64,000 nt of DNA from NCBI GenBank assembly GCA_029916745.1, contig JARXWK010000007.1:1-64000 (forward strand). Reading direction: 5' to 3'. The translations under genes and the position numbers were made by a program. The notes under the pieces are model-generated. The model was not told where the DNA came from. It worked only from the letters and a program-made list of their open reading frames with translations, and searched no databases. This document shows, one piece after another, positions 1 through 64,000 of the stretch; the first letter of the stretch is position 1, and each line of letters starts with the position of its first letter. Source of the DNA: Dysgonomonadaceae bacterium PH5-43. GTDB taxonomy: Bacteria > Bacteroidota > Bacteroidia > Bacteroidales > Azobacteroidaceae.

Positions 1-17
1 TGGGTGTTAATAGGCGC

Positions 18-48
18 TTGACAAACGCCTTTTGATTTAGTATCTTTG
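18..48 (+). promoter_or_regulatory. Promoter of Bacteroidota type inside the composite element
   Basis: TTG at 18-20 and TATCTTTG at 41-48 with a 20-base spacer fit the Bacteroidota -33/-7 promoter. The predicted transcript would start near 55 and meet the hairpin at 65-98 almost at once. The same promoter with the same spacer is found in the second copy on the minus strand at 51289-51319. Confidence 0.6.
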
Positions 49-54
49 TGTAAA

Positions 55-98
55 CAAATAGTATAAAGCTGTTAAGGGAGTCCTTAGCAGCTTTTTTT
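55..98 (+). ncRNA. Putative very short hairpin RNA, copy 1
   Basis: If the promoter at 18-48 is used, the transcript would be about 44 bases: a short leader, a 13-pair stem (AAAGCTG..TAAGG with CCTTA..CAGCTTT, one G-T pair, loop GAGT, 65-94) and a run of T residues. The hairpin looks like an intrinsic terminator, so this may be a tiny RNA or an abortive leader. No reading frame is present. The existence of the RNA is an inference from the layout and from the second copy. Confidence 0.3.
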
Positions 99-369
99 GT
101 ACTGTGTTTCACGACAATCTCAGTGTCTTTAGCTGCAAATTTCGGTATTTGTCTAAGAAGATAACACTGAGATTTTTCTATAACTCACTGTCTTTTTTCT
201 ATAACTCAATGAGTTTGCATCAATAAGTCTTTATAGCTCCCAAAACAGATAGTATGTATAAGCAAATATACAGTTAAAGATTGTAAAGCCAGGTTAAAGT
301 TGTGTTTTTGAGTCGCTGTTTAGCATATCTCAAATACAAAGATAGACTTTAATTGTTAAAATTTCGGAG

Positions 370-2094
370 TTATACTTTCGGCAGTTTAAATAAAAACTCC
401 AGTCCGCCTTCTGTTCTGTTCTTAACAGTAATAGTTCCTTTGTGAAATAATATTGCGTTTTTTACAATAGACAGTCCCAGACCAGAACCGCCAGTGTTGC
501 GAGTTCTACCTTCATTAACGCGATAAAAACGTTCGAAGATGCGATTAAGATGATGTTCTTCTTTTATGCCTACCCCTGTGTCGGAATAAGAGAAGTAATA
601 AAAATCTTTATCTTCATTATATTTATTTACAGTAATAGTTATTTCTGTTCCGGCATAGCGAATGGCATTGTCGGTAAGATTGCGGAATATCGAATATATT
701 AGATTGCGGTTTCCATAAATAACAATCCCTTTGGTGTTTGCAAAATCCATAGATATATTTTTCTCTTGTAAGAACTTCTCAAGATCGCTTTTCAATGAAT
801 TGAGTAGTTCGTCAATATTAACAGGCTCCAGCTTAAAAGATATAGGAGCTTCTTCTATTTTGGTTATAAGACTCATATCCTGAATTAATTCGGAAAGAAC
901 AATAGTTTGTTCGTGTGCTTTAGTTAAAAAATTGCGAGCTTGTTCTCCATCGCAAGGCTGATCTAAAGCTATTTCGAGATAACCACGAATACTTGTAACA
1001 GGAGTTCTTAGTTCGTGAGCAATATTAGAAGTCATTTCTTGTTTTAATAAACGTGTTTTCTCTTGCCCAGTAATATCATTGATAATAATTTCAAAGCTGC
1101 GGTCTTCAAAAACATTAACTCTCACATTGAAATACTTCCCTTGTCGGTCTATTTTGGTTTCGTAATAGTTTTCGCTAACACCTTCTTTGGAAAGAAAGTC
1201 AGCAACACTCTCAAAAGCATTGTCGGTAAATATTATCGAAGGATTTGATGCCGACTCATCTGTGATTGTATTCAGATATTGAATAAACAAACCATTGTAA
1301 AATCCCACCTTTTTATCGGACGAGAAAAAGCACAAGCCTTCGCCAGAACTATGAACGTGCTGTAAAAGCTTTTCGCGTTCAAGTATAATTTCTTTTTTTC
1401 TTTCCTTTAGTTGTTTGTAGTTGTCGATAATCTTCCTGCCTATTTCTCCTAATTCATCGTCGGGGAATACTATTTGAGTATTAAGGGGGTCGTTCTTTTC
1501 CGACAAAGCAAATTCTTTAAGTGTTTTGATAGATTTCCCAAAGCGGTCGGCAATCAAATGAATAAGCAACAGAGTAACAACAAAAAGGATTGCGATATAG
1601 TACAGAAAGCGGTTGTCGGACTTTAGAAAGTCTTGCACCTGAATATCGTAAGGAAGTGCCACTCGGATAAAATAATTATTACTTCGCTTGGCATAATACA
1701 AGTATTTCTGCTTGTTGGTAGCCGATGTTCTTATGTATGAGCCATTACCGTTGGTCTGCGCCTGAAGTATTTCGGGGCGTTCGGCGTGGCTTTCGTATAA
1801 AAGATCTTGTTCAACGGCATTATCGTAAACCACATTTCCCTTTCGGTCGATTAAAGTCATACGAAGGTTTTCAGGTAAAAGCCCCGATACACTATCGATA
1901 GCTTGTTTGGGCGACTCCGAATGTTTGTCTAAAGAAGCCTGAATAACACCCGTATAGGCATCAAGTTTCTCTTCCAAAGCCTCTGTCCGAAATGTTGTTT
2001 CACGAGATCTTTCAAATACTATTATCCCAATAGTGAACAAAGCAAATATAAGGAAGAAGTATAACGATAGCCTTTGCTTATAACTTATTTTCAT
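370..2094 (-). CDS. phoR: PhoR-like membrane sensor histidine kinase
   Basis: A 574-residue sensor kinase, partner of the response regulator directly upstream. It has an N-terminal membrane helix (about 9-28), a periplasmic region (29-160), a second helix (163-183), a linker and PAS-like region (about 240-340), a HisKA domain with the phosphoacceptor in IAHELRTP (His360), and an ATPase domain with the N box (Asn472/Asn476), DTGVGI (505-510) and GGSGLGL (535-541). All catalytic motifs are intact. The start overlaps the regulator stop by four bases, so translation is probably coupled. As last gene of the phosphate operon it most likely senses phosphate status through the Pst system and PhoU; the assignment to PhoR rests on this context. 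Confidence 0.9.
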   Translation of the reverse strand: MKISYKQRLSLYFFLIFALFTIGIIVFERSRETTFRTEALEEKLDAYTGVIQASLDKHSESPKQAIDSVSGLLPENLRMTLIDRKGNVVYDNAVEQDLLYESHAERPEILQAQTNGNGSYIRTSATNKQKYLYYAKRSNNYFIRVALPYDIQVQDFLKSDNRFLYYIAILFVVTLLLIHLIADRFGKSIKTLKEFALSEKNDPLNTQIVFPDDELGEIGRKIIDNYKQLKERKKEIILEREKLLQHVHSSGEGLCFFSSDKKVGFYNGLFIQYLNTITDESASNPSIIFTDNAFESVADFLSKEGVSENYYETKIDRQGKYFNVRVNVFEDRSFEIIINDITGQEKTRLLKQEMTSNIAHELRTPVTSIRGYLEIALDQPCDGEQARNFLTKAHEQTIVLSELIQDMSLITKIEEAPISFKLEPVNIDELLNSLKSDLEKFLQEKNISMDFANTKGIVIYGNRNLIYSIFRNLTDNAIRYAGTEITITVNKYNEDKDFYYFSYSDTGVGIKEEHHLNRIFERFYRVNEGRTRNTGGSGLGLSIVKNAILFHKGTITVKNRTEGGLEFLFKLPKV

Positions 2095-2774
2095 AACTTG
2101 GTAATATCAAATCTGTATCCGTAACCCGAACGGTTAGAAATAAGAGAAGAGTGGTCGCCTAACTTCTTTCTCAAACGAGTGATATGAACATCAACTGTTC
2201 TTTCAGTTATATATGGAGCTTTCTCCCAGATACGGTCTATTATTTCTTCACGAGAGAAAATACGCCCTTGATGTTTAATCAGAAACTCAAGGATTTCGAA
2301 CTCAGTTCTTGTTAGAGTAACTGTTTTATCTCCGACAAAAACATCTTTGGTGTCAAAATCTACAATAAAGTCTTTATAGATAAACCTGTTTACAGGCTGA
2401 ACGTCGGCGATTTGGCGTTTCAACATAGCCTTTACACGAGCCGAAACTTCTTTAAGAGAGAACGGTTTAGCAATATAATCGTCTCCCCCAACCGAAAAAC
2501 CAGTGAGCATATCGTTCTCTGTGTTTTTGGCTGTAAGGAAAATGATTGGAATTTGATTGCCATTACTTCTCAATGTTTCCGCCATCTTATATCCCGACAT
2601 TCCTCCCATCATCACATCTAAAAGGATAAGAGAATATTCTGATGTAAGTTTCTCAAAAGCTTCCTCTGCCGAACTCGCACAAACAACATCGTAACCGTCG
2701 TTTGTTAGCGTGTAAAACAAAATTTCGCAAATGTTAGCTTCATCATCAACAACAAGTATTTTTTGTTTTTCCAT
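2091..2774 (-). CDS. phoB: PhoB-like response regulator (OmpR family)
   Basis: A 227-residue regulator with an N-terminal receiver domain (acidic pair Asp10/Asp11, phosphoacceptor Asp53 in LLDVMM, Thr81, Lys103) and a C-terminal winged-helix DNA-binding domain (about 125-227). It is expected to activate phosphate-starvation genes when phosphorylated by the kinase encoded immediately downstream. A 57-base gap separates it from phoU and holds a -7 box and a perfect 17-base palindrome, so the regulator-kinase pair may have its own controlled promoter within the operon. OmpR-family membership is certain; the PhoB name comes from its place behind pst-phoU. Confidence 0.9.
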   Translation of the reverse strand: MEKQKILVVDDEANICEILFYTLTNDGYDVVCASSAEEAFEKLTSEYSLILLDVMMGGMSGYKMAETLRSNGNQIPIIFLTAKNTENDMLTGFSVGGDDYIAKPFSLKEVSARVKAMLKRQIADVQPVNRFIYKDFIVDFDTKDVFVGDKTVTLTRTEFEILEFLIKHQGRIFSREEIIDRIWEKAPYITERTVDVHITRLRKKLGDHSSLISNRSGYGYRFDITKL

Positions 2775-2792
2775 ATCGACTTTATTTTATCA

Positions 2793-2831
2793 CAAAAATA
2801 GTCATTACTAATGACTTAGTATCAAAATACT
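2793..2831 (-). promoter_or_regulatory. Candidate internal promoter and operator ahead of phoB
   Basis: On the minus strand TATTTTTG (2800-2793) matches the -7 consensus. Directly upstream lies a perfect palindrome, AGTCATTA-C-TAATGACT (2800-2816), followed by a second inverted repeat AGTAT-caaa-ATACT (2818-2831) containing a TTTG that could be the -33 box, though the spacing of 23 bases is long. The palindromes fall where a regulator would touch RNA polymerase. Whether it is a Pho-box-like operator cannot be told from one site. Confidence 0.45.
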
Positions 2832-3497
2832 TTATTTTTTTACTCCGTGTTTCAAAACCTTTGCATCTACATAGAAAACAATCTCCTCTACAATGTTGCT
2901 ACAATGGTCTCCTATTCGCTCTAACTTACGAATTAAAAGCATTAGTTTTAAGCCACAACGAATATACGCAGGCTCAGCTTGTAGATAGTTTGTTAGTATA
3001 TCAAGAGAGTTATAATATAAGGTGTCTACCTCGTCGTCCTTTGCAAGTATTTTACCCGAAACCTTTGTGTTCTCCGATTCGAGAGCAACAAAGCAATCCG
3101 ACAACATAGAAATAAGACAGTCGAACATCTTTTCTATCTGTAACTCTTCTATTGTTTGAGAACTAATATCGTTACAATCGCTATCGATAACGTGGCGAGC
3201 AACACCTTCGGCAAAGTCGCCAATGCGTTCAAGAGTGCTACTTATCTTTATCAACGAAAGAACTAAGCGTAAGTCAATAGCCACAGGATTGTATAATGCG
3301 ATGTAGTTTTCGCAATCGCTATCTATTTTTAACTCAAAAGCATCGACACGCTTTTCGCGACTTGCTATTTCTCTTGCCAGTTCAATATCGTTATTTAGGA
3401 AAGATTGTTTTGCTTTCTCCAACTGCGAAAGAACTAATCTCCACATTTGGTTTATTTCTTCTTTTAACTCTTGTAATTCTTTTTCAGTATGTTTCAT
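2832..3497 (-). CDS. phoU: PhoU phosphate-signalling protein
   Basis: A 221-residue all-helical protein with the two repeated PhoU three-helix bundles; the motifs LERIGDFAEGVAR (first half) and LERIGDHCSNIVEE (second half) are the conserved metal-binding-type helices. PhoU links the Pst transporter to the PhoR kinase and holds the Pho response off when phosphate is plentiful. It follows pstB by 24 bases in the same operon. Length and both repeats are typical of the family. Confidence 0.95.
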   Translation of the reverse strand: MKHTEKELQELKEEINQMWRLVLSQLEKAKQSFLNNDIELAREIASREKRVDAFELKIDSDCENYIALYNPVAIDLRLVLSLIKISSTLERIGDFAEGVARHVIDSDCNDISSQTIEELQIEKMFDCLISMLSDCFVALESENTKVSGKILAKDDEVDTLYYNSLDILTNYLQAEPAYIRCGLKLMLLIRKLERIGDHCSNIVEEIVFYVDAKVLKHGVKK

Positions 3498-3521
3498 TTC
3501 TTGTTTCTGTTTATTTTAATA

Positions 3522-4268
3522 TTAACCAAATCTACCAGTAATATAATTTTGAGTTTGTTCTTTCTCAGGCTTTAAGAAAATCTTCTTAGTATCGTCGAAC
3601 TCGATAAGTTCGCCAAGCATAAAAAAGCCAGTTTTATCACTTACACGAGCAGCCTGTTGCATATTGTGAGTAACTATTACAATGGTATAATCTTTTTTAA
3701 GTGAATGTATAAGCTCCTCAATCTTAGAAGTAGAGATAGGGTCGAGAGCAGATGCAGGCTCGTCCATCAATAAAACTGACGGAGATATAGCCAAAGCTCT
3801 TGCAATACAAAGCCTTTGTTGCTGTCCGCCCGAAAGTTCAAAAGCCGATTTGTTTAGTTTATCTTTCACTTCGTCCCAAAGAGCTGAGGCAACAAGAGAT
3901 TCTTCTACTCTCTGTTTGATATATGCTTTGTCTTTAATGTCGTTTACTCTTAAACCGTAAGCCACATTTTCAAAGATAGATTTAGGAAAAGGATTAGGCT
4001 TTTGGAACACCATACCAACTCTCTTCCTAAGTTCGTCTACCTGAACAGATTTAGAGTAAATGTTTTGTCCGTGAATAAGGCACTCCCCAGTAAGTCGAGT
4101 GTCATCTATCAACTCATTCATACGGTTAAATAGGCGAAGGAATGTAGATTTTCCACAACCCGACGGACCAATAAAAGCAGTTACCGTATTAGCTTTTATA
4201 TCCATGTTGATGTTCTTCAAAGCATGGAAGTCTCCGTAATAAAAATTTATATCTTTTGCTTGTATCAT
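3522..4268 (-). CDS. pstB: Phosphate ABC transporter ATPase PstB
   Basis: A 248-residue ATPase that powers phosphate import through PstC-PstA. It shows Walker [10 protein letters not shown] (34-42), the signature LSGGQQQR (145-152), Walker B LLMDEP (166-171) and an H-loop THNMQ. Motif [18 protein letters not shown] is typical of PstB among ABC ATPases. The gene sits one base after pstA and precedes phoU. Full length, no missing residue. Confidence 0.97.
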
Positions 4269-4269
4269 A

Positions 4270-5130
4270 TTAGTTTGTTTTTACTTTTTTGCCGAAATAT
4301 CTTCTAAGAACAGTAGCAAGTATGTTCATAAATAACACAATGGCTATCAACACTAAGGCTGTTCCGTAAGCAATCGGGCGTGAGGCTTCTATATCTGTTC
4401 CGCTTGTTGCAATTACATACAAGTGATATGGAAGAGCCATTACTTGGTCGAATATACTATTCGGAAGTTTGGGAAGAAAATAAGCCGCAACTGTAAATAA
4501 TATTGGAGCTGTTTCGCCCGATACTCTACCGATAGAAAGTATCAATCCTGTTATTATGTTTGGGAAAGCCATAGGAAGTATTACTCTCCAGATGGTTTGG
4601 AGTTTACTTGCTCCCAGAGCAAGACTTCCAGTTCTGTAAGAATCTGGAATAGCTTTTAAGGCTTCTTCTGTAGTTCTAATTATCAGAGGTAGAACTAACA
4701 AGCCAAGAGTACAAGACCCTGCTATTATAGAATCTCCGAACTTTAGTGTGTTTACAAATAAAGCCATACCAAATAAACCAAACACAATAGAAGGGATACT
4801 TCCCAGATTGTTTGTCATAATCCGAATAAAGCGAACAACCCAACCGTTGCCTGCATATTCATTCATATAAATAGCCGACATTACCCCGATAGGGAACGCA
4901 ATTATCACGCTACCTACTATCAGACAGAGAGTACCTACTATAGCAGGGAATATTCCGCCTGCGGTCATACCCTCAGATGGTGCAGTTGTGAGAAACTCCC
5001 AACTAATTACTCCTATACCGTTATAGATAATAAACCCAAGTATCCAGAAAAGAATACCAGCAACCACTAATCCTAATACACGAAAAGCGGCGAATGCTAT
5101 GTTTTGTTTTAAATTCTTATTCATAATCAT
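4270..5130 (-). CDS. pstA: Phosphate ABC transporter permease PstA
   Basis: A 286-residue permease with about six membrane segments and the cytoplasmic coupling loop [20 protein letters not shown], where PstB docks. It pairs with PstC to form the phosphate channel. The start overlaps the pstC stop by four bases (4 nt ATGA-type overlap), as expected for tightly coupled subunits. An alternative start one codon or two downstream (MNKNLKQ) cannot be excluded. Confidence 0.96.
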
Positions 5131-6335
5131 ACACCTTTATTGTGTTGTCGCTTTGAAATAAATTCAGCAGAAGCACTAATCACCATTGTAATGATAAACA
5201 ATATACACCCTAATAAAAACAACGACTGATAATGTGCACCACCTGCGGGAGCTTCGCCCAATTCAGCAGCGATAGTTGCTGGTATCGTTCGTACCGATTG
5301 AAAAAGAGAGGTTGGTATTACGGCGGCATTTCCTGTTACCATCAACACTGCCATTGTTTCGCCAATAGCTCGTCCTATACCTAAAACAACAGCCGCCATA
5401 ATACCAGAAGAAGCATAAGGAACAATTACCTTATAGATAGTTTGCCAACGATTAGCTCCCAATGCAAGACTTGCTTCGCGCATTGCTCTTGGAGTGCCTC
5501 TCATAGCATCTTCTGCTATAGTAATAATTGTAGGTAATGCCATAATAGCAAGAATTAAACTGCCAGCAAAAGCAGTCTCTCCAACAGGAAGATTCAATGC
5601 TTTTTGGATAAGAGGAACTAATACAACCAATCCGAAGAATCCATAAACCACAGAAGGAATACCAGCCAGCAATTCTATTGCGGGTTTTAGTAGTTTGCGA
5701 GTGCGCGGCCCTGCAAGCTCCGACATATAAATAGCCACTCCCATACCTAAAGGTAAAGCTATTAAAATAGCGAAGAAACTTACCCATAGCGTACCCATAA
5801 TAAGCGGAAGTAAACCGAATAAAGGAGCAGGAGTTGCAGTAGGCAGCCATTCTTTCCCTCCAAAGAAATCGGTAATCTGTATATTCTTTTGTGGTAAAAT
5901 TTTAACAGAGTTGTTTTCGCGTGGTAGGTATTGTTCAGGAATGTATGCAATAATATTAGGTGTTTGTGCTATAACCTCTCCTAATTTCTCATTAAGCAGA
6001 ACATAATCTTCTCCAAACTCTTCTTCTGAGTACATAGAAAATATTTCATCGAAGTAAAAAGGAATAATATCTTCGTTGTTACCGTTAATTTCATTCCAAT
6101 TAGTTATTTCGTAATCGAATATCTGCTTAATTTGGGTCGAATTTAATTCTTCTATTGTGTTAGATGCGTTAACACACAGAGCATATCCTTTTTCGACAGA
6201 AGGACTGTTAAACAAACCAAAACCTTCTTTAAACAAGAATATGATAATAAGTAAAATGGCAAGGCTGGTGATGCTGCCACTAATGGTTAGCATCACCTTT
6301 ACCAAGCGTTCTATAGTTTGTCTGAATTGCTTCAT
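5127..6335 (-). CDS. pstC: Phosphate ABC transporter permease PstC with a PstS-like insertion
   Basis: A 402-residue permease. After a first membrane helix (about 13-36) comes a roughly 115-residue extracytoplasmic segment (50-165) before the remaining helices; the coupling loop EDAMRGTPRAMREASLALGA is intact. The inserted segment resembles the periplasmic phosphate-binding protein: here NASNTIEELNSTQIKQIF..ITNWNEI and later IIAYIPEQYL, in PstS next door HPSNKVTNLTREQLEGIF..IKNWKEV and AIGYVGMAYL. It is therefore longer than the roughly 300-residue enterobacterial PstC. The gene overlaps both neighbours by four bases. PstC identity is secure; the origin of the insertion is inferred from the similarity. 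Confidence 0.93.
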   Translation of the reverse strand: MKQFRQTIERLVKVMLTISGSITSLAILLIIIFLFKEGFGLFNSPSVEKGYALCVNASNTIEELNSTQIKQIFDYEITNWNEINGNNEDIIPFYFDEIFSMYSEEEFGEDYVLLNEKLGEVIAQTPNIIAYIPEQYLPRENNSVKILPQKNIQITDFFGGKEWLPTATPAPLFGLLPLIMGTLWVSFFAILIALPLGMGVAIYMSELAGPRTRKLLKPAIELLAGIPSVVYGFFGLVVLVPLIQKALNLPVGETAFAGSLILAIMALPTIITIAEDAMRGTPRAMREASLALGANRWQTIYKVIVPYASSGIMAAVVLGIGRAIGETMAVLMVTGNAAVIPTSLFQSVRTIPATIAAELGEAPAGGAHYQSLFLLGCILFIITMVISASAEFISKRQHNKGV

Positions 6336-7147
6336 TTTACTGTTATAAATCCTATTTTAGAAACTATCTTTTGACCTTCATTTGATAAAATGTAGTCAAT
6401 GAAAGGCTTTACAGTGCTTTCATTTATTGCATCATAGTAGTAGTACAAAGGACGAACGATAGGGTATGTTTCATTTTTAGCATTCTCAACAGTAGGCTCC
6501 ACAAATGTTTTTCCCTGATCGTATGAAACGTGTATGGGTTTTACTTGTTTGTTTAAGTATGCCATTCCTACATAACCTATAGCACCTTTAGTTTGGCTCA
6601 CCGACTGGATAATAGCACCAGTAGCAGGCATACTCATAATACCAGACATATAATTCTTCTTTTTCAAAACACTTTCTTTGAAGAACTCATAAGTTCCAGA
6701 CGATGTTTCGCGAGAGTAAGGAACAATAGCAATGTTAGCACCTCCAACTTCTTTCCAGTTCTTAATCTTTCCAGTGAATATGCCTTCTAATTGTTCACGA
6801 GTAAGATTAGTTACTTTATTGGAAGGGTGTACAACAATAGCAAGGGCATCGTAAGCGGCGATAATCTCTTTTACTGTTTTGCCTTTTTCTTTTAACTTAT
6901 TCTTCTCATCGAATTTAATCTTTCTGGATAGTTGAGCCAAGTCGGTAGTCCCGTCGAGTAGGGCAGTGATACCTACGCCGCTACCGCCACCAGTTACAGT
7001 AACATTGCTCGAATTATTTACTTTCATAAACTCTTCTGCTGCCATTTGCGACAAAGGAAGCATTGTGTCGGAACCTTTGATACGTTGTGCTTGCACGCTA
7101 AATAAAGCTGCAACTAAAATTACGGTTGTTAAAATTGTCTTTTTCAT
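6332..7147 (-). CDS. pstS: Periplasmic phosphate-binding protein PstS
   Basis: A 271-residue solute-binding protein with an N-terminal signal peptide (cleavage likely after VQAQ, residue 21). The mature part shows the ligand motifs GSDTMLPL, GGGSGVGI, the segment DLAQLSRKI, and RETSSGTYEFF, which together bind phosphate. It delivers phosphate to PstC-PstA and is encoded directly upstream of pstC with a four-base overlap. No lipobox is seen, so it is probably soluble in the periplasm. Confidence 0.95.
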   Translation of the reverse strand: MKKTILTTVILVAALFSVQAQRIKGSDTMLPLSQMAAEEFMKVNNSSNVTVTGGGSGVGITALLDGTTDLAQLSRKIKFDEKNKLKEKGKTVKEIIAAYDALAIVVHPSNKVTNLTREQLEGIFTGKIKNWKEVGGANIAIVPYSRETSSGTYEFFKESVLKKKNYMSGIMSMPATGAIIQSVSQTKGAIGYVGMAYLNKQVKPIHVSYDQGKTFVEPTVENAKNETYPIVRPLYYYYDAINESTVKPFIDYILSNEGQKIVSKIGFITVK

Positions 7148-7183
7148 TTGTCTTTTGTTCTTTAATAATTTAATAATCCTCTG

Positions 7184-8458
7184 TTAAAATTTATATTGCA
7201 TTCTCACGGTTAATACGTTATCTTTTCTATTTCCATTGTAAGCGGTAAGGTTGTCTGTTTTTTCGTTATTGTTTATTTCGTAGTAAGCCTGTAAACGAAT
7301 ACTTGTGTTTATATTCCAAAGCATACCAAATCCGAGAGTATTTTTTGCTATGTCTCCCTTTGTAGTATTGTTTAATCCTACTTCGTTCTTTGCTACTTTG
7401 GTATTAGGGTCGTACCAGTCGTATTTTAGAACGGCGGCAAATGGAGATTTCCCCAAATCTTGTACGAGTATAACATATCCTCCGCTAAATTTACGGATAT
7501 AGGTATCGGAAGAAGAAAGAGAAGACGAATTAGGGCTTTTGCTGCTTGATGCTCCGCCGGGTTGTTCGCCAAACAGGTATTCACCTCTCAACTGTGTTGT
7601 ACCTAAAATACTTTTGAAACTGATTTGAGCATCTAATCCTATGTATTCACGTTTAGCAAAACCACCATTATTATTATTATTATTATTGTCGAGAACAAAA
7701 CTCTTGCCGTTCATTTTGTAGACATTATCAGTACCTTGATAAACGCCACCATTATAATACGAGATGCCACCACTCACTTGAAAATTATTGAAATCTTTAT
7801 TTGCCGATAAATGCCCGATGAAGTCTTTACGACTATCAGTTTCTTGCTTAATACCATTTCCTGCAAACAGTCCGGCTTCTAATTTAAGGAAGTTAAGAGG
7901 AGATTCTTTCTTTGCTTGAAGAGTAATCATCGCACCCAGATCTCTTTCTTCTGGGAAAAGAGTTTGAAAGATAGTAGAACGTTCAGGAGATTCTCGTTTC
8001 GAAGAAGAGTAACTTATTTCATTCCCGAAAGGTCGGTCAAAAATACCTACTTTAAGTGAATTTGTTTTCAACCAAGGATTTTTAATGTTTAGATAAGCAT
8101 CTTTAAAACCAATACCCTTTTCTGTTACATCTAATTGAAATACGGCAGAAGCAATACCCTCTTCGTAAGTAAACTTAATACGTCCACGACGTATTCCTAT
8201 GCGATTAAACGATTTTTCCGGGTTTTCGTTAGCAGTTCCAATTTTTAGAGATGCATCTTCTTGCCCCCACTGATACTGACCTTGAATGTAACCCGAAACC
8301 TTTAGCTTTTGAAGTTTTTTAATTGCCTCGTTCTGCGTTTTGTTTTCCTTTTCCAGAATCTCAATTCTGTCGATAGTTTCAACTTTTGCTTGATCCTGAG
8401 CAGACGTACTGCTTAATAGACATAAGCAACTTAATACTGTAATAAAAATTTTATTCAT
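7184..8458 (-). CDS. Phosphate-selective porin (OprP/OprO family)
   Basis: A 424-residue outer-membrane protein. A signal peptide (about 1-20, ending TSAQ) is followed by a short coiled-coil (about 25-50, leucine/lysine-rich heptads) and a 16-strand-type barrel ending in MQYKF, the aromatic C-terminus expected for barrel insertion. Family features are the repeated amphipathic strands and GIFDRPFGNEISYSSSKRESPE, typical of phosphate-selective porins. It is the first gene of the pst operon, 36 bases ahead of pstS, so it should admit phosphate across the outer membrane. Two predicted surface loops are low complexity: a poly-Asn tract and a Ser-rich tract (GGASSSKSPNSSSLSSSD). Confidence 0.9.
   Translation of the reverse strand: MNKIFITVLSCLCLLSSTSAQDQAKVETIDRIEILEKENKTQNEAIKKLQKLKVSGYIQGQYQWGQEDASLKIGTANENPEKSFNRIGIRRGRIKFTYEEGIASAVFQLDVTEKGIGFKDAYLNIKNPWLKTNSLKVGIFDRPFGNEISYSSSKRESPERSTIFQTLFPEERDLGAMITLQAKKESPLNFLKLEAGLFAGNGIKQETDSRKDFIGHLSANKDFNNFQVSGGISYYNGGVYQGTDNVYKMNGKSFVLDNNNNNNNGGFAKREYIGLDAQISFKSILGTTQLRGEYLFGEQPGGASSSKSPNSSSLSSSDTYIRKFSGGYVILVQDLGKSPFAAVLKYDWYDPNTKVAKNEVGLNNTTKGDIAKNTLGFGMLWNINTSIRLQAYYEINNNEKTDNLTAYNGNRKDNVLTVRMQYKF
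7667..7687. repeat. Trinucleotide repeat (ATT)7 inside the porin gene
   Basis: Seven perfect ATT units on the plus strand read as AAT codons on the coding strand, giving an Asn run in a predicted porin loop between VLD and GGF. Slippage here would change loop length by whole residues without breaking the frame. Confidence 0.85.
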
Positions 8459-8482
8459 ACATCATATTTTAATTGTACGATG

Positions 8483-8490
8483 CAAAAGTA
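8483..8490 (-). promoter_or_regulatory. -7 box of the porin-pst-pho operon
   Basis: TACTTTTG on the minus strand, 25 bases ahead of the porin start codon, matches the Bacteroidota TAnnTTTG box. A TTG lies about 22 bases further upstream, slightly beyond the usual spacing. This is the likely main promoter of the eight-gene phosphate operon. I do not recognise a Pho box. Confidence 0.5.
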
Positions 8491-8634
8491 TTTTCAGAAA
8501 ATTACAGAATACCAACCATTTTGTTACGAAAAAAATAAGATTTTACGACTGTCGACTTTTTTTATGATGCATTTGTTTTTCTTTGCTCTTTTCCTTTGCT
8601 ACTCAATAAGTTACAAGATGTAAATTAGAGGTGA

Positions 8635-8902
8635 AATGCAAAGCTTCACTTAGGGTCGTCTCTCTACTAAGAGACCCCTCGTGTCTCTACTAAGAGAGGC
8701 GATGTCTCTCTACTAAGAACGACGGGGTGGTTCTACTAAGAGAGATTAGGCGGTTCTATAAAGAGCGGCATCGGGTCTCTACTAAGAAGCACCTCGCCTA
8801 TCTACTAAGAGCGACAGGGGGTATCTACTAAGAAACAATTCCCCTCTTTACTAACAACGATAAGGGAGGTCTTATAAGATAGGCAAGGTGCTTCTGCTAA
8901 CT
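8635..8902 (+). repeat. Dispersed tandem-hairpin array, copy R1
   Basis: An intergenic array that begins with the head GCAAAGCTTCACTTAGGGTC and continues as about 11 units of 21-23 bases. Each unit has the core TCTACTAAGA, often extended to TCTCTACTAAGAGA, which is an inverted repeat able to form a small hairpin, plus a 10-12 base variable part that is G- or C-rich. The variable parts differ within the array but are the same, in the same order, in copies R3 and R4, so whole arrays are copied between sites. It sits in the divergent gap between the porin and the envelope cassette. No reading frame and no transposase are present. Confidence 0.9.
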
Positions 8903-8976
8903 TCCTTGCCTGCTTTAACTAAGGTTGTTTTTTTTGTTTTCTTTACAATAAAGAATGTTCTTTTAATGCTTTGACG

Positions 8977-9023
<47 letters not shown>

Positions 9024-9086
9024 GTTGCGAAAACACTTGCTTTTGGCTAAAATGTTTTGTACGTTTACGGAATAATTATACAACAA

Positions 9087-10508
9087 ATGAAGAACACTAT
9101 TATTTTTATTGTTGCAACTATATTGTTAGCATCTTGCGCTAAATCACCCCAAGACTATAACGCTACTTTTTCAGGGAAAATCATAAATCTATCTGATGAA
9201 GTTCTTTCTGATTCATCTATAACTGTTATTGTTGAATGCCCTATTTTAAACAAAGATAGATTGATTCGTTATTATGCCTCTATTAATGCCGATGGAACGT
9301 TTTCGGTTGAGATACCATTGATTACAGATGTGCTTGGTCGAGTGTTTACGCCTTACAACGTATTAGGGGTATTGTTAAAACCAGGAGAGGAAGTAGTTGT
9401 AGAAATAACAAAGCAAACAGGCGACTCTATAAATAAGAAAACAATTAAAGGTGCAATATTGACAGACGAGGAAGAGTTGGAAATGTCGAGGTTGGACAAT
9501 ATCATGGCTGAAAATATGATGGAAGGAGTAAATCGGGAGGAGTTACCTTCAGATGCAACTCCTTATGATATAGTTGCCAATGAAGTTAGGAGGGCGAAAA
9601 AAGATATATCGTGTATAAAGGAAAGCACGGTTTTGTCTGATTGGATTAAAGAAGATTGGTATAATATTAAGCTTCTTTGGTATTGTAACAGTTTTATTAT
9701 AAACGAATTAGAACCGCACTTGTTTGATAAATCTATTTATTTTTTCTTGAAGGAATTAAACTTAAATAGTCCTTCTGCATTTAATACTGGACTCTATTCT
9801 GAATTTCTTCAAGTCTTGTTGAATGATAAAATTTTAGCAATTCCAAGTATTGGAGATACTCCAATAGAGACGTGGATTGCAGAAGTGAAACCCATTCTTG
9901 CCGATTTAGTTGGTTTTGAAGAAGGTGCTTTTTATGATTGTTTGGCTGCTAATGCTTATACTAATCAAATGGTAGATAAGTTAGAGCCATTGTCAGATAT
10001 TCAAAAAGATAACATAAAAGCGTATTTTAAGAACCCTCATTATGCTACTCTTTTATTTGATTTTAGTGATAAAACGGAGAAGTCTTTAGATGTTGTAAGT
10101 ATAACGCCTCCAGATGTTCCTACAGAAGAATTGATGAATGCTATAGTTGAAAAATATAAAGGTAATGTGGTTTTCATAGACTTTTGGGCTACTTGGTGCG
10201 GACCTTGCCTTAATGCTATGGCTGCATCACAAAGCTTGAAAGAGTCTTTGAAAGATGAAGATATAACTTTTGTTTATATCGCAGACTATTCTTCAATAGA
10301 ATCTGTTTGGAGAAAACAAGTTGTAGAGGTAGAAGGCGGTGAGCATTATTATCTAAACCCAAAAGATAGGCAATATATATATAACGCTCTTGGAGCCAGC
10401 GGATTTCCTTTCTATGTTATATACGACAAAGAGGGTAATCTTATTCATAAATTCACTGGCTATCCGGGTAATGATGTGGTTAAGAAAGTGATAGAAGGGT
10501 TGTTGTGA
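9087..10508 (+). CDS. Thioredoxin-like (TlpA/ResA-type) lipoprotein
   Basis: About 473 residues from the Met at 9087, chosen because it gives a proper lipoprotein signal (TILLASCAKS, Cys17); the ten codons before it add nothing. A long N-terminal region (20-330) of unknown fold, probably like the DUF4369-type domain of such proteins, precedes a thioredoxin domain with WCGPC (370-374) and a Phe-Pro in GASGFPFYV at the cis-Pro position. It is anchored in the envelope and should reduce or exchange disulfides of exported proteins. It opens a four-gene cassette with 28 bases to the next gene, so its client may be one of the neighbours. Confidence 0.85.
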   Translation: MKNTIIFIVATILLASCAKSPQDYNATFSGKIINLSDEVLSDSSITVIVECPILNKDRLIRYYASINADGTFSVEIPLITDVLGRVFTPYNVLGVLLKPGEEVVVEITKQTGDSINKKTIKGAILTDEEELEMSRLDNIMAENMMEGVNREELPSDATPYDIVANEVRRAKKDISCIKESTVLSDWIKEDWYNIKLLWYCNSFIINELEPHLFDKSIYFFLKELNLNSPSAFNTGLYSEFLQVLLNDKILAIPSIGDTPIETWIAEVKPILADLVGFEEGAFYDCLAANAYTNQMVDKLEPLSDIQKDNIKAYFKNPHYATLLFDFSDKTEKSLDVVSITPPDVPTEELMNAIVEKYKGNVVFIDFWATWCGPCLNAMAASQSLKESLKDEDITFVYIADYSSIESVWRKQVVEVEGGEHYYLNPKDRQYIYNALGASGFPFYVIYDKEGNLIHKFTGYPGNDVVKKVIEGLL

Positions 10509-10536
10509 TTAAACATTGTAATAAAAAACAGATATC

Positions 10537-11751
10537 ATGAAAAAAATATTAGCAGTTAGTGTATTATTGTGTTTGCTGGGTTGCACCGACAAAAAAACGG
10601 AAAGTGCATATCCTGTCATCAATTTAGTAAATAGCGTAAAGAATTACCAAAGGGTATATTGTTCTGATCTATTTTCGTCGATAGAGGTTATTCCGTTGGA
10701 AACAACCGACGAAAATATTTTTCGACTCACGAGTATCAAATCTAAAGATAATATTATTTTTATTTCAGGAGGAGATTTTATTTATACTTTTGATAGCTCG
10801 GGGAATTTCTTAAATACAATAGGACAAAAAGGACAGGGACCTGAAGAGTATAATTTCTTAGGAAATGTATTTTTCAATACTGACAAACCGACTCTGTTTG
10901 TAGAAGATTTCAAGCGAATTTTGGAATATGACTTTAATGGGAACTTTATCAATGCTTTCTCGAGACCCAAAACAGAAGAGGGCTATATGTTGGGAAATTG
11001 CTCTTATGTTGGCAATGGTTTGTTTATTGGTAGTATTAGTTACAATGGAAAGAATGAAAACAAATCCTGTTTATTCAATAATAATGGAGAAATTATAGAA
11101 TCCTTCCCTAATCATTTTTTCTATGAAGTAGACGGTTTGGGAGGAACCTCTTGGGGAGCATTATCTCCGATACGGGTTGATGATAAATTATATTTCAAAG
11201 ATGAATGTGCAAACGATACAATTTATGTGCTTGATAATTTAAATTTAAAGCCAGCTTATGTTTTTGAGCTTGGAGATTACACAGTGCCTATAAAATACTT
11301 CCAAACTTTTGATCCTTCTGATCTTGTTCCTACTAATGCCTTTGTGTTCAAGAAGGTTATAGGAACTCCAAAATATTTCTTTTATGAGATGAGGTGTATT
11401 CCTCAGAGTTTACCTTATCCTAAGATGAGCAACAACAATATTAATAACGTATTAGGGATTTATGATGTGAAAGAGGGTACTAATATATTTCTGGATACAG
11501 ATGATAACTTGCGAACAGGGATAGTTAATGATATGAATGGAGGATTACCGTTTATTCCTGCTTTTTATGCAGGGAATGGAACATTAATTGGCGTTTGGAA
11601 TCCAGATGAGATGATTGAAACTCTGACTGATGAATATTTTAATTCACAAACAATAAAAGATCATGAGGGGCACCAAAAACTAAAAGGCTTATTAAAAGAA
11701 CTTAAAGAAGATGACAATACTGTTGTTGTTATTGCAACTTTGAAAGATTAA
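10537..11751 (+). CDS. 6-bladed beta-propeller lipoprotein
   Basis: A 404-residue lipoprotein (signal ending LLGCTDKK, Cys16). The segment SSIEVIPLETTDENIF..LTSIKSKDNIIFISGG and the repeats such as FDSSGNFLNTIGQKGQGPEEY are hallmarks of the Bacteroidota 6-bladed beta-propeller family. These proteins are abundant in Bacteroidales, mostly uncharacterised, and usually lie beside TlpA-like proteins or outer-membrane transporters, as here. It has no visible catalytic motif. A role as a surface or periplasmic binding protein is only an inference. Confidence 0.8.
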   Translation: MKKILAVSVLLCLLGCTDKKTESAYPVINLVNSVKNYQRVYCSDLFSSIEVIPLETTDENIFRLTSIKSKDNIIFISGGDFIYTFDSSGNFLNTIGQKGQGPEEYNFLGNVFFNTDKPTLFVEDFKRILEYDFNGNFINAFSRPKTEEGYMLGNCSYVGNGLFIGSISYNGKNENKSCLFNNNGEIIESFPNHFFYEVDGLGGTSWGALSPIRVDDKLYFKDECANDTIYVLDNLNLKPAYVFELGDYTVPIKYFQTFDPSDLVPTNAFVFKKVIGTPKYFFYEMRCIPQSLPYPKMSNNNINNVLGIYDVKEGTNIFLDTDDNLRTGIVNDMNGGLPFIPAFYAGNGTLIGVWNPDEMIETLTDEYFNSQTIKDHEGHQKLKGLLKELKEDDNTVVVIATLKD

Positions 11752-11793
11752 TTAGATTTTATAAAAAGATGATAAATAAAAAAACAGACACAT

Positions 11794-12687
11794 ATGAGAA
11801 TAAAATTATTATCAGTATTACTTTTTTGCAGCATTTTGGTTTGTGCTCAAAATAGTTCTAAGTTAGACTCCAATGCAGTTACATTTATAGCCGACGACAA
11901 TATAGAATGTATATATCAATATACAAGTAAGCTTAAACTTAAATCGGTGTCGGAGCAAGGCGATAAAGATTATGAAGAACAGATTTATTTTACAATTCTT
12001 CAAGCAAACTCGTCAGTGTCTAAGTTTTGGGATTATAATTATTTTAAGCGAGATAGTATTATCTACTTTAGCAACAATGTAGCGAAAGATAGTATCGATA
12101 ATGTAAGGAAACAATTGTTTAGGATTAAATATTTATTTACGCCCGAAATTGTAAAAAACTATCCTAAGAATAAGATTACGGTAATAGATGATATTCCTCC
12201 TTTTGGTTATGTTTATGAGGAAGATAGATTATCTTTAGCTTGGGAGTTGAAAGAAGAGACTCTTGAAGTTTGTGGTTATGAGTGCTATAAAGCAAATGTT
12301 AAGTTTGGAGGTAGAGAATGGACTGTTTGGTTTACTCCTGAAATTGCAATAAGTGATGGTCCTTGGAAACTTGCAGGACTGCCGGGGTTAATATTAAAGG
12401 CGGAAGAAAAAGAAAATATACATTCATTCGAGGCTATTTCAATCAGACAATCGTCTAATCCAATATATGTGAATAAAGACGCTACTGTGGTGAAGATAAA
12501 AAAAGATAAATTCATTAAAGAGAAGAACGCCTTTGAGGCAGACCCAATGAAAGCTATGGAGGCTGATTATGTAGGAGGCATTGGAGAGGTTTCAGTGCTT
12601 AGTAATCCTCAAAGAGTGTTAATTAATAATAGACCTATTAGATTAAATTTTCACTTAACGGTTTATTCTCCTTTAGAGTTTTATTAA
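11794..12687 (+). CDS. GLPGLI family exported protein
   Basis: A 297-residue protein with a signal peptide (ends LVCAQ). It contains the family's name motif in WKLAGLPGLILKAEE (about 192-206) and the preceding ECYKANVKFGGREWTVWFTPEIAISDGPWK segment. The function of the family is unknown. Members are commonly encoded beside a TonB-plug-type outer-membrane barrel, and here one follows after ten bases, so the two products probably act together at the outer membrane. Start chosen at the Met directly before the hydrophobic signal core. Confidence 0.85.
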   Translation: MRIKLLSVLLFCSILVCAQNSSKLDSNAVTFIADDNIECIYQYTSKLKLKSVSEQGDKDYEEQIYFTILQANSSVSKFWDYNYFKRDSIIYFSNNVAKDSIDNVRKQLFRIKYLFTPEIVKNYPKNKITVIDDIPPFGYVYEEDRLSLAWELKEETLEVCGYECYKANVKFGGREWTVWFTPEIAISDGPWKLAGLPGLILKAEEKENIHSFEAISIRQSSNPIYVNKDATVVKIKKDKFIKEKNAFEADPMKAMEADYVGGIGEVSVLSNPQRVLINNRPIRLNFHLTVYSPLEFY

Positions 12688-12697
12688 ACCAAAAACT

Positions 12698-15331
12698 ATG
12701 ACTAATATTCCTTCTTTGCGAAGTTTATCTATCGTATTGTTGTTTTTGTTATTAACTCCACAGCTGTATGCTCTACAAAAAGATATTACAGGGGTTGTTA
12801 AAGATAGCATTAACAATAATCTGATAGAGGGTGTTGTGGTAAAGTTGTTTGATGCAAATAAAAAGTTAGTGTCGTTTAGTTTGACCGATAGCAACGGTGC
12901 TTATAAATTACCTATTAAGGAAAGTAAACCACCTCTTCTTGTCGTCTTTCAACATTTTTCGTACAAAATAAAAGAAATAACATTGTTAGACAATACACGT
13001 ACCTTAAACGCATTACTATCGGAAAAAGAAGTGGCTTTGCGAGAAGTAACTATAAAACCTCCAGAGATTACACTTAAGAAAGATACTATTTCTTATAGAG
13101 TAGATGCTTTTCAACAATTATCAGACCGAACAATAGAAGATGTTCTTAAACGAATGCCAGGTATAAGTGTAGCCGATAATGGATTAATATCTTATCAGGG
13201 TAGAGGGATTAGTAAGTTTAATATCGAAGGGCTTGATATGTTGGGTGGCAAATATACTTTAGCATCTAAAAATATTAATGCTAAAGATGTAAGCCGCGTA
13301 GAGGTTATTGAAAATTATCAAGCTGTAAAGCAGTTGGAAGGAGAAGAGTATAGCGATAATGTTGCATTAGACCTAAAACTTAAGAAAGAAGCAAAAATGC
13401 GTTTGTTGTTAAATGCAGAAGTTGGCGGAGGTATAAGAGAAGATGAAGGTTTATATCACGGAGTTCTTACGGGAATGACTTTTAATCCTAAGTTTCAATT
13501 TTTGGGAACTGTTAAGGCTAATAACTTTGGAGTGAAATTGTCTAACGAAACTATGGATCACTTTGGTAGTGCTTTTACAAGTAATATAGCCGAAAACGTT
13601 ATGAGTGGAGATGGTCTTAGTTATCCTCCTTTGTCGTTTCAGCGCTACCACGATAAGAAAGAACAGATAGCCTCTCTAAATAGCTTGTTAAAAATATCAG
13701 AAAGTGAAACATTTCGTGTTAATGTAGATTATAATAGAGAAAAAAGTTCATTCGATTATGATATTAAAAGTTCTTATTTTATTGATGGAGGTTCTGTAGT
13801 TGTAAACGAATACAATAATCCTAACTTCTTTAATAATACACTAAAAGCAGGATTGAAATATCAACTTAATAGTTCAGACTTGTATTTAGATAATCAGGTA
13901 TTCTATTATACAAAAGGAGTAGACAATAATATTGGACTTAAAACAGACGATAACCGTATTCAACAAAATAAAGATAGTCGTTTGAATACTTTACGAAATA
14001 CATTTACTTTGTTTAAGAAACACAATAAAAATCAATATCGTTTTAGTTCTACATTAAATTACAGCTATTTACCAGATAATCATATTGCTTTTTCTGGAGT
14101 TCCAGACGTAGAAGGTGCTTACTATCAAAAGGGATATGGCGAAACCTTTTCTACTCAAAATAACTTATCGTTTGGATATACATTAAGCAGAGTTTCCAAA
14201 TTAGGAGTGAACTTGTATTTTGGAGCTAATTACGATAATGTAAATACTCTACTTCAAAAGAATGATACGAGTTTTTGTAATAAAAATGATGGGTATAAAA
14301 TAACAACATCAGCTTCGTTAAACTATGATTTATTATCGGTAGATAAACGTTATGGTCTGTCATTGAAAATGCCCATATCTGTATACGTGTTAGATTATAG
14401 GAATAGAATAAATACTCAAGCAAACTTGAAAGATAATTATGTATATGTCAATCCTTCGTTAAGTGCACATTATGTATTTTCTTCTTTTACAAAGATGCAT
14501 TTTAGGAGTGGTTTTAGTAACACCATTGGAGATATTACAGATTTCTTACTTAATCCTATACAGACTTCTTATCGACAACAAAGTGTAAGATCGGGAATAT
14601 TAGCATCAAGCAAAAGATTTTCTACAAGTCTTGGTGCTGAATATAAAAACCCTCTGAGTTTGTTTTTCTCTAATGCAGCTATTTCGTATAGCAATACACA
14701 GCGTAATATATTGAGGTCTCAAACAATAACAAATGACGATAGTAATGTTGATATAAATTCGTCGGGTGTAGCTAAAACTAATACTTCTCAAAGTTTGTCT
14801 TTTAGTGCATCGGCAAACAAAAGGGTAAAAGCAATAGCCACAACATTCAGTCTGGCTGCCAGTTATGGAATTTCTACAGGAAGTCAGATGAGGCAAGACG
14901 TTAAGGTAAACACTCGGAGTAATAGTTTTTCGCTTACTCCGCAAATTACAACACAGATAATAAAGAATGTAGATATAGGATATAGTATGTCTTATTATTG
15001 TTCGTATTATAAATCGGGTCAGAGTAATTCCGTTTATCATCAGCAGTCGCATAACATATCTGCAGACTACAACTTTATTAAAAATCTTTTTCTTTTTGCC
15101 TCTATGAATATTAACCGAATAGAGATAACAGAAGGGAATTATGTAAATGTATCAGTCTTAGATGCTGGGGCTAAGTATAAAAACGACAAAGTGGAAGTGG
15201 AGTTCAAGCTAAACAATCTGCTGAACAACAAGAAATACAGATATACGGTTGTTTCAGACTTAGATGTTTTTTCTTACACTTACTATCTGAAACCTGTTGA
15301 GGGTGTAATTACTTTTAGGTTTAATCTGTAG
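12698..15331 (+). CDS. TonB-receptor-like outer-membrane barrel with carboxypeptidase-regulatory-like domain
   Basis: An 877-residue protein: signal peptide (ends LYALQ), a carboxypeptidase-regulatory-like beta-sandwich (about 25-110, ITGVVKDSINNNLIEGVVVKLFD), a plug-like domain (about 125-230, VLKRMPGISVADNG..ISKFNIEGLDMLGGKY), then a long Tyr/Ser/Asn-rich barrel ending in ITFRFNL with the aromatic terminus of barrel proteins. I see no clear TonB box, so it may be a TonB-dependent transporter relative rather than a proven one. It closes the cassette and is followed by a bidirectional terminator. Substrate unknown. Confidence 0.85.
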   Translation: MTNIPSLRSLSIVLLFLLLTPQLYALQKDITGVVKDSINNNLIEGVVVKLFDANKKLVSFSLTDSNGAYKLPIKESKPPLLVVFQHFSYKIKEITLLDNTRTLNALLSEKEVALREVTIKPPEITLKKDTISYRVDAFQQLSDRTIEDVLKRMPGISVADNGLISYQGRGISKFNIEGLDMLGGKYTLASKNINAKDVSRVEVIENYQAVKQLEGEEYSDNVALDLKLKKEAKMRLLLNAEVGGGIREDEGLYHGVLTGMTFNPKFQFLGTVKANNFGVKLSNETMDHFGSAFTSNIAENVMSGDGLSYPPLSFQRYHDKKEQIASLNSLLKISESETFRVNVDYNREKSSFDYDIKSSYFIDGGSVVVNEYNNPNFFNNTLKAGLKYQLNSSDLYLDNQVFYYTKGVDNNIGLKTDDNRIQQNKDSRLNTLRNTFTLFKKHNKNQYRFSSTLNYSYLPDNHIAFSGVPDVEGAYYQKGYGETFSTQNNLSFGYTLSRVSKLGVNLYFGANYDNVNTLLQKNDTSFCNKNDGYKITTSASLNYDLLSVDKRYGLSLKMPISVYVLDYRNRINTQANLKDNYVYVNPSLSAHYVFSSFTKMHFRSGFSNTIGDITDFLLNPIQTSYRQQSVRSGILASSKRFSTSLGAEYKNPLSLFFSNAAISYSNTQRNILRSQTITNDDSNVDINSSGVAKTNTSQSLSFSASANKRVKAIATTFSLAASYGISTGSQMRQDVKVNTRSNSFSLTPQITTQIIKNVDIGYSMSYYCSYYKSGQSNSVYHQQSHNISADYNFIKNLFLFASMNINRIEITEGNYVNVSVLDAGAKYKNDKVEVEFKLNNLLNNKKYRYTVVSDLDVFSYTYYLKPVEGVITFRFNL

Positions 15332-15341
15332 GAGAGGAAAA

Positions 15342-15382
15342 AAAAGAGTGTGTTAATCTTTCAACTAACACACTCTTTTTGT
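15342..15382. terminator. Bidirectional intrinsic terminator
   Basis: Inverted repeat AAAGAGTGTGTTA / TAACACACTCTTT with A and T runs on both sides, between the end of the outer-membrane barrel gene (+) and the end of rng (-). It serves both. Confidence 0.85.
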
Positions 15383-15383
15383 T

Positions 15384-16955
15384 TTATGCAGAAAGACTAT
15401 CGTCTTTCATATCCAATTCATTTCGGTCTTTATCAAAGAATTTATATTCTAAGAAGCCTAAGCTCTGGTCGGGAATTATTTTTATTCCCATAGAGTACTT
15501 AAATTTCCATTTCCATTTAAGGGAAATAAATCCTTGATTGACGAATGCTGCAATGTATGGGTGCAGGTGAAGATTGAATTTCTTTTCTTTCAAGACGGTA
15601 ACTACAGACTTTATTTTATCTTCCAAAATGTCTGTGAATAATATTGAGGGTTTGATTTTGCCCTTCCCGAAACATACCGGACACGTTTCGTCGTTAACAA
15701 AATCTAAAACAGGTCGTACTCTTTGACGAGTAATTTGCATTAGTCCGAATTTGCTAATAGGTAGGATGTTGTGTCGGGCTCTATCGTTAGCCATTGCAGC
15801 ACGCATATGATCTAAAAGCTTTTGGCGGTTTTCGCCTTCGTGCATATCAATAAAGTCAATAACGATAATACCCCCCATATCCCTTAATCTAAGTTGACGA
15901 GCTATTTCATCGGCGGCAGCGATGTTAACATCTGCGGCAGTAGCTTCTTGTCCTGTGTTTGATTTAGAGCGATTCCCACTATTAACGTCAATAACGTGCA
16001 TTGCCTCGGTGTGTTCTATAATAAGATAAGCGCCACTCTTGAAAGTAACGGTTTGTCCTAATGCAGATTTTATTTGTTTCGTTATTGAGAAGTTATCAAA
16101 AATAGGAAGTTCACCCTTATAAAGTTCTACTATGTTAGCCCGTTCGGGTGCTATAATGCTTACATAGTCGTGAACTTCGTTGTAAACATCGGGATTGTCA
16201 ACGTAAATGTGTTCGAAAGAAGGGTTGAAAATGTCTCTAAGTAATGCTACTGTTCGTCCTGTTTCTTCATATATAATTGCAGGTAACTTGCATTTTAGTA
16301 GCTTTACAATGTTGTCGTCCCAGCGTTTAAGTAGGGTTTTTAGTTCGGCGTCTAACTCGGCAACACGCTTGTTTTCGGCAGAAGTTCTAACTATTACCCC
16401 CATATTTTTAGGTTTAATACTTTGAACTAATTGCTTAAGTCGTGCTCGTTCTTCTTTCGATGTTATTTTTTGTGAAACGTTTACTTTGTCTCCGAAAGGG
16501 ATTAGTATAATATAACGTCCAGCAAAAGAGATTTCGGAACTAAGTCGAGGTCCTTTGGTTGAAATGGGTTCTTTGGCAATTTGAACTAATATTTCATCAC
16601 CTTGAGAAAGAACATCTGTAATTGTTCCTTCTTTAGGAATGTCCGGTATATTAGTAAATTTGTTTAAGGAGGGTATCTTTTTTTTATCTGCACGAGCACT
16701 TTTGATGAATGCGTCTAAGCTTTTAAAGTTAGCTCCTAAGTCTTGATAGTGAAGAAAAGCATCTTTCTTGTAACCAACATCAACAAACGCAGCATTTAGC
16801 CCCGGCATTATTTTTTTTATTTTACCGAGATAGATGTCGCCTACAGAGAATGAAATATTGCGTGGCTCTTTTTGAAGTTCCACTAGTTTGTGGTCTTCTA
16901 AGATTGCAATTGAAATCTCTTTTGGCAGTGCATTAATTACTAATTCGCTTGTCAC
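15384..16955 (-). CDS. rng: Ribonuclease G (Rne/Rng family)
   Basis: A 523-residue endoribonuclease of the RNase E/G family. An S1 RNA-binding domain lies near residues 38-130 (VGDIYLGKIKKIMPGLNAAFVDVGY), the catalytic DNase I-like domain carries the metal ligands in MHVIDVNSGN and IIVIDFIDMHEG, and the zinc-link Cys pair is in CPVCFGKGKI. It has no long C-terminal scaffold, so it is RNase G-like. It matures rRNA and starts mRNA decay. A stable hairpin lies just upstream (16987-17019), reminiscent of leader structures that autoregulate rne in E. coli, though this is speculation. Confidence 0.95.
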   Translation of the reverse strand: MTSELVINALPKEISIAILEDHKLVELQKEPRNISFSVGDIYLGKIKKIMPGLNAAFVDVGYKKDAFLHYQDLGANFKSLDAFIKSARADKKKIPSLNKFTNIPDIPKEGTITDVLSQGDEILVQIAKEPISTKGPRLSSEISFAGRYIILIPFGDKVNVSQKITSKEERARLKQLVQSIKPKNMGVIVRTSAENKRVAELDAELKTLLKRWDDNIVKLLKCKLPAIIYEETGRTVALLRDIFNPSFEHIYVDNPDVYNEVHDYVSIIAPERANIVELYKGELPIFDNFSITKQIKSALGQTVTFKSGAYLIIEHTEAMHVIDVNSGNRSKSNTGQEATAADVNIAAADEIARQLRLRDMGGIIVIDFIDMHEGENRQKLLDHMRAAMANDRARHNILPISKFGLMQITRQRVRPVLDFVNDETCPVCFGKGKIKPSILFTDILEDKIKSVVTVLKEKKFNLHLHPYIAAFVNQGFISLKWKWKFKYSMGIKIIPDQSLGFLEYKFFDKDRNELDMKDDSLSA

Positions 16956-16986
16956 AATGTTATATTAAAATTAGATGTATATATCA

Positions 16987-17019
16987 AAGGTTAAAAGCGT
17001 ACAAGACACTTTTAACCTT
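16987..17019. terminator. Hairpin between the small ribosomal-type gene and rng
   Basis: Perfect 11-base inverted repeat AAGGTTAAAAG / CTTTTAACCTT with an 11-base loop, 32 bases ahead of the rng start on the minus strand. T-rich sequence follows only weakly, so it is either a leaky terminator after the upstream gene or a leader hairpin of the rng message. Confidence 0.5.
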
Positions 17020-17043
17020 CAATTTACTGTAAATGAAAGAACA

Positions 17044-17136
17044 TCATTTTTTCTTTTTGTGTCTGTTCTTTCTTAGTCTCTTCTTGCGTTTATGCGTAGA
17101 CATTTTATGTCTTTTTCTTTTTTTTCCGCTTGGCAT
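17044..17136 (-). CDS. Small basic ribosomal-type protein (COX24/AURKAIP1 C-terminal domain)
   Basis: Thirty codons, almost wholly Lys, Arg and His (begins MPSGKKRKRHKMSTHKRKKR, ends HKKKK). This matches the very short Bacteroidota proteins annotated with the COX24/AURKAIP1 domain, related to mitochondrial small-subunit protein mS38 and the mycobacterial bS22. It probably binds rRNA in the small subunit. It lies 43 bases after hup and 88 before rng, on the same strand. The start is the only ATG that gives the family N-terminus. Easily missed by gene callers because of its length. Confidence 0.85.
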   Translation of the reverse strand: MPSGKKRKRHKMSTHKRKKRLRKNRHKKKK

Positions 17137-17179
17137 TGTTTGAAAATTTTATGTTAATAAATTAATTATGTTATCTCTC

Positions 17180-17470
17180 TTATTTTACTTCTAAGCTATT
17201 TCTAAGTTTTTCACAGAAGAATTGAGCAGGCTTGAATGTTGGAACATAGCGCTCAGGTATAGTAATAGTTGTATTGTTCTTAATATGACGAGCAGCTTTA
17301 GCAGCTCTTTTCTTTACAACGAACGAGCCAAAACCACGAAGATATACATTCTCTCCTTTGTTCATTGAGCTCATAACGCTATCCATAAACCCTTCTACGC
17401 ATGCAAGAACACTAGCTTTGTCTATCCCTGTGTTCTGTGCAATCTCATTAACAATATCAGCTTTTGTCAT
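17180..17470 (-). CDS. hup: HU-family DNA-binding protein
   Basis: A 96-residue histone-like protein: helical dimer part (1-45, MTKADIVNEIAQNTGIDKASV), then the beta-arm with GENVYLRGFGSFVVKKRAAK and the tip motif NNTTITIPERYVPTFKPA. The arm's tip proline that kinks DNA is present (IPERYVP). It compacts and bends DNA. It is divergent from ssb. A -7 box TATATTTG lies on the minus strand at 17533-17526. It could be called IHF-like, since Bacteroidota carry several paralogues. Confidence 0.93.
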   Translation of the reverse strand: MTKADIVNEIAQNTGIDKASVLACVEGFMDSVMSSMNKGENVYLRGFGSFVVKKRAAKAARHIKNNTTITIPERYVPTFKPAQFFCEKLRNSLEVK

Positions 17471-17593
17471 GACTTTATATTATAATTTTTACGTTAATAC
17501 TTAATTGTATAATTTTTTTGGAGTGCAAATATACTGCTTTTATTCGGTATTAAAAAACTTTTAAAAAATAATTTCATATTTCTTTGCTTCTGA

Positions 17594-17624
17594 TTTGTTT
17601 TGCTACCTTTTTTAATTACTTTTG
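17594..17624 (+). promoter_or_regulatory. ssb promoter
   Basis: TTTG at 17594-17597, 19-base spacer, TACTTTTG at 17617-17624: a consensus Bacteroidota promoter, 32 bases before the ssb start. Confidence 0.75.
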
Positions 17625-17656
17625 ATGCGTAAATCTTAACTTCAATTTAAAAGATT

Positions 17657-18121
17657 ATGTCAGTAAACAAAGTAATTTTATTAGGGAATGTAGGTAAAGA
17701 TCCCGATGTGAGATATATCGACAGTGGTGTCGCAGTTGCAAATCTAACTTTAGCTACTACCGAAAGAGGGTATAAAGCCGCAAATGGAACGCAGGTTCCA
17801 GATCGTACAGAGTGGCATAATATCGTTTTGTGGAGAGGCTTAGCTGAAATTGCCGAAAAATATATTCGCAAAGGTTCAAAAATCTATGTGGAGGGAAAAA
17901 TTCGAACTCGTAGCTATGACGACCAACAGGGCGTTAAGCGTTATGTTACGGAAGTTTGGGGAGACAGTCTTGAAATGTTGGATAGAAAGCCTGATGGGGC
18001 TCAAGCATCAAACAGAACTGTTGAAAATCAAGCTCCTCGGCAAACAACTCAGGTAAATCAATCGATTACGACGCCTCAGAGTAAGCCTTTAGAGGAAGAG
18101 GTAGATGATTTGCCTTTCTGA
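17657..18121 (+). CDS. ssb: Single-stranded DNA-binding protein
   Basis: A 154-residue protein with an N-terminal OB fold (1-110, MSVNKVILLGNVGKDPDVRY, TEWHNIVLW, KGSKIYVEGKIRTR), a Gln/Asn-rich flexible linker, and the acidic tip DDLPF that recruits repair and replication partners. It coats ssDNA as a tetramer. A terminator follows at once, so gldE is at least partly uncoupled. In Bacteroides genomes mutY is commonly found next to this gene; it is absent here. Confidence 0.97.
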   Translation: MSVNKVILLGNVGKDPDVRYIDSGVAVANLTLATTERGYKAANGTQVPDRTEWHNIVLWRGLAEIAEKYIRKGSKIYVEGKIRTRSYDDQQGVKRYVTEVWGDSLEMLDRKPDGAQASNRTVENQAPRQTTQVNQSITTPQSKPLEEEVDDLPF

Positions 18122-18130
18122 AAATTATTG

Positions 18131-18166
18131 ATAGTGCGAGTGTGAAAACTCGCACTATTTGTTTTT
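18131..18166 (+). terminator. Intrinsic terminator after ssb
   Basis: Perfect stem ATAGTGCGAGT / ACTCGCACTAT (18131-18141 and 18148-18158) with loop GTGAAA and a T-rich tail, ten bases after the ssb stop. Confidence 0.85.
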
Positions 18167-18178
18167 AATTTTAATTTT

Positions 18179-19489
18179 ATGGACTCAGACCATTTTACAT
18201 TTATATTATTAAACACTCAAGGTTATCCTTTAACTGTAACTTTCGTAATATCTTTACTCATATCAGCATTATTGTTATATATGTCTGCTCTTTTGTTGGG
18301 GGTAGATGCTGCTTTGCAATCACTAAGTATTGCTGATAAGGACGAACTCAAAGATATAAAATCTGATAAAAATGACTCGATACAGTCTCTTTTAGAAAAG
18401 ATAAATGAGACTCAAGTTGGTGTCTCTATATGGAGTAACGCTTTATTGATTGTCTCTGTAGTTCTTTGTTATTACGCTTTTGATGTGATAAACACTTTTG
18501 ATAATTCACTAATTAACCTATTTGTAGTGGGTGGTGTGTTGCTCGTGTTTATTATTGTTTGTGAACTGTTTCCGAAGGTGTATGCAAAAGCGGATCCAAT
18601 ACGTTTTTTAGAAAAAACACTTCCTTTTATATATGTGATAAATAAAATAACCTACCCTTTGGCTCGTTTAGTAGTAAAAGTGATAGACTATTCGGATTTT
18701 CAATCTCATAAAAAGGTTAATGATGTATCTGTTGATGATTTATCTAAAGCTTTAGAACTTACGTCTGATAATTTGAGTGAAGAGAAAGATATGCTCGAAG
18801 GTATTATTAATTTATACAATAAAACCGCAGCAGAGATAATGACTCCTCGTATGGATATAGCAAGTATAGATATTTCAGATGGTTTTGATAAGGTGTTGGC
18901 GTATGTTGTAGAGGTGGAATATTCGCGTATCCCAGTTTTTGAAAACAATGCAGATAATATAAAGGGGGTGCTTTATATAAAGGATTTACTCCCTTATTTG
19001 GATAAAAAAGAAGATTTTGAGTGGCAAAACTTAATTCGAGATGCTTTTTTTGTGCCAGAAACAAAAAAGATAGACGATTTATTAGATGAATTTAGAGCGA
19101 ACAAGAATCATATTGCTGTGGTTGTTGATGAGTATGGTGGTACTTCGGGTATAGTAACACTCGAAGATATTCTTGAAGAAATAGTAGGGGAGATTAATGA
19201 TGAGTACGATGACGAAGAAGAAGTTAAATATATTTGTCAAGATGATGGTTCTTATGTATTTATAGGAAAGATATTACTTACTGATTTTTTTAGAATAACA
19301 AATGTTGATTCTAAGCTCTTTGATGACTTAGAGGGTGAAATGGATACTCTTGCTGGTTTAATTCTTGAACTAAAAGGCGATTTTCCACAATTAAATGAGG
19401 TAATAGAGTATGGTAATTGTAAATTTACTATCTTGGAAATGGATAATAAACGTATCTTGAAGATAAGATTGGAGATTTTGAAAGATTGA
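18179..19489 (+). CDS. gldE: GldE-type membrane protein (CNNM/CorC family with CBS pair)
   Basis: A 436-residue protein: three to four membrane helices in a DUF21-type domain (about 17-160), a tandem CBS pair (about 215-345; AEIMTPRMDIASID, EYSRIPVFENNADNIKGVLYIKDLL, VVDEYGGTSGIVTLEDILEEIVGEI) and a C-terminal CorC/HlyC domain. Such proteins are linked to Mg2+/Co2+ transport, but the version encoded directly upstream of gldD is GldE, needed for gliding and T9SS function in Flavobacterium. The gldD neighbour 34 bases downstream supports this name. Here a role in T9SS assembly is inferred, not gliding as such. Confidence 0.88.
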   Translation: MDSDHFTFILLNTQGYPLTVTFVISLLISALLLYMSALLLGVDAALQSLSIADKDELKDIKSDKNDSIQSLLEKINETQVGVSIWSNALLIVSVVLCYYAFDVINTFDNSLINLFVVGGVLLVFIIVCELFPKVYAKADPIRFLEKTLPFIYVINKITYPLARLVVKVIDYSDFQSHKKVNDVSVDDLSKALELTSDNLSEEKDMLEGIINLYNKTAAEIMTPRMDIASIDISDGFDKVLAYVVEVEYSRIPVFENNADNIKGVLYIKDLLPYLDKKEDFEWQNLIRDAFFVPETKKIDDLLDEFRANKNHIAVVVDEYGGTSGIVTLEDILEEIVGEINDEYDDEEEVKYICQDDGSYVFIGKILLTDFFRITNVDSKLFDDLEGEMDTLAGLILELKGDFPQLNEVIEYGNCKFTILEMDNKRILKIRLEILKD

Positions 19490-19523
19490 TTGTAAACACA
19501 TTGTGCAAGGTAAATAATACGGT

Positions 19524-22099
<2,576 letters not shown>

Positions 22100-22102
22100 C
22101 TT

Positions 22103-22630
22103 ATGTACAAGCATATCTTAAAGAAAAAGGTGAAAAATCTTTATAAAGATATAGAAAGGAGAAATAACTTTCTTAACCTAAACGATATTAATTCTATCTT
22201 AGTATTGTTCGATACTTCTGATTATGATGAGGCTGATGCTTTTGTCGAGAAATTGATAAATATAAGTAAAACTGTAACTGTTTATGCTTTTAAGGGCAAG
22301 AGCGATACTTATGATTATTCCGATACACCTTATAATATAGTAACTGCGAAAGATGCGTTTGACTTCTTCGATAATAAAATGTCGGAAATAGGAGACAGGA
22401 TTGAAGGTAAAACTTATGATGCTGTTTTTGACCTTACCTTAGAACGTAATGTCCCTCTCGAATATTTGTTGGCAAGAGCTAATGCTAAAGTAAAAGTCGG
22501 GCTTAAAAAGAACGATCTTCCTCAGTATGATGTTTCTATCGTTATGCCTAATAAAACAGAAGAAGTGCTAACTATAAGTGAGCTTGGAAAACAAATAGTA
22601 TTCTATTTGCACAGTATAAAGACTAAGTAG
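22103..22630 (+). CDS. Conserved Bacteroidota protein of unknown function (DUF6913-like)
   Basis: A 175-residue cytoplasmic protein without signal peptide or membrane helix. It opens with a very basic helix (KHILKKKVKNLYKDIERRNN) followed by alternating beta/alpha segments (SILVLFDTSDYDEADAFVEKL, VTVYAFKG, YDAVFDLT, KVKVGLKK) that suggest a Rossmann-like fold. I believe it belongs to the small family found between ligA and dapA in Bacteroidales, annotated DUF6913, but I cannot confirm the number. It is three bases after ligA, so co-expressed. No catalytic motif seen. Confidence 0.65.
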   Translation: MYKHILKKKVKNLYKDIERRNNFLNLNDINSILVLFDTSDYDEADAFVEKLINISKTVTVYAFKGKSDTYDYSDTPYNIVTAKDAFDFFDNKMSEIGDRIEGKTYDAVFDLTLERNVPLEYLLARANAKVKVGLKKNDLPQYDVSIVMPNKTEEVLTISELGKQIVFYLHSIKTK

Positions 22631-22634
22631 TGTA

Positions 22635-22664
22635 TTTGCATATTGAAATAATTTACTAACTTTG
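22635..22664 (+). promoter_or_regulatory. dapA promoter
   Basis: TTTG at 22635-22638 and TAACTTTG at 22657-22664 with an 18-base spacer. Transcription would start about ten bases before the dapA start codon, leaving no room for a riboswitch. Confidence 0.65.
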
Positions 22665-22680
22665 CTACCTCAATTTAACA

Positions 22681-23580
22681 ATGCTAATGAGAAGAGTTAA
22701 TCTAAAAGGAATGGGGGTAGCCCTTATTACTCCATTCAAAACAGATGGAAGTGTAGATTTTGAAGCTTTATCGAGAGTTGTAGATTATCAGTTGCAAAAC
22801 GAAACTGACTATTTGGTAGTTCTTGGTACTACAGCCGAAACGCCTACTCTTACAGTCGAAGAGCAGAATAAAATAGTTCAATTGGTTATTACTAAGGTAA
22901 GCGGTAGAATTCCTATTGTATTAGGAGTTGGCGGTAATAATACTCATTCACTTGTTCAAAAACTTAAAACCGATGACTTTACAGGTATAGATGCAATCTT
23001 ATCTGTGGTTCCTTATTATAATAAACCATCGCAAGAAGGGATATATCAACATTATAAATGTATAGCAGAAGCTTCTCCTGTGCCTGTTGTGTTGTATAAT
23101 GTGCCAGGAAGAACAGGGGTTAATATGACTGCAGAAACAACTCTTCGAGTGGCGAAAGACTTCGATAATGTATGTGCCGTAAAAGAAGCTTCGGGAGATA
23201 TGAATCAGATTGGGAAGATTATCAAAAATAAACCTGCTGAATTTCAAGTAATATCAGGAGATGATGGTATAACATTCCCTCTAATTACTTTTGGGGCTGT
23301 TGGAGTAATATCTGTTATTGGTAATGCTTTCCCTAAAGAGTTTAGTCGTATGGTAAGATTAGCTTTGGCTGGAGACTATGAAAATGCCCTGTCAATACAC
23401 CAAAGTTTCAACGAATTGTTTGATTTGCTTTTTGTTGATGGTAATCCGGCTGGAGTAAAGAGTATGCTTAATATGATGGGCTTTATAGAGAATGAATTGC
23501 GTTTACCGCTAATGCCTACTCGTATTACTACTTACGAAACAATAAAAGAAATCTTGCAAGACCTTAATATTAAGTGTTGA
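22681..23580 (+). CDS. dapA: 4-hydroxy-tetrahydrodipicolinate synthase
   Basis: A 299-residue aldolase-fold enzyme that condenses pyruvate and aspartate semialdehyde, the first committed step to lysine and diaminopimelate. The Schiff-base Lys168 is in CAVKEASGD, the catalytic Tyr in VVLYNVPGRTG, and the N-terminal GMGVALITPF and GTTAETPTL motifs are present. A second in-frame ATG two codons later (22687) is an equally good start. The next gene follows after one base. Confidence 0.96.
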   Translation: MLMRRVNLKGMGVALITPFKTDGSVDFEALSRVVDYQLQNETDYLVVLGTTAETPTLTVEEQNKIVQLVITKVSGRIPIVLGVGGNNTHSLVQKLKTDDFTGIDAILSVVPYYNKPSQEGIYQHYKCIAEASPVPVVLYNVPGRTGVNMTAETTLRVAKDFDNVCAVKEASGDMNQIGKIIKNKPAEFQVISGDDGITFPLITFGAVGVISVIGNAFPKEFSRMVRLALAGDYENALSIHQSFNELFDLLFVDGNPAGVKSMLNMMGFIENELRLPLMPTRITTYETIKEILQDLNIKC

Positions 23581-23581
23581 G

Positions 23582-24061
23582 ATGGTTTCTCCTGACGAAT
23601 TAAAAGCTCGAGCTCTTAAAGATGCTCCTGCTTTTAAGCAATACTACAAAAAGAATAAAAAGAAATTAGAAAAGATGGACGATGAAGTTCATAGTCTACA
23701 TAGCGAGATTATGAGTAGAACCGACTGTCTTCAGTGTGCTAATTGTTGTAAAAGCCTTGGTCCGGCAATTACGGATAAAGATATTGAAAGGTTAGCGAAG
23801 GCGTTGCGTATTAAACCTTCGGAGATTGTTGAACAATATTTGAGAGTTGACGAAGATGGCGATTATGTTTTTAAGACAATGCCTTGTCCTTTTCTGATGC
23901 CCGACAATTATTGCTCAGTATACGAAAGTCGCCCTAAAGCTTGTCGTGAATATCCTCATACCGATAGGAAAAAGTTTTCTCAAATATATAATCTTACAGT
24001 AAAGAATGCGAGTACTTGCCCTGTGGCGTATGAAGTTTTGAGTTCTCTCTGTAAAAAATAA
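23582..24061 (+). CDS. YkgJ-family cysteine cluster protein
   Basis: A 159-residue protein with the family's cysteine pattern: CLQCANCCKSLG (about 48-59), CPFLMPDNYCSVYESRPKAC (about 100-119) and a last Cys in STCPVAY. These eight or so cysteines are thought to bind Zn2+ or an iron-sulfur cluster; no enzymatic role is established. The first 45 residues are a charged helix. It is coupled to dapA with a one-base gap and ends at a strong terminator. Family assignment good, function unknown. Confidence 0.85.
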   Translation: MVSPDELKARALKDAPAFKQYYKKNKKKLEKMDDEVHSLHSEIMSRTDCLQCANCCKSLGPAITDKDIERLAKALRIKPSEIVEQYLRVDEDGDYVFKTMPCPFLMPDNYCSVYESRPKACREYPHTDRKKFSQIYNLTVKNASTCPVAYEVLSSLCKK

Positions 24062-24111
24062 AAGAGGTGCTAATTGTTAGTTTAAACACAGTTCAGCACC
24101 TCTTCTTTATT
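24062..24111 (+). terminator. Intrinsic terminator after the YkgJ-type gene
   Basis: Stem AAGAGGTGCT / AGCACCTCTT with a 23-base loop and T-rich tail, starting right after the stop codon. It faces the end of aqpZ on the other strand. Confidence 0.8.
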
Positions 24112-24131
24112 AATTAAATCTTATCGTTTTC

Positions 24132-24830
24132 TTACTTTTTGCAAGATATTGCTTTGTAAACAAAAGCAGCCAAAGCAGCACCAACAATAGGAGCTACAAT
24201 AAATACCCAAAGTTGAGGTCGCGCAAAATCATTTTCAGAAAAGATAGCTTGACTGATAGAGCGAGCAGGGTTTACAGAAGTGTTAGTTAAAGGAATACTC
24301 ACTAAGTGAATTAGAGTAAGAGTAAGACCGATAGCTAAACCTGCAAATCCAGGAGTAGATACTTTGTCTGTTACGCCTAAAATTACAATCAGGAAGATAA
24401 ATGTTAATACCATCTCAATAACAAAAGCTCCAATCATAGAAGTTTGAAGATAACCTCCTGCTACGTCGGTAGAACTAAAAAAATCGCCAAAGCCGTTAGC
24501 CGCAAAAGTGCCTTTAGTCATTCCGGTTTGAGCTACAATAAACGCCATTAAAGCAGCTGCTAAAATACCGCCGATGATTTGAGCCGCAATGTAAACGCCT
24601 AAATCTTTACCCGACATTCTGCCTGCGCAGAAAACGCCAACCGATACGGCAGGGTTTAAGTGTGCTCCCGAAATATTACCTATCCCGTAAGCCATAGCAA
24701 CAACAGTTAAACCGAAAGCTATTGCTACTCCTAAAAAACCTACACTGCCAAATATTGCAGTTCCGCAACCGCCCAATACTAAAACAAATGTGCCGATAAG
24801 TTCGGCCGTGAATTTTTGACTTGTTTTCAT
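24132..24830 (-). CDS. aqpZ: Aquaporin Z-type channel
   Basis: A 232-residue MIP-family channel with six membrane helices and the two pore half-helices: HLNPAVSVG in the first half and SVNPARSIS in the second, the latter containing the selectivity-filter Arg. Such channels pass water, and AqpZ types exclude glycerol. Monocistronic; a -7 box TATTTTTG is present on the minus strand at 24867-24860. Length and motifs are standard. Confidence 0.94.
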   Translation of the reverse strand: MKTSQKFTAELIGTFVLVLGGCGTAIFGSVGFLGVAIAFGLTVVAMAYGIGNISGAHLNPAVSVGVFCAGRMSGKDLGVYIAAQIIGGILAAALMAFIVAQTGMTKGTFAANGFGDFFSSTDVAGGYLQTSMIGAFVIEMVLTFIFLIVILGVTDKVSTPGFAGLAIGLTLTLIHLVSIPLTNTSVNPARSISQAIFSENDFARPQLWVFIVAPIVGAALAAFVYKAISCKK

Positions 24831-24954
24831 ATAAAATGATAATTAAAAATTAGAGCGAGCAAAAATAAGTAAAAATATTATATTCTCATAAAAACTGATT
24901 GAATACTTCTTTGTCTTTGCCTTAATTATTCCTATTCCTGTAGGACTTATCTCT

Positions 24955-24980
24955 GTAGACGCGGCACGCCACGTCTCTAC
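24955..24980. repeat. REP-like imperfect palindrome
   Basis: GTAGACGCGGCACGCCACG followed by TCTCTAC forms an imperfect palindrome of the type GTAGAGACG..CGTCTCTAC that is scattered in many bacterial genomes. Only one copy is visible in this window, in the gap upstream of array R2. Confidence 0.5.
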
Positions 24981-25049
24981 TGTGCATTGCGATTGGCTTC
25001 GCTTTGCGCTAACTTTTAGTTTTTATCTTTTAGTTTTTATCTTGTGAAA

Positions 25050-25318
25050 CACAAAGCTTCACTTAGGGTCGTCTCTCTACTGAGATACCCCTTCTCTCTC
25101 TTAGTAGAAAGGCGAGGTGTATCTACTAAGAAAGGCGGGGTGCTTTAAGTATAAAGACGGAGAGGTTCGACTAAGAGCAACAGGGGGTATCTCTTAAGAA
25201 CGACAGGGGGTATCTACTAAGAGAGACACCGGGTCTCTAATAAGAAGCAACTCGCCTTTCTACTAAGAGCTACGATGGAGTTCTACTGAGGACGGCGAAG
25301 TGCTTCATAAGAGAGATA
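25050..25318 (+). repeat. Dispersed tandem-hairpin array, copy R2 (diverged)
   Basis: Same head (ACAAAGCTTCACTTAGGGTC) and same TCTACTAAGA cores as R1, R3 and R4, but the order and content of the variable parts differ and at least one unit is inverted (CTCTCTTAGTAGAAAGG near 25096-25112). It is an older or rearranged copy in the 860-base gap between aqpZ and the ferredoxin. The rest of that gap (25319-25634) is AT-rich and shows nothing I can name. Confidence 0.85.
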
Positions 25319-25634
25319 TAGCTGTCCATTTATCCAGTCGCTCACTATTACGCTCTTCTCCGAGAGTTAAGAAATTACAGATAGTTGTCTGTTGGAGTAG
25401 TTTCCTTACACTCTTGCTTCCGCTCTTAAATTAAGCAAAGGGTCTATAATATCAAAATAATAGAGAAAAGAGAAGTCTTATAAAAATAAGTAAGTAGAGA
25501 AAATGTCGAGAATTTGTGCAAAATAGAAAAAAGAAGAAAGATAAAGCTTTCGCTGAATAGTTACGGTTGAGTAGTTTCATTTATTTTGAATGAATTTAAA
25601 CAAGCGTGAAGTGCTTAATTTTACTTTTTATATT

Positions 25635-25665
25635 TTTGGTTTATGTTTTTCTTGTCTTACCTTTG
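25635..25665 (+). promoter_or_regulatory. Ferredoxin promoter
   Basis: TTTG at 25635-25638, 19-base spacer, TACCTTTG at 25658-25665. This sets the start of the message at about 25672 and rules out the upstream in-frame ATG at 25643. Confidence 0.8.
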
Positions 25666-25693
25666 TGTGGTATTAACTTTTAAGATTAAAGAA

Positions 25694-25861
25694 ATGGCTT
25701 ACGTAATTACTGATGATTGTATCGCTTGTGGTAGTTGTATTGATGAATGTCCTGTAGGAGCTATCTCTGAAGGAGATATTTATTCTATAGATCCTGAAAC
25801 TTGTACTGATTGTGGTACTTGTGCAGATGTTTGTCCTTCGGAAGCGATTCATCCCGAATAA
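25694..25861 (+). CDS. 2[4Fe-4S] ferredoxin
   Basis: A 55-residue clostridial-type ferredoxin with two clusters: CIACGSCIDECP (residues about 9-20) and CTDCGTCADVCP (about 36-47). It is a low-potential electron carrier for reactions such as pyruvate:ferredoxin oxidoreductase and hydrogenases in anaerobes. The start at 25694 (MAYVITDDC) is chosen because the promoter lies downstream of the alternative start. Single-gene transcript ending at a strong hairpin. Confidence 0.96.
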   Translation: MAYVITDDCIACGSCIDECPVGAISEGDIYSIDPETCTDCGTCADVCPSEAIHPE

Positions 25862-25884
25862 TCTCTGAATAAAGAGATGAGGTT

Positions 25885-25914
25885 AAAAGGCACTCGACAG
25901 AGTGCCTTTTTTTG
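25885..25914 (+). terminator. Ferredoxin terminator
   Basis: Perfect stem AAAAGGCACTC / GAGTGCCTTTT, loop GACA, T tail. Confidence 0.92.
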
Positions 25915-26003
25915 TTTAAATGAACCGATGTTAACTAACAATGCTTAATGATTGGTTGTAGAGATTTTTTTGTTTAACCGTTAAAAACTTAACATAGTTT
26001 GTG

Positions 26004-26033
26004 TTTGTTATTGAGATTAAGAATATAAATTTG
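26004..26033 (+). promoter_or_regulatory. Promoter of the P-type ATPase gene
   Basis: TTTG at 26004-26007, 18-base spacer, TAAATTTG at 26026-26033, so the ATG at 26055 is the start rather than the GTG at 26001. Confidence 0.65.
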
Positions 26034-26054
26034 TGCCTTATTAAATTTCTTACA

Positions 26055-28721
26055 ATGTTACAAACAAAACAATATTATAATTTATCGGAAGATGTTGTAG
26101 CCGATAATCTAAAAACATCGCTTGTTGACGGAATAAACAGCTCGGAAGTGGTGAAACTACAGAGCGAATATGGATATAACGAGTTTGCTAAAAAGAAATC
26201 GAAAAGTTTAATAATAAGATTTATAGAGCAATTCAAAAGTTTTATGATTATAATACTTTTAATTGCTGCGGCAATATCCGGAATTACAGGATATCTTCAC
26301 GGCGAAGGTTTTGTTGATGCTATAATAATATTGATAATAGTATTTATTAACGCTCTTATCGGACTTGTTCAGGAAACGAAAGCCGAAAAATCGTTAGAGG
26401 CTCTCGAAAAAATGTCGGCACCTCAATGTAAAGTTATACGAGATGGAAAAGTAATAGTAGTGTCGTCTAAAGAATTAGTTCCTGGCGATGTGGTTGTTTT
26501 AGACACAGGCGATGCCGTTCCTGCCGACCTTCGTTTAATAGAGGCTGTTAATCTTAAGATACAAGAAGCTGCACTTACCGGAGAGTCGGTTCCGGTAGAA
26601 AAATATACAAGTGTAATAGTTAAACAAGATATGCCTATTGGCGATCAAAATAATATTGCTTTTTCGTCTACCAATGTGGTGTACGGACGAGGCAAAGGTA
26701 TTGTTATTCGCACTGGTATGCAAACCGAAGTCGGAAAGATTGCTTCAATGCTTCAGTCGGTGCCTAATGAACAGACTCCTTTGCAAAAGAAATTAGATAA
26801 ACTTGGAAAAAACTTGGGAGTTGCTGCTCTTATTATCTGCGCTCTTATTTTTATTGTTGGAGTGCTGTATGGAAACGACTTACTTTCTATGTTTATGATA
26901 GCAGTAAGTTTGGCTGTGGCTGCTATACCTGAGGGTTTGCCAGCTGTGTCGACTATTGTTTTGGCTGTTGGAGTACAACGTTTGGCTAAAAAGAATGCAA
27001 TAGTTCGTAATCTTCCTTCGGTGGAAACTTTAGGAAGTACTAATATTATCTGTTCAGACAAAACCGGTACGCTCACTCAGAATAAGATGACTGTCGTTAA
27101 GGTGGTTACTTCTTCAGATAGCAATACCGATAATATGCAACTCATAAAGATTGCGGTTTTAGCTAACGATGCTAAACTTACCGAAGAAGGCGATTCTTAT
27201 ACAACTACAGGCGACCCAACAGAAACGGCTTTGATAGATTTAGGGATTAAGAATGGGTTTAATAAAAATGTTGAGGATAAGAATTTCCTAAGAGTTGCCG
27301 AAGTTCCTTTCGATTCGGAACGTAAGATGATGACTACAGTTCATAAAACTCAAGATAGCTATCTGGTTTGTACTAAAGGTGGTGTAGACGAACTTCTTGC
27401 TTGTTCTTCTCATATATTAGAGAATGGAAAAATAGAACTGTTAACCGAAGAGAAGAAGGCTTTCATTTGTAAGGAAAACCAAAATCTGGCAGAAGAGGCT
27501 TTGCGTGTGCTTGCTATGGGGTACAAAACACTTGAAGCTGTTCCCGCAGAAACAACAAGTGATGCCTTAGAGCACGGTATTGTGTTTGTTGGTATAGTAG
27601 GAATGATAGATCCTCCTCGTGTGGAAGTTAAAGATGCGGTAGAGAAATGTAACACAGCGGGCATTAAGCCTATAATGATTACAGGAGATCATCTTGTAAC
27701 TGCAAAAGCTATTGCGGCACAGTTAAGTATCCTTCAATCGGGAGATTTGGCAATTACGGGTGCAGAGTTAGAGAAAATGTCAGATGAAGAACTATTAAAG
27801 AAGGTAAATCTTATATCGGTTTATGCTCGAACATCGCCCGAACATAAAATGAGGATAGTTAAAGCTTTGCAAACAAAAGGTTTTATAGTTGCGATGACTG
27901 GTGATGGAGTAAATGACGCTCCTGCTCTTAAGATGTCGGACATTGGTGTGGCGATGGGAATTACAGGTACTGATGTTTCTAAAGAAGCGGCTGATATTGT
28001 TCTTACAGATGATAATTTTTCTACTATAGTTTCTTCGGTAGAAGAAGGAAGACGTATTTATGACAATATTATTAAGGCGATTGAGTTTCTTTTATCTTGT
28101 AATATAGGTGAGATTGTAGTACTCTTGGTTGCTGTTATGGCTAATTGGGCAACTCCTTTGTTGCCAATACATATATTGTGGATTAACTTAATCACAGATA
28201 GTTTGCCAGCTTTGGCTTTAAGTGTCGATCCTGCGGCTCCAGATGTGATGAAAAAGAAGCCTATCGACTCTAAAAAGAATATACTTAATAAGCGTTTTAC
28301 TGCTTTATTGCTATTTCAAGGGTTGATGATAGGGCTTTTAGCACTTGCGGCTTATCAAATAGGACTGAAAACATCTCCTGTTTATGCTGATGCTTTAGAA
28401 AACGCAAGGGCTATGTGTTTCTCGGTGCTTGCATTCTCTCAATTATTCCACGTTTTTAACATCAGATCAAATACACGTTCGGCATTCTCTAACCTATTTA
28501 CAAACAAATATCTCTGGGGAGCAATTGCAGTTTCGGTTTTGCTTATGCTGATAGTTCTTACAGTTCCTTATCTTCACGATATATTCCATATCGGACATAT
28601 AACTAATGTACAATGGTTGTGGGTGGGTTTATTGTCTGTTGCGCCTATTGTTATCGTAGAAATAGTGAAACTTATTGAGCGAGTGGTAAATAAAGGTAAG
28701 AGTATATTCGATAGGGATTAA
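26055..28721 (+). CDS. P-type Ca2+-transporting ATPase (PMCA/SERCA-like)
   Basis: About 888 residues from 26055. P-type ATPase with the actuator motif LTGES, PEGLP in the fourth membrane helix, the phosphorylated Asp335 in CSDKTGTLT, the nucleotide-binding region, and the hinge TGDGVNDAPALK. The C-terminal helices (about 690-880) are of the type II cation-pump form. It probably exports Ca2+ (or possibly Mn2+) from the cytoplasm. It stands alone between its promoter and a terminator. Ion specificity is inferred from the family only. Confidence 0.9.
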   Translation: MLQTKQYYNLSEDVVADNLKTSLVDGINSSEVVKLQSEYGYNEFAKKKSKSLIIRFIEQFKSFMIIILLIAAAISGITGYLHGEGFVDAIIILIIVFINALIGLVQETKAEKSLEALEKMSAPQCKVIRDGKVIVVSSKELVPGDVVVLDTGDAVPADLRLIEAVNLKIQEAALTGESVPVEKYTSVIVKQDMPIGDQNNIAFSSTNVVYGRGKGIVIRTGMQTEVGKIASMLQSVPNEQTPLQKKLDKLGKNLGVAALIICALIFIVGVLYGNDLLSMFMIAVSLAVAAIPEGLPAVSTIVLAVGVQRLAKKNAIVRNLPSVETLGSTNIICSDKTGTLTQNKMTVVKVVTSSDSNTDNMQLIKIAVLANDAKLTEEGDSYTTTGDPTETALIDLGIKNGFNKNVEDKNFLRVAEVPFDSERKMMTTVHKTQDSYLVCTKGGVDELLACSSHILENGKIELLTEEKKAFICKENQNLAEEALRVLAMGYKTLEAVPAETTSDALEHGIVFVGIVGMIDPPRVEVKDAVEKCNTAGIKPIMITGDHLVTAKAIAAQLSILQSGDLAITGAELEKMSDEELLKKVNLISVYARTSPEHKMRIVKALQTKGFIVAMTGDGVNDAPALKMSDIGVAMGITGTDVSKEAADIVLTDDNFSTIVSSVEEGRRIYDNIIKAIEFLLSCNIGEIVVLLVAVMANWATPLLPIHILWINLITDSLPALALSVDPAAPDVMKKKPIDSKKNILNKRFTALLLFQGLMIGLLALAAYQIGLKTSPVYADALENARAMCFSVLAFSQLFHVFNIRSNTRSAFSNLFTNKYLWGAIAVSVLLMLIVLTVPYLHDIFHIGHITNVQWLWVGLLSVAPIVIVEIVKLIERVVNKGKSIFDRD

Positions 28722-28754
28722 GATTAATGATACCTTTCTTATAATAGTAAAATA

Positions 28755-28794
28755 AAAAAGGCACGAAACAAGTGAGATTGTTCCGTGCCTTTTT
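28755..28794 (+). terminator. Terminator between the ATPase and prs
   Basis: Stem AAAAGGCACG..ACAA / TTGT..CGTGCCTTTT with A and T runs on both sides; it can serve the ATPase gene (+) and prs (-). Confidence 0.88.
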
Positions 28795-28820
28795 ATTATT
28801 TATGTTATTTAGCCTAAATC

Positions 28821-29750
28821 TTAGATAAGGTATAAGCTGCTTATCGATTCGTTGTTGCAAACTCTTTTAATAGCAGAAGCAAACATATCGGCAACAGAAA
28901 TAACTTTTACCTTTTCGCTTTTCTTTGAGTAAGGAATACTGTCGGTAAATACTATTTCAGTTAAAGCCGATTGGTCTACGCGAGTAGATGCAGGGTCAGA
29001 CATTACTGCGTGCGAAGCAATAGCTCTTACCGAGTTTGCACCTTCGGCAAGCATAAGGTCGGCTGCTTTAGTGATAGTACCTGCAGTATCTACTATGTCA
29101 TCAACAAGAATTACGTCCATACCTTTCACATCTCCTATTATTTTCATTTCTGATACTTCGTTAGCTTTTTTGCGAAGTTTATAGCAGATAACCATTGGTA
29201 TATTTAGATGCTTAGCGTAGGCATTAGCTCTCTTAGTTCCACCAACATCAGGAGTAGCAATCACTGGATTTGCTAATCCCCACGATTTAACTTCTTCAAT
29301 AAAGATAGACGATCCGTAAAGATGGTCAACAGGAACATTAAAGAAACCTTGTATTTGATCTGCGTGAAAGTCCATCGTCATTAAACGATTGATACCAGCA
29401 ACGCTTAGTAAGTCAGCTACTAATTTAGCTCCAATAGCAACACGAGGTTTATCTTTTCTATCTTGACGAGCCCAACCGAAATAAGGAACAACTGCTACAA
29501 TAGATTTGGCAGAAGCTCTCTTTGCTGCATCAATCATAAGCAGCAACTCCATAAGATTGTCGGAGTTAGGGAAGGTAGATTGTATTAGAAATACGTGTCT
29601 ACCTCGTATCGATTCTTCGTACGAAACAGAAAACTCTCCGTCGGCGAAACGCTCAACGTTCATTTGACCAAGTTCGCAGCCTAAACTGTTACATATTTTC
29701 TCTGCTAGATAGTTTGTGCCTGTGCCTGAAAAGACTTTAAATGGAACCAT
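28821..29750 (-). CDS. prs: Ribose-phosphate pyrophosphokinase
   Basis: A 309-residue enzyme making PRPP from ribose 5-phosphate and ATP, the precursor of nucleotides, His, Trp and NAD. Motifs: FADGEFSVSYEESIRG, the flexible catalytic loop region YFGWARQDRK, the His pair near MDFHADQIQGFF, and the PRPP-binding loop ILVDDIVDTAGT. The start MVPFKVFSGTG at 29750 is preferred over the longer frame because a -7 box (TACTTTTG, minus strand 29804-29797) lies within the extension. Confidence 0.97.
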   Translation of the reverse strand: MVPFKVFSGTGTNYLAEKICNSLGCELGQMNVERFADGEFSVSYEESIRGRHVFLIQSTFPNSDNLMELLLMIDAAKRASAKSIVAVVPYFGWARQDRKDKPRVAIGAKLVADLLSVAGINRLMTMDFHADQIQGFFNVPVDHLYGSSIFIEEVKSWGLANPVIATPDVGGTKRANAYAKHLNIPMVICYKLRKKANEVSEMKIIGDVKGMDVILVDDIVDTAGTITKAADLMLAEGANSVRAIASHAVMSDPASTRVDQSALTEIVFTDSIPYSKKSEKVKVISVADMFASAIKRVCNNESISSLYLI

Positions 29751-29862
29751 TGTTGTTGAAATTAGGAATGAAAATTTTATTAGTTTATATTTTCTGCAAA
29801 AGTAATAGAAAATTTGCAATTAAACAGTATTTAGAAGATTAATTAAACCTCTTTTCTTCTTG

Positions 29863-29893
29863 TTTGATAAACAATGTTTTATTTGTAACTTTG
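29863..29893 (+). promoter_or_regulatory. Formate channel promoter
   Basis: TTTG at 29863-29866, exact 19-base spacer, TAACTTTG at 29886-29893: one of the clearest promoters here. It excludes the upstream in-frame start at 29864. Confidence 0.8.
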
Positions 29894-29917
29894 CGCCAAA
29901 ACAATAAAATAAATACA

Positions 29918-30700
29918 ATGAACTATAATACACCTAAGGATATTACCAAAGAATTTGCTGCATCGGGACTATATAAATCTTCGTTGCCTATTGCTAAGTT
30001 TGCGCTTATAGCTATACTTGGTGGTGCTTTTATTGCGTTCGGAGGGTTGTTGTCTGTGATGGTTGCGGGTGGAGCACCAGGAATAGGCGCAGCTAATCCC
30101 GGAATAATTAAATTTATAGCAGGAGCTTTGTTCCCTATCGGTTTGATTATGGTATCTGTTACTGGGGCAGATTTGTTTACGAGTGATTGTACGGCATTTA
30201 CACTTCCGTTGTTGCAAAAGAAGATTAAGGTGTCGACTTTTGTTAAGTTCTTGGTGTTTTCGTATTTCTTTAATTTTATAGGAACACAAATAGTAGCTTA
30301 TCTTATGTCGTCGGGTTTGGGGTATTTCTCTCACGAACCATGGCAAAGTTATTTGCATAATTATTCTGCTGGCAAAGTTAATCAAGAGTGGTTGCCTGTG
30401 TTTGTAAAAGGTATAGGAGCCAATTGGTTGGTGTGCCTTGGTATGTTTATGGGGTATTCGGCTAAAGATATTATAGGTAAGTGTATTGCAATCTGGATTC
30501 CGGTAATGCTTTTTGTTACTTTGGGTTACGAACACTCTATTGCTAATATGTTTTTTATACCGGCGGCAATATATTCAGGTGCCGAGATACTATGGTGCGA
30601 CTTTATAGTACAGAATCTTATCCCAGCTACTTTGGGAAATCTTGTGGGAGGAGTTGTGTGTGTTGGTTGTGCTTACTGGTATTTATATTTGAAAGAATAG
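29918..30700 (+). CDS. focA: Formate/nitrite transporter family channel
   Basis: About 260 residues with six membrane helices in the FNT fold, including GGAFIAFGGLLSVMVAGG near the start and the central motif VTGADLFTSDCTAFTLPLL. Channels of this family move formate, nitrite or hydrosulfide. It ends four bases from the end of pflA on the other strand, so formate export for the neighbouring pyruvate formate-lyase is the best guess, although the genes are convergent and not one operon as in E. coli. Confidence 0.85.
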   Translation: MNYNTPKDITKEFAASGLYKSSLPIAKFALIAILGGAFIAFGGLLSVMVAGGAPGIGAANPGIIKFIAGALFPIGLIMVSVTGADLFTSDCTAFTLPLLQKKIKVSTFVKFLVFSYFFNFIGTQIVAYLMSSGLGYFSHEPWQSYLHNYSAGKVNQEWLPVFVKGIGANWLVCLGMFMGYSAKDIIGKCIAIWIPVMLFVTLGYEHSIANMFFIPAAIYSGAEILWCDFIVQNLIPATLGNLVGGVVCVGCAYWYLYLKE

Positions 30701-30704
30701 TTTC

Positions 30705-31412
30705 CTATTTCGCAAATATCTTTTTAATTTCATTTAATCGTTCAGCAGACAGAGGTTCTACTCCTTCTAATTTGTACTTTAGTCCCAGCTGTTCGTATTT
30801 GTTTACTCCCATAGTGTGGTAGGGAAGTAGCTCTACTTTCTTTACAATTTTATAATTCGAAATGTATTCAGCTAAAGTTTCTAACTGTTTGTCATTGTCG
30901 GTGTAGCCCGGCACAATAACGTGGCGTATCCAAGTGTCTTTGTCTTGCTCTTCTAAATAATCAAGAAAACGAAGAGTGTTATCTATCTTTACTCCAGTAA
31001 TAGTTTTGTGAAGTTCTGGAGAGATAGCTTTTATATCTAATAAAACAAGGTCGGTATACTTTAGAGCTTCTTTAGCTTTGTCGTTAAATACAGCTCCCGA
31101 AGTATCTAAGGCGGTATGAATTCCTTTTTGTTTGCATAGTTTGAAGAACTCAGTTACAAACTCGGCTTGAAGAAGAGGCTCTCCTCCTGTAAGAGTAACT
31201 CCCCCTTTAGCTATAAAGCTTTTGTATTTTAGTATCTCTTCAAGAAGCTCTTGTGGAGTAAGCTCTATCTTTGCTGTGTTTGTAGTGTCCCATGTGTCTG
31301 GATTATGACAATACAGACATCTTAAAGGACAACCTTGCATAAATACAACGAAACGTAAGCCAGGTCCATCTACTGTGCCAAAGCTTTCAAGGGAGTGAAT
31401 CTTTCCTTTCAT
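30705..31412 (-). CDS. pflA: Pyruvate formate-lyase activating enzyme
   Basis: A 235-residue radical SAM enzyme. The cluster motif CPLRCLYC binds [4Fe-4S], followed by HNPDTW typical of PFL activases and GGVTLTGGEPLLQ for SAM binding. It places the glycyl radical on PflB, encoded 83 bases upstream in the same direction. A long hairpin lies between the two. Full length, short type without the extra ferredoxin domain. Confidence 0.96.
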   Translation of the reverse strand: MKGKIHSLESFGTVDGPGLRFVVFMQGCPLRCLYCHNPDTWDTTNTAKIELTPQELLEEILKYKSFIAKGGVTLTGGEPLLQAEFVTEFFKLCKQKGIHTALDTSGAVFNDKAKEALKYTDLVLLDIKAISPELHKTITGVKIDNTLRFLDYLEEQDKDTWIRHVIVPGYTDNDKQLETLAEYISNYKIVKKVELLPYHTMGVNKYEQLGLKYKLEGVEPLSAERLNEIKKIFAK

Positions 31413-31424
31413 TATTAGATATTA

Positions 31425-31486
31425 AAACGCCAACAACACAAACTATACATATATATAATATTGTATAATCTGTGTTGTCAGCGTTT
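31425..31486 (-). promoter_or_regulatory. Long hairpin between pflB and pflA
   Basis: AAACGC.AACAACACA pairs with TGTGTTGT..GCGTTT across an AT-rich centre that can also pair (TATAC/GTATA). It occupies nearly the entire pflB-pflA gap. It may lower read-through into pflA or protect the pflB 3' end, giving much more enzyme than activase. Confidence 0.55.
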
Positions 31487-31495
31487 ATGTTTTAA

Positions 31496-33736
31496 TTACA
31501 ATGTTTGATTAATTGTTCTTGAGATTACATCTAACTGTTGCTCCTTAGTAAGTTTCACAAAGTTTACGGCATAACCAGAAACTCGGATAGTTAACTGAGG
31601 ATAGTTTTCAGGGTGTTCCATCGCATCAATCAATAATTCTTTATCGAACACATTCACATTAAGGTGCTGACCACCTTCAGGAGTAAAGTATCCATCAAGT
31701 AAAGCAGTAACATTACTTATCTGGGTTTCTTTTTCTTTTCCTAAAGTAGCAGGCGATACAGCAAATGTATAAGATATACCATCGTGTGCGTGTTGGAAAG
31801 GAAGTTTCGCAACAGAAGCTAAAGCAGCAACAGCTCCTTTTGTGTCTCTACCGTTCATTGGGTTTGCACCTGGAGCAAAAGCTTCTCCTGCTGCACGTCC
31901 GTCTGGTGTTGCTCCGGTTTTCTTACCGTACACAACATTAGACGTAATAGTAAGAATAGACTGAGTAGGAGTTGCATTGCGATAAGTTTGGTGCTGACGA
32001 AGAAACTCCATAAAGCGTTCTGTAATGTCAACAGCAATCTCGTCGGTTCTATCGTCGTTGTTACCGAAAGGAACATATTCACCTTCTCTTTCGAAGTCTA
32101 CAGCTAAACCTCTTTCGTCTCTTATAATCTTAACCTTTGTGTCGCGGATAGCAGCTAAAGAGTCTGCCACAATAGAAAGTCCTGCGATACCAGTAGCACG
32201 AATACGTTCTACGCTTCCGTCGTGAAGTGCCATCTCAAAAGCTTCGTAAGCATATTTATCGTGCATATAGTGAATTATCTTCAAAGCGTTAACGTATACC
32301 TTAGCTAACCAACGCATCATTTGTTCGAACTTATACATTACTTCGTCGTACTCTAAGTATTCGCCAGTAATAGGTTCGAAGCGAGGAGTTACCTGAACAC
32401 CTGATTTTTCGTCTCTACCTCCGTTGATTGCATAAAGAAGACATTTTGCTAAGTTAGCGCGAGCTCCGAATAACTGCATTTGTTTACCTATCTTCATAGG
32501 AGAAACGCAACAAGCGATACCATAGTCATCGCCATAAACAGGGCGCATTAAGTCGTCGTTTTCGTATTGTATAGCTGAAGTATCAATAGAAACTTTAGCG
32601 CAATAGTTCTTCCAGTTTTGTGGAGAATACTGACCCCAAAGTACCGTAAGGTTTGGTTCGGGAGCAGGACCTAAGTTATACAATGTGTGAAGGTAACGGA
32701 ACGAAGTTTTAGTAACTAAAGAACGACCATCAACACCTTGACCACCTAATGATTCTGTTACCCAAACAGGATCGCCTGAGAATAATTCGTTATAGTCTGG
32801 AGTTCTTAAGAATCTAACTATACGAAGTTTAATAATCATTTGGTCGATTAATTCTTGCGCTTCGTTTTCTGTAAGTATTCCAGCTTCTATGTCTTTTTGG
32901 ATATAAATATCTAAGAAAGTAGAAGTTCTACCTAATGACATAGCTGCACCGTCTTGGTCTTTTACAGCTGCTAAGTAAGCAAAATAAAGATATTGAACAG
33001 CTTCTTTAGCGTTTTGTGCAGGTCGAGTAACGTCGAATCCGTAGCTTGCACACATTTTGTTGAATGCTTTAAGGGCACTCATTTGTTCTGCTATTTCTTC
33101 TCTTTGTTGTATAATCTCTTCTGTTATTTCCTGAATGTCTAAACGTTTCATAAAACGTTTCTTTTCATTCATAAGTATTTCTGTTCCGTATAAAGGCACA
33201 CGACGATAATCACCTATGATACGACCGCGACCATAAGCGTCAGGAAGTCCGGTAATAATACCCGATTTACGAACCGCCATCATTTCATCTGTATAAACAG
33301 AGAACACACCTTCGTTATGAGTTTTTCTGTATTTTGTGAAAATCTCTTTAGTCATTGGGTCTAACTCATAGCCATAAGCGTTAAGTCCGTTCTCAACCAT
33401 ACGGATACCTCCTTTAGGAAAGATACCTCTTTTAAGAGGAGCATCGGTTTGAACACCAACAATTACTTCGTTTTCTTTGTCGATATAGCCTGCGCCGTAA
33501 GCATCTATGCTTTGAGGCATTTTAGTTTCGGCGTCATATACACCTTTTTCTCTTTCAGTAGCAAACATTTCTGTAAGCTTGTTCCATACTTTTGTAGTCT
33601 TTTCAGTTGGACCAACTAAAAAAGAGTCATCTCCATCGTAAGGAGTATAATTACTTTGAATGAAATCTCTGACGTTAATTTCTTTTTTCCAGACTTCGCC
33701 TTTGAAGTCTTTCCAACATTCCATTTGATTGTTCAT
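31496..33736 (-). CDS. pflB: Formate acetyltransferase (pyruvate formate-lyase)
   Basis: A 746-residue glycyl-radical enzyme that splits pyruvate with CoA into acetyl-CoA and formate under anaerobic conditions. The active-site cysteine pair is Cys409-Cys410 (IACCVSPM), and the radical Gly721 is in RVSGYAVNF close to the C-terminus. The N-terminal [19 protein letters not shown] and [10 protein letters not shown] match true PFL rather than dehydratase relatives. It lies 37 bases after serS on the same strand; TATCTTTT in that gap is a near-consensus -7 box, so it may have its own promoter. Confidence 0.98.
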
Positions 33737-33773
33737 AAACGGGTTTTAAAAGATAGTTAATATAATATTTTTG

Positions 33774-35045
33774 TTACTTTATCAAATCAAATCCAGTATA
33801 AGGGATTAATGCTTTAGGTATCTTTATTCCTTCAGGTGTTTGATGGTTTTCGAGTAGTGCAGCCATAATACGAGGAAGAGCTAAAGCACTACCATTTAGT
33901 GTGTGACAAAGTTGAGTTTTTTTGCCCTCTCCTCTGTAACGACACTTTAATCTGTTTGCCTGATAACTTTCGAAGTTAGAAACCGAGCTTACTTCCAGCC
34001 AACGCTCTTGCGCTGCCGAATATACTTCGAAGTCGAAAGTAAGAGCAGAAGTGAAACTTATGTCTCCTCCACAGAGTCTTAATATTCTCCAGGGTAATTC
34101 AAGTTTGTCTATCAGCGACTGAACGTAATCTACCATCTCGTTTAGTGATTGATAAGAATGTTCGGGTGTGTCGATACGCACAATTTCTACTTTATCGAAT
34201 TGATGAAGACGATTAAGCCCTCGAACATCTTTGCCGTAAGAGCCTGCTTCGCGGCGGAAACAAGCCGAATAAGCTGTATTCTTTATAGGAAGATCTTTTT
34301 CTTCCAATATAACATCTCTATATATGTTTGTAACAGGAACCTCTGCTGTTGGGATAAGATAAAGATCGTCGGCAGTGCTATGATACATTTGACCTTCTTT
34401 GTCGGGAAGTTGTCCTGTGCCATAAGCCGAATCCGAATTAACTAAATAAGGAGGTTGTATCTCTATATATCCAGCTTCACGAGCATTGTCTAAGAAGAAG
34501 TTTATTAATGCGCGTTGTAGTTGTGCACCTTTTTGTTTGTAAATTGGAAATCCTGCACCGGTTATCTTAACTCCAAGTTCGAAGTCGATAAGATCGTATT
34601 TCTTAGCTAAGTCCCAATGAGGCACAGCACCATCGTATAAAGTAGGAATTACTCCACCTTCTTTTTCAACAACATTATCTTCTGCGTGTTTTCCCTCTGG
34701 AACTTTATCGCAAGGGATATTAGGAATCTGACAAAGCAATTCGGTTAGCTTAGCTTCTGCATTCTTCATCTCGATTTCTAATTCTTTATTAGCCTCCTTC
34801 ATACCCGAAACTTTAGTTCGAGCAGCTTCTGCTTCCTCCTTTTTTCCTTCTTTCATTAACTGTCCGATGGAGCGCGATAGAGTGTTAAGTTCGGCAAGGT
34901 TGCTGTCTAACAGTTGTTGAGACGCTTTCCTTTTTTTATCGGTGTCAATTACTTCTGTTATGATCTTTGTGGCATCGAAATGTTTTTTAGCCAGCTTATC
35001 TATTACTTCTTGAGTGTTATCTGTTATAACTTTGAGAGTAAGCAT
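33774..35045 (-). CDS. serS: Seryl-tRNA synthetase
   Basis: A 423-residue class II synthetase. N-terminal antiparallel coiled-coil that contacts the long arm of tRNA-Ser (about 30-100), then the catalytic core with TAEVPVTNIY, FRREAGSYGKDVRGLNRLHQF (motif 2 region) and GSALALPRIMAALLENHQ (motif 3). It charges tRNA-Ser with serine. A -7 box TACCTTTG is on the minus strand at 35078-35071. No T-box leader is visible. Confidence 0.98.
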   Translation of the reverse strand: MLTLKVITDNTQEVIDKLAKKHFDATKIITEVIDTDKKRKASQQLLDSNLAELNTLSRSIGQLMKEGKKEEAEAARTKVSGMKEANKELEIEMKNAEAKLTELLCQIPNIPCDKVPEGKHAEDNVVEKEGGVIPTLYDGAVPHWDLAKKYDLIDFELGVKITGAGFPIYKQKGAQLQRALINFFLDNAREAGYIEIQPPYLVNSDSAYGTGQLPDKEGQMYHSTADDLYLIPTAEVPVTNIYRDVILEEKDLPIKNTAYSACFRREAGSYGKDVRGLNRLHQFDKVEIVRIDTPEHSYQSLNEMVDYVQSLIDKLELPWRILRLCGGDISFTSALTFDFEVYSAAQERWLEVSSVSNFESYQANRLKCRYRGEGKKTQLCHTLNGSALALPRIMAALLENHQTPEGIKIPKALIPYTGFDLIK

Positions 35046-35355
35046 TGTTGTCTGATTTTAATTGAGGGTACAAAGGTAAGGTAAAGAACTAAAAAGAAAA
35101 AACTAAAATGTAAAAGTTTTTCAAACTAAAACTTATAAGGTCTTTCTCGGCTATAACTTTAACTACATTTTAGTATCTTTAACTGTCTGAGTTCTCAGTA
35201 GCTTACATATTTTGTTTGCAAAGAGAAACTTCGAGATAATACTACCTTATGATTATTCTGTTACTCACAAATGGATAAAGTGGACGAGAAATAAAGGATT
35301 TGTTACAAATATTTACTATATATTTGTAACCTTATATTTTATTAATACAGATAAT
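35046..35355. other. Intergenic gap between serS and a T9SS-type gene
   Basis: Divergent 310-base gap. It holds the serS -7 box (TACCTTTG, minus strand 35078-35071). The plus-strand side is AT-rich with no clear -33/-7 pair; an in-frame extension of the next gene back to 35212 lacks a signal peptide and is not believed. Nothing else seen. Confidence 0.6.
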
Positions 35356-35850
35356 ATGAAAGTAAAATTACTAAAAACGATGATTGTCGGACTCTTTGCG
35401 CTCGTTTTCGTAAACGCAAATGCCCAGTCCGAAATGTATGTCTATGGTTCTGATACTTCAAAGCCTTTGTCTATTGACTTAGATAAATTGCAGACGATTA
35501 GTTTTACGGAACAAAGTGTGTTATTTAATTTCCAAAACACCGAAACAACGACTTTGCTTTACAAAGATATATCGCTGTTGACTTTTAAGAAACTCGACAC
35601 AGGTGTTGAAACTCCAGAAGTAAACACTAATGTAAAGGTTTACGTTAGTGGCGACAATGCAGTTGTAGAAAGCTCTACAGAAATAGCTTGCGTGTATCTT
35701 TATAATTTACACGGAGGATTGCTTCAGCAGAGCAAGGAAGCATCGTTGTCTGCAAGTTTGCCTATCTCCACTTTGGCGAGCGGAATGTATATAATTAAAG
35801 TTATTTGTGCCGATGGGCGTATTAGTTCTCATAAAATAATTAAACACTAA
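35356..35850 (+). CDS. Small exported protein with T9SS type A sorting domain
   Basis: About 164 residues from 35356, chosen because it gives a clean signal peptide (MKVKLLKTMIVGLFALVFVN, cleavage after NANAQ). The C-terminal 75 or so residues form a type A sorting domain: VKVYVSGDNAVVESS, YLYNLHGGLLQQ, LASGMYIIKV and a basic end SSHKIIKH. Such domains direct cargo through the type IX system. The region between signal and sorting domain is only about 60 residues and resembles the start of the neighbouring protein (a short predicted strand with SIDLDKLQTISF). Six bases separate it from the next gene. Function unknown. Confidence 0.8.
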   Translation: MKVKLLKTMIVGLFALVFVNANAQSEMYVYGSDTSKPLSIDLDKLQTISFTEQSVLFNFQNTETTTLLYKDISLLTFKKLDTGVETPEVNTNVKVYVSGDNAVVESSTEIACVYLYNLHGGLLQQSKEASLSASLPISTLASGMYIIKVICADGRISSHKIIKH

Positions 35851-35856
35851 AAAGAT

Positions 35857-37596
35857 ATGAAAAAGTATATATTTGTTTTGTTACTGTCTTCAGTAAGTTT
35901 GTTTATGTATGCTCAGAATAAGAGTATGCAAGTGTATCGCAATGGTTATGTAACCGATGTTATTAATGTGTCGGAGATAGACAGTGTTAAGTTCGGAGAG
36001 TTGTTGTTATCACCAAGTGTAACAGCAAGTCTTATAGACGAAGATGTTTTTCTGACGTGGACTAAAGTTCAAAAAGCAGAGAGTTACGATGTGTTTCGCA
36101 GTACAGATAATATTAATTATACAGTGTTAGCAACAGGTGTTGAGTCTGAGTCTTATACCGACAAAGAACCTATTTATGGATATAATTACTATAAGGTGAA
36201 AGCAAGTAGTGCAAAAGGTAGCAGTTTGCTAAGCGAAGCTTCTTCTGTAGACACTAAAATTCTTGATAATTTCTCTTTATTTCAAGAAGCTCTTATTAAG
36301 ACGTGTATGAATGACTCTCTCTATCTGACAAATAATGAGAATTATACTTACCAAGGAAAAGTGGAAGATTGGAAGTCGTACGCAAGTGTTCTTATTGAAA
36401 CTCCTGAGTTTTGTAAATATGGTTATACTGTATTAATGGAAAGCGATGAAACTTTTGCAAAGAATGGGATAAACACAATAGACGATTTGATTACATACGC
36501 CGAACTTATTTATTATAAATTATTTCCTTTACCAGTAGATCCTTTAGAGAGTAATCGAATAAAAGTAGACTATACAGATAGGAGAAATGCTTTGAATAGA
36601 TTTGTTTCTTACCATATTATGGATAGAATGTTAGAGATTGATGAGTTTATTCTTCCTGAGTGGAGTAATTTTGTTATTCCTAATTATCCAATAAGGGAAT
36701 ACATAGAGATGATGATGCCAAACTCTATGATAGAGGTGCAAAAAGGAAACTTTGTAAATGTAAGTATGTTGAAAGATATTGATAATGTAGCCGACCGAGC
36801 AGAAATGGTGAAAATTGAAAAAAGGATAAAGGGCACTTCTAATGTGTTGTTTCACGAGATAAATAATATACTAACTTACGATAAAGTTGAAACGAATGTG
36901 CTAAATAAACGAATAAGAATAAATGCACAAAGTTTATTAAGTGAATTTGCTACAAATAAATATAGAGGGATAGAGAATGAAGATAAATCTGTGTATCCTT
37001 CTATGTCTATAATTATACCTAGAGAATACTTATCGTCTCGAAGCAAAGTATCTTTTTCAGAGAATACTCAATTCCAAAGCGAGGGACATTTTTCGTCATC
37101 TTGGGCTAATATGTATGGTGATGAAATGTTATTTATTGGTAAATGCGACTTTACAATAACAACACCTCCTATACCTGCTGGTAATTGGGAGATAAGACTT
37201 GGGTATAGTATATCTGCTCGTAGAGATTCAACGCAAATATATATAAATGGTAAACCATCTGGCGATCCTATAGACTTTAGAATTAATTCAACTAATCAAC
37301 TTATTGGCTGGATAAACGATTTTGCTACCAAAGATAACGGTGTAGAGAATGATAAACAAATGCGAGAAAACGGATATATGAAAGCTCCAGCATCTCTGAA
37401 ATACGGAGAAAAAAATACTATTATGAGAAATTCTCGTTTATGTCTAAGAAAAATAATAGCAACACAACAAATAGATACAACGCAACCTCTTTCTATTCGT
37501 TTCGAAAGTCTGCTTGATAGTACAAGCCAGGAGTTTATGATCGACTATATAGAGTTTATTCCTGTTAACTTAATTGAAGACGAAGACAGAAATTAG
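35857..37596 (+). CDS. Exported protein with fibronectin type III and fasciclin-like regions
   Basis: A 579-residue protein with a signal peptide (ends FMYAQ). After a short QVYRNGYVTDVINVSEIDSVKF segment comes one fibronectin type III domain (about 52-130; VFLTWTKVQKAESYDVFRS, YNYYKVKASSAKG), then a region with fasciclin-like features (LFQEALIKTC.., YTVLMESDETFAKNGI) and a long C-terminal part that may include a carbohydrate-binding-like beta sandwich (GNWEIRLGYSISARRDSTQIYING). It has no sorting domain of its own, but follows the T9SS-type protein by six bases, so the two may form a surface pair. Confidence 0.7.
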   Translation: MKKYIFVLLLSSVSLFMYAQNKSMQVYRNGYVTDVINVSEIDSVKFGELLLSPSVTASLIDEDVFLTWTKVQKAESYDVFRSTDNINYTVLATGVESESYTDKEPIYGYNYYKVKASSAKGSSLLSEASSVDTKILDNFSLFQEALIKTCMNDSLYLTNNENYTYQGKVEDWKSYASVLIETPEFCKYGYTVLMESDETFAKNGINTIDDLITYAELIYYKLFPLPVDPLESNRIKVDYTDRRNALNRFVSYHIMDRMLEIDEFILPEWSNFVIPNYPIREYIEMMMPNSMIEVQKGNFVNVSMLKDIDNVADRAEMVKIEKRIKGTSNVLFHEINNILTYDKVETNVLNKRIRINAQSLLSEFATNKYRGIENEDKSVYPSMSIIIPREYLSSRSKVSFSENTQFQSEGHFSSSWANMYGDEMLFIGKCDFTITTPPIPAGNWEIRLGYSISARRDSTQIYINGKPSGDPIDFRINSTNQLIGWINDFATKDNGVENDKQMRENGYMKAPASLKYGEKNTIMRNSRLCLRKIIATQQIDTTQPLSIRFESLLDSTSQEFMIDYIEFIPVNLIEDEDRN

Positions 37597-37626
37597 CCTC
37601 AAGCTGTAAGCATCAAACTGTAATAG

Positions 37627-37656
37627 TTGCGCTCTCGGATAAAATAACTAAATTTG
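37627..37656 (+). promoter_or_regulatory. tex promoter
   Basis: TTG at 37627-37629, 19-base spacer, TAAATTTG at 37649-37656, 25 bases before the tex start. Confidence 0.7.
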
Positions 37657-37680
37657 CGCTTGATTAATAACTGAGAAAGA

Positions 37681-39807
37681 ATGCAAACAATATATTCTCA
37701 AATTATTTCCAAGGCAATAAATGTTTTGGAAAAACAAGTACTCAAAACAATTAGTTTATTAGACGAAGGCGCAACTATTCCTTTTATAAGCCGTTATCGC
37801 AAAGAGGCTACGGGAGGTTTAGATGAAGTTGCTATATCTGAAATTAAAAAACAATACGAAAAACTTATAGAGCTAACCAAACGTAAGGAAACGATAATTA
37901 ACTCTATTGAAGAACAAGGAAAATTAACTGCCGAACTAAAGCAGCGTATCGAAAACTCTTGGGATAGTACCGAACTCGAAGATATCTATCTCCCATATAA
38001 ACCTAAAAGACAAACTAAAGCAGAGATAGCTCGCAAAAAAGGCTTAGAGCCTCTTGCTAAAATTATTATGTCGCAGAATAATGGCGATATAACATATCGT
38101 GCCGAAAGTTTTGTTAAGGAAGAAGTGTCTAATGCAGACGATGCCTTGCAGGGTGCTCGCGATATTATAGCCGAATGGATTAGCGAAAACGAAGGCGCTC
38201 GTAATAATATAAGAAATATATTCAGGAGAGAAGCCGTAATTTCTTCTAAATTAGTAAAAGGAAAAGAAGAAGAGGCTGTTAAGTTCCGTGATTATTTCGA
38301 CTTTAGCGAACCTCTAAACAGATGTTCTTCGCACCGATTACTTGCAATGAGACGGGGTGAGGCTGCAGGCTTTTTAAGAGTAAGTATATCTCCCGATGAT
38401 GATAATTGTATTAATGCTTTAGATAAACGTTTTGTTAAGGCTAATAATGAGTCGAGCGAACAAGTCGAAATTGCTGTTAAGGATAGTTACAAACGTTTAC
38501 TCAAACCAACTATAGAAACTGAGTTTGCAGCTTTGTCTAAAGAAAAGGCAGATAAGGAGGCTATAAAGGTATTTGCCGAAAATCTTAAGCAGTTGTTGCT
38601 GTCTCCTCCTTTGGGACAAAAGCGTGTGCTTGGTGTAGACCCAGGTTATCGTACTGGCTGTAAGCTTGTTTGCTTAGACGAACAAGGGAATTTGTTGCAT
38701 AACGAAACTATTTATCCTCACCCTCCACAAAACGAAAAGAGTAAGGCGGCGAGTAAAGTTGCCGCTCTTGTTAGTACTTATAACATACAGGCTGTTGCTA
38801 TTGGCAATGGAACGGCAAGCAGAGAAACTGAACAGTTTATTACTAATATAAGATACGATAGAAAGCTTCAGGTGTTTGTTGTGAGCGAAGATGGAGCTTC
38901 TGTATATTCTGCTTCTAAGGTTGCTCGTGATGAGTTCCCTCAATATGACGTAACTGTAAGAGGGGCGATAAGTATAGGTCGTCGATTAATGGATCCTTTG
39001 GCAGAGTTAGTAAAAATAGATCCAAAGTCTATAGGGGTAGGGCAGTATCAGCACGATGTTAGTCCTTCGGAGTTGAAAAAATCTCTCGACCAAACTGTTG
39101 AGAACTGCGTCAATATGGTAGGCGTAAATCTTAATACGGCAAGTATGCACTTGTTGACTTATGTTTCTGGCTTAGGTCCATCGTTAGCTAAGAATATTGT
39201 GGATTATCGTTCTGTAAACGGAGCTTTCAAAACTCGAAAAGACTTAATTAAAGTTCCTCGTTTAGGAGGAAAGGCGTTCGAGCAGGCGGCGGGCTTTTTG
39301 CGTATTACTGATGCTAATAATCCTTTAGACAATTCGGCTGTGCACCCAGAGAGTTATTATATAGTAGAGCTTATTGCGAAAGACCTTAACTGTAGTATTG
39401 CCGACCTTATTAATGATAAGACTTTGAGGGATAAGATAGATCTTAGCAAGTATGTAAATGATAAAACGGGTATGCCTACTTTACTTGATATAATGTCGGA
39501 GCTTGATAAGCCTGGCAGAGACCCACGTCAGGCAATAAAAGTTTTTGAGTTCGACCCTAATGTGAAAACAATTAAAGATCTTCGCGAGGGACAAATACTT
39601 CCGGGCATAGTGAGTAATATAACTAATTTTGGTTGCTTTGTGGATATGGGAATAAAAGAGAAAGGCTTGGTACATATATCTAATATGGCTAACGCTTTTG
39701 TGTCTGATCCTTCCAGTATTGTGTCTATCCATCAGCACATACAGGTTAAAGTACTTAGTGTAGATATTGATAGAAATAGAATACAGCTTAGTATGATATT
39801 GGACTAA
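37681..39807 (+). CDS. tex: Tex-type RNA-binding transcription accessory protein
   Basis: A 708-residue protein with the Tex layout: N-terminal helical region (PFISRYRKEATGGLDE), a YqgF/RuvC-like domain (about 320-450; VLGVDPGYRTGCKL, AIGNGTASRETEQF), helix-hairpin-helix repeats (about 490-560; NTASMHLLTYVSGLGPSLA) and a C-terminal S1 RNA-binding domain (about 635-706; GQILPGIVSNITNFGCFVDMG). It binds nucleic acid and affects transcription. The stop codon directly abuts array R3, so the transcript probably runs into it. Confidence 0.95.
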   Translation: MQTIYSQIISKAINVLEKQVLKTISLLDEGATIPFISRYRKEATGGLDEVAISEIKKQYEKLIELTKRKETIINSIEEQGKLTAELKQRIENSWDSTELEDIYLPYKPKRQTKAEIARKKGLEPLAKIIMSQNNGDITYRAESFVKEEVSNADDALQGARDIIAEWISENEGARNNIRNIFRREAVISSKLVKGKEEEAVKFRDYFDFSEPLNRCSSHRLLAMRRGEAAGFLRVSISPDDDNCINALDKRFVKANNESSEQVEIAVKDSYKRLLKPTIETEFAALSKEKADKEAIKVFAENLKQLLLSPPLGQKRVLGVDPGYRTGCKLVCLDEQGNLLHNETIYPHPPQNEKSKAASKVAALVSTYNIQAVAIGNGTASRETEQFITNIRYDRKLQVFVVSEDGASVYSASKVARDEFPQYDVTVRGAISIGRRLMDPLAELVKIDPKSIGVGQYQHDVSPSELKKSLDQTVENCVNMVGVNLNTASMHLLTYVSGLGPSLAKNIVDYRSVNGAFKTRKDLIKVPRLGGKAFEQAAGFLRITDANNPLDNSAVHPESYYIVELIAKDLNCSIADLINDKTLRDKIDLSKYVNDKTGMPTLLDIMSELDKPGRDPRQAIKVFEFDPNVKTIKDLREGQILPGIVSNITNFGCFVDMGIKEKGLVHISNMANAFVSDPSSIVSIHQHIQVKVLSVDIDRNRIQLSMILD

Positions 39808-40070
39808 GTAGAACTATCTTGTCGTTGTTAGTAGATAGGCGAGTTGTTTCTTACTTGATACCCCTCGTCGCTCTTAGTAGATACCCCTCCTCTCTCTTAG
39901 TAGATAGGCGAGGTGTTTCTTAGTAGATACCCGATGCCGCTCTTTATAGAACCGCCTAATCTCTCTTAGTAGAACCACCCCGTCGTTCTTAGTAGAGAGA
40001 CACCGCCTCTCTTAGTAGAGACACGAGGGGTCTCTTAGTAGAGAGACGACCCTAAGTGAAGCTTTGCATT
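39808..40070 (-). repeat. Dispersed tandem-hairpin array, copy R3 (inverted)
   Basis: Same element as R1 and R4 on the opposite strand: the head (reverse of CACTTAGGGTC..., 40046-40070) is on the right and the tail begins one base after the tex stop codon. It contains the additional unit with AGAGAGGAGGGG found in R4 but missing in R1. It lies in a convergent gap ahead of the secG terminator. Confidence 0.9.
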
Positions 40071-40142
40071 TTTAGAATAAAATACAAGCCAAGAAAATCG
40101 AAAATATCTCCTTTAAGTTGTTGTAAGACAGTGGTAAATAAA

Positions 40143-40177
40143 AAAAAGGCTGACAATGGTTGTTGTCAGCCTTTTTG
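40143..40177. terminator. Bidirectional terminator after secG
   Basis: Stem AAAAAGGCTGACAA / TTGTCAGCCTTTTT with a six-base loop and A/T runs on both sides; serves secG (-) and any tex read-through (+). Confidence 0.9.
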
Positions 40178-40195
40178 TATAAAATTCTTTTACTC

Positions 40196-40570
40196 TTATT
40201 CTGTAACCGGAGCTTCTTCTGTTGCAGGAAGAGCTGGAGCTTCTTCTTGAATAGGGTCTGCGAATGGAGTAATATTGTTTACATCTTCTACAGGTATAGA
40301 GTTGATAATTTCATCGTGTAAGATAGAATTTCTTTCTCCTGAATTCTGTTTAGGTAAGAACAATGTAGCTAAAAGACATAACACTACTAAAGAACCAGCT
40401 AACCACCAAGTTGCTTTTTCTAAGAAGTCGGTAGTTTTACGAACTCCCATTACTTGGTTTGAAGATGCAAATCCAGCAGCCAAACCACCTCCTTTAGAGT
40501 TTTGAATCACTACGATTCCAACTAAAAGAAGAGCTACAATAACTATTAAAATTGAAATAAATACGAACAT
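40196..40570 (-). CDS. secG: Preprotein translocase subunit SecG
   Basis: A 124-residue membrane protein with two helices (3-22 and about 52-70) and the conserved loop GIVVIQNSKGGGLAAGFASSNQVMGVRKT between them. SecG helps SecYE move proteins across the inner membrane. The C-terminal tail is Ala/Pro/Glu-rich (PALPATEEAPVTE), as often in Bacteroidota. Last gene of a four-gene operon. Confidence 0.95.
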   Translation of the reverse strand: MFVFISILIVIVALLLVGIVVIQNSKGGGLAAGFASSNQVMGVRKTTDFLEKATWWLAGSLVVLCLLATLFLPKQNSGERNSILHDEIINSIPVEDVNNITPFADPIQEEAPALPATEEAPVTE

Positions 40571-40573
40571 TTT

Positions 40574-41326
40574 TTATACTTTATTTATTGAGTTAATAAT
40601 CAATTTTTCTAAAAACCTAATTTGGTCTGCAAAGTAACGATTTTTTTCTGGATAAAGCAAGTTTAATTTGTTTATAATTTCTAATGCTTTATCATATTTC
40701 TTTTGTTTTATATAAATTTTCGCCAATGTTTCAGAAAAGAAACTGCTTTCTTCTACGGTGTCTAAATCAGAGAAGGAGTTGTTATTCTCTTCTGTGTTGT
40801 TGTCAAGATTAAGTTTGATGGGCGATAATTCGTCTTGTTCTAAGAATTTGTCTATTGCATCTTGATGCTTAAGTTGTGTTTTGCTTTCTTCTATTACTTC
40901 TCTCTCTCCTTTTTCTTCTTGTAACGAGAAAGATAAGTAATCTGTGTTTATTAATCCTTTAGAAGTGTTGATAGGTTTTTCTTCTTTCTTGTTGCTGCTT
41001 TCGTTTTTGTTAAGAAAGAAATCTATTAAGTCGAACGAAGAGTTGGAAACTTTAGGTGTATCAGATGTTTTTATCTTTTCAAGTAAAGGAAAGAAGTCTT
41101 CTTCTACTTGAAAAAATAGTTGCTTGCGATCTATAACACAACAAGCGGTTCTTCTTAGTTGAGAAAAATATCGACTATCTCGCTCTTGTTTAAGCTTTAT
41201 AGTATATAATAGGTGTGCCGCCTGAAAGAACGGAAACTCTTCAGTTAGTTCGCGAAGTTCCTCAATTGATTTAGCATTGAGAGTTTCACGATTGTTTATC
41301 AACTCTATTAAACTTTTAGCTTGCAT
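40574..41326 (-). CDS. TPR-containing protein of unknown function
   Basis: A 250-residue cytoplasmic protein. It has an N-terminal helical segment (SIEELRELTEEFPFFQAAHLLYTIKLK), a central acidic low-complexity linker (about 110-190, Glu/Lys/Ser-rich), and one C-terminal tetratricopeptide unit (FFSETLAKIYIKQKKYDKALEIINKLNLLYPEK). The gene is fixed between lptE and secG in Bacteroidales as far as I know, spaced by five and three bases, so it is co-translated. It may be a scaffold in envelope biogenesis; there is no direct evidence. Confidence 0.75.
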   Translation of the reverse strand: MQAKSLIELINNRETLNAKSIEELRELTEEFPFFQAAHLLYTIKLKQERDSRYFSQLRRTACCVIDRKQLFFQVEEDFFPLLEKIKTSDTPKVSNSSFDLIDFFLNKNESSNKKEEKPINTSKGLINTDYLSFSLQEEKGEREVIEESKTQLKHQDAIDKFLEQDELSPIKLNLDNNTEENNNSFSDLDTVEESSFFSETLAKIYIKQKKYDKALEIINKLNLLYPEKNRYFADQIRFLEKLIINSINKV

Positions 41327-41331
41327 AGAAG

Positions 41332-41895
41332 TTACCAGTTGGCTACGGTTTCGTTGTAAATCATATCAATAAGTTCGTCAACTATTTCTTTGTTTAGACT
41401 TTCTTGAACCGAAGCTTCTAATGTTTGACTGCTGTCGAACTCTCTCGAAGCTGTGAAGTTTTTGTTTACATCGCTATCAGGTTCTTTGTTGTTAGTGTAT
41501 CTCACCTTAACAGTTATAGTTACGCGAGCTCTCGAAGCATAAGCATCTTCTTTAACTGCCACACCTTGTATGTCGTAGCCTATTATTTCTCCTTCAATTT
41601 CGATGTCGCCATTGTTTGGAATTGATATTAAACGAGTTTGTTCTATAAATCTATTTCTTAAAGCTAAGTCGAATGTAGAAGCCAAAGTAGGAACAACTAA
41701 TGTAGCTCTGTTCGGAAATTCGTGTATTGTTATTGTTTTAATTATGTCGTAGTTTATTTTTCCACCTTGAAAAGAATATGATACAGAACAAGAGATTAGC
41801 ATTGTAACGGCTAAAAGGAAAAAAGAGAAAGGTAAACGAGAAAAAAGCTTTTGCTTAAAGCTTTCCTTGAAATTGTTATAATGTTTCTTGTTCAT
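41332..41895 (-). CDS. lptE: LptE family lipoprotein
   Basis: A 187-residue protein with a basic N-terminus, a hydrophobic signal (about 22-35) and a lipobox ending MLISCSVSY. The mature part starts YSFQGGKINYDIIKTITIHEFPNRA, the hallmark of Bacteroidota LptE. LptE plugs LptD in the outer membrane and helps insert lipopolysaccharide. The predicted N-region is long at about 20 residues; no better start is available downstream. Confidence 0.88.
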   Translation of the reverse strand: MNKKHYNNFKESFKQKLFSRLPFSFFLLAVTMLISCSVSYSFQGGKINYDIIKTITIHEFPNRATLVVPTLASTFDLALRNRFIEQTRLISIPNNGDIEIEGEIIGYDIQGVAVKEDAYASRARVTITVKVRYTNNKEPDSDVNKNFTASREFDSSQTLEASVQESLNKEIVDELIDMIYNETVANW

Positions 41896-41944
41896 AATTT
41901 ATGCTATATTATATAAGGAGTAATCTTTTTTCTTTTTTAAGTGC

Positions 41945-43198
41945 TTACTCCAGTCCATATTCTTTTATTTTGCGATAAAGTGTTCGTTCCGAAATCTTTA
42001 AGTCTTGAGCTGCTTTGCGGCGTTTACCGTTGTTACGTTCTAACGCTTTTACTATCATTTCTTTTTCAACATCTTCAAGCGATCTTATTGTTTCAGGCTC
42101 AGATACGGGAGCAGATACAGGAATAATATCTTTGTGTCCGTCTTCTTCGTCAGTAACTTCGTCAGCCTCAACATAGTCGACAGGTTCATCTTTTATAGTG
42201 GGAGGAAGATTACTTATTACAGGATAGGGAGTTCTTAACTCTTGAATTTCAGATTTAGAACTTCTATCAGAGGTGTTGTTCCCAGCTATTTGTTTCTTAA
42301 GCTCATTGATTTCGTTTTGCAGTCTTATAAGTATTTCGTATATAAGTTTGCTTTCGTTAGAAAACGAACGGTTATCTCCCTCAGACGGTATAAGAGCAGG
42401 CAGTTGCTCCATATCTGGAGTGGATAAGTAAGTTTTAAGGCAATCACCTGTGATAACTCTTTCTTGTTCGAAGATAGATATTCGTTCGGTTATGTTCTTT
42501 AACTCACGAACATTTCCAGGCCATCGATACTTCATAAGCACTTCCTTTGCGTCGTCGGTCATACTTACCGCAGGCATTCTGTATTTCTCTGCAAAATCAG
42601 AAGCAAACTTTCTGAATAATAAGTATATGTCTTCTTTTCGCTCTCTTAAAGGCGGTATTTTAATAGGAACTGTATTAAGTCTGTAATAAAGGTCTTCTCT
42701 GAATTTCCCTTTTCTTATTGCGCCAAGTAAGTCTACGTTTGTAGCTGCCACTATACGCACATCGGTTTTCTGTACCTTAGAAGATCCAACTTTGATAAAC
42801 TCTCCATATTCTAACACACGCAATAGGCGAGCTTGTGTAGCCATTGGTAGTTCTCCTACTTCGTCGAGAAATATTGTTCCTTTGTTTGCAACTTCAAAAT
42901 AACCTTTGCGTTCGGCTAAAGCACCTGTAAACGAACCTTTTTCGTGTCCGAACAATTCAGAATCGATAGTTCCTTCTGGAATAGCTCCGCAGTTTACGGC
43001 AATGTAAGGACCGTGTTTGCGTGCGCTATTCTGATGTATTATTTGAGGAAAGGCTTCTTTACCAACTCCGCTCTCTCCGGTAATAAGTACGGTGAGGTCG
43101 GTAGGAGCTATTAGTAGCGCCTTTTCTATCTCGCGGTTCAACAGCTGACTGTTACCTATTATCCCAAATCGTTGTTTTATGATTTGAAGTTCTATCAT
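41945..43198 (-). CDS. Sigma-54-dependent transcriptional activator without sensor domain
   Basis: A 417-residue enhancer-binding protein. The AAA+ domain begins almost at once: Walker A GESGVGKE (41-48), the sigma-54-contacting loop GSFTGA (88-93, a Ser variant of GAFTGA), Walker B TIFLDE (108-113), and the arginine-finger region. It ends in a Fis-type helix-turn-helix (about 375-417; RRKAAQDLKISERTLYRKI). A roughly 90-residue acidic linker joins them. Only about 20 residues precede the AAA+ part, so there is no receiver or PAS input, as in PspF. It heads the lptE-TPR-secG operon and may control envelope genes. Confidence 0.92.
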   Translation of the reverse strand: MIELQIIKQRFGIIGNSQLLNREIEKALLIAPTDLTVLITGESGVGKEAFPQIIHQNSARKHGPYIAVNCGAIPEGTIDSELFGHEKGSFTGALAERKGYFEVANKGTIFLDEVGELPMATQARLLRVLEYGEFIKVGSSKVQKTDVRIVAATNVDLLGAIRKGKFREDLYYRLNTVPIKIPPLRERKEDIYLLFRKFASDFAEKYRMPAVSMTDDAKEVLMKYRWPGNVRELKNITERISIFEQERVITGDCLKTYLSTPDMEQLPALIPSEGDNRSFSNESKLIYEILIRLQNEINELKKQIAGNNTSDRSSKSEIQELRTPYPVISNLPPTIKDEPVDYVEADEVTDEEDGHKDIIPVSAPVSEPETIRSLEDVEKEMIVKALERNNGKRRKAAQDLKISERTLYRKIKEYGLE

Positions 43199-43273
43199 TA
43201 CAAATACTTAATTATTTAATCTGAGAATTGTCGACTTCTTTGCTGGAAGCAGATATTCTTGTGATTAATAAAG

Positions 43274-45715
43274 TTATCGAATATTAGCGATGCTTATAAT
43301 ATCAGAGAATACTCCTGCCGCTGTTACTGCTGCACCAGCGCCATATCCTTTTATTATCATAGGATATTCGTCGTATCGTTCGGTTGTTATCATTATTATA
43401 TTATTGCTGCCTTCCAGTTCGTAGAATGGGTGATTGCGGTCTATAGCTTGAAGCCCAACAGAGCATCGACCATTGTCCATCTCTGCAACAAAACGAAATC
43501 TCTTACCTTCTTGTTCAAGTGTTTTGCGTTTAGCCTCGAACTCTAAGTCCATTTCGGGGATAGTTGCCCAGAAGTCGTCAAGTGTTCCTTCGAAGTATTT
43601 ATTAGGAATGAATAAATTTTTAATAACATCATCTTGTTCTACTCTGTAACCAGCTTCACGAGATAAAATAACAAGTTTGCGTATCACGTCTGTTCCGCTT
43701 AAATCTATTCTTGGGTCAGGCTCAGAGAATCTTGCTTCTTTAGCCATCTTTATAGCTTTGCTTAGTGAAATATCTTTGCTTAAGTTATTAAATATAAAAT
43801 TCAGTGTTCCTGATAATACAGCTTGAAGTTTAAGTATCTTATCACCACTGTTAGTAAGGGCATTCATTGTGTTGATGATAGGAAGTCCTGCTCCGACATT
43901 AGTTTCGAACAAATACTTGACACCGTGATTGCGAGCTGTTTCTTTTAGATTAATATAATTGTCGTAAGACGATGAGGCTGCTATCTTGTTTGCTGCCACT
44001 ACTGAAATGTTGCAATTAAGTAAGCTTTCGTACAGTCCTGCGATGTCGGCACTTGCGGTACAATCAACAAATACAGAATTGAAGATATTCATCTTGATGA
44101 TTTCTTCTTTGAGAAGGGTAGGAGTTGTGGCTTTGCCATTGTTTCTTAGTTCTTCTTTGTAAGTTTCAAGGTTTATTCCGTTTCTGTTTAATATCATATT
44201 GTCGATGTCGGCAATTCCCACAACGTTAAGCTTAAGCCCATTTTGAGTCATAAGAGTATGTTGCTGTTGCTTAATTTGTTCGAGAAGGTGTCCGCCAACG
44301 GTTCCTATGCCAGTTAAGAATATATTTAATACCTGATAGTCAGACAAAAAGAAAGCGTCGTGAATCGAATTCATCGCTTTGTGTAAGTATTCGCTTTGAA
44401 TAACGAATGATATATTTGTTTCGCTGGCTCCTTGAGCACAAGCTTTTACGCTAATACCGCTTCGTCCGAGAGTGCCAAATAATTTACTTGCAATGCCAGG
44501 TCGGTGTTTCATATTCTCTCCAACGATAGCAACGGTTGAAAGTCCTTTTTCGGCTTTTACTTCGTGTATCTCTCCCTGACTAAGTTCTAACTTGAACTCT
44601 TCCTTAAGAGCAGCAATAGCGATGTCGGCTTCGCAGTCTTTAACAGCAAAAGAAGTTGTGTTTTCAGAAGATGCCTGAGCAACCAAGAATACACTGATGC
44701 CTTTGTCTGTTAGAGCTTTGAATATTCTGTAATTGATACCAATAACACCAACCATACCCAAGCCTTGAACTGTTATTAGGCAAGTATCACTTATCGAAGA
44801 AATACCTTTAATAAGAGCTTTGCCGCTATCCTTATAGTCATTAGTAATATAAGTTCCTGGAGATTCGGGGTTGAATGTATTCTTTATAAGAATAGGTATG
44901 TTTGAATGATAAGCCGGGTATATAGTAGGAGGATAAATAACTTTTGCCCCGAAGTTACTAAGTTCCATAGCTTCAAGATAAGTAAGATGTTCAAGCACGT
45001 AAGTGTTTGAAATAACACGAGGGTCGGCAGTCATAAAGCCATCAACGTCTGTCCAAATCTCAAGTATATTAGCATTTAGCGTTGAAGCAATAATTGAAGC
45101 CGTATAATCGGAGCCTCCTCGTCCTAAATTACTGATTTCGTTAGTGTCTTTATTTGTAGCAATAAATCCAGGCACAAGCGATATTTGAGGAGCATTGGCA
45201 AACGTTTCTTTAATAAGCTTGCTTGTAAGCTCAAAATCTACGATATGTTTGTCGAATTGTTTTTCGGTCTTTATAAAGTCGCACGAGTTAAATAGTTTTG
45301 CGTCTTTCAAAACGTTAGATACTATAAGAGAACTACAACGTTCGCCATAGCTAACAATCATATCAGAAGTCTTTTGAGACAAATCTTTTACTAAAAAAAC
45401 ACCACGCAATATATTATTAAGCTCTTCGAGAAGCGAAGATACTTGTCCTAAAAGGGTATTTCTTTTTTCTAAATCATTGTCGATGAGCTTTTCTATCACC
45501 TCAATGTGGCGGATAGTAAGTTGATTATACTCTTTTTCGTAAGCGTAATCTCCTTTGGCTGCAAGTTTAGACATACGTAATAGTAAGTCGGTAACGCCCG
45601 ATAAGGCAGAAACAACAACAATTACGGGTTCTTCAACACTTTCAACAATCTTCTTTACCTTTGATATACTGTCTACGGAACCAACTGAAGTTCCTCCAAA
45701 TTTCATTACTTTCAT
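43274..45715 (-). CDS. thrA: Bifunctional aspartokinase / homoserine dehydrogenase
   Basis: An 813-residue fusion. Aspartokinase domain 1-285 (MKVMKFGGTSVGSVDSI, SLVPGFIATNKD, NLGRGGSDYTAS), two ACT regulatory domains (about 310-450; ISVFLVAQASSENTTSF, ISVKACAQGASETNISF), homoserine dehydrogenase from about 460 (IFLTGIGTVGGHLLEQI, NVGAGLPIINTMN, ARFSEPDPRIDLSG). It catalyses the first and third steps from aspartate to threonine and methionine and is probably inhibited by threonine through the ACT domains. The start overlaps the upstream DUF3467 stop (TAATG), so it is translationally coupled. Confidence 0.97.
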   Translation of the reverse strand: MKVMKFGGTSVGSVDSISKVKKIVESVEEPVIVVVSALSGVTDLLLRMSKLAAKGDYAYEKEYNQLTIRHIEVIEKLIDNDLEKRNTLLGQVSSLLEELNNILRGVFLVKDLSQKTSDMIVSYGERCSSLIVSNVLKDAKLFNSCDFIKTEKQFDKHIVDFELTSKLIKETFANAPQISLVPGFIATNKDTNEISNLGRGGSDYTASIIASTLNANILEIWTDVDGFMTADPRVISNTYVLEHLTYLEAMELSNFGAKVIYPPTIYPAYHSNIPILIKNTFNPESPGTYITNDYKDSGKALIKGISSISDTCLITVQGLGMVGVIGINYRIFKALTDKGISVFLVAQASSENTTSFAVKDCEADIAIAALKEEFKLELSQGEIHEVKAEKGLSTVAIVGENMKHRPGIASKLFGTLGRSGISVKACAQGASETNISFVIQSEYLHKAMNSIHDAFFLSDYQVLNIFLTGIGTVGGHLLEQIKQQQHTLMTQNGLKLNVVGIADIDNMILNRNGINLETYKEELRNNGKATTPTLLKEEIIKMNIFNSVFVDCTASADIAGLYESLLNCNISVVAANKIAASSSYDNYINLKETARNHGVKYLFETNVGAGLPIINTMNALTNSGDKILKLQAVLSGTLNFIFNNLSKDISLSKAIKMAKEARFSEPDPRIDLSGTDVIRKLVILSREAGYRVEQDDVIKNLFIPNKYFEGTLDDFWATIPEMDLEFEAKRKTLEQEGKRFRFVAEMDNGRCSVGLQAIDRNHPFYELEGSNNIIMITTERYDEYPMIIKGYGAGAAVTAAGVFSDIISIANIR

Positions 45716-46023
45716 TATGCTTCTCCTATTGGTCCTACTATTGGTGGGTTGAATCCTTTATTTGGTAATTTAATCTCTCCGTTTTGAGATTCATATTTAT
45801 TTATGTTATCCATCAAAGCCAACATCAATCTCTTTGCGTGTTCGGGTGTTAAAATGACGCGCGATTTAACTTTGGCTTTAGGAATGCCAGGCATCATACG
45901 AACAAAGTCTATTACAAACTCTGACGAAGAATGAGCAATTACTGCCAAGTTTGAGTAAGTGCCTTGAGCAATGTCGTCTGTCAACTCAATTTGAATGTTG
46001 TTTTGCTGTTTGTCCATGATCAA
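45715..46023 (-). CDS. DUF3467 domain protein
   Basis: A 102-residue protein of a small, widespread family in Bacteroidota. It has the typical core IQIELTDDIAQGTYSNLAVI, SEFVIDFVRMMPGIPKAKV and VILTPEHAKRLMLALMDNI. No enzyme motif or signal peptide; function unknown. A one-base stop/start overlap couples it to thrA, and a -7 box (TAATTTTG, minus strand 46072-46065) and a short hairpin precede it, so it leads the thrA message. Confidence 0.85.
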   Translation of the reverse strand: MIMDKQQNNIQIELTDDIAQGTYSNLAVIAHSSSEFVIDFVRMMPGIPKAKVKSRVILTPEHAKRLMLALMDNINKYESQNGEIKLPNKGFNPPIVGPIGEA

Positions 46024-46037
46024 TTAATTTATTAGTT

Positions 46038-46052
46038 GCGACAATCTGTCGC
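46038..46052 (-). promoter_or_regulatory. Short hairpin in the DUF3467-thrA leader
   Basis: GCGACA-atc-TGTCGC, a perfect six-pair stem, lies between the predicted transcription start (about 46058) and the start codon at 46023. It could limit ribosome access. It is too small for an amino-acid riboswitch. Confidence 0.4.
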
Positions 46053-46146
46053 ATTTTTGAGGAGCAAAATTAAATATAATAATTCATATTTCGCTTAGTT
46101 GTTAGTTTTTATTTGTGCAAAAGGTAAAGGTTTATCTTAAAATTAT

Positions 46147-46154
46147 TACCTTTG
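46147..46154 (+). promoter_or_regulatory. -7 box of the aldolase gene
   Basis: TACCTTTG, 42 bases ahead of the chosen ATG; no clear -33 box. It shows that the frame opening at 46115 is not the true start. Confidence 0.5.
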
Positions 46155-46195
46155 TAACCCAAATTTGTATTGAATTTATTAAAAACATTAGACAA

Positions 46196-47188
46196 ATGGT
46201 AAGTTACAAAGAATTAGGCTTGGTAAATAGCCGTGAGCTTTTCAAAAAAGCATTTGAAGGAAAATACGCTATTCCTGCGTTTAACTTCAACAATATGGAA
46301 CAAATGCAAGCAATTATCCAGGCTTGTGTAGAAGAAAACTCTCCTGTTATTCTTCAGGTTTCAAGTGGAGCAAGGAAATATGCAAACCAAACTTTGTTGC
46401 GTTATATGGCTCAAGGTGCGGTTGAGTATGCAAAAGAATTAGGAAAGAATATTCCTATTGTTCTTCACTTAGACCACGGTAGCGACTTTGAGCTTTGCAA
46501 AAGTTGTATCGATATGGGATTCTCTTCTGTTATGATTGATGGTTCTCACCATTCTTATGACGAGAACGTAGAATTAACTCGTAAAGTGGTTGAATATGCA
46601 CACAAATACGATGTTACTGTAGAGGGTGAACTTGGTGTTTTGGCAGGAATTGAAGATGATGTAGTTGCTGAAGAGCACACTTATACTCAACCTGAAGAAG
46701 TAGAAGATTTCGTAACTAAAACAGGTGTTGATTCACTTGCTATCTCTATAGGTACTTCTCACGGTGCTAACAAATTCAAACCAGAACAATGTACTCGTGA
46801 TGAAAACGGAATCTTAGTTCCTCCTCCATTACGTTTCGATATCTTAGAAGGTGTTGAAAAAATGATACCTGGTTTCCCTATCGTATTACACGGAGCTTCT
46901 TCTGTTCCACAACAATATGTACAAACTATCAATAAATATGGTGGTGCATTGAAAGATGCTATCGGTATTCCTGAGTCTCAATTACGTCGTGCTGCAGAAT
47001 CAGCAGTATGTAAAATCAATATCGACTCTGACGGTCGTTTGGCAATGACAGCGGCTATCCGCGAAACTTACGCTGAACACCCAGAATGGTTCGACCCACG
47101 TCAATACTTAGGACCAGCTCGTGAAGAACTTAAGAAACTATACAAACACAAAGTTGTGAATGTATTAGGTTCGGCAGGTAAAGCTTGA
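46196..47188 (+). CDS. fba: Class II fructose-bisphosphate aldolase
   Basis: About 330 residues from MVSYKELGLVN. Class II, zinc-dependent aldolase that splits fructose 1,6-bisphosphate in glycolysis. Metal and substrate motifs: PAFNFNNMEQMQAI, VLHLDHGSDFE, MIDGSHHSYDENV, VEGELGVLAGIEDD, AISIGTSHGANKF, IVLHGASSVP. Codon use looks more biased than in neighbours (frequent CGT, TTC and GTT), fitting a highly expressed gene. It ends in a terminator. Confidence 0.97.
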   Translation: MVSYKELGLVNSRELFKKAFEGKYAIPAFNFNNMEQMQAIIQACVEENSPVILQVSSGARKYANQTLLRYMAQGAVEYAKELGKNIPIVLHLDHGSDFELCKSCIDMGFSSVMIDGSHHSYDENVELTRKVVEYAHKYDVTVEGELGVLAGIEDDVVAEEHTYTQPEEVEDFVTKTGVDSLAISIGTSHGANKFKPEQCTRDENGILVPPPLRFDILEGVEKMIPGFPIVLHGASSVPQQYVQTINKYGGALKDAIGIPESQLRRAAESAVCKINIDSDGRLAMTAAIRETYAEHPEWFDPRQYLGPAREELKKLYKHKVVNVLGSAGKA

Positions 47189-47205
47189 TAAGAGCCTGAA
47201 GAACT

Positions 47206-47243
47206 AAAAGGCGCGAAGCGGATATTGCTTTGCGCCTTTTTTA
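47206..47243. terminator. Terminator after fba
   Basis: Stem AAAAGGCGC.AAGC / GCTT.GCGCCTTTT with T tail; its complement also has a run, so it can end the M24 peptidase transcript from the other side. Confidence 0.85.
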
Positions 47244-47245
47244 TT

Positions 47246-48430
47246 TTACTTTAACTCAATAATATTTTCTTCGAATAGGGTTATCTTTTCCATTCCTGTT
47301 TCGGTAACTAAGAAAGTATTTTCTATTCCCACTGCACCTACATTTGGAAAAACAAACTTAGGCTCGAATGCTATTGTCATTCCCGCTTGAAGATTATCTT
47401 TTGAGCGACCCATAAGCACTGGCGGTTCGTTAATCTCTAAACCAACGCCGTGTCCCGAAAACTTAGCTTGTTGCACAGTTCCCATAAAGTTTTTACCAAA
47501 GCCTCGTTCTTCAGCCATTTCTAAACACCAGTTATAAATGTCGGTACAAGAAGTGCCAGGTTTGCAAGTCTCCATAAAACGGTTGTGCATTTCAATTGAT
47601 AAAAGATGAGCATCATAAACTTCATCGGGTAAATCTCCGTAAGAATAAACACGAGTCATATCGGTAAGGTAAGCAGTGAAGTTACCAGCGAAGTCAACCA
47701 TAATAGATTGTCCTAATTCTATAGTGTCTCCATTTGCTCCTATGGGTAAACAGGGGCTCATTCCTGCTCCGCCTAAGGCGAAATCGTAAGGTGAAGGTGT
47801 CTCTGCGTTGTTGCCTGCAAGAAGACTACCCATAAATATTTCCATATTATAACCGAAAGTTCTAAAGATGCCAAGTGAGCCTTTCATTCTCATAATTCGC
47901 TCTATTTCATATTGAAGTTCAATATCTCTCATACCTTTCTTAAAAATAGAAGGGATAAGACTATAAGCTTCGGAGTGTTGTTTGGCAGAGATACGCATTT
48001 GTTCTATTTCCCAAGGTGTTTTAGTCATTCTTGCCTTGCGAAGAATGGGAGTTGCATTGCCCGTTGTACTCGAATTAAAAACTTTCTCTAATCTTAGATA
48101 CTCGTTGTGAGTAATTTGGTCGGCTTCTAACAGTATAGATGTTGGTATTTTGTATCCTTCTTTTTTAATTAGGTCGGGAATATCTTCGGGTTTTCTTATG
48201 TAAATAATACGTTCCCCTTCTAAGTTAACAGGACGTTGAACAAACTCTATAGGTTCGCCGTCAGATGGAAGATAAACATAGCCAGCGAAAATCTTTCCTG
48301 TTAAGTAATAGATGTTGATGTTAGTAGAAACTAAGCACGCATCAATGCTTGTTTCTTTCATTATTGTTTGAACTTTGCTCCATCTCAGTTGTAAGTCTTT
48401 AGTTGGAGGAAATAGATTGCTGTTGTTCAT
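47246..48430 (-). CDS. M24 family (Xaa-Pro-type) aminopeptidase
   Basis: A 394-residue metallopeptidase. N-terminal creatinase-like domain (1-130, [22 protein letters not shown]), then the pita-bread catalytic domain with metal ligands in [31 protein letters not shown] and [11 protein letters not shown]; the last ligands lie in VGIENTFLV. It probably removes N-terminal residues before proline. The start overlaps the rmuC stop by four bases. Substrate range unknown. Confidence 0.9.
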
Positions 48431-49662
48431 TGTTTTATTGATTTTTTTGTTTTAATACCTAATTCTTTTAGTTTCTCAGCTTGAGATATGAGATTGCCTT
48501 TTCCTTCTTTTAGTTGATTATATGCTTCGTTGTAACTCTTTTGAGCTTTATCTAAATAGACTCCTACAATATTTAGATTGTCTACAAATCCAACAAACTT
48601 ATCATAAAGAGCTGCGCCACGTTCGGCTATTTGTTGCGCATTACGATTTTGGTACTCTCGCTTCCATAAATCGGCAATAAGCTTTAGCGAAGCGATAAGG
48701 TTTGTGGGGCTAATCAACAATATTCTTTTGTTATAAGCATAATGCCATAGTTCTTGGTCGTATTGCATAGCCAGAAGATAGGCAGGTTCGTTGGGAATAA
48801 ACATCATAACAAAGTCGAGACTTGCAGCAAAGTCTTGATAATTCTTTCGGCTAAGTTCGTCGATATGTCGTTTTACCGACTTGATATGATTGATGATTTC
48901 ATCTTTTTGTATATTGATTTCGTCAGTTGCTATATATCGAGAGTAAGCAGTTAACGATACCTTTGAGTCTATAATTACTTTGCGATTGTCGGGATAAGAA
49001 ACAATAACGTCGGGTTGCATTTTGTTTCCGTCGCTATTCTTAAGGTAATTGCCATTGCCGTCTTTGAGATACTCCTGAGTAAAGTATTCTCGATCTTTAA
49101 CTAATCCCGACTTTTCTAATATGTTTTCAAGAATCATTTGTCCCCAATCACCTTGTGTTTTAGAATTTCCTTGAAGAGCTTTTGTTAAGTTATTGGCTTC
49201 TTCGCTCACTCTCTGATTAAGACTTACCAAGCGTTCAACCTCTTTGCCGAGTGAGAAGCGTTCTTTCGATTCTTTATCGTACACCTCTTCAACTTTCTTT
49301 TTGAATCCTTCTATATTTTCGCCCAAAGGTTTAAGAATGTCGTTAAGATTATCTTTGTTTAGCTGAGTAAATTTATTAGATTTCTCTTCGAGAATCTTAT
49401 TTGCAATAACTTCAAACTCAAGATTGAGCTGTTTCCTTACCGTTTCGAGCTCTTCTTTTTGGTAATTTAGTTTCGAGTTAAGAAGTTTGTTTTCTGTTTG
49501 ATGTTCAATAATCGCTGTTTTTGTTGAACTAAGTTCTTCCGTAGTTTGTTTAAGTTGTTTCTTTAGATTGTCGTTTTCCTTTCTAAAGAAAAAGAAAATA
49601 AGAATAGCAATTAAACTGCCAGTGATTAAACCTATTAAAAGAAATATAATATCTGTATTCAT
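48427..49662 (-). CDS. rmuC: RmuC family DNA recombination protein
   Basis: About 411 residues from MNTDIIFLL at 49662. One N-terminal membrane helix (4-25), a long coiled coil (about 28-165), then the RmuC domain with [35 protein letters not shown] and [13 protein letters not shown]; the PD-(D/E)xK-like site is in the [11 protein letters not shown] region. RmuC limits inversions at short inverted repeats in E. coli, which is of interest next to the inverted elements here. A -7 box TACTTTTG on the minus strand (49689-49682) lies inside the longer possible frame. Confidence 0.92.
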
Positions 49663-49738
49663 TGTTGGTAATATTATCCCACAAAAGTACAGAAAATTTG
49701 TGTAAGTTTGTAGGGTAATTAAAGCGAGCATCAATGTT

Positions 49739-51043
49739 ATGGTATTAATATATTTTTCAGGAAATAAAACAAGTAGACTTAGATACATCGCCAAACATAT
49801 ATTTAATAATGTATTGGGGGTAGAGTTTGATGTTACTGATAATAAGAAGATATATTCGGAACATAAAGGTGTTTTGGTTAATTATTCCGATGAAAAAGAG
49901 TTGCCAGGCATACAAATCACACCGAACGGACTGTTGTCTGAAAGTAATGTTAGCAAACAAGCCGACTTGCATATCTCTAAATGGAAGGATATGTTTGTCT
50001 TTTTCGCTAACGATAAAGGATTGATTCCTTTTGATTTGTTTGCGGCTTCGTTTTATTTGTTGACCCTTTATGAGGAGCATTTCCCAGAGAAACTTGACGA
50101 ACACGGGCGATTTCGTCATATAGAATCGTTGCTTTACAAAAACAATGTATTAGAAAAACCTATTGTCGACCGATGGGCTTACGCTCTTAAAGATGTGTTT
50201 GAACAACAAGGTTATGATGTCTCAGGTTTTAAGTTGAGGCAATTCAGAATGATTAATACTTTTGATATTGATCATCCGTTTTTATATCGCAACAAAGGAC
50301 TTGTAAAGAATGTGGGTGGTGTGGTTAAAGACTTGCTAAAGAGGAATTTTGCAGCACTAAAAAGACGTGCTTTAGTGCAAGTTCATATTAAAGAAGACCC
50401 TTATTTTGAAGCCTTGAAAATGATTTGTGAAACCCATATGGGGCAAAATAAGCCTTATTACCTATTTGTTTTGCTGGGCGAAAGAGGAAAGTATGGAAGA
50501 ACAACGCTTTATTCTGTAAAAAGATATTACGACTACATAAAAACCTTGAAGAACGTAACGATAGGTTTGCATCCTTCGTATAAAACGTTTCGTAATTTGG
50601 AACAGTTGATGAAGGAGAAAATAAAACTCGAAAAGATTTTAGGCTATAAAGTTGGGTCTTCTCGTCAGCACTTCTTAAGAATGCAAAGCCCCGAAACCTT
50701 TCAAGAATTAAATTTGGCAGGAATAAAAGAGGACTTTTCTTTAGCTTTTGCGCACGCTCCAGGCTTTAGGTCGGGAACGGCAATACCTTATAATTTCTAT
50801 GATATAAGAAAAGATGAAGAAACGCAACTGTTTGTGCGACCAACTGTAATGATGGATTCAACATTGATAGTGCATCAAAAGCTTACTCCTCAACAAGGGT
50901 TTGCAAAGATAAGTCAATTGATAGAGGAATGTAAGAAGTCGGGGGGCGATTATCTTGGTTTATGGCACAACTCCAACCTTGCAGGCTCGAAAAAAGACAA
51001 CCCTTGGATAGAAGTTTTTGAGAGTTTTGTATCGCAACTTTAA
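49739..51043 (+). CDS. Polysaccharide deacetylase-like protein
   Basis: A 434-residue cytoplasmic-looking protein. The second half has altered NodB-type motifs: [13 protein letters not shown] (metal Asp/His in place of TFDD), [11 protein letters not shown], a conserved Arg region [10 protein letters not shown], and LGLWHNSNL near the end. The first 120 residues form a separate alpha/beta domain. Bacteroidales genomes commonly carry this family. It may deacetylate an envelope polymer, but it has no signal peptide. A -7 box TAAGTTTG is at 49703-49710; it is divergent from rmuC. Confidence 0.75.
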
Positions 51044-51120
51044 CTCTATTTTACTATGTTTAACTGTTTGTATTTTTACTCAAACTGTGCATTTTAGTAC
51101 ATACACCAACTTTTTGCGCT

Positions 51121-51228
51121 AACTCAGTGTGTTTCGGGTCGAAACTCAGTGTCTTTTATAAAAAACAAAGTGAGTTTCTGTTCGGAAAATACAGAGATTT
51201 TTCTCTAACACACAGAGGTTTTCCCATT
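51121..51228. repeat. Degenerate CTCAGTGT-type short repeats, copy 2
   Basis: Several variants of AACTCAGTGT and its inverse, including GAGATTTTTCTCTAACACAC, which matches GAGATTTTTCTATAACTCAC in copy 1 (169-188). They follow the hairpin of the composite element on the minus strand. The 77-base stretch before them (51044-51120) shows nothing recognisable. Confidence 0.5.
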
Positions 51229-51282
51229 ATAAAACACAAATGCCGCTTAGAAATAGTCCTAAGCGGCATTTGTGTTGTTTTG
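51229..51282 (-). ncRNA. Putative very short hairpin RNA, copy 2
   Basis: The promoter on the minus strand at 51319-51289 would start a transcript near 51282 that folds at once into a perfect 18-pair stem (51259-51276 with 51233-51250) with an eight-base loop, then TTTTAT. The stem sequence differs from copy 1, but position and size are kept. It may also terminate either flanking gene. An RNA product is inferred only. Confidence 0.35.
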
Positions 51283-51288
51283 CTTATG

Positions 51289-51319
51289 CAAAGATACAAT
51301 ATAGAAAGACGTTTGTCAA
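51289..51319 (-). promoter_or_regulatory. Promoter of the composite element, copy 2
   Basis: On the minus strand TTG (51319-51317) and TATCTTTG (51296-51289) with a 20-base spacer, as in copy 1 at 18-48. The shared block starts CTTGACAAACG in both. It points away from the gene that ends at 51387. Confidence 0.6.
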
Positions 51320-51386
51320 GTGCTGGTTAACATTCGTTTGCAAACGTAAATGCTGAAATGTTGAGAGTAGGGAGATAATGCTTGTT

Positions 51387-52148
51387 CTAATTTTTCTCAA
51401 TGAGGTACTTCCAAAAGCGTTTAGGCATATTTTGCCGTTGCAACCTAAGATTTTTTCGCTCATTGATAGTAACGGCTTTCAGATAATCTTTCCAAAGAGC
51501 TTGAAAGGCGCGTTCGTCTTCGTCTTGTTGTTCTTGGTTTAGCTTGCCAGATAGTATAGAAACAGGCAGCTTGTCGAAGTTTACGGTTTCTACAGAGTCG
51601 AGGTTGTAGTACAGACCGTAATTTCTTTTAGTATCGTAGATAATCCAAGGCTGGTCGGCGTATCGCTCCTTGAAAAAGTCGGAGCAAATAGGAAGAACGT
51701 TACATTTAGGATCCATAACGGCAAAGAATATTCCATCGGCAGTCTTTTGAAAACGAACAAATTGTTTAAGTCTGTTAGCTTCATTGCACACGGTTTTGTA
51801 AACTTTAGAAAGCCGAAGCACGTCATCGTCGGCGAAATTAAGTTCAATGCTTACTTTGTGTAAAAAACATTTCCTCATATAGTTGAATATATTTGTTTCC
51901 GTGTTGTCTATTTCCGACAAGAAACAAAAGTAAAGCATTTGCAGAGCCGACTTCGATAGCTTATTTCTTAATCCATTAAACACTCTGTTCGACCTATCGT
52001 CGGAAGTTGTTACTTGATGAAACTCGGAGAATAAAGGCAAATCAGCATCTTCGGCTAATACACAATCGGGAGTTTCTTTCCTTTCGAAACTATCGAATAC
52101 GCAACAAAGTAACCCTTCAAACGATTTGTCGTAGATATAATACAGCAT
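51387..52148 (-). CDS. TIGR03915-type protein (putative DNA repair partner)
   Basis: A 253-residue protein starting MLYYIYDKSFEGLLCCVFD, which together with its position next to the radical SAM gene identifies the family annotated as a probable DNA-metabolism protein (TIGR03915, related to DUF4130). The motif ILSGKLNQEQQDEDERAFQALWKDYLKAV is conserved-looking near the C-terminus. It begins six bases after the radical SAM gene on the same strand. The activity is not known; the pair almost always travels together. Confidence 0.85.
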   Translation of the reverse strand: MLYYIYDKSFEGLLCCVFDSFERKETPDCVLAEDADLPLFSEFHQVTTSDDRSNRVFNGLRNKLSKSALQMLYFCFLSEIDNTETNIFNYMRKCFLHKVSIELNFADDDVLRLSKVYKTVCNEANRLKQFVRFQKTADGIFFAVMDPKCNVLPICSDFFKERYADQPWIIYDTKRNYGLYYNLDSVETVNFDKLPVSILSGKLNQEQQDEDERAFQALWKDYLKAVTINERKNLRLQRQNMPKRFWKYLIEKN

Positions 52149-52154
52149 AAGACT

Positions 52155-53417
52155 TTAATCTTCAAAATTTATTTTTAGTTGTCGGTCGTCTTCTTTTTTG
52201 CGAGCAGGAAGAGTTAGTATTCGTCTTAGGTATTCGGGCTTAGCTTCTTGCACAGTAAAGTGAGATGCAAGTTCGTTGCAGGTAATAAAATATCTTGCAC
52301 GCTTCATTACAACTCCCATTTTACGGAGATGTTCAGAGTTTAATCGTCCGTATCGGCGAGAAGATACAATTAGTTGAGCCGATTTGGTGCCTATGCCGGG
52401 TATTCTTAAAATCATTTCGTAATCGGCGGTATTAACATCAATGGGGAAAACGTGTGGGTTGCGTAAAGCCCACGATAACTTCGGATCTATTTCTAACTCA
52501 AGGTTAGGGTGAATGTCATTAACAATTTCATCAACCTTAAAGTGATAAAACCTCATTAGCCAATCAGCTTGGTATAATCTGTTTTCTCTAACCAAAGGAG
52601 GCGCACTCAAAGCAGGCAAACGAGTGTCGTATTTATTTATATGAATGTACCCCGAATAATATACCCGCTTCATAGCTGGGCGTTGATACATCGAATTAGC
52701 AAGATTAAGTATCTTTTTGTCGTTGTCGGCACTTGCACCAATAATCATCTGAGTGCTTTGTCCTGAAGGCGAAAACTTCGGAGCGTGTCTGTACTTTTGT
52801 TTATCTTCTTTACTCTGTAGAAATCCTTGTTGTATGTAGTGCATAGGTTTGTATACACTCTGATAGTCTTTTTCTGGCGCAATGATTTTCAGACTCTCTT
52901 CCGAAGGCATTTCAATATTACAACTTAAGCGGTCGGCATAAAGTCCTGCTTCCGTAATAAGTTCGCGGCTTGCTCCAGGTATACTCTTTAAATGAATATA
53001 CCCATTGTATCTGTGAATATTTCTCAAATCTTTGGCAACCCTAACGAGTCGCTCCATCGTGTAGTCGGCATTTCTAACAACTCCAGAACTAAGAAACAGC
53101 CCTTCAATGTAGTTTCTTCTGTAAAACTCTATTGTTAGTTCTACGAGTTCAGAAACACTGAATGTGGCTCTGGGTATATCGTTGCTTCTTCTATTTATAC
53201 AATACCCGCAATCGTACATACAATTATTGGTAAGCATAACTTTAAGGAGTGAAACGCATCGTCCATCTTCTGTAAAGCTATGACAAATACCCCAACCTTC
53301 GGCGGTGCCTAAGGCTTTCCCCTTGTTGCCTCTGCTTGTTCCGCTCGAAGCGCACGATACGTCGAACTTGGCAGCTTCTGCAAGAGTTTTTAGTTTGTCG
53401 AATATTTTTGGGTTCAT
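52155..53417 (-). CDS. Putative DNA modification/repair radical SAM protein (TIGR03916 type)
   Basis: A 420-residue enzyme with the radical SAM cluster CMYDCGYC (about 67-74; CxxxCxxC), a TIM-barrel middle with GLFLSSGVVRNADYTMER, and a C-terminal helix-hairpin-helix (ILRIPGIGTKSAQLIVSSRR) that suggests DNA binding. This matches the putative DNA modification/repair family TIGR03916, partner of the gene downstream. A -7 box TACTTTTG lies on the minus strand at 53452-53445. Substrate and chemistry are unproven. Confidence 0.9.
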   Translation of the reverse strand: MNPKIFDKLKTLAEAAKFDVSCASSGTSRGNKGKALGTAEGWGICHSFTEDGRCVSLLKVMLTNNCMYDCGYCINRRSNDIPRATFSVSELVELTIEFYRRNYIEGLFLSSGVVRNADYTMERLVRVAKDLRNIHRYNGYIHLKSIPGASRELITEAGLYADRLSCNIEMPSEESLKIIAPEKDYQSVYKPMHYIQQGFLQSKEDKQKYRHAPKFSPSGQSTQMIIGASADNDKKILNLANSMYQRPAMKRVYYSGYIHINKYDTRLPALSAPPLVRENRLYQADWLMRFYHFKVDEIVNDIHPNLELEIDPKLSWALRNPHVFPIDVNTADYEMILRIPGIGTKSAQLIVSSRRYGRLNSEHLRKMGVVMKRARYFITCNELASHFTVQEAKPEYLRRILTLPARKKEDDRQLKINFED

Positions 53418-53540
53418 TAATTGAAGTACTTATCTTTCGAGTAACAAAAGTAAGAGTTATAGATGATAAATTCAATAATTATTTCTATTTTTGTAGTTCT
53501 TAATTATGTTTGAGAAATATTGTAACTTAAAATATAAAAC

Positions 53541-54458
53541 ATGAAAGTCCTTATTGCAACAGAGAAACCTTTTGCGGCAGAAGCAGTAACAGGTATTAGT
53601 CGTGTGTTTGAGAAAGCAGGAATAGAAGTGTCTCTCCTTGAAAAGTACACAAGCAAAGAACAATTGTTAGATGCAGTTAAAGATGTAAATGCTATTATTA
53701 TCCGTAGTGATATAATAGATGCCGAAGTATTGTCGGTCGCTAAAGAACTTAAAATTGTTGTAAGAGCAGGGGCTGGTTATGATAATGTAGATCTTGATGC
53801 TGCCACAGTTAATAATGTGGTTGTGATGAATACTCCAGGGCAAAACTCTAACGCTGTTGCAGAACTTGCTTTAGGAATGATGGTATATGCTGCTCGTAAC
53901 TTCTACGATGGTACATCAGGAACAGAGCTTAAAGGTAAAAAATTAGGTATTCACGCTTATGGTAATGTAGGGCGCAATGTGGCTCGTATAGCTAAAGGTT
54001 TCGGAATGGAAATATATGCTTACGATGCTTTTTGTCCTAAAGAAGTTATAGAGGCTGACGGAGTGGTAGCTCTTTCTTCTGCCGACGAACTTTATACTAC
54101 TTGTCAGTATGTTTCGTTGCATATCCCAGCAACAGCAGAAACAAAAAAATCTATTAATTACGAATTGTTGAACAAGATGCCTAAGAAAGGTGTTTTGATA
54201 AACACTGCCCGTAAAGAGGTTATAAACGAGGAAGAGTTGGTTAAACTTATGGAAGAGCGTCAAGACTTCAAGTATCTTACAGATATACCACCGGCAAATA
54301 TAGAAGAAATGAAAGAGAAATTTGCTAAAAGATTCTTCTCTACTCCTAAAAAGATGGGAGCGCAAACCGCTGAGGCAAATAATAATGCAGGTATTGCAGC
54401 CGCAAATCAGATAGTAGATTACTTGATTAACGGTAATACAAAATTCAAAGTAAATTAA
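53541..54458 (+). CDS. serA: D-3-phosphoglycerate dehydrogenase-like protein (short form)
   Basis: A 305-residue D-2-hydroxyacid dehydrogenase: NAD-binding motif LGIHAYGNVGRNVARIA (about 134-150), catalytic Arg in IIRSDIIDAEVL/VVRAGAGYDNVD region and LINTARKEVINEEEL. It lacks the ACT domain of enterobacterial SerA, as usual in Bacteroidales. The catalytic His-Glu region is less typical: the C-terminus has KMGAQTAEANNNAG where others read HIGAST. It most likely oxidises 3-phosphoglycerate to start serine synthesis, yet serC is not adjacent. Confidence 0.82.
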   Translation: MKVLIATEKPFAAEAVTGISRVFEKAGIEVSLLEKYTSKEQLLDAVKDVNAIIIRSDIIDAEVLSVAKELKIVVRAGAGYDNVDLDAATVNNVVVMNTPGQNSNAVAELALGMMVYAARNFYDGTSGTELKGKKLGIHAYGNVGRNVARIAKGFGMEIYAYDAFCPKEVIEADGVVALSSADELYTTCQYVSLHIPATAETKKSINYELLNKMPKKGVLINTARKEVINEEELVKLMEERQDFKYLTDIPPANIEEMKEKFAKRFFSTPKKMGAQTAEANNNAGIAAANQIVDYLINGNTKFKVN

Positions 54459-58505
<4,047 letters not shown>

Positions 58506-58557
58506 TATTCTTGAAAGCTAAGATTTGAATTGCGCTCGGCGTAATACATAAATTTAT

Positions 58558-58589
58558 AAGAGGGAGGTGCTTGCACTTCCCTCTTTTTT
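58558..58589 (+). terminator. Terminator after the beta-galactosidase gene
   Basis: Stem AAGAGGGAGGTGC / GCACTTCCCTCTT (one G-T pair) with loop TT and a T6 tail, 52 bases after the stop codon. Confidence 0.88.
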
Positions 58590-58608
58590 GCTGTATTTTT
58601 CTCCTTAA

Positions 58609-58905
58609 AATGCAAAGCTTCACTTAGGGTCTTCTCTCTACTAAGAGACCCCTCGTGTCTCTACTAAGAGAGGCGATGTCTCTCTACTAAGAACGACGGG
58701 GTGGTTCTACTAAGAGAGATTAGGCGGTTCTATAAAGAGCGGCATCGGGTCTCTACTAAGAAACACCTCGCCTATCTACTAAGAGAGAGGAGGGGTATCT
58801 ACTAAGAGCGACAGGGGGTATCTACTAAGAAGCTGCTCGCCTATTTAGTAACAAAGACAAGGGAGGCTCTAAAGATAGATAAGTGCTGTATAATAAGATA
58901 GGTAA
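58609..58905 (+). repeat. Dispersed tandem-hairpin array, copy R4
   Basis: Starts with AATGCAAAGCTTCACTTAGG and agrees with R1 at all but about two positions over the first 160 bases, then carries one additional 22-base unit (AGAGAGGAGGGGTATCTACT...) before the two agree again. About 12 units in all. It sits after the beta-galactosidase terminator and before the tRNA-Asn promoter; the remaining gap (58906-58990) is AT-rich without clear features. Confidence 0.9.
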
Positions 58906-58990
58906 GAAGGCTCTACGGGCTTTCTGTCTTTAGTTTGCTAAGTTTTCCCTCTGATGTAATGTTTTTTTTTATTAAAAAATGGATATATAT

Positions 58991-59021
58991 TTTGTTTATT
59001 CAGAAAATAATTATAATTTTG
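58991..59021 (+). promoter_or_regulatory. tRNA-Asn promoter
   Basis: TTTG at 58991-58994, 19-base spacer, TAATTTTG at 59014-59021, 30 bases ahead of the tRNA. Confidence 0.75.
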
Positions 59022-59050
59022 CAACGCATTTGAGAGAAATGCTAAAATAT

Positions 59051-59124
59051 TCTTCCTTAGCTCAGTTGGTTAGAGCATCTGACTGTTAATCAGAGGGTCC
59101 TTGGTTCAAGTCCAAGAGGGAGAG
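59051..59124 (+). tRNA. tRNA-Asn (anticodon GTT)
   Basis: A complete 74-base cloverleaf: acceptor TCTTCCT / AGGGAGA, D arm with AGTTGGTTA loop, anticodon stem TCTGA / TCAGA around CTGTTAA (anticodon 59085-59087), T arm CTTGG-TTCAAGT-CCAAG and discriminator G. The genome supplies only CA after it, not CCA, so the 3' end needs enzymatic completion. It has its own promoter and an 18-pair terminator three bases downstream. Confidence 0.96.
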
Positions 59125-59126
59125 CA

Positions 59127-59168
59127 AAAAGAGAGGTTTGTAAGTTGCTTACAAACCTCTCTTTTTTG
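59127..59168 (+). terminator. tRNA-Asn terminator
   Basis: Perfect 18-pair stem (59127-59144 with 59148-59165), loop of three, then T residues. It also faces the end of meaB. Confidence 0.9.
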
Positions 59169-59212
59169 TATCGTATATTATTTAGTTGTAAAGCCAAAAA
59201 ATAAAACTACAC

Positions 59213-60307
59213 TTAACGAAACATTTCCAGCATTTGTCGAGCTGCAGCAAACGAACTTATTTCGGAGTTTAGCACCTGTTTTTCTTTTTGCTCTAAAGCT
59301 TGTTTAATTTCGGGAGAGTTATAAAAACGATTCATCAACTGTTCGTTGATGGTTTCGTACATCCAAAATTTCGATTGAGAGTTTCTTCTATACTCGAAAT
59401 ATCCGTTTGCTTTAACAAAGGCTATATATTCGTAAATCATATCCCAGACTTCGCTTATCCCCAATTTGTAATATCCCGAGTAAGTTAATACTTTGGGCGA
59501 CCAACCCGAGTCGGGTAGAGGGAAAAGGTGTAGCGCATTTCTGAATTGAGCAGCTGCAAGATTAGCTTTGTCAATGTTATTGCCATCGGCTTTGTTTACA
59601 ACAATTCCGTCTGCCATTTCCATAATTCCACGTTTAATGCCTTGTAGCTCGTCGCCTGTGCCAGCTAATTGAATAAGCAGAAAGAAATCTACCATAGAGT
59701 GAACTGCTGTTTCTGATTGTCCAACACCTACAGTTTCTACAAACACGGTATCGAAACCAGCAGCTTCGCAAAGTATTATAGTTTCTCTTGTTTTACGGGC
59801 TACACCGCCTAACGAACCAGCCGAAGGGGAGGGGCGTATAAATACATTAGGCTCTTTAGAGATATCTTCCATACGAGTTTTGTCTCCAAGTATACTCCCT
59901 TTAGAACGTTCGCTGCTTGGGTCAATGGCTAATACGGCAAGTTTTTTTTGTCTTTCGTTTACTAAGTGCATACCGAAAGCATCGATAGAAGTACTTTTTC
60001 CTGCGCCGGGAACACCCGTAATGCCTATTCTTACCGAGTTGCCAGAGTAAGGTAAGCACTTTTCGATAATTTCTTGAGCTATTGTTTGATGTTCAGAAAT
60101 CTGGCTTTCGAGCATTGTAACCGCCTGACTAAGAACTGTTATATTCCCCTTTAATATTTGTTCTGTATATTCGGCAGGAGAATAGTTTTGTTTCTTTTTC
60201 CTTTTTTGCATATAAGGGTTTACAGTAGGCGGAGAGCTTACTCCTTCGTTTACCGTAAGTCCTTTATATTGAGGGTCGTTCTCAGGGTGTTCGAGCTGAT
60301 TAGCCAT
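59213..60307 (-). CDS. meaB: MeaB-type GTPase chaperone of methylmalonyl-CoA mutase
   Basis: A 364-residue P-loop GTPase of the ArgK/MeaB family: Walker A GVPGAGKST, switch region DPSSERSKGSILGDKTRM, VETVGVGQSE, and the base-recognition NKAD. It loads and protects the B12 cofactor of methylmalonyl-CoA mutase, part of propionate formation from succinate; the mutase genes are not in this window. The first 60 residues are a polar extension. The start overlaps the stop of the DUF1573 gene (TAATG). Confidence 0.95.
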   Translation of the reverse strand: MANQLEHPENDPQYKGLTVNEGVSSPPTVNPYMQKRKKKQNYSPAEYTEQILKGNITVLSQAVTMLESQISEHQTIAQEIIEKCLPYSGNSVRIGITGVPGAGKSTSIDAFGMHLVNERQKKLAVLAIDPSSERSKGSILGDKTRMEDISKEPNVFIRPSPSAGSLGGVARKTRETIILCEAAGFDTVFVETVGVGQSETAVHSMVDFFLLIQLAGTGDELQGIKRGIMEMADGIVVNKADGNNIDKANLAAAQFRNALHLFPLPDSGWSPKVLTYSGYYKLGISEVWDMIYEYIAFVKANGYFEYRRNSQSKFWMYETINEQLMNRFYNSPEIKQALEQKEKQVLNSEISSFAAARQMLEMFR

Positions 60308-61365
60308 TATTTAGAAACTATTATGTTTATTTCTGTAACAGGATTTTTTATATCGTCGGAAAGAATGTATACCTTAGAAGTCGCATTCGCATTTTTCATT
60401 TTATTAGAAGGATAGTTCATCTTTATGTCTGCTATCTCTCCTGGTTTAATAACTAACTTCGATTGCGAGAAAGTAATGTCTTTGTTGTTACTTTGAATAG
60501 CTTTTATATTCAAATCAGACTTTCCAGAGTTAGCTAACTTAATCGAAACCAAATTTACTTTATCAGAAAAAGTAAATTCCCTTTTATTGGTGTTAAGTTT
60601 CGGGCTTTTAGCTTTCTGTTCGTCAGTTGCGTTATCGAAATTTTCCTTTACAAATCCTTTATATGTTATAGCGTCTTTCCCTTTGTAATTTGTGTTTTTA
60701 CCAAAAGGGATAGTTCCGTTTACTATTCCTAACTCTTTGTATTCCGAAGTATTGAAAGTGATATAAACATTGCTCTCTTTTTTGGGAGGTAAAGAAGTTG
60801 GCGTTACCGTAATGTAAGGAGGTAAAACTAAGTAATCAGTGATTTCTGTTTCCGAATCGTTATAAAGTTTTATCGTTTTAACCTTGTTGCCTCCTAAATC
60901 TATTTGGCTGAAGTCTAAGGCTGGCATTTCTTTAAGTCTTAGATTGCCTATAACAACGGGGAAAACAGAAACATAATCTACGTCTTCAGTAACTACATTT
61001 GCCTTTATCGTTAAGATTTTAAGGTCTGACGATAAGTTTGTTTTTACTTTTATAGACTTAGAAACATTCCCTTTGTATCCTGCAGGAAAGAAACTTACAG
61101 ATATAACTCCAGATGCGCCAGGTTCTATCGGGCTTTTAGTGTAATTAGGAGTTGTACAACCGCAGGTTGTGTTTACATTGTTTATCACTAATGGTTCTTT
61201 ACTGTTGTTGGTGATAGTAAAATCGTGAGTAACTATACCACCATTGGCACTTATAGTGCCGAAATCGTGAGTTGTTTCACTAAAACTGAATTTAGCATTT
61301 TGTGCATTAATTAAGCTTATGCTAAACAAAATCAAAAGAGTAGTTAAACTAATACGAGATTTCAT
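60307..61365 (-). CDS. DUF1573 exported protein
   Basis: A 352-residue protein with a signal peptide (ends LINAQ). It contains DUF1573 immunoglobulin-like repeats: SETTHDFGTISANGGIVTHDFTITNNSKEPLVINNVNTTCGCTTPNYTKSPI has been abbreviated here to its diagnostic parts FSETTHDFGTI and TTCGCTTP; a further beta-sandwich follows. These abundant Bacteroidota proteins have no known function and probably form surface or periplasmic scaffolds. A -7 box TAACTTTG is on the minus strand at 61398-61391. It is translationally coupled to meaB, which has no obvious link to its job. Confidence 0.85.
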   Translation of the reverse strand: MKSRISLTTLLILFSISLINAQNAKFSFSETTHDFGTISANGGIVTHDFTITNNSKEPLVINNVNTTCGCTTPNYTKSPIEPGASGVISVSFFPAGYKGNVSKSIKVKTNLSSDLKILTIKANVVTEDVDYVSVFPVVIGNLRLKEMPALDFSQIDLGGNKVKTIKLYNDSETEITDYLVLPPYITVTPTSLPPKKESNVYITFNTSEYKELGIVNGTIPFGKNTNYKGKDAITYKGFVKENFDNATDEQKAKSPKLNTNKREFTFSDKVNLVSIKLANSGKSDLNIKAIQSNNKDITFSQSKLVIKPGEIADIKMNYPSNKMKNANATSKVYILSDDIKNPVTEINIIVSK

Positions 61366-61432
61366 ATCTATTTAATGTTTTATTAAACCGCAAAGTTAAA
61401 GAATAAAAAGTGAAAAATAGAAAAAAGTTATC

Positions 61433-63124
61433 TTATTGTTCGTTAAGAACTTCAGCTACATTAATTATATAATCACCTATCTTTTCGTATTCGTTTATCA
61501 TATCCATATAAGTAACGCTTGCCTGATAGTCGTAATCTTGCTCTTTTACTCCTTCTATATTTTGTTGTTTAATTTGATTTCTAAAATTATTTATCTCATT
61601 TTCTATATTTTTAGAACGATTGTATTCGTCTTTACTCTGACGTTCGCCAAGTAATTCAAGCTGTTTCTTCATTGTTTGAAGTGCTTTTTCTGTAAGTCCC
61701 ATCATAATTTCAATGTTTTCGTTCATTTGGGTAGTGTAAGTGGCCTTTACATCTTTCTTGCGCAATATTATTCGAGCTAAATTAAAGCACCCATCACTAA
61801 TGCTTTCTATCTCAGAAATAATACGAAACATACTTTGAAGTTCTAATTTACTTGTTTTACTTAATCGCCCTGAGCCTACGTTTGTAAGATACGAAGCTAT
61901 TTCAACTTCAAGTCGGTCGCTTATACTTTCATACTTTTCTATTCTACTGTATAGTTTTAAGAAATCATTCTCGTTGTCTTCTTTGTAAAGACTCCTAACC
62001 ATACCAAGCATACGTTCTGTTCGTTCGTTATAAGCAATTATCTCTTTCTTTGCTTGAATTAGCGATAGCTCAGAAGTAGAAAGTAATCCTCCGGAAATAT
62101 ATCGTAAGTTAAACTCTTCGTCGTTTTCTTTTTGAGGAATAATAGCCGACACTATTCGAGCAATAAGATTGACGAACCAAACCATAATAAATGTATTTAC
62201 AACATTAAATAATGTGTGGAATAGAGATAGCCCGTAAGTTGTTGCTGCCATATTTGTTGTTGGGTCGCCAATGCCAGTACTCGAAACCATTTTAGATATA
62301 AGACTTATCACAGGGTAGAAAACAACAAGCATCCATATTACACCAAAAACATTGAATGCGAGGTGAGCAAGAGCGGCACGTTTTGCCGATACATTTGCAG
62401 GTATAGCGGCAATATTAGCGGTTATAGTAGTTCCTATGTTTTCGCCTAATACCATAGCGGCTCCAAGTTCGAAAGGTATCCACCCTTTGGCACACATAAT
62501 AAGTGTAATTGCCATTGTTGCACTCGATGATTGTACTATTACGGTAAGCAGTGTGCCTACTCCTAAAAATATAAGAACAGAGCCAAAGCCTAAATCGGTA
62601 TACTGAGATAGGAACGATAATATTTCAGGATTACTTTGAAGGTCGGGTACTGAGTTTTTTAGCATCTCGAGTCCCATAAAAAGGAAAGCAAATCCCATAA
62701 TAAACTCCCCGATGTATTTACGTTTACTGTTCGACGAAAACACAAAAGGTATAGCTATTGCCATTAAGGGTATTGCAAAGGCTGCTATATTAATCTGAAA
62801 TCCTAAAAGAGAAATAATCCAAGCAGTAACCGTAGTACCAATGTTGGCACCCATTATTACTGATATCGATTGAGTTAAAGACAATAGTCCGGCATTAACA
62901 AAGCTAACAACCATTACAGTTGTAGCCGACGACGATTGTATTAAAGCGGTAATTAACAGACCAGAACAAACGCCCATAACACGATTTTTTGTCATCGCCG
63001 AAAGAATAGTTCGCATTTTATCGCCTGCTGCTTTTTGCAATCCTTCGCTCATTATCTTCATTCCGTATAGAAATAAACTAAGTGAGCCAATTAGTGTCAG
63101 AAAATCAAAAAAAGAATAGTTCAT
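61433..63124 (-). CDS. Na+/phosphate cotransporter (NptA type) with PhoU-like C-terminus
   Basis: About 563 residues from MNYSFFDFLT at 63124. Eight or more membrane helices with the paired family motif ALIQSSSATTVM (about 61-72) and VIVQSSSATMAI in the inverted second half, which mark the sodium and phosphate site. The cytoplasmic C-terminus (about 345-563) is a PhoU-like helical domain. It takes up, or in some bacteria exports, phosphate with Na+. It is a second phosphate system, far from the pst operon, and divergent from murB. Confidence 0.9.
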   Translation of the reverse strand: MNYSFFDFLTLIGSLSLFLYGMKIMSEGLQKAAGDKMRTILSAMTKNRVMGVCSGLLITALIQSSSATTVMVVSFVNAGLLSLTQSISVIMGANIGTTVTAWIISLLGFQINIAAFAIPLMAIAIPFVFSSNSKRKYIGEFIMGFAFLFMGLEMLKNSVPDLQSNPEILSFLSQYTDLGFGSVLIFLGVGTLLTVIVQSSSATMAITLIMCAKGWIPFELGAAMVLGENIGTTITANIAAIPANVSAKRAALAHLAFNVFGVIWMLVVFYPVISLISKMVSSTGIGDPTTNMAATTYGLSLFHTLFNVVNTFIMVWFVNLIARIVSAIIPQKENDEEFNLRYISGGLLSTSELSLIQAKKEIIAYNERTERMLGMVRSLYKEDNENDFLKLYSRIEKYESISDRLEVEIASYLTNVGSGRLSKTSKLELQSMFRIISEIESISDGCFNLARIILRKKDVKATYTTQMNENIEIMMGLTEKALQTMKKQLELLGERQSKDEYNRSKNIENEINNFRNQIKQQNIEGVKEQDYDYQASVTYMDMINEYEKIGDYIINVAEVLNEQ

Positions 63125-63229
63125 CGTTTCTAAGAGATAAATGTTTATATATTGTTTCATTATAAAGAACACGGTAAAATGGTTTTTGTTTATCTCGACA
63201 ATAATATTTATCAGTCGTTATTAATTTAT

Positions 63230-63237
63230 TACCTTTG
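63230..63237 (+). promoter_or_regulatory. -7 box of murB
   Basis: TACCTTTG, 25 bases ahead of the murB ATG; the -33 box is not clear. Confidence 0.5.
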
Positions 63238-63262
63238 TGTCGGATTAAAAAATAAACTAACA

Positions 63263-64000
63263 ATGATCATACAAGACAATTATTCTCTTCAACAGCACAA
63301 TACATTCAACTTAGACATAAAAACTCGTTGGTTTGTTCAGTATGATTCGGAAGAAGAATTAAAACGTTTGTTAAGCGACGAATATTTCTTTTCTCAATCG
63401 TTTTGGCACATAGGGCAAGGGAGTAATCTCTTATTTCTTGACGACTTTAATGGTGTTATAGTTCACTCAGGTATTAAAGGAATAGAAAAAATAAAAGAAG
63501 ACGATGATAGTGTGTGGCTAAAAGTAGGAGCTGCTGAGGTATTTGATTCTTTTGTTAGTTATTGTGTCGATAATGGTTGGGGTGGAATAGAAAACCTTTC
63601 GCTTATTCCAGGAGAAGTAGGAGCGAGTGCTTTTCAGAATATAGGAGCTTACGGTGTTGAGGCTGCCGATTGTATAGAAGAAGTTCATACTTTTTGCCTT
63701 AAGTCGGGCGAAAAGAAAATATTTTTGAAAGAAGAATGTAATTACTCTTATCGTAATAGTTTCTTCAAAGAAGATGCTAATAGAGGTTTGTATTATATTA
63801 CTTACGTTGTTTATAGGTTGCACAAAACGCCAAACTATAAACTTGATTATGGAAATGTGAGACAAAGATTAGAAGGGAAAGAAATTAATCTTAAAAATAT
63901 TCGACAAGCGGTTATAGATATAAGAAAAGAAAAACTTCCCGACCATAAGGTTTGGGGTAATGCGGGTAGCTTTTTTACTAATCCTTATGTGTCAAACGAA
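63263..64000 (+). CDS. murB: UDP-N-acetylenolpyruvoylglucosamine reductase, cut by the window edge
   Basis: An open frame of 246 codons that runs to the last base without a stop, so the gene is partial here. It reads MIIQDNYSLQQHNTFNLDIK, then IGQGSNLLF in the FAD-binding domain, ENLSLIPGEVGASAFQNIGAYG, and the substrate-domain motif NAGSFFTNP close to the edge. MurB reduces the enolpyruvyl ether to make UDP-MurNAc for peptidoglycan. Sequence order is that of the type I enzyme. Confidence 0.96.
   Translation, partial: MIIQDNYSLQQHNTFNLDIKTRWFVQYDSEEELKRLLSDEYFFSQSFWHIGQGSNLLFLDDFNGVIVHSGIKGIEKIKEDDDSVWLKVGAAEVFDSFVSYCVDNGWGGIENLSLIPGEVGASAFQNIGAYGVEAADCIEEVHTFCLKSGEKKIFLKEECNYSYRNSFFKEDANRGLYYITYVVYRLHKTPNYKLDYGNVRQRLEGKEINLKNIRQAVIDIRKEKLPDHKVWGNAGSFFTNPYVSNE

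Follow-up and report, generated by a model that had tools for sequence, protein, structure and literature searches.

The window, a stretch of 64,000 nucleotides (C7:1-64000) of the genome of Dysgonomonadaceae bacterium PH5-43 (G000; 2.54 Mb, 46 contigs), carries two copies of a non-coding element. Copy 1 lies on the forward strand at 1-301 and was recovered by two covariance models, R1 (1-118, E 7.6e-19) and R2 (197-301, E 6.1e-16). Its left end is truncated, base 1 of the window being also base 1 of the contig; from GTTAA to GTTAAAG it measures 294 bp. On this strand it contains a left GTTAAT motif (6-11, from alignment A1), a promoter TTGACAAACG-N13-TATCTTTG of the sigma-ABfr type with boxes at -33/-7 (18-48, an exact match to the family pattern), a palindrome TTTGTGTAAACAAA over the predicted start (45-58, covarying pair 52-58 of A1), a predicted terminator hairpin AAAGCTGTTAAGG-GAGT-CCTTAGCAGCTTT with T tract (65-98, a covarying stem that was also folded), a phased array of AAACTCASTGAGTTT-like sites (116-272, from autocorrelation and spacings, with matches in the window at 116, 181 and 202) and a right end GTTAAAG...GTTAAAG (273-299, pattern with one mismatch). 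Copy 2 occupies 51036-51339 on the reverse strand (R1 E 1.1e-20; R2 E 8.1e-19), between a DUF4130 gene (51387-52148, reverse strand) and a convergent DUF7033 gene (49739-51043, forward strand), both assigned by Pfam. Its promoter lies at 51289-51319 (exact pattern match), its start palindrome TTTGCATAAGCAAA at 51279-51292 (covariation and pattern search), a 19-bp hairpin with a fold of -29.7 kcal/mol and a weak T tract behind it at 51234-51275, and its right end GTTAAAC...GTTAAAG at 51038-51064 (pattern, two mismatches), all on the reverse strand.

The sequence-only reading had placed both sites correctly: by eye they are the same at 34 of 42 bases from CTTGACAAACG to ..CAAA, with equal spacing, and a strong hairpin followed by degenerate CTCAGTGT words is present at each. 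Its extent of 11-215 was too short, as copy 1 reaches about 301 and copy 2 runs from about 51339 down to about 51036. When the window was subjected to 4227 Rfam models, tRNA alone reached the gathering score, and six further loci gave just 14 sub-threshold matches, in agreement with the earlier statement that the sites match neither 6S, SRP, RNase P nor tmRNA. Within the window alone the array palindrome was matched 7 times against 3.3 expected, which is not significant (9 of 100 shuffles reach 7). The start palindrome was found exactly only at the two element copies, and its near matches are in mild excess (13 against 5.8 expected, several being the copies themselves). The case rests on the genome-wide copies. 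A lone right-end remnant without promoter was also detected at 35155-35226 on the reverse strand (R2 E 1.6e-6; pattern, one mismatch), upstream of the gene at 33774-35045.

In the whole genome the promoter pattern TTGACAAACG-N13-TATCTTTG, allowing up to three mismatches, gave 45 matches, 18 of them exact, against 4 for the reversed control. R1, built on 30 copies (alignment A1) and run on the same genome with E-values that are rough, recovered at least 40 separate sites at E <= 2.1e-7, 30 of which had served for training while 10 lay outside the training set; these counts are lower bounds, since the best 150 of 2621 candidates were scored. The earlier figure of two copies was therefore an undercount, and by these searches the window sites are two members of a dispersed intergenic family of about 40 copies in 2.54 Mb.

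Among 38 relatives, 22 of the same genus, R1 gave no match comparable to the family in its own genome, and the one or two weak matches seen in 13 of them at E <= 0.01 (best 1.2e-5) were treated as noise. In a search of 393 genomes of the order, the own genome included, matches at E <= 1e-5 were confined to the own genome among the best 9 candidates scored per genome; filters were stricter here, the own genome gave 9 of its 40 copies, and because the best candidates only were scored, weak families may have escaped detection in distant genomes. R2, which models the right half of the element (array and right end), found nothing comparable in 44 other genomes of the family, with a single weak match at E 1.1e-4. 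The exact promoter string followed by TAA occurred once among the 84,980 species of GTDB, a set that possibly does not include the own genome; this match, in a Muribaculaceae genome (L075), was rejected as a copy, since it is an ordinary promoter that lacks the hairpin of the family (14.1 bits). Carriage by phages found no support, the exact promoter pattern being absent from IMG/VR in an exact-match scan, and a literature search yielded no description of this element. Within these searches the element has so far been found only in this genome.

A typical copy of about 294 bp is ordered as GTTAAT, promoter, start palindrome, terminator hairpin, palindrome array and GTTAAAG...GTTAAAG. Its left part reads AA.GAATGTTAAT, TTGACAAACG, 13 variable A/T-rich bases, TATCTTTG and YGTAARCAAA, the last of which forms, together with the end of the -7 box, the palindrome TTTGY-GTAA-RCAAA. 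Next come an A-rich tail and a hairpin stem of about 10-14 bp with short loop and T tract, then GTACTGT.., the array and finally GTTAAAGATTGTAAAAT..GTTAAAGTT. Context and terminators were counted in 42 rows, including the doubtful weak rows L114 (E 8e-5) and L115 (E 1.7e-4); covariation was assessed in 30 of the 40 copies, those of A1. Figures for length, spacing and identity refer to the 32 of 42 rows in which the right end was recognized at no more than 4 mismatches. GTTAA is present at the left end in 38 of the 42 rows, and by eye the two ends, GTTAAT and GTTAAAGTT, stand in direct order and are not inverted.

The -7 sequence TAnnTTTG agrees with the consensus of Bacteroidota sigma-ABfr promoters as given in the part of the source drawn on here (PMC7366714). 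It occurs with a TTG box 20 bases upstream in 29 of the 30 aligned copies, the remaining one (L022) having TGTCTTTG, an agreement that describes the family and does not test it because the copies were chosen by promoter pattern; this choice favours the promoter columns, not those of start, stem or T tract. A terminator was located in 37 of 42 rows by a script that skips L110 and L111, both of which have, by eye, hairpins closer to the promoter. From folding of the hairpin rows an RNA of 48-64 nt is predicted, with 50-55 nt in 26 of 37, and as promoter, start and hairpin occur together in about 40 copies, the earlier suggestion of a very short terminated RNA is supported by the sequence. That the hairpins differ in sequence and keep their structure had likewise been proposed and is confirmed by compensatory changes, both sides having changed in 8 of the 11 stem pairs, while 95.1% of the helix cells pair (A1, 30 copies). 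For both helices taken together 95.6% of cells are paired, compared with 87.7% in shuffles and 39.5-57.8% when slid; none of 500 shuffles matched the observed pairing percentage or covariation score, with the caveat that the sequences are related. Cells of the stem that are not Watson-Crick comprise 37 G-U and 10 A-C, and without the two loop-closing pairs 25 G-U and 3 A-C (p 3e-5 if the cells were independent, which they are not fully). With G-U so far above A-C, the stem looks kept as RNA on the strand of the promoter.

For the start palindrome, pair 52-58 of A1 is C-G in 18 copies, U-A in 6, U-G in 5 and another combination in 1, both sides having changed in 6 of 30. One half of this palindrome lies in or just past the -7 box and so ahead of the expected start, for which reason it would be more simply read as a DNA site bound by a dimeric protein.

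Conservation along the element is uneven. The highest values, in bits per column, were obtained for TTGACAAACG (1.90), TATCTTTG (1.70) and TAAGCA (1.62), with 1.26 and 1.46 for the two sides of the stem, 1.43 for the T tract and 1.29 for the left GTTAA block; spacer (0.90), A-rich leader (0.92), loop (0.78) and the region behind the hairpin (0.54) are low. The copies are old: identity among 32 of them averages 64% and reaches 79% in the best pair, from which it follows that the conservation of promoter and stem is not due to recent copying; such contrasts would be hard to reach by neutral decay of recent copies. The A-rich leader was also compared with 37 hand-picked ATG starts of the window, where it showed no unusual pairing relative to shuffled leaders, which did at least as well in 67 of 100 cases on the mean and in 18 of 100 on the best pairing. 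Its ordinary conservation and the lack of special pairing argue against a shared base-pairing seed and against base pairing in the manner of FopS.

Anatomy, copy number, covariation, phasing and the absence of similar matches from the relatives that were scanned are read directly from the sequence; that the element is transcribed and that selection is acting on it now, we infer. We propose, with a probability of about 0.6, that each copy is an autonomous unit for a terminated RNA of about 50 nt, carried on a MITE-like element that is now quiet. The primary sigma factor would direct RNA polymerase to a start that lies a few bases past TATCTTTG and that a dimer at TTTGYGTAARCAAA possibly controls; the polymerase would make an A-rich 5' tail of about 14-17 nt and the hairpin before it stops, and an RNA of about 50 nt would be released. 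Behind this unit would lie the helically phased, palindromic and probably protein-bound array, closed by the GTTAAAG motifs. The whole was probably scattered in a MITE-like manner after the split from the sequenced relatives, and selection would since have maintained its promoter, start palindrome and hairpin. The weak T tract of copy 2 counts against such a short-RNA unit.

As to function, we lean tentatively, at somewhat below even odds, towards a family of paralogous short RNAs acting like the FopS sRNAs of Bacteroides, and slightly prefer this to a purely local role in cis. In the part of the FopS report drawn on here, 14 paralogous sRNAs of Bacteroides thetaiotaomicron are described that are bound by the RRM protein RbpB and have a sigma-ABfr promoter, a single-stranded 5' stretch and a Rho-independent terminator; they are conserved across the Bacteroidaceae and have a conserved seed, the R1 seed being common with GibS (PMC11697453). 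The element resembles them, by sequence prediction, in its sigma-ABfr promoter, single-stranded 5' tail and terminator, and one RRM protein is encoded in this genome, by the only RRM match at threshold (L217; C14:67572-67781, reverse strand, E 4.6e-24), which is a candidate RNA-binding partner. It differs from FopS, as far as that account goes, in having about 40 copies in one genome without an evident conserved seed and in carrying a phased palindrome array of nearly fixed overall length.

It is this array on which the strongest alternative is built. The degenerate words of the sequence-only reading are present, but they are in fact repeats of the palindrome AAACTCASTGAGTTT, mostly every 21-22 bp. 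Adjacent palindromes are spaced by 21 or 22 bp in 86 of 121 cases, and autocorrelation of the array peaks at a lag of 21 (0.376) and again at 42-43 (0.17-0.19). Between GTTAA and GTTAAAG, 22 of the 32 copies measure 293-296 bp, 8 measure 271-274 bp, and one each 282 and 251 bp, so that 31 of the 32 lengths differ by no more than 2 bp from a multiple of 21. Part of this uniformity reflects shared ancestry, the informative part being the gain or loss of whole units, which by eye occurred at more than one array position. The 21-bp sites are probably bound by protein. Promoter-terminator and phased array may together form a transcription insulator or a chromosome-architecture site in cis, where a protein wraps the array in steps of two helical turns and brief transcription keeps the site open or supercoiled; a short RNA may still form. 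We regard this as a possible reading, held somewhat less firmly than the trans-acting RNA, and the two roles are not mutually exclusive. Apart from the length steps and spacings, it is favoured by the upkeep of promoter and hairpin at single loci despite about 40-fold redundancy, with a leader that is not better conserved, and by the pairing of the start palindrome with a base before the predicted start. Short promoterless arrays of the same palindrome speak for it as well: among 20 stretches fetched with the array model, 18 (L137-L153, L156) carried by eye convincing arrays without promoter or GTTAAAG ends, all short, intergenic and outside the window. Against it, the array-binding protein is hypothetical only, the hairpin was still located in 5 of the 7 copies between divergent genes, where a local need is hard to see, and GC skew revealed no bias for a replication arm (23 against 18 of 41), a result by which a replication-polar, KOPS-like element was also rejected.

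Several of the promoterless arrays have inverted ends GTACTGTGTTACAAAAAAAC, a string with 9 matches in the genome, and these ends resemble the sequence directly behind the hairpin of the long element. Given these arrays and this likeness, the long element seems to combine two modules, one of promoter and terminator and one made up by the array, as judged by sequence. It is conceivable, though we consider it unlikely, that the whole is a nucleoprotein element of an undescribed kind, a start-stop unit set in an array of whole two-helical-turn steps. Its total length would be held to about 252, 273 or 294 bp (31 of 32 copies), so that a protein coat or wrapped complex might form beside each unit. 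If this held, each chromosome would have about 40 such stations serving as insulators or domain boundaries driven by transcription, and the promoterless arrays would be secondary sites.

Promoters or protein sites are also carried by the Correia elements of Neisseria and the BIME/REP sequences of enterobacteria, both of them repeats scattered between genes, and their sequences and anatomy differ from those of the element studied here. Its length of about 294 bp, lack of coding capacity and about 40 dispersed copies are traits of a MITE. Flanking k-mers of the 32 copies showed no excess of sharing over shuffled pairings beyond the GTTAA motifs, and as no target-site duplication was thus found, the element is called MITE-like only. 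One empty site was identified: in the relative G014 about 68 nt lie between the matched DUF3078 and YbeY proteins, without element, compared with a gap of 361 nt with element in the own genome, although this could also be a loss in G014. The two genes were adjacent in 1 of 29 relative loci, and the remaining ones had no DUF3078 in the stretch examined; a second attempt failed because MetRS lay beside YqeY in none of 29. Across the two synteny searches, which covered 58 relative loci, R1 gave no copy of the element apart from one weak match (L208, E 0.005). With neither a target-site duplication nor young copies, we infer the spread by transposition from the distribution and this one empty site.

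A decaying MITE-like repeat, of which promoter and hairpin are the ancestral end and now idle, would fit the restriction to this genome, the intergenic scatter beside mostly unrelated genes and the copies in which the right end is missing or another MITE intervenes. We nevertheless hold it to be improbable. Neutral decay hits all columns alike, whereas conservation here is focused on promoter, start and stem, with compensatory changes, among copies that are 36% diverged on average; the missing target-site duplication also speaks against it.

Among known repeats the nearest is BrickBuilt of Porphyromonas gingivalis, which the part of its description drawn on here presents as a species-specific, intergenic MITE of 19 copies with promoter activity, inverted-repeat ends and, between leader and tail, 1 to 22.8 tandem units of 23 nt, near two helical turns (PMC4596501). 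The element shares species specificity, intergenic position and units of about two helical turns, and its predicted promoter parallels the promoter activity of BrickBuilt. It differs from what is described there in that its unit is a palindrome at 21-22 bp, its length is nearly fixed, its ends are GTTAA motifs and a terminator hairpin directly follows the promoter. QMITE1 of Coxiella burnetii, with 300-400 bp, about 50 copies, sigma-70 promoters and short direct repeats, is an sRNA source according to the portion of the report used here (PMC5896051). It is alike in size, copy number and promoters and shows that such elements can give rise to sRNAs, whereas neither a phased array nor a built-in promoter-terminator cassette is described for it in that portion. 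Research usually treats paralogous short RNAs and MITE-like repeats as separate subjects. The element is predicted to join a FopS-like terminated-RNA unit to a phased binding array, its copies outnumber the 14 FopS genes and single copies bear signs of selection, which makes it a clean test of how dispersed repeats turn into small-RNA gene families or chromosome-structuring sites in Bacteroidota.

The surroundings of the copies were analyzed with mechanical ORFs of at least 80 aa. By this measure 41 of 42 rows are intergenic, L082 being overlapped by a 103-aa ORF on the other strand. In the 40 rows with both neighbours visible, the arrangements are ++ in 13, +- in 13, -+ in 7 and -- in 7, which gives 26 co-oriented and 14 divergent upstream genes. 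For 24 of these 26 co-oriented genes the stop codon falls between -17 and +62 bp relative to the element start, sometimes inside the left end of the element, as if the elements had landed at gene ends. A family of gene terminators whose hairpin ends upstream transcripts and whose promoter is incidental could account for this position, and the hairpins are slightly more stable there, with a mean of -19.7 kcal/mol beside a co-oriented upstream gene compared with -17.3 otherwise. This reading is very unlikely, since conservation peaks in the promoter boxes (1.9 and 1.7 bits) and since a hairpin was also located in 11 of the 14 copies with a divergent upstream gene, which have no transcript from upstream to stop; two of the three misses are the doubtful weak rows. 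A premature-termination switch or attenuator for the downstream gene, the other option offered by the sequence-only reading, would suit the order of promoter and hairpin, yet it can hardly be upheld, as the downstream gene is co-oriented in 21 and opposed in 21 of 42 rows and the genes downstream share no family, with one pair of similar ORFs among them.

A shared neighbour gene family was likewise rejected, with 6 similar pairs among 82 flanking ORFs. Pfam was run on 30 of these 82, and 29 had a family, of mixed kinds, including CTP synthase, YbeY, YqeY, methionyl-tRNA synthetase, PurH, ABC-F-like proteins, a histidine kinase and a sulfatase. For the most part, promoter and hairpin persist regardless of these neighbours. 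A relic of tRNA or stable-RNA promoters was rejected, as tRNA genes were present in 3 of 40 loci and the tRNA-Asn of the window has, by eye, no such promoter. A reading as integron attC sites was dropped as well, the copies being dispersed and without the core motifs.

Other repeats were encountered in the same genome. Recurrent intergenic strings of the type aactaaaaactaaaagataaaagttaa were seen at loci L117, L120, L121, L123 and L124. A further MITE, with ends ATTGCTGTCCGGTAAAACTTTAAC, lies inside copies L099 and L103, and in L103 the right end of the element was found beyond the inserted MITE (C6:26425-26541). The MITE-like family with these ends has sites at C6:27089, C15:50476, C20:46721, C3:126281, C16:61025, C27:17630, C2:82298 and C23:46639, and several of its copies contain internal GTTTCAT words.
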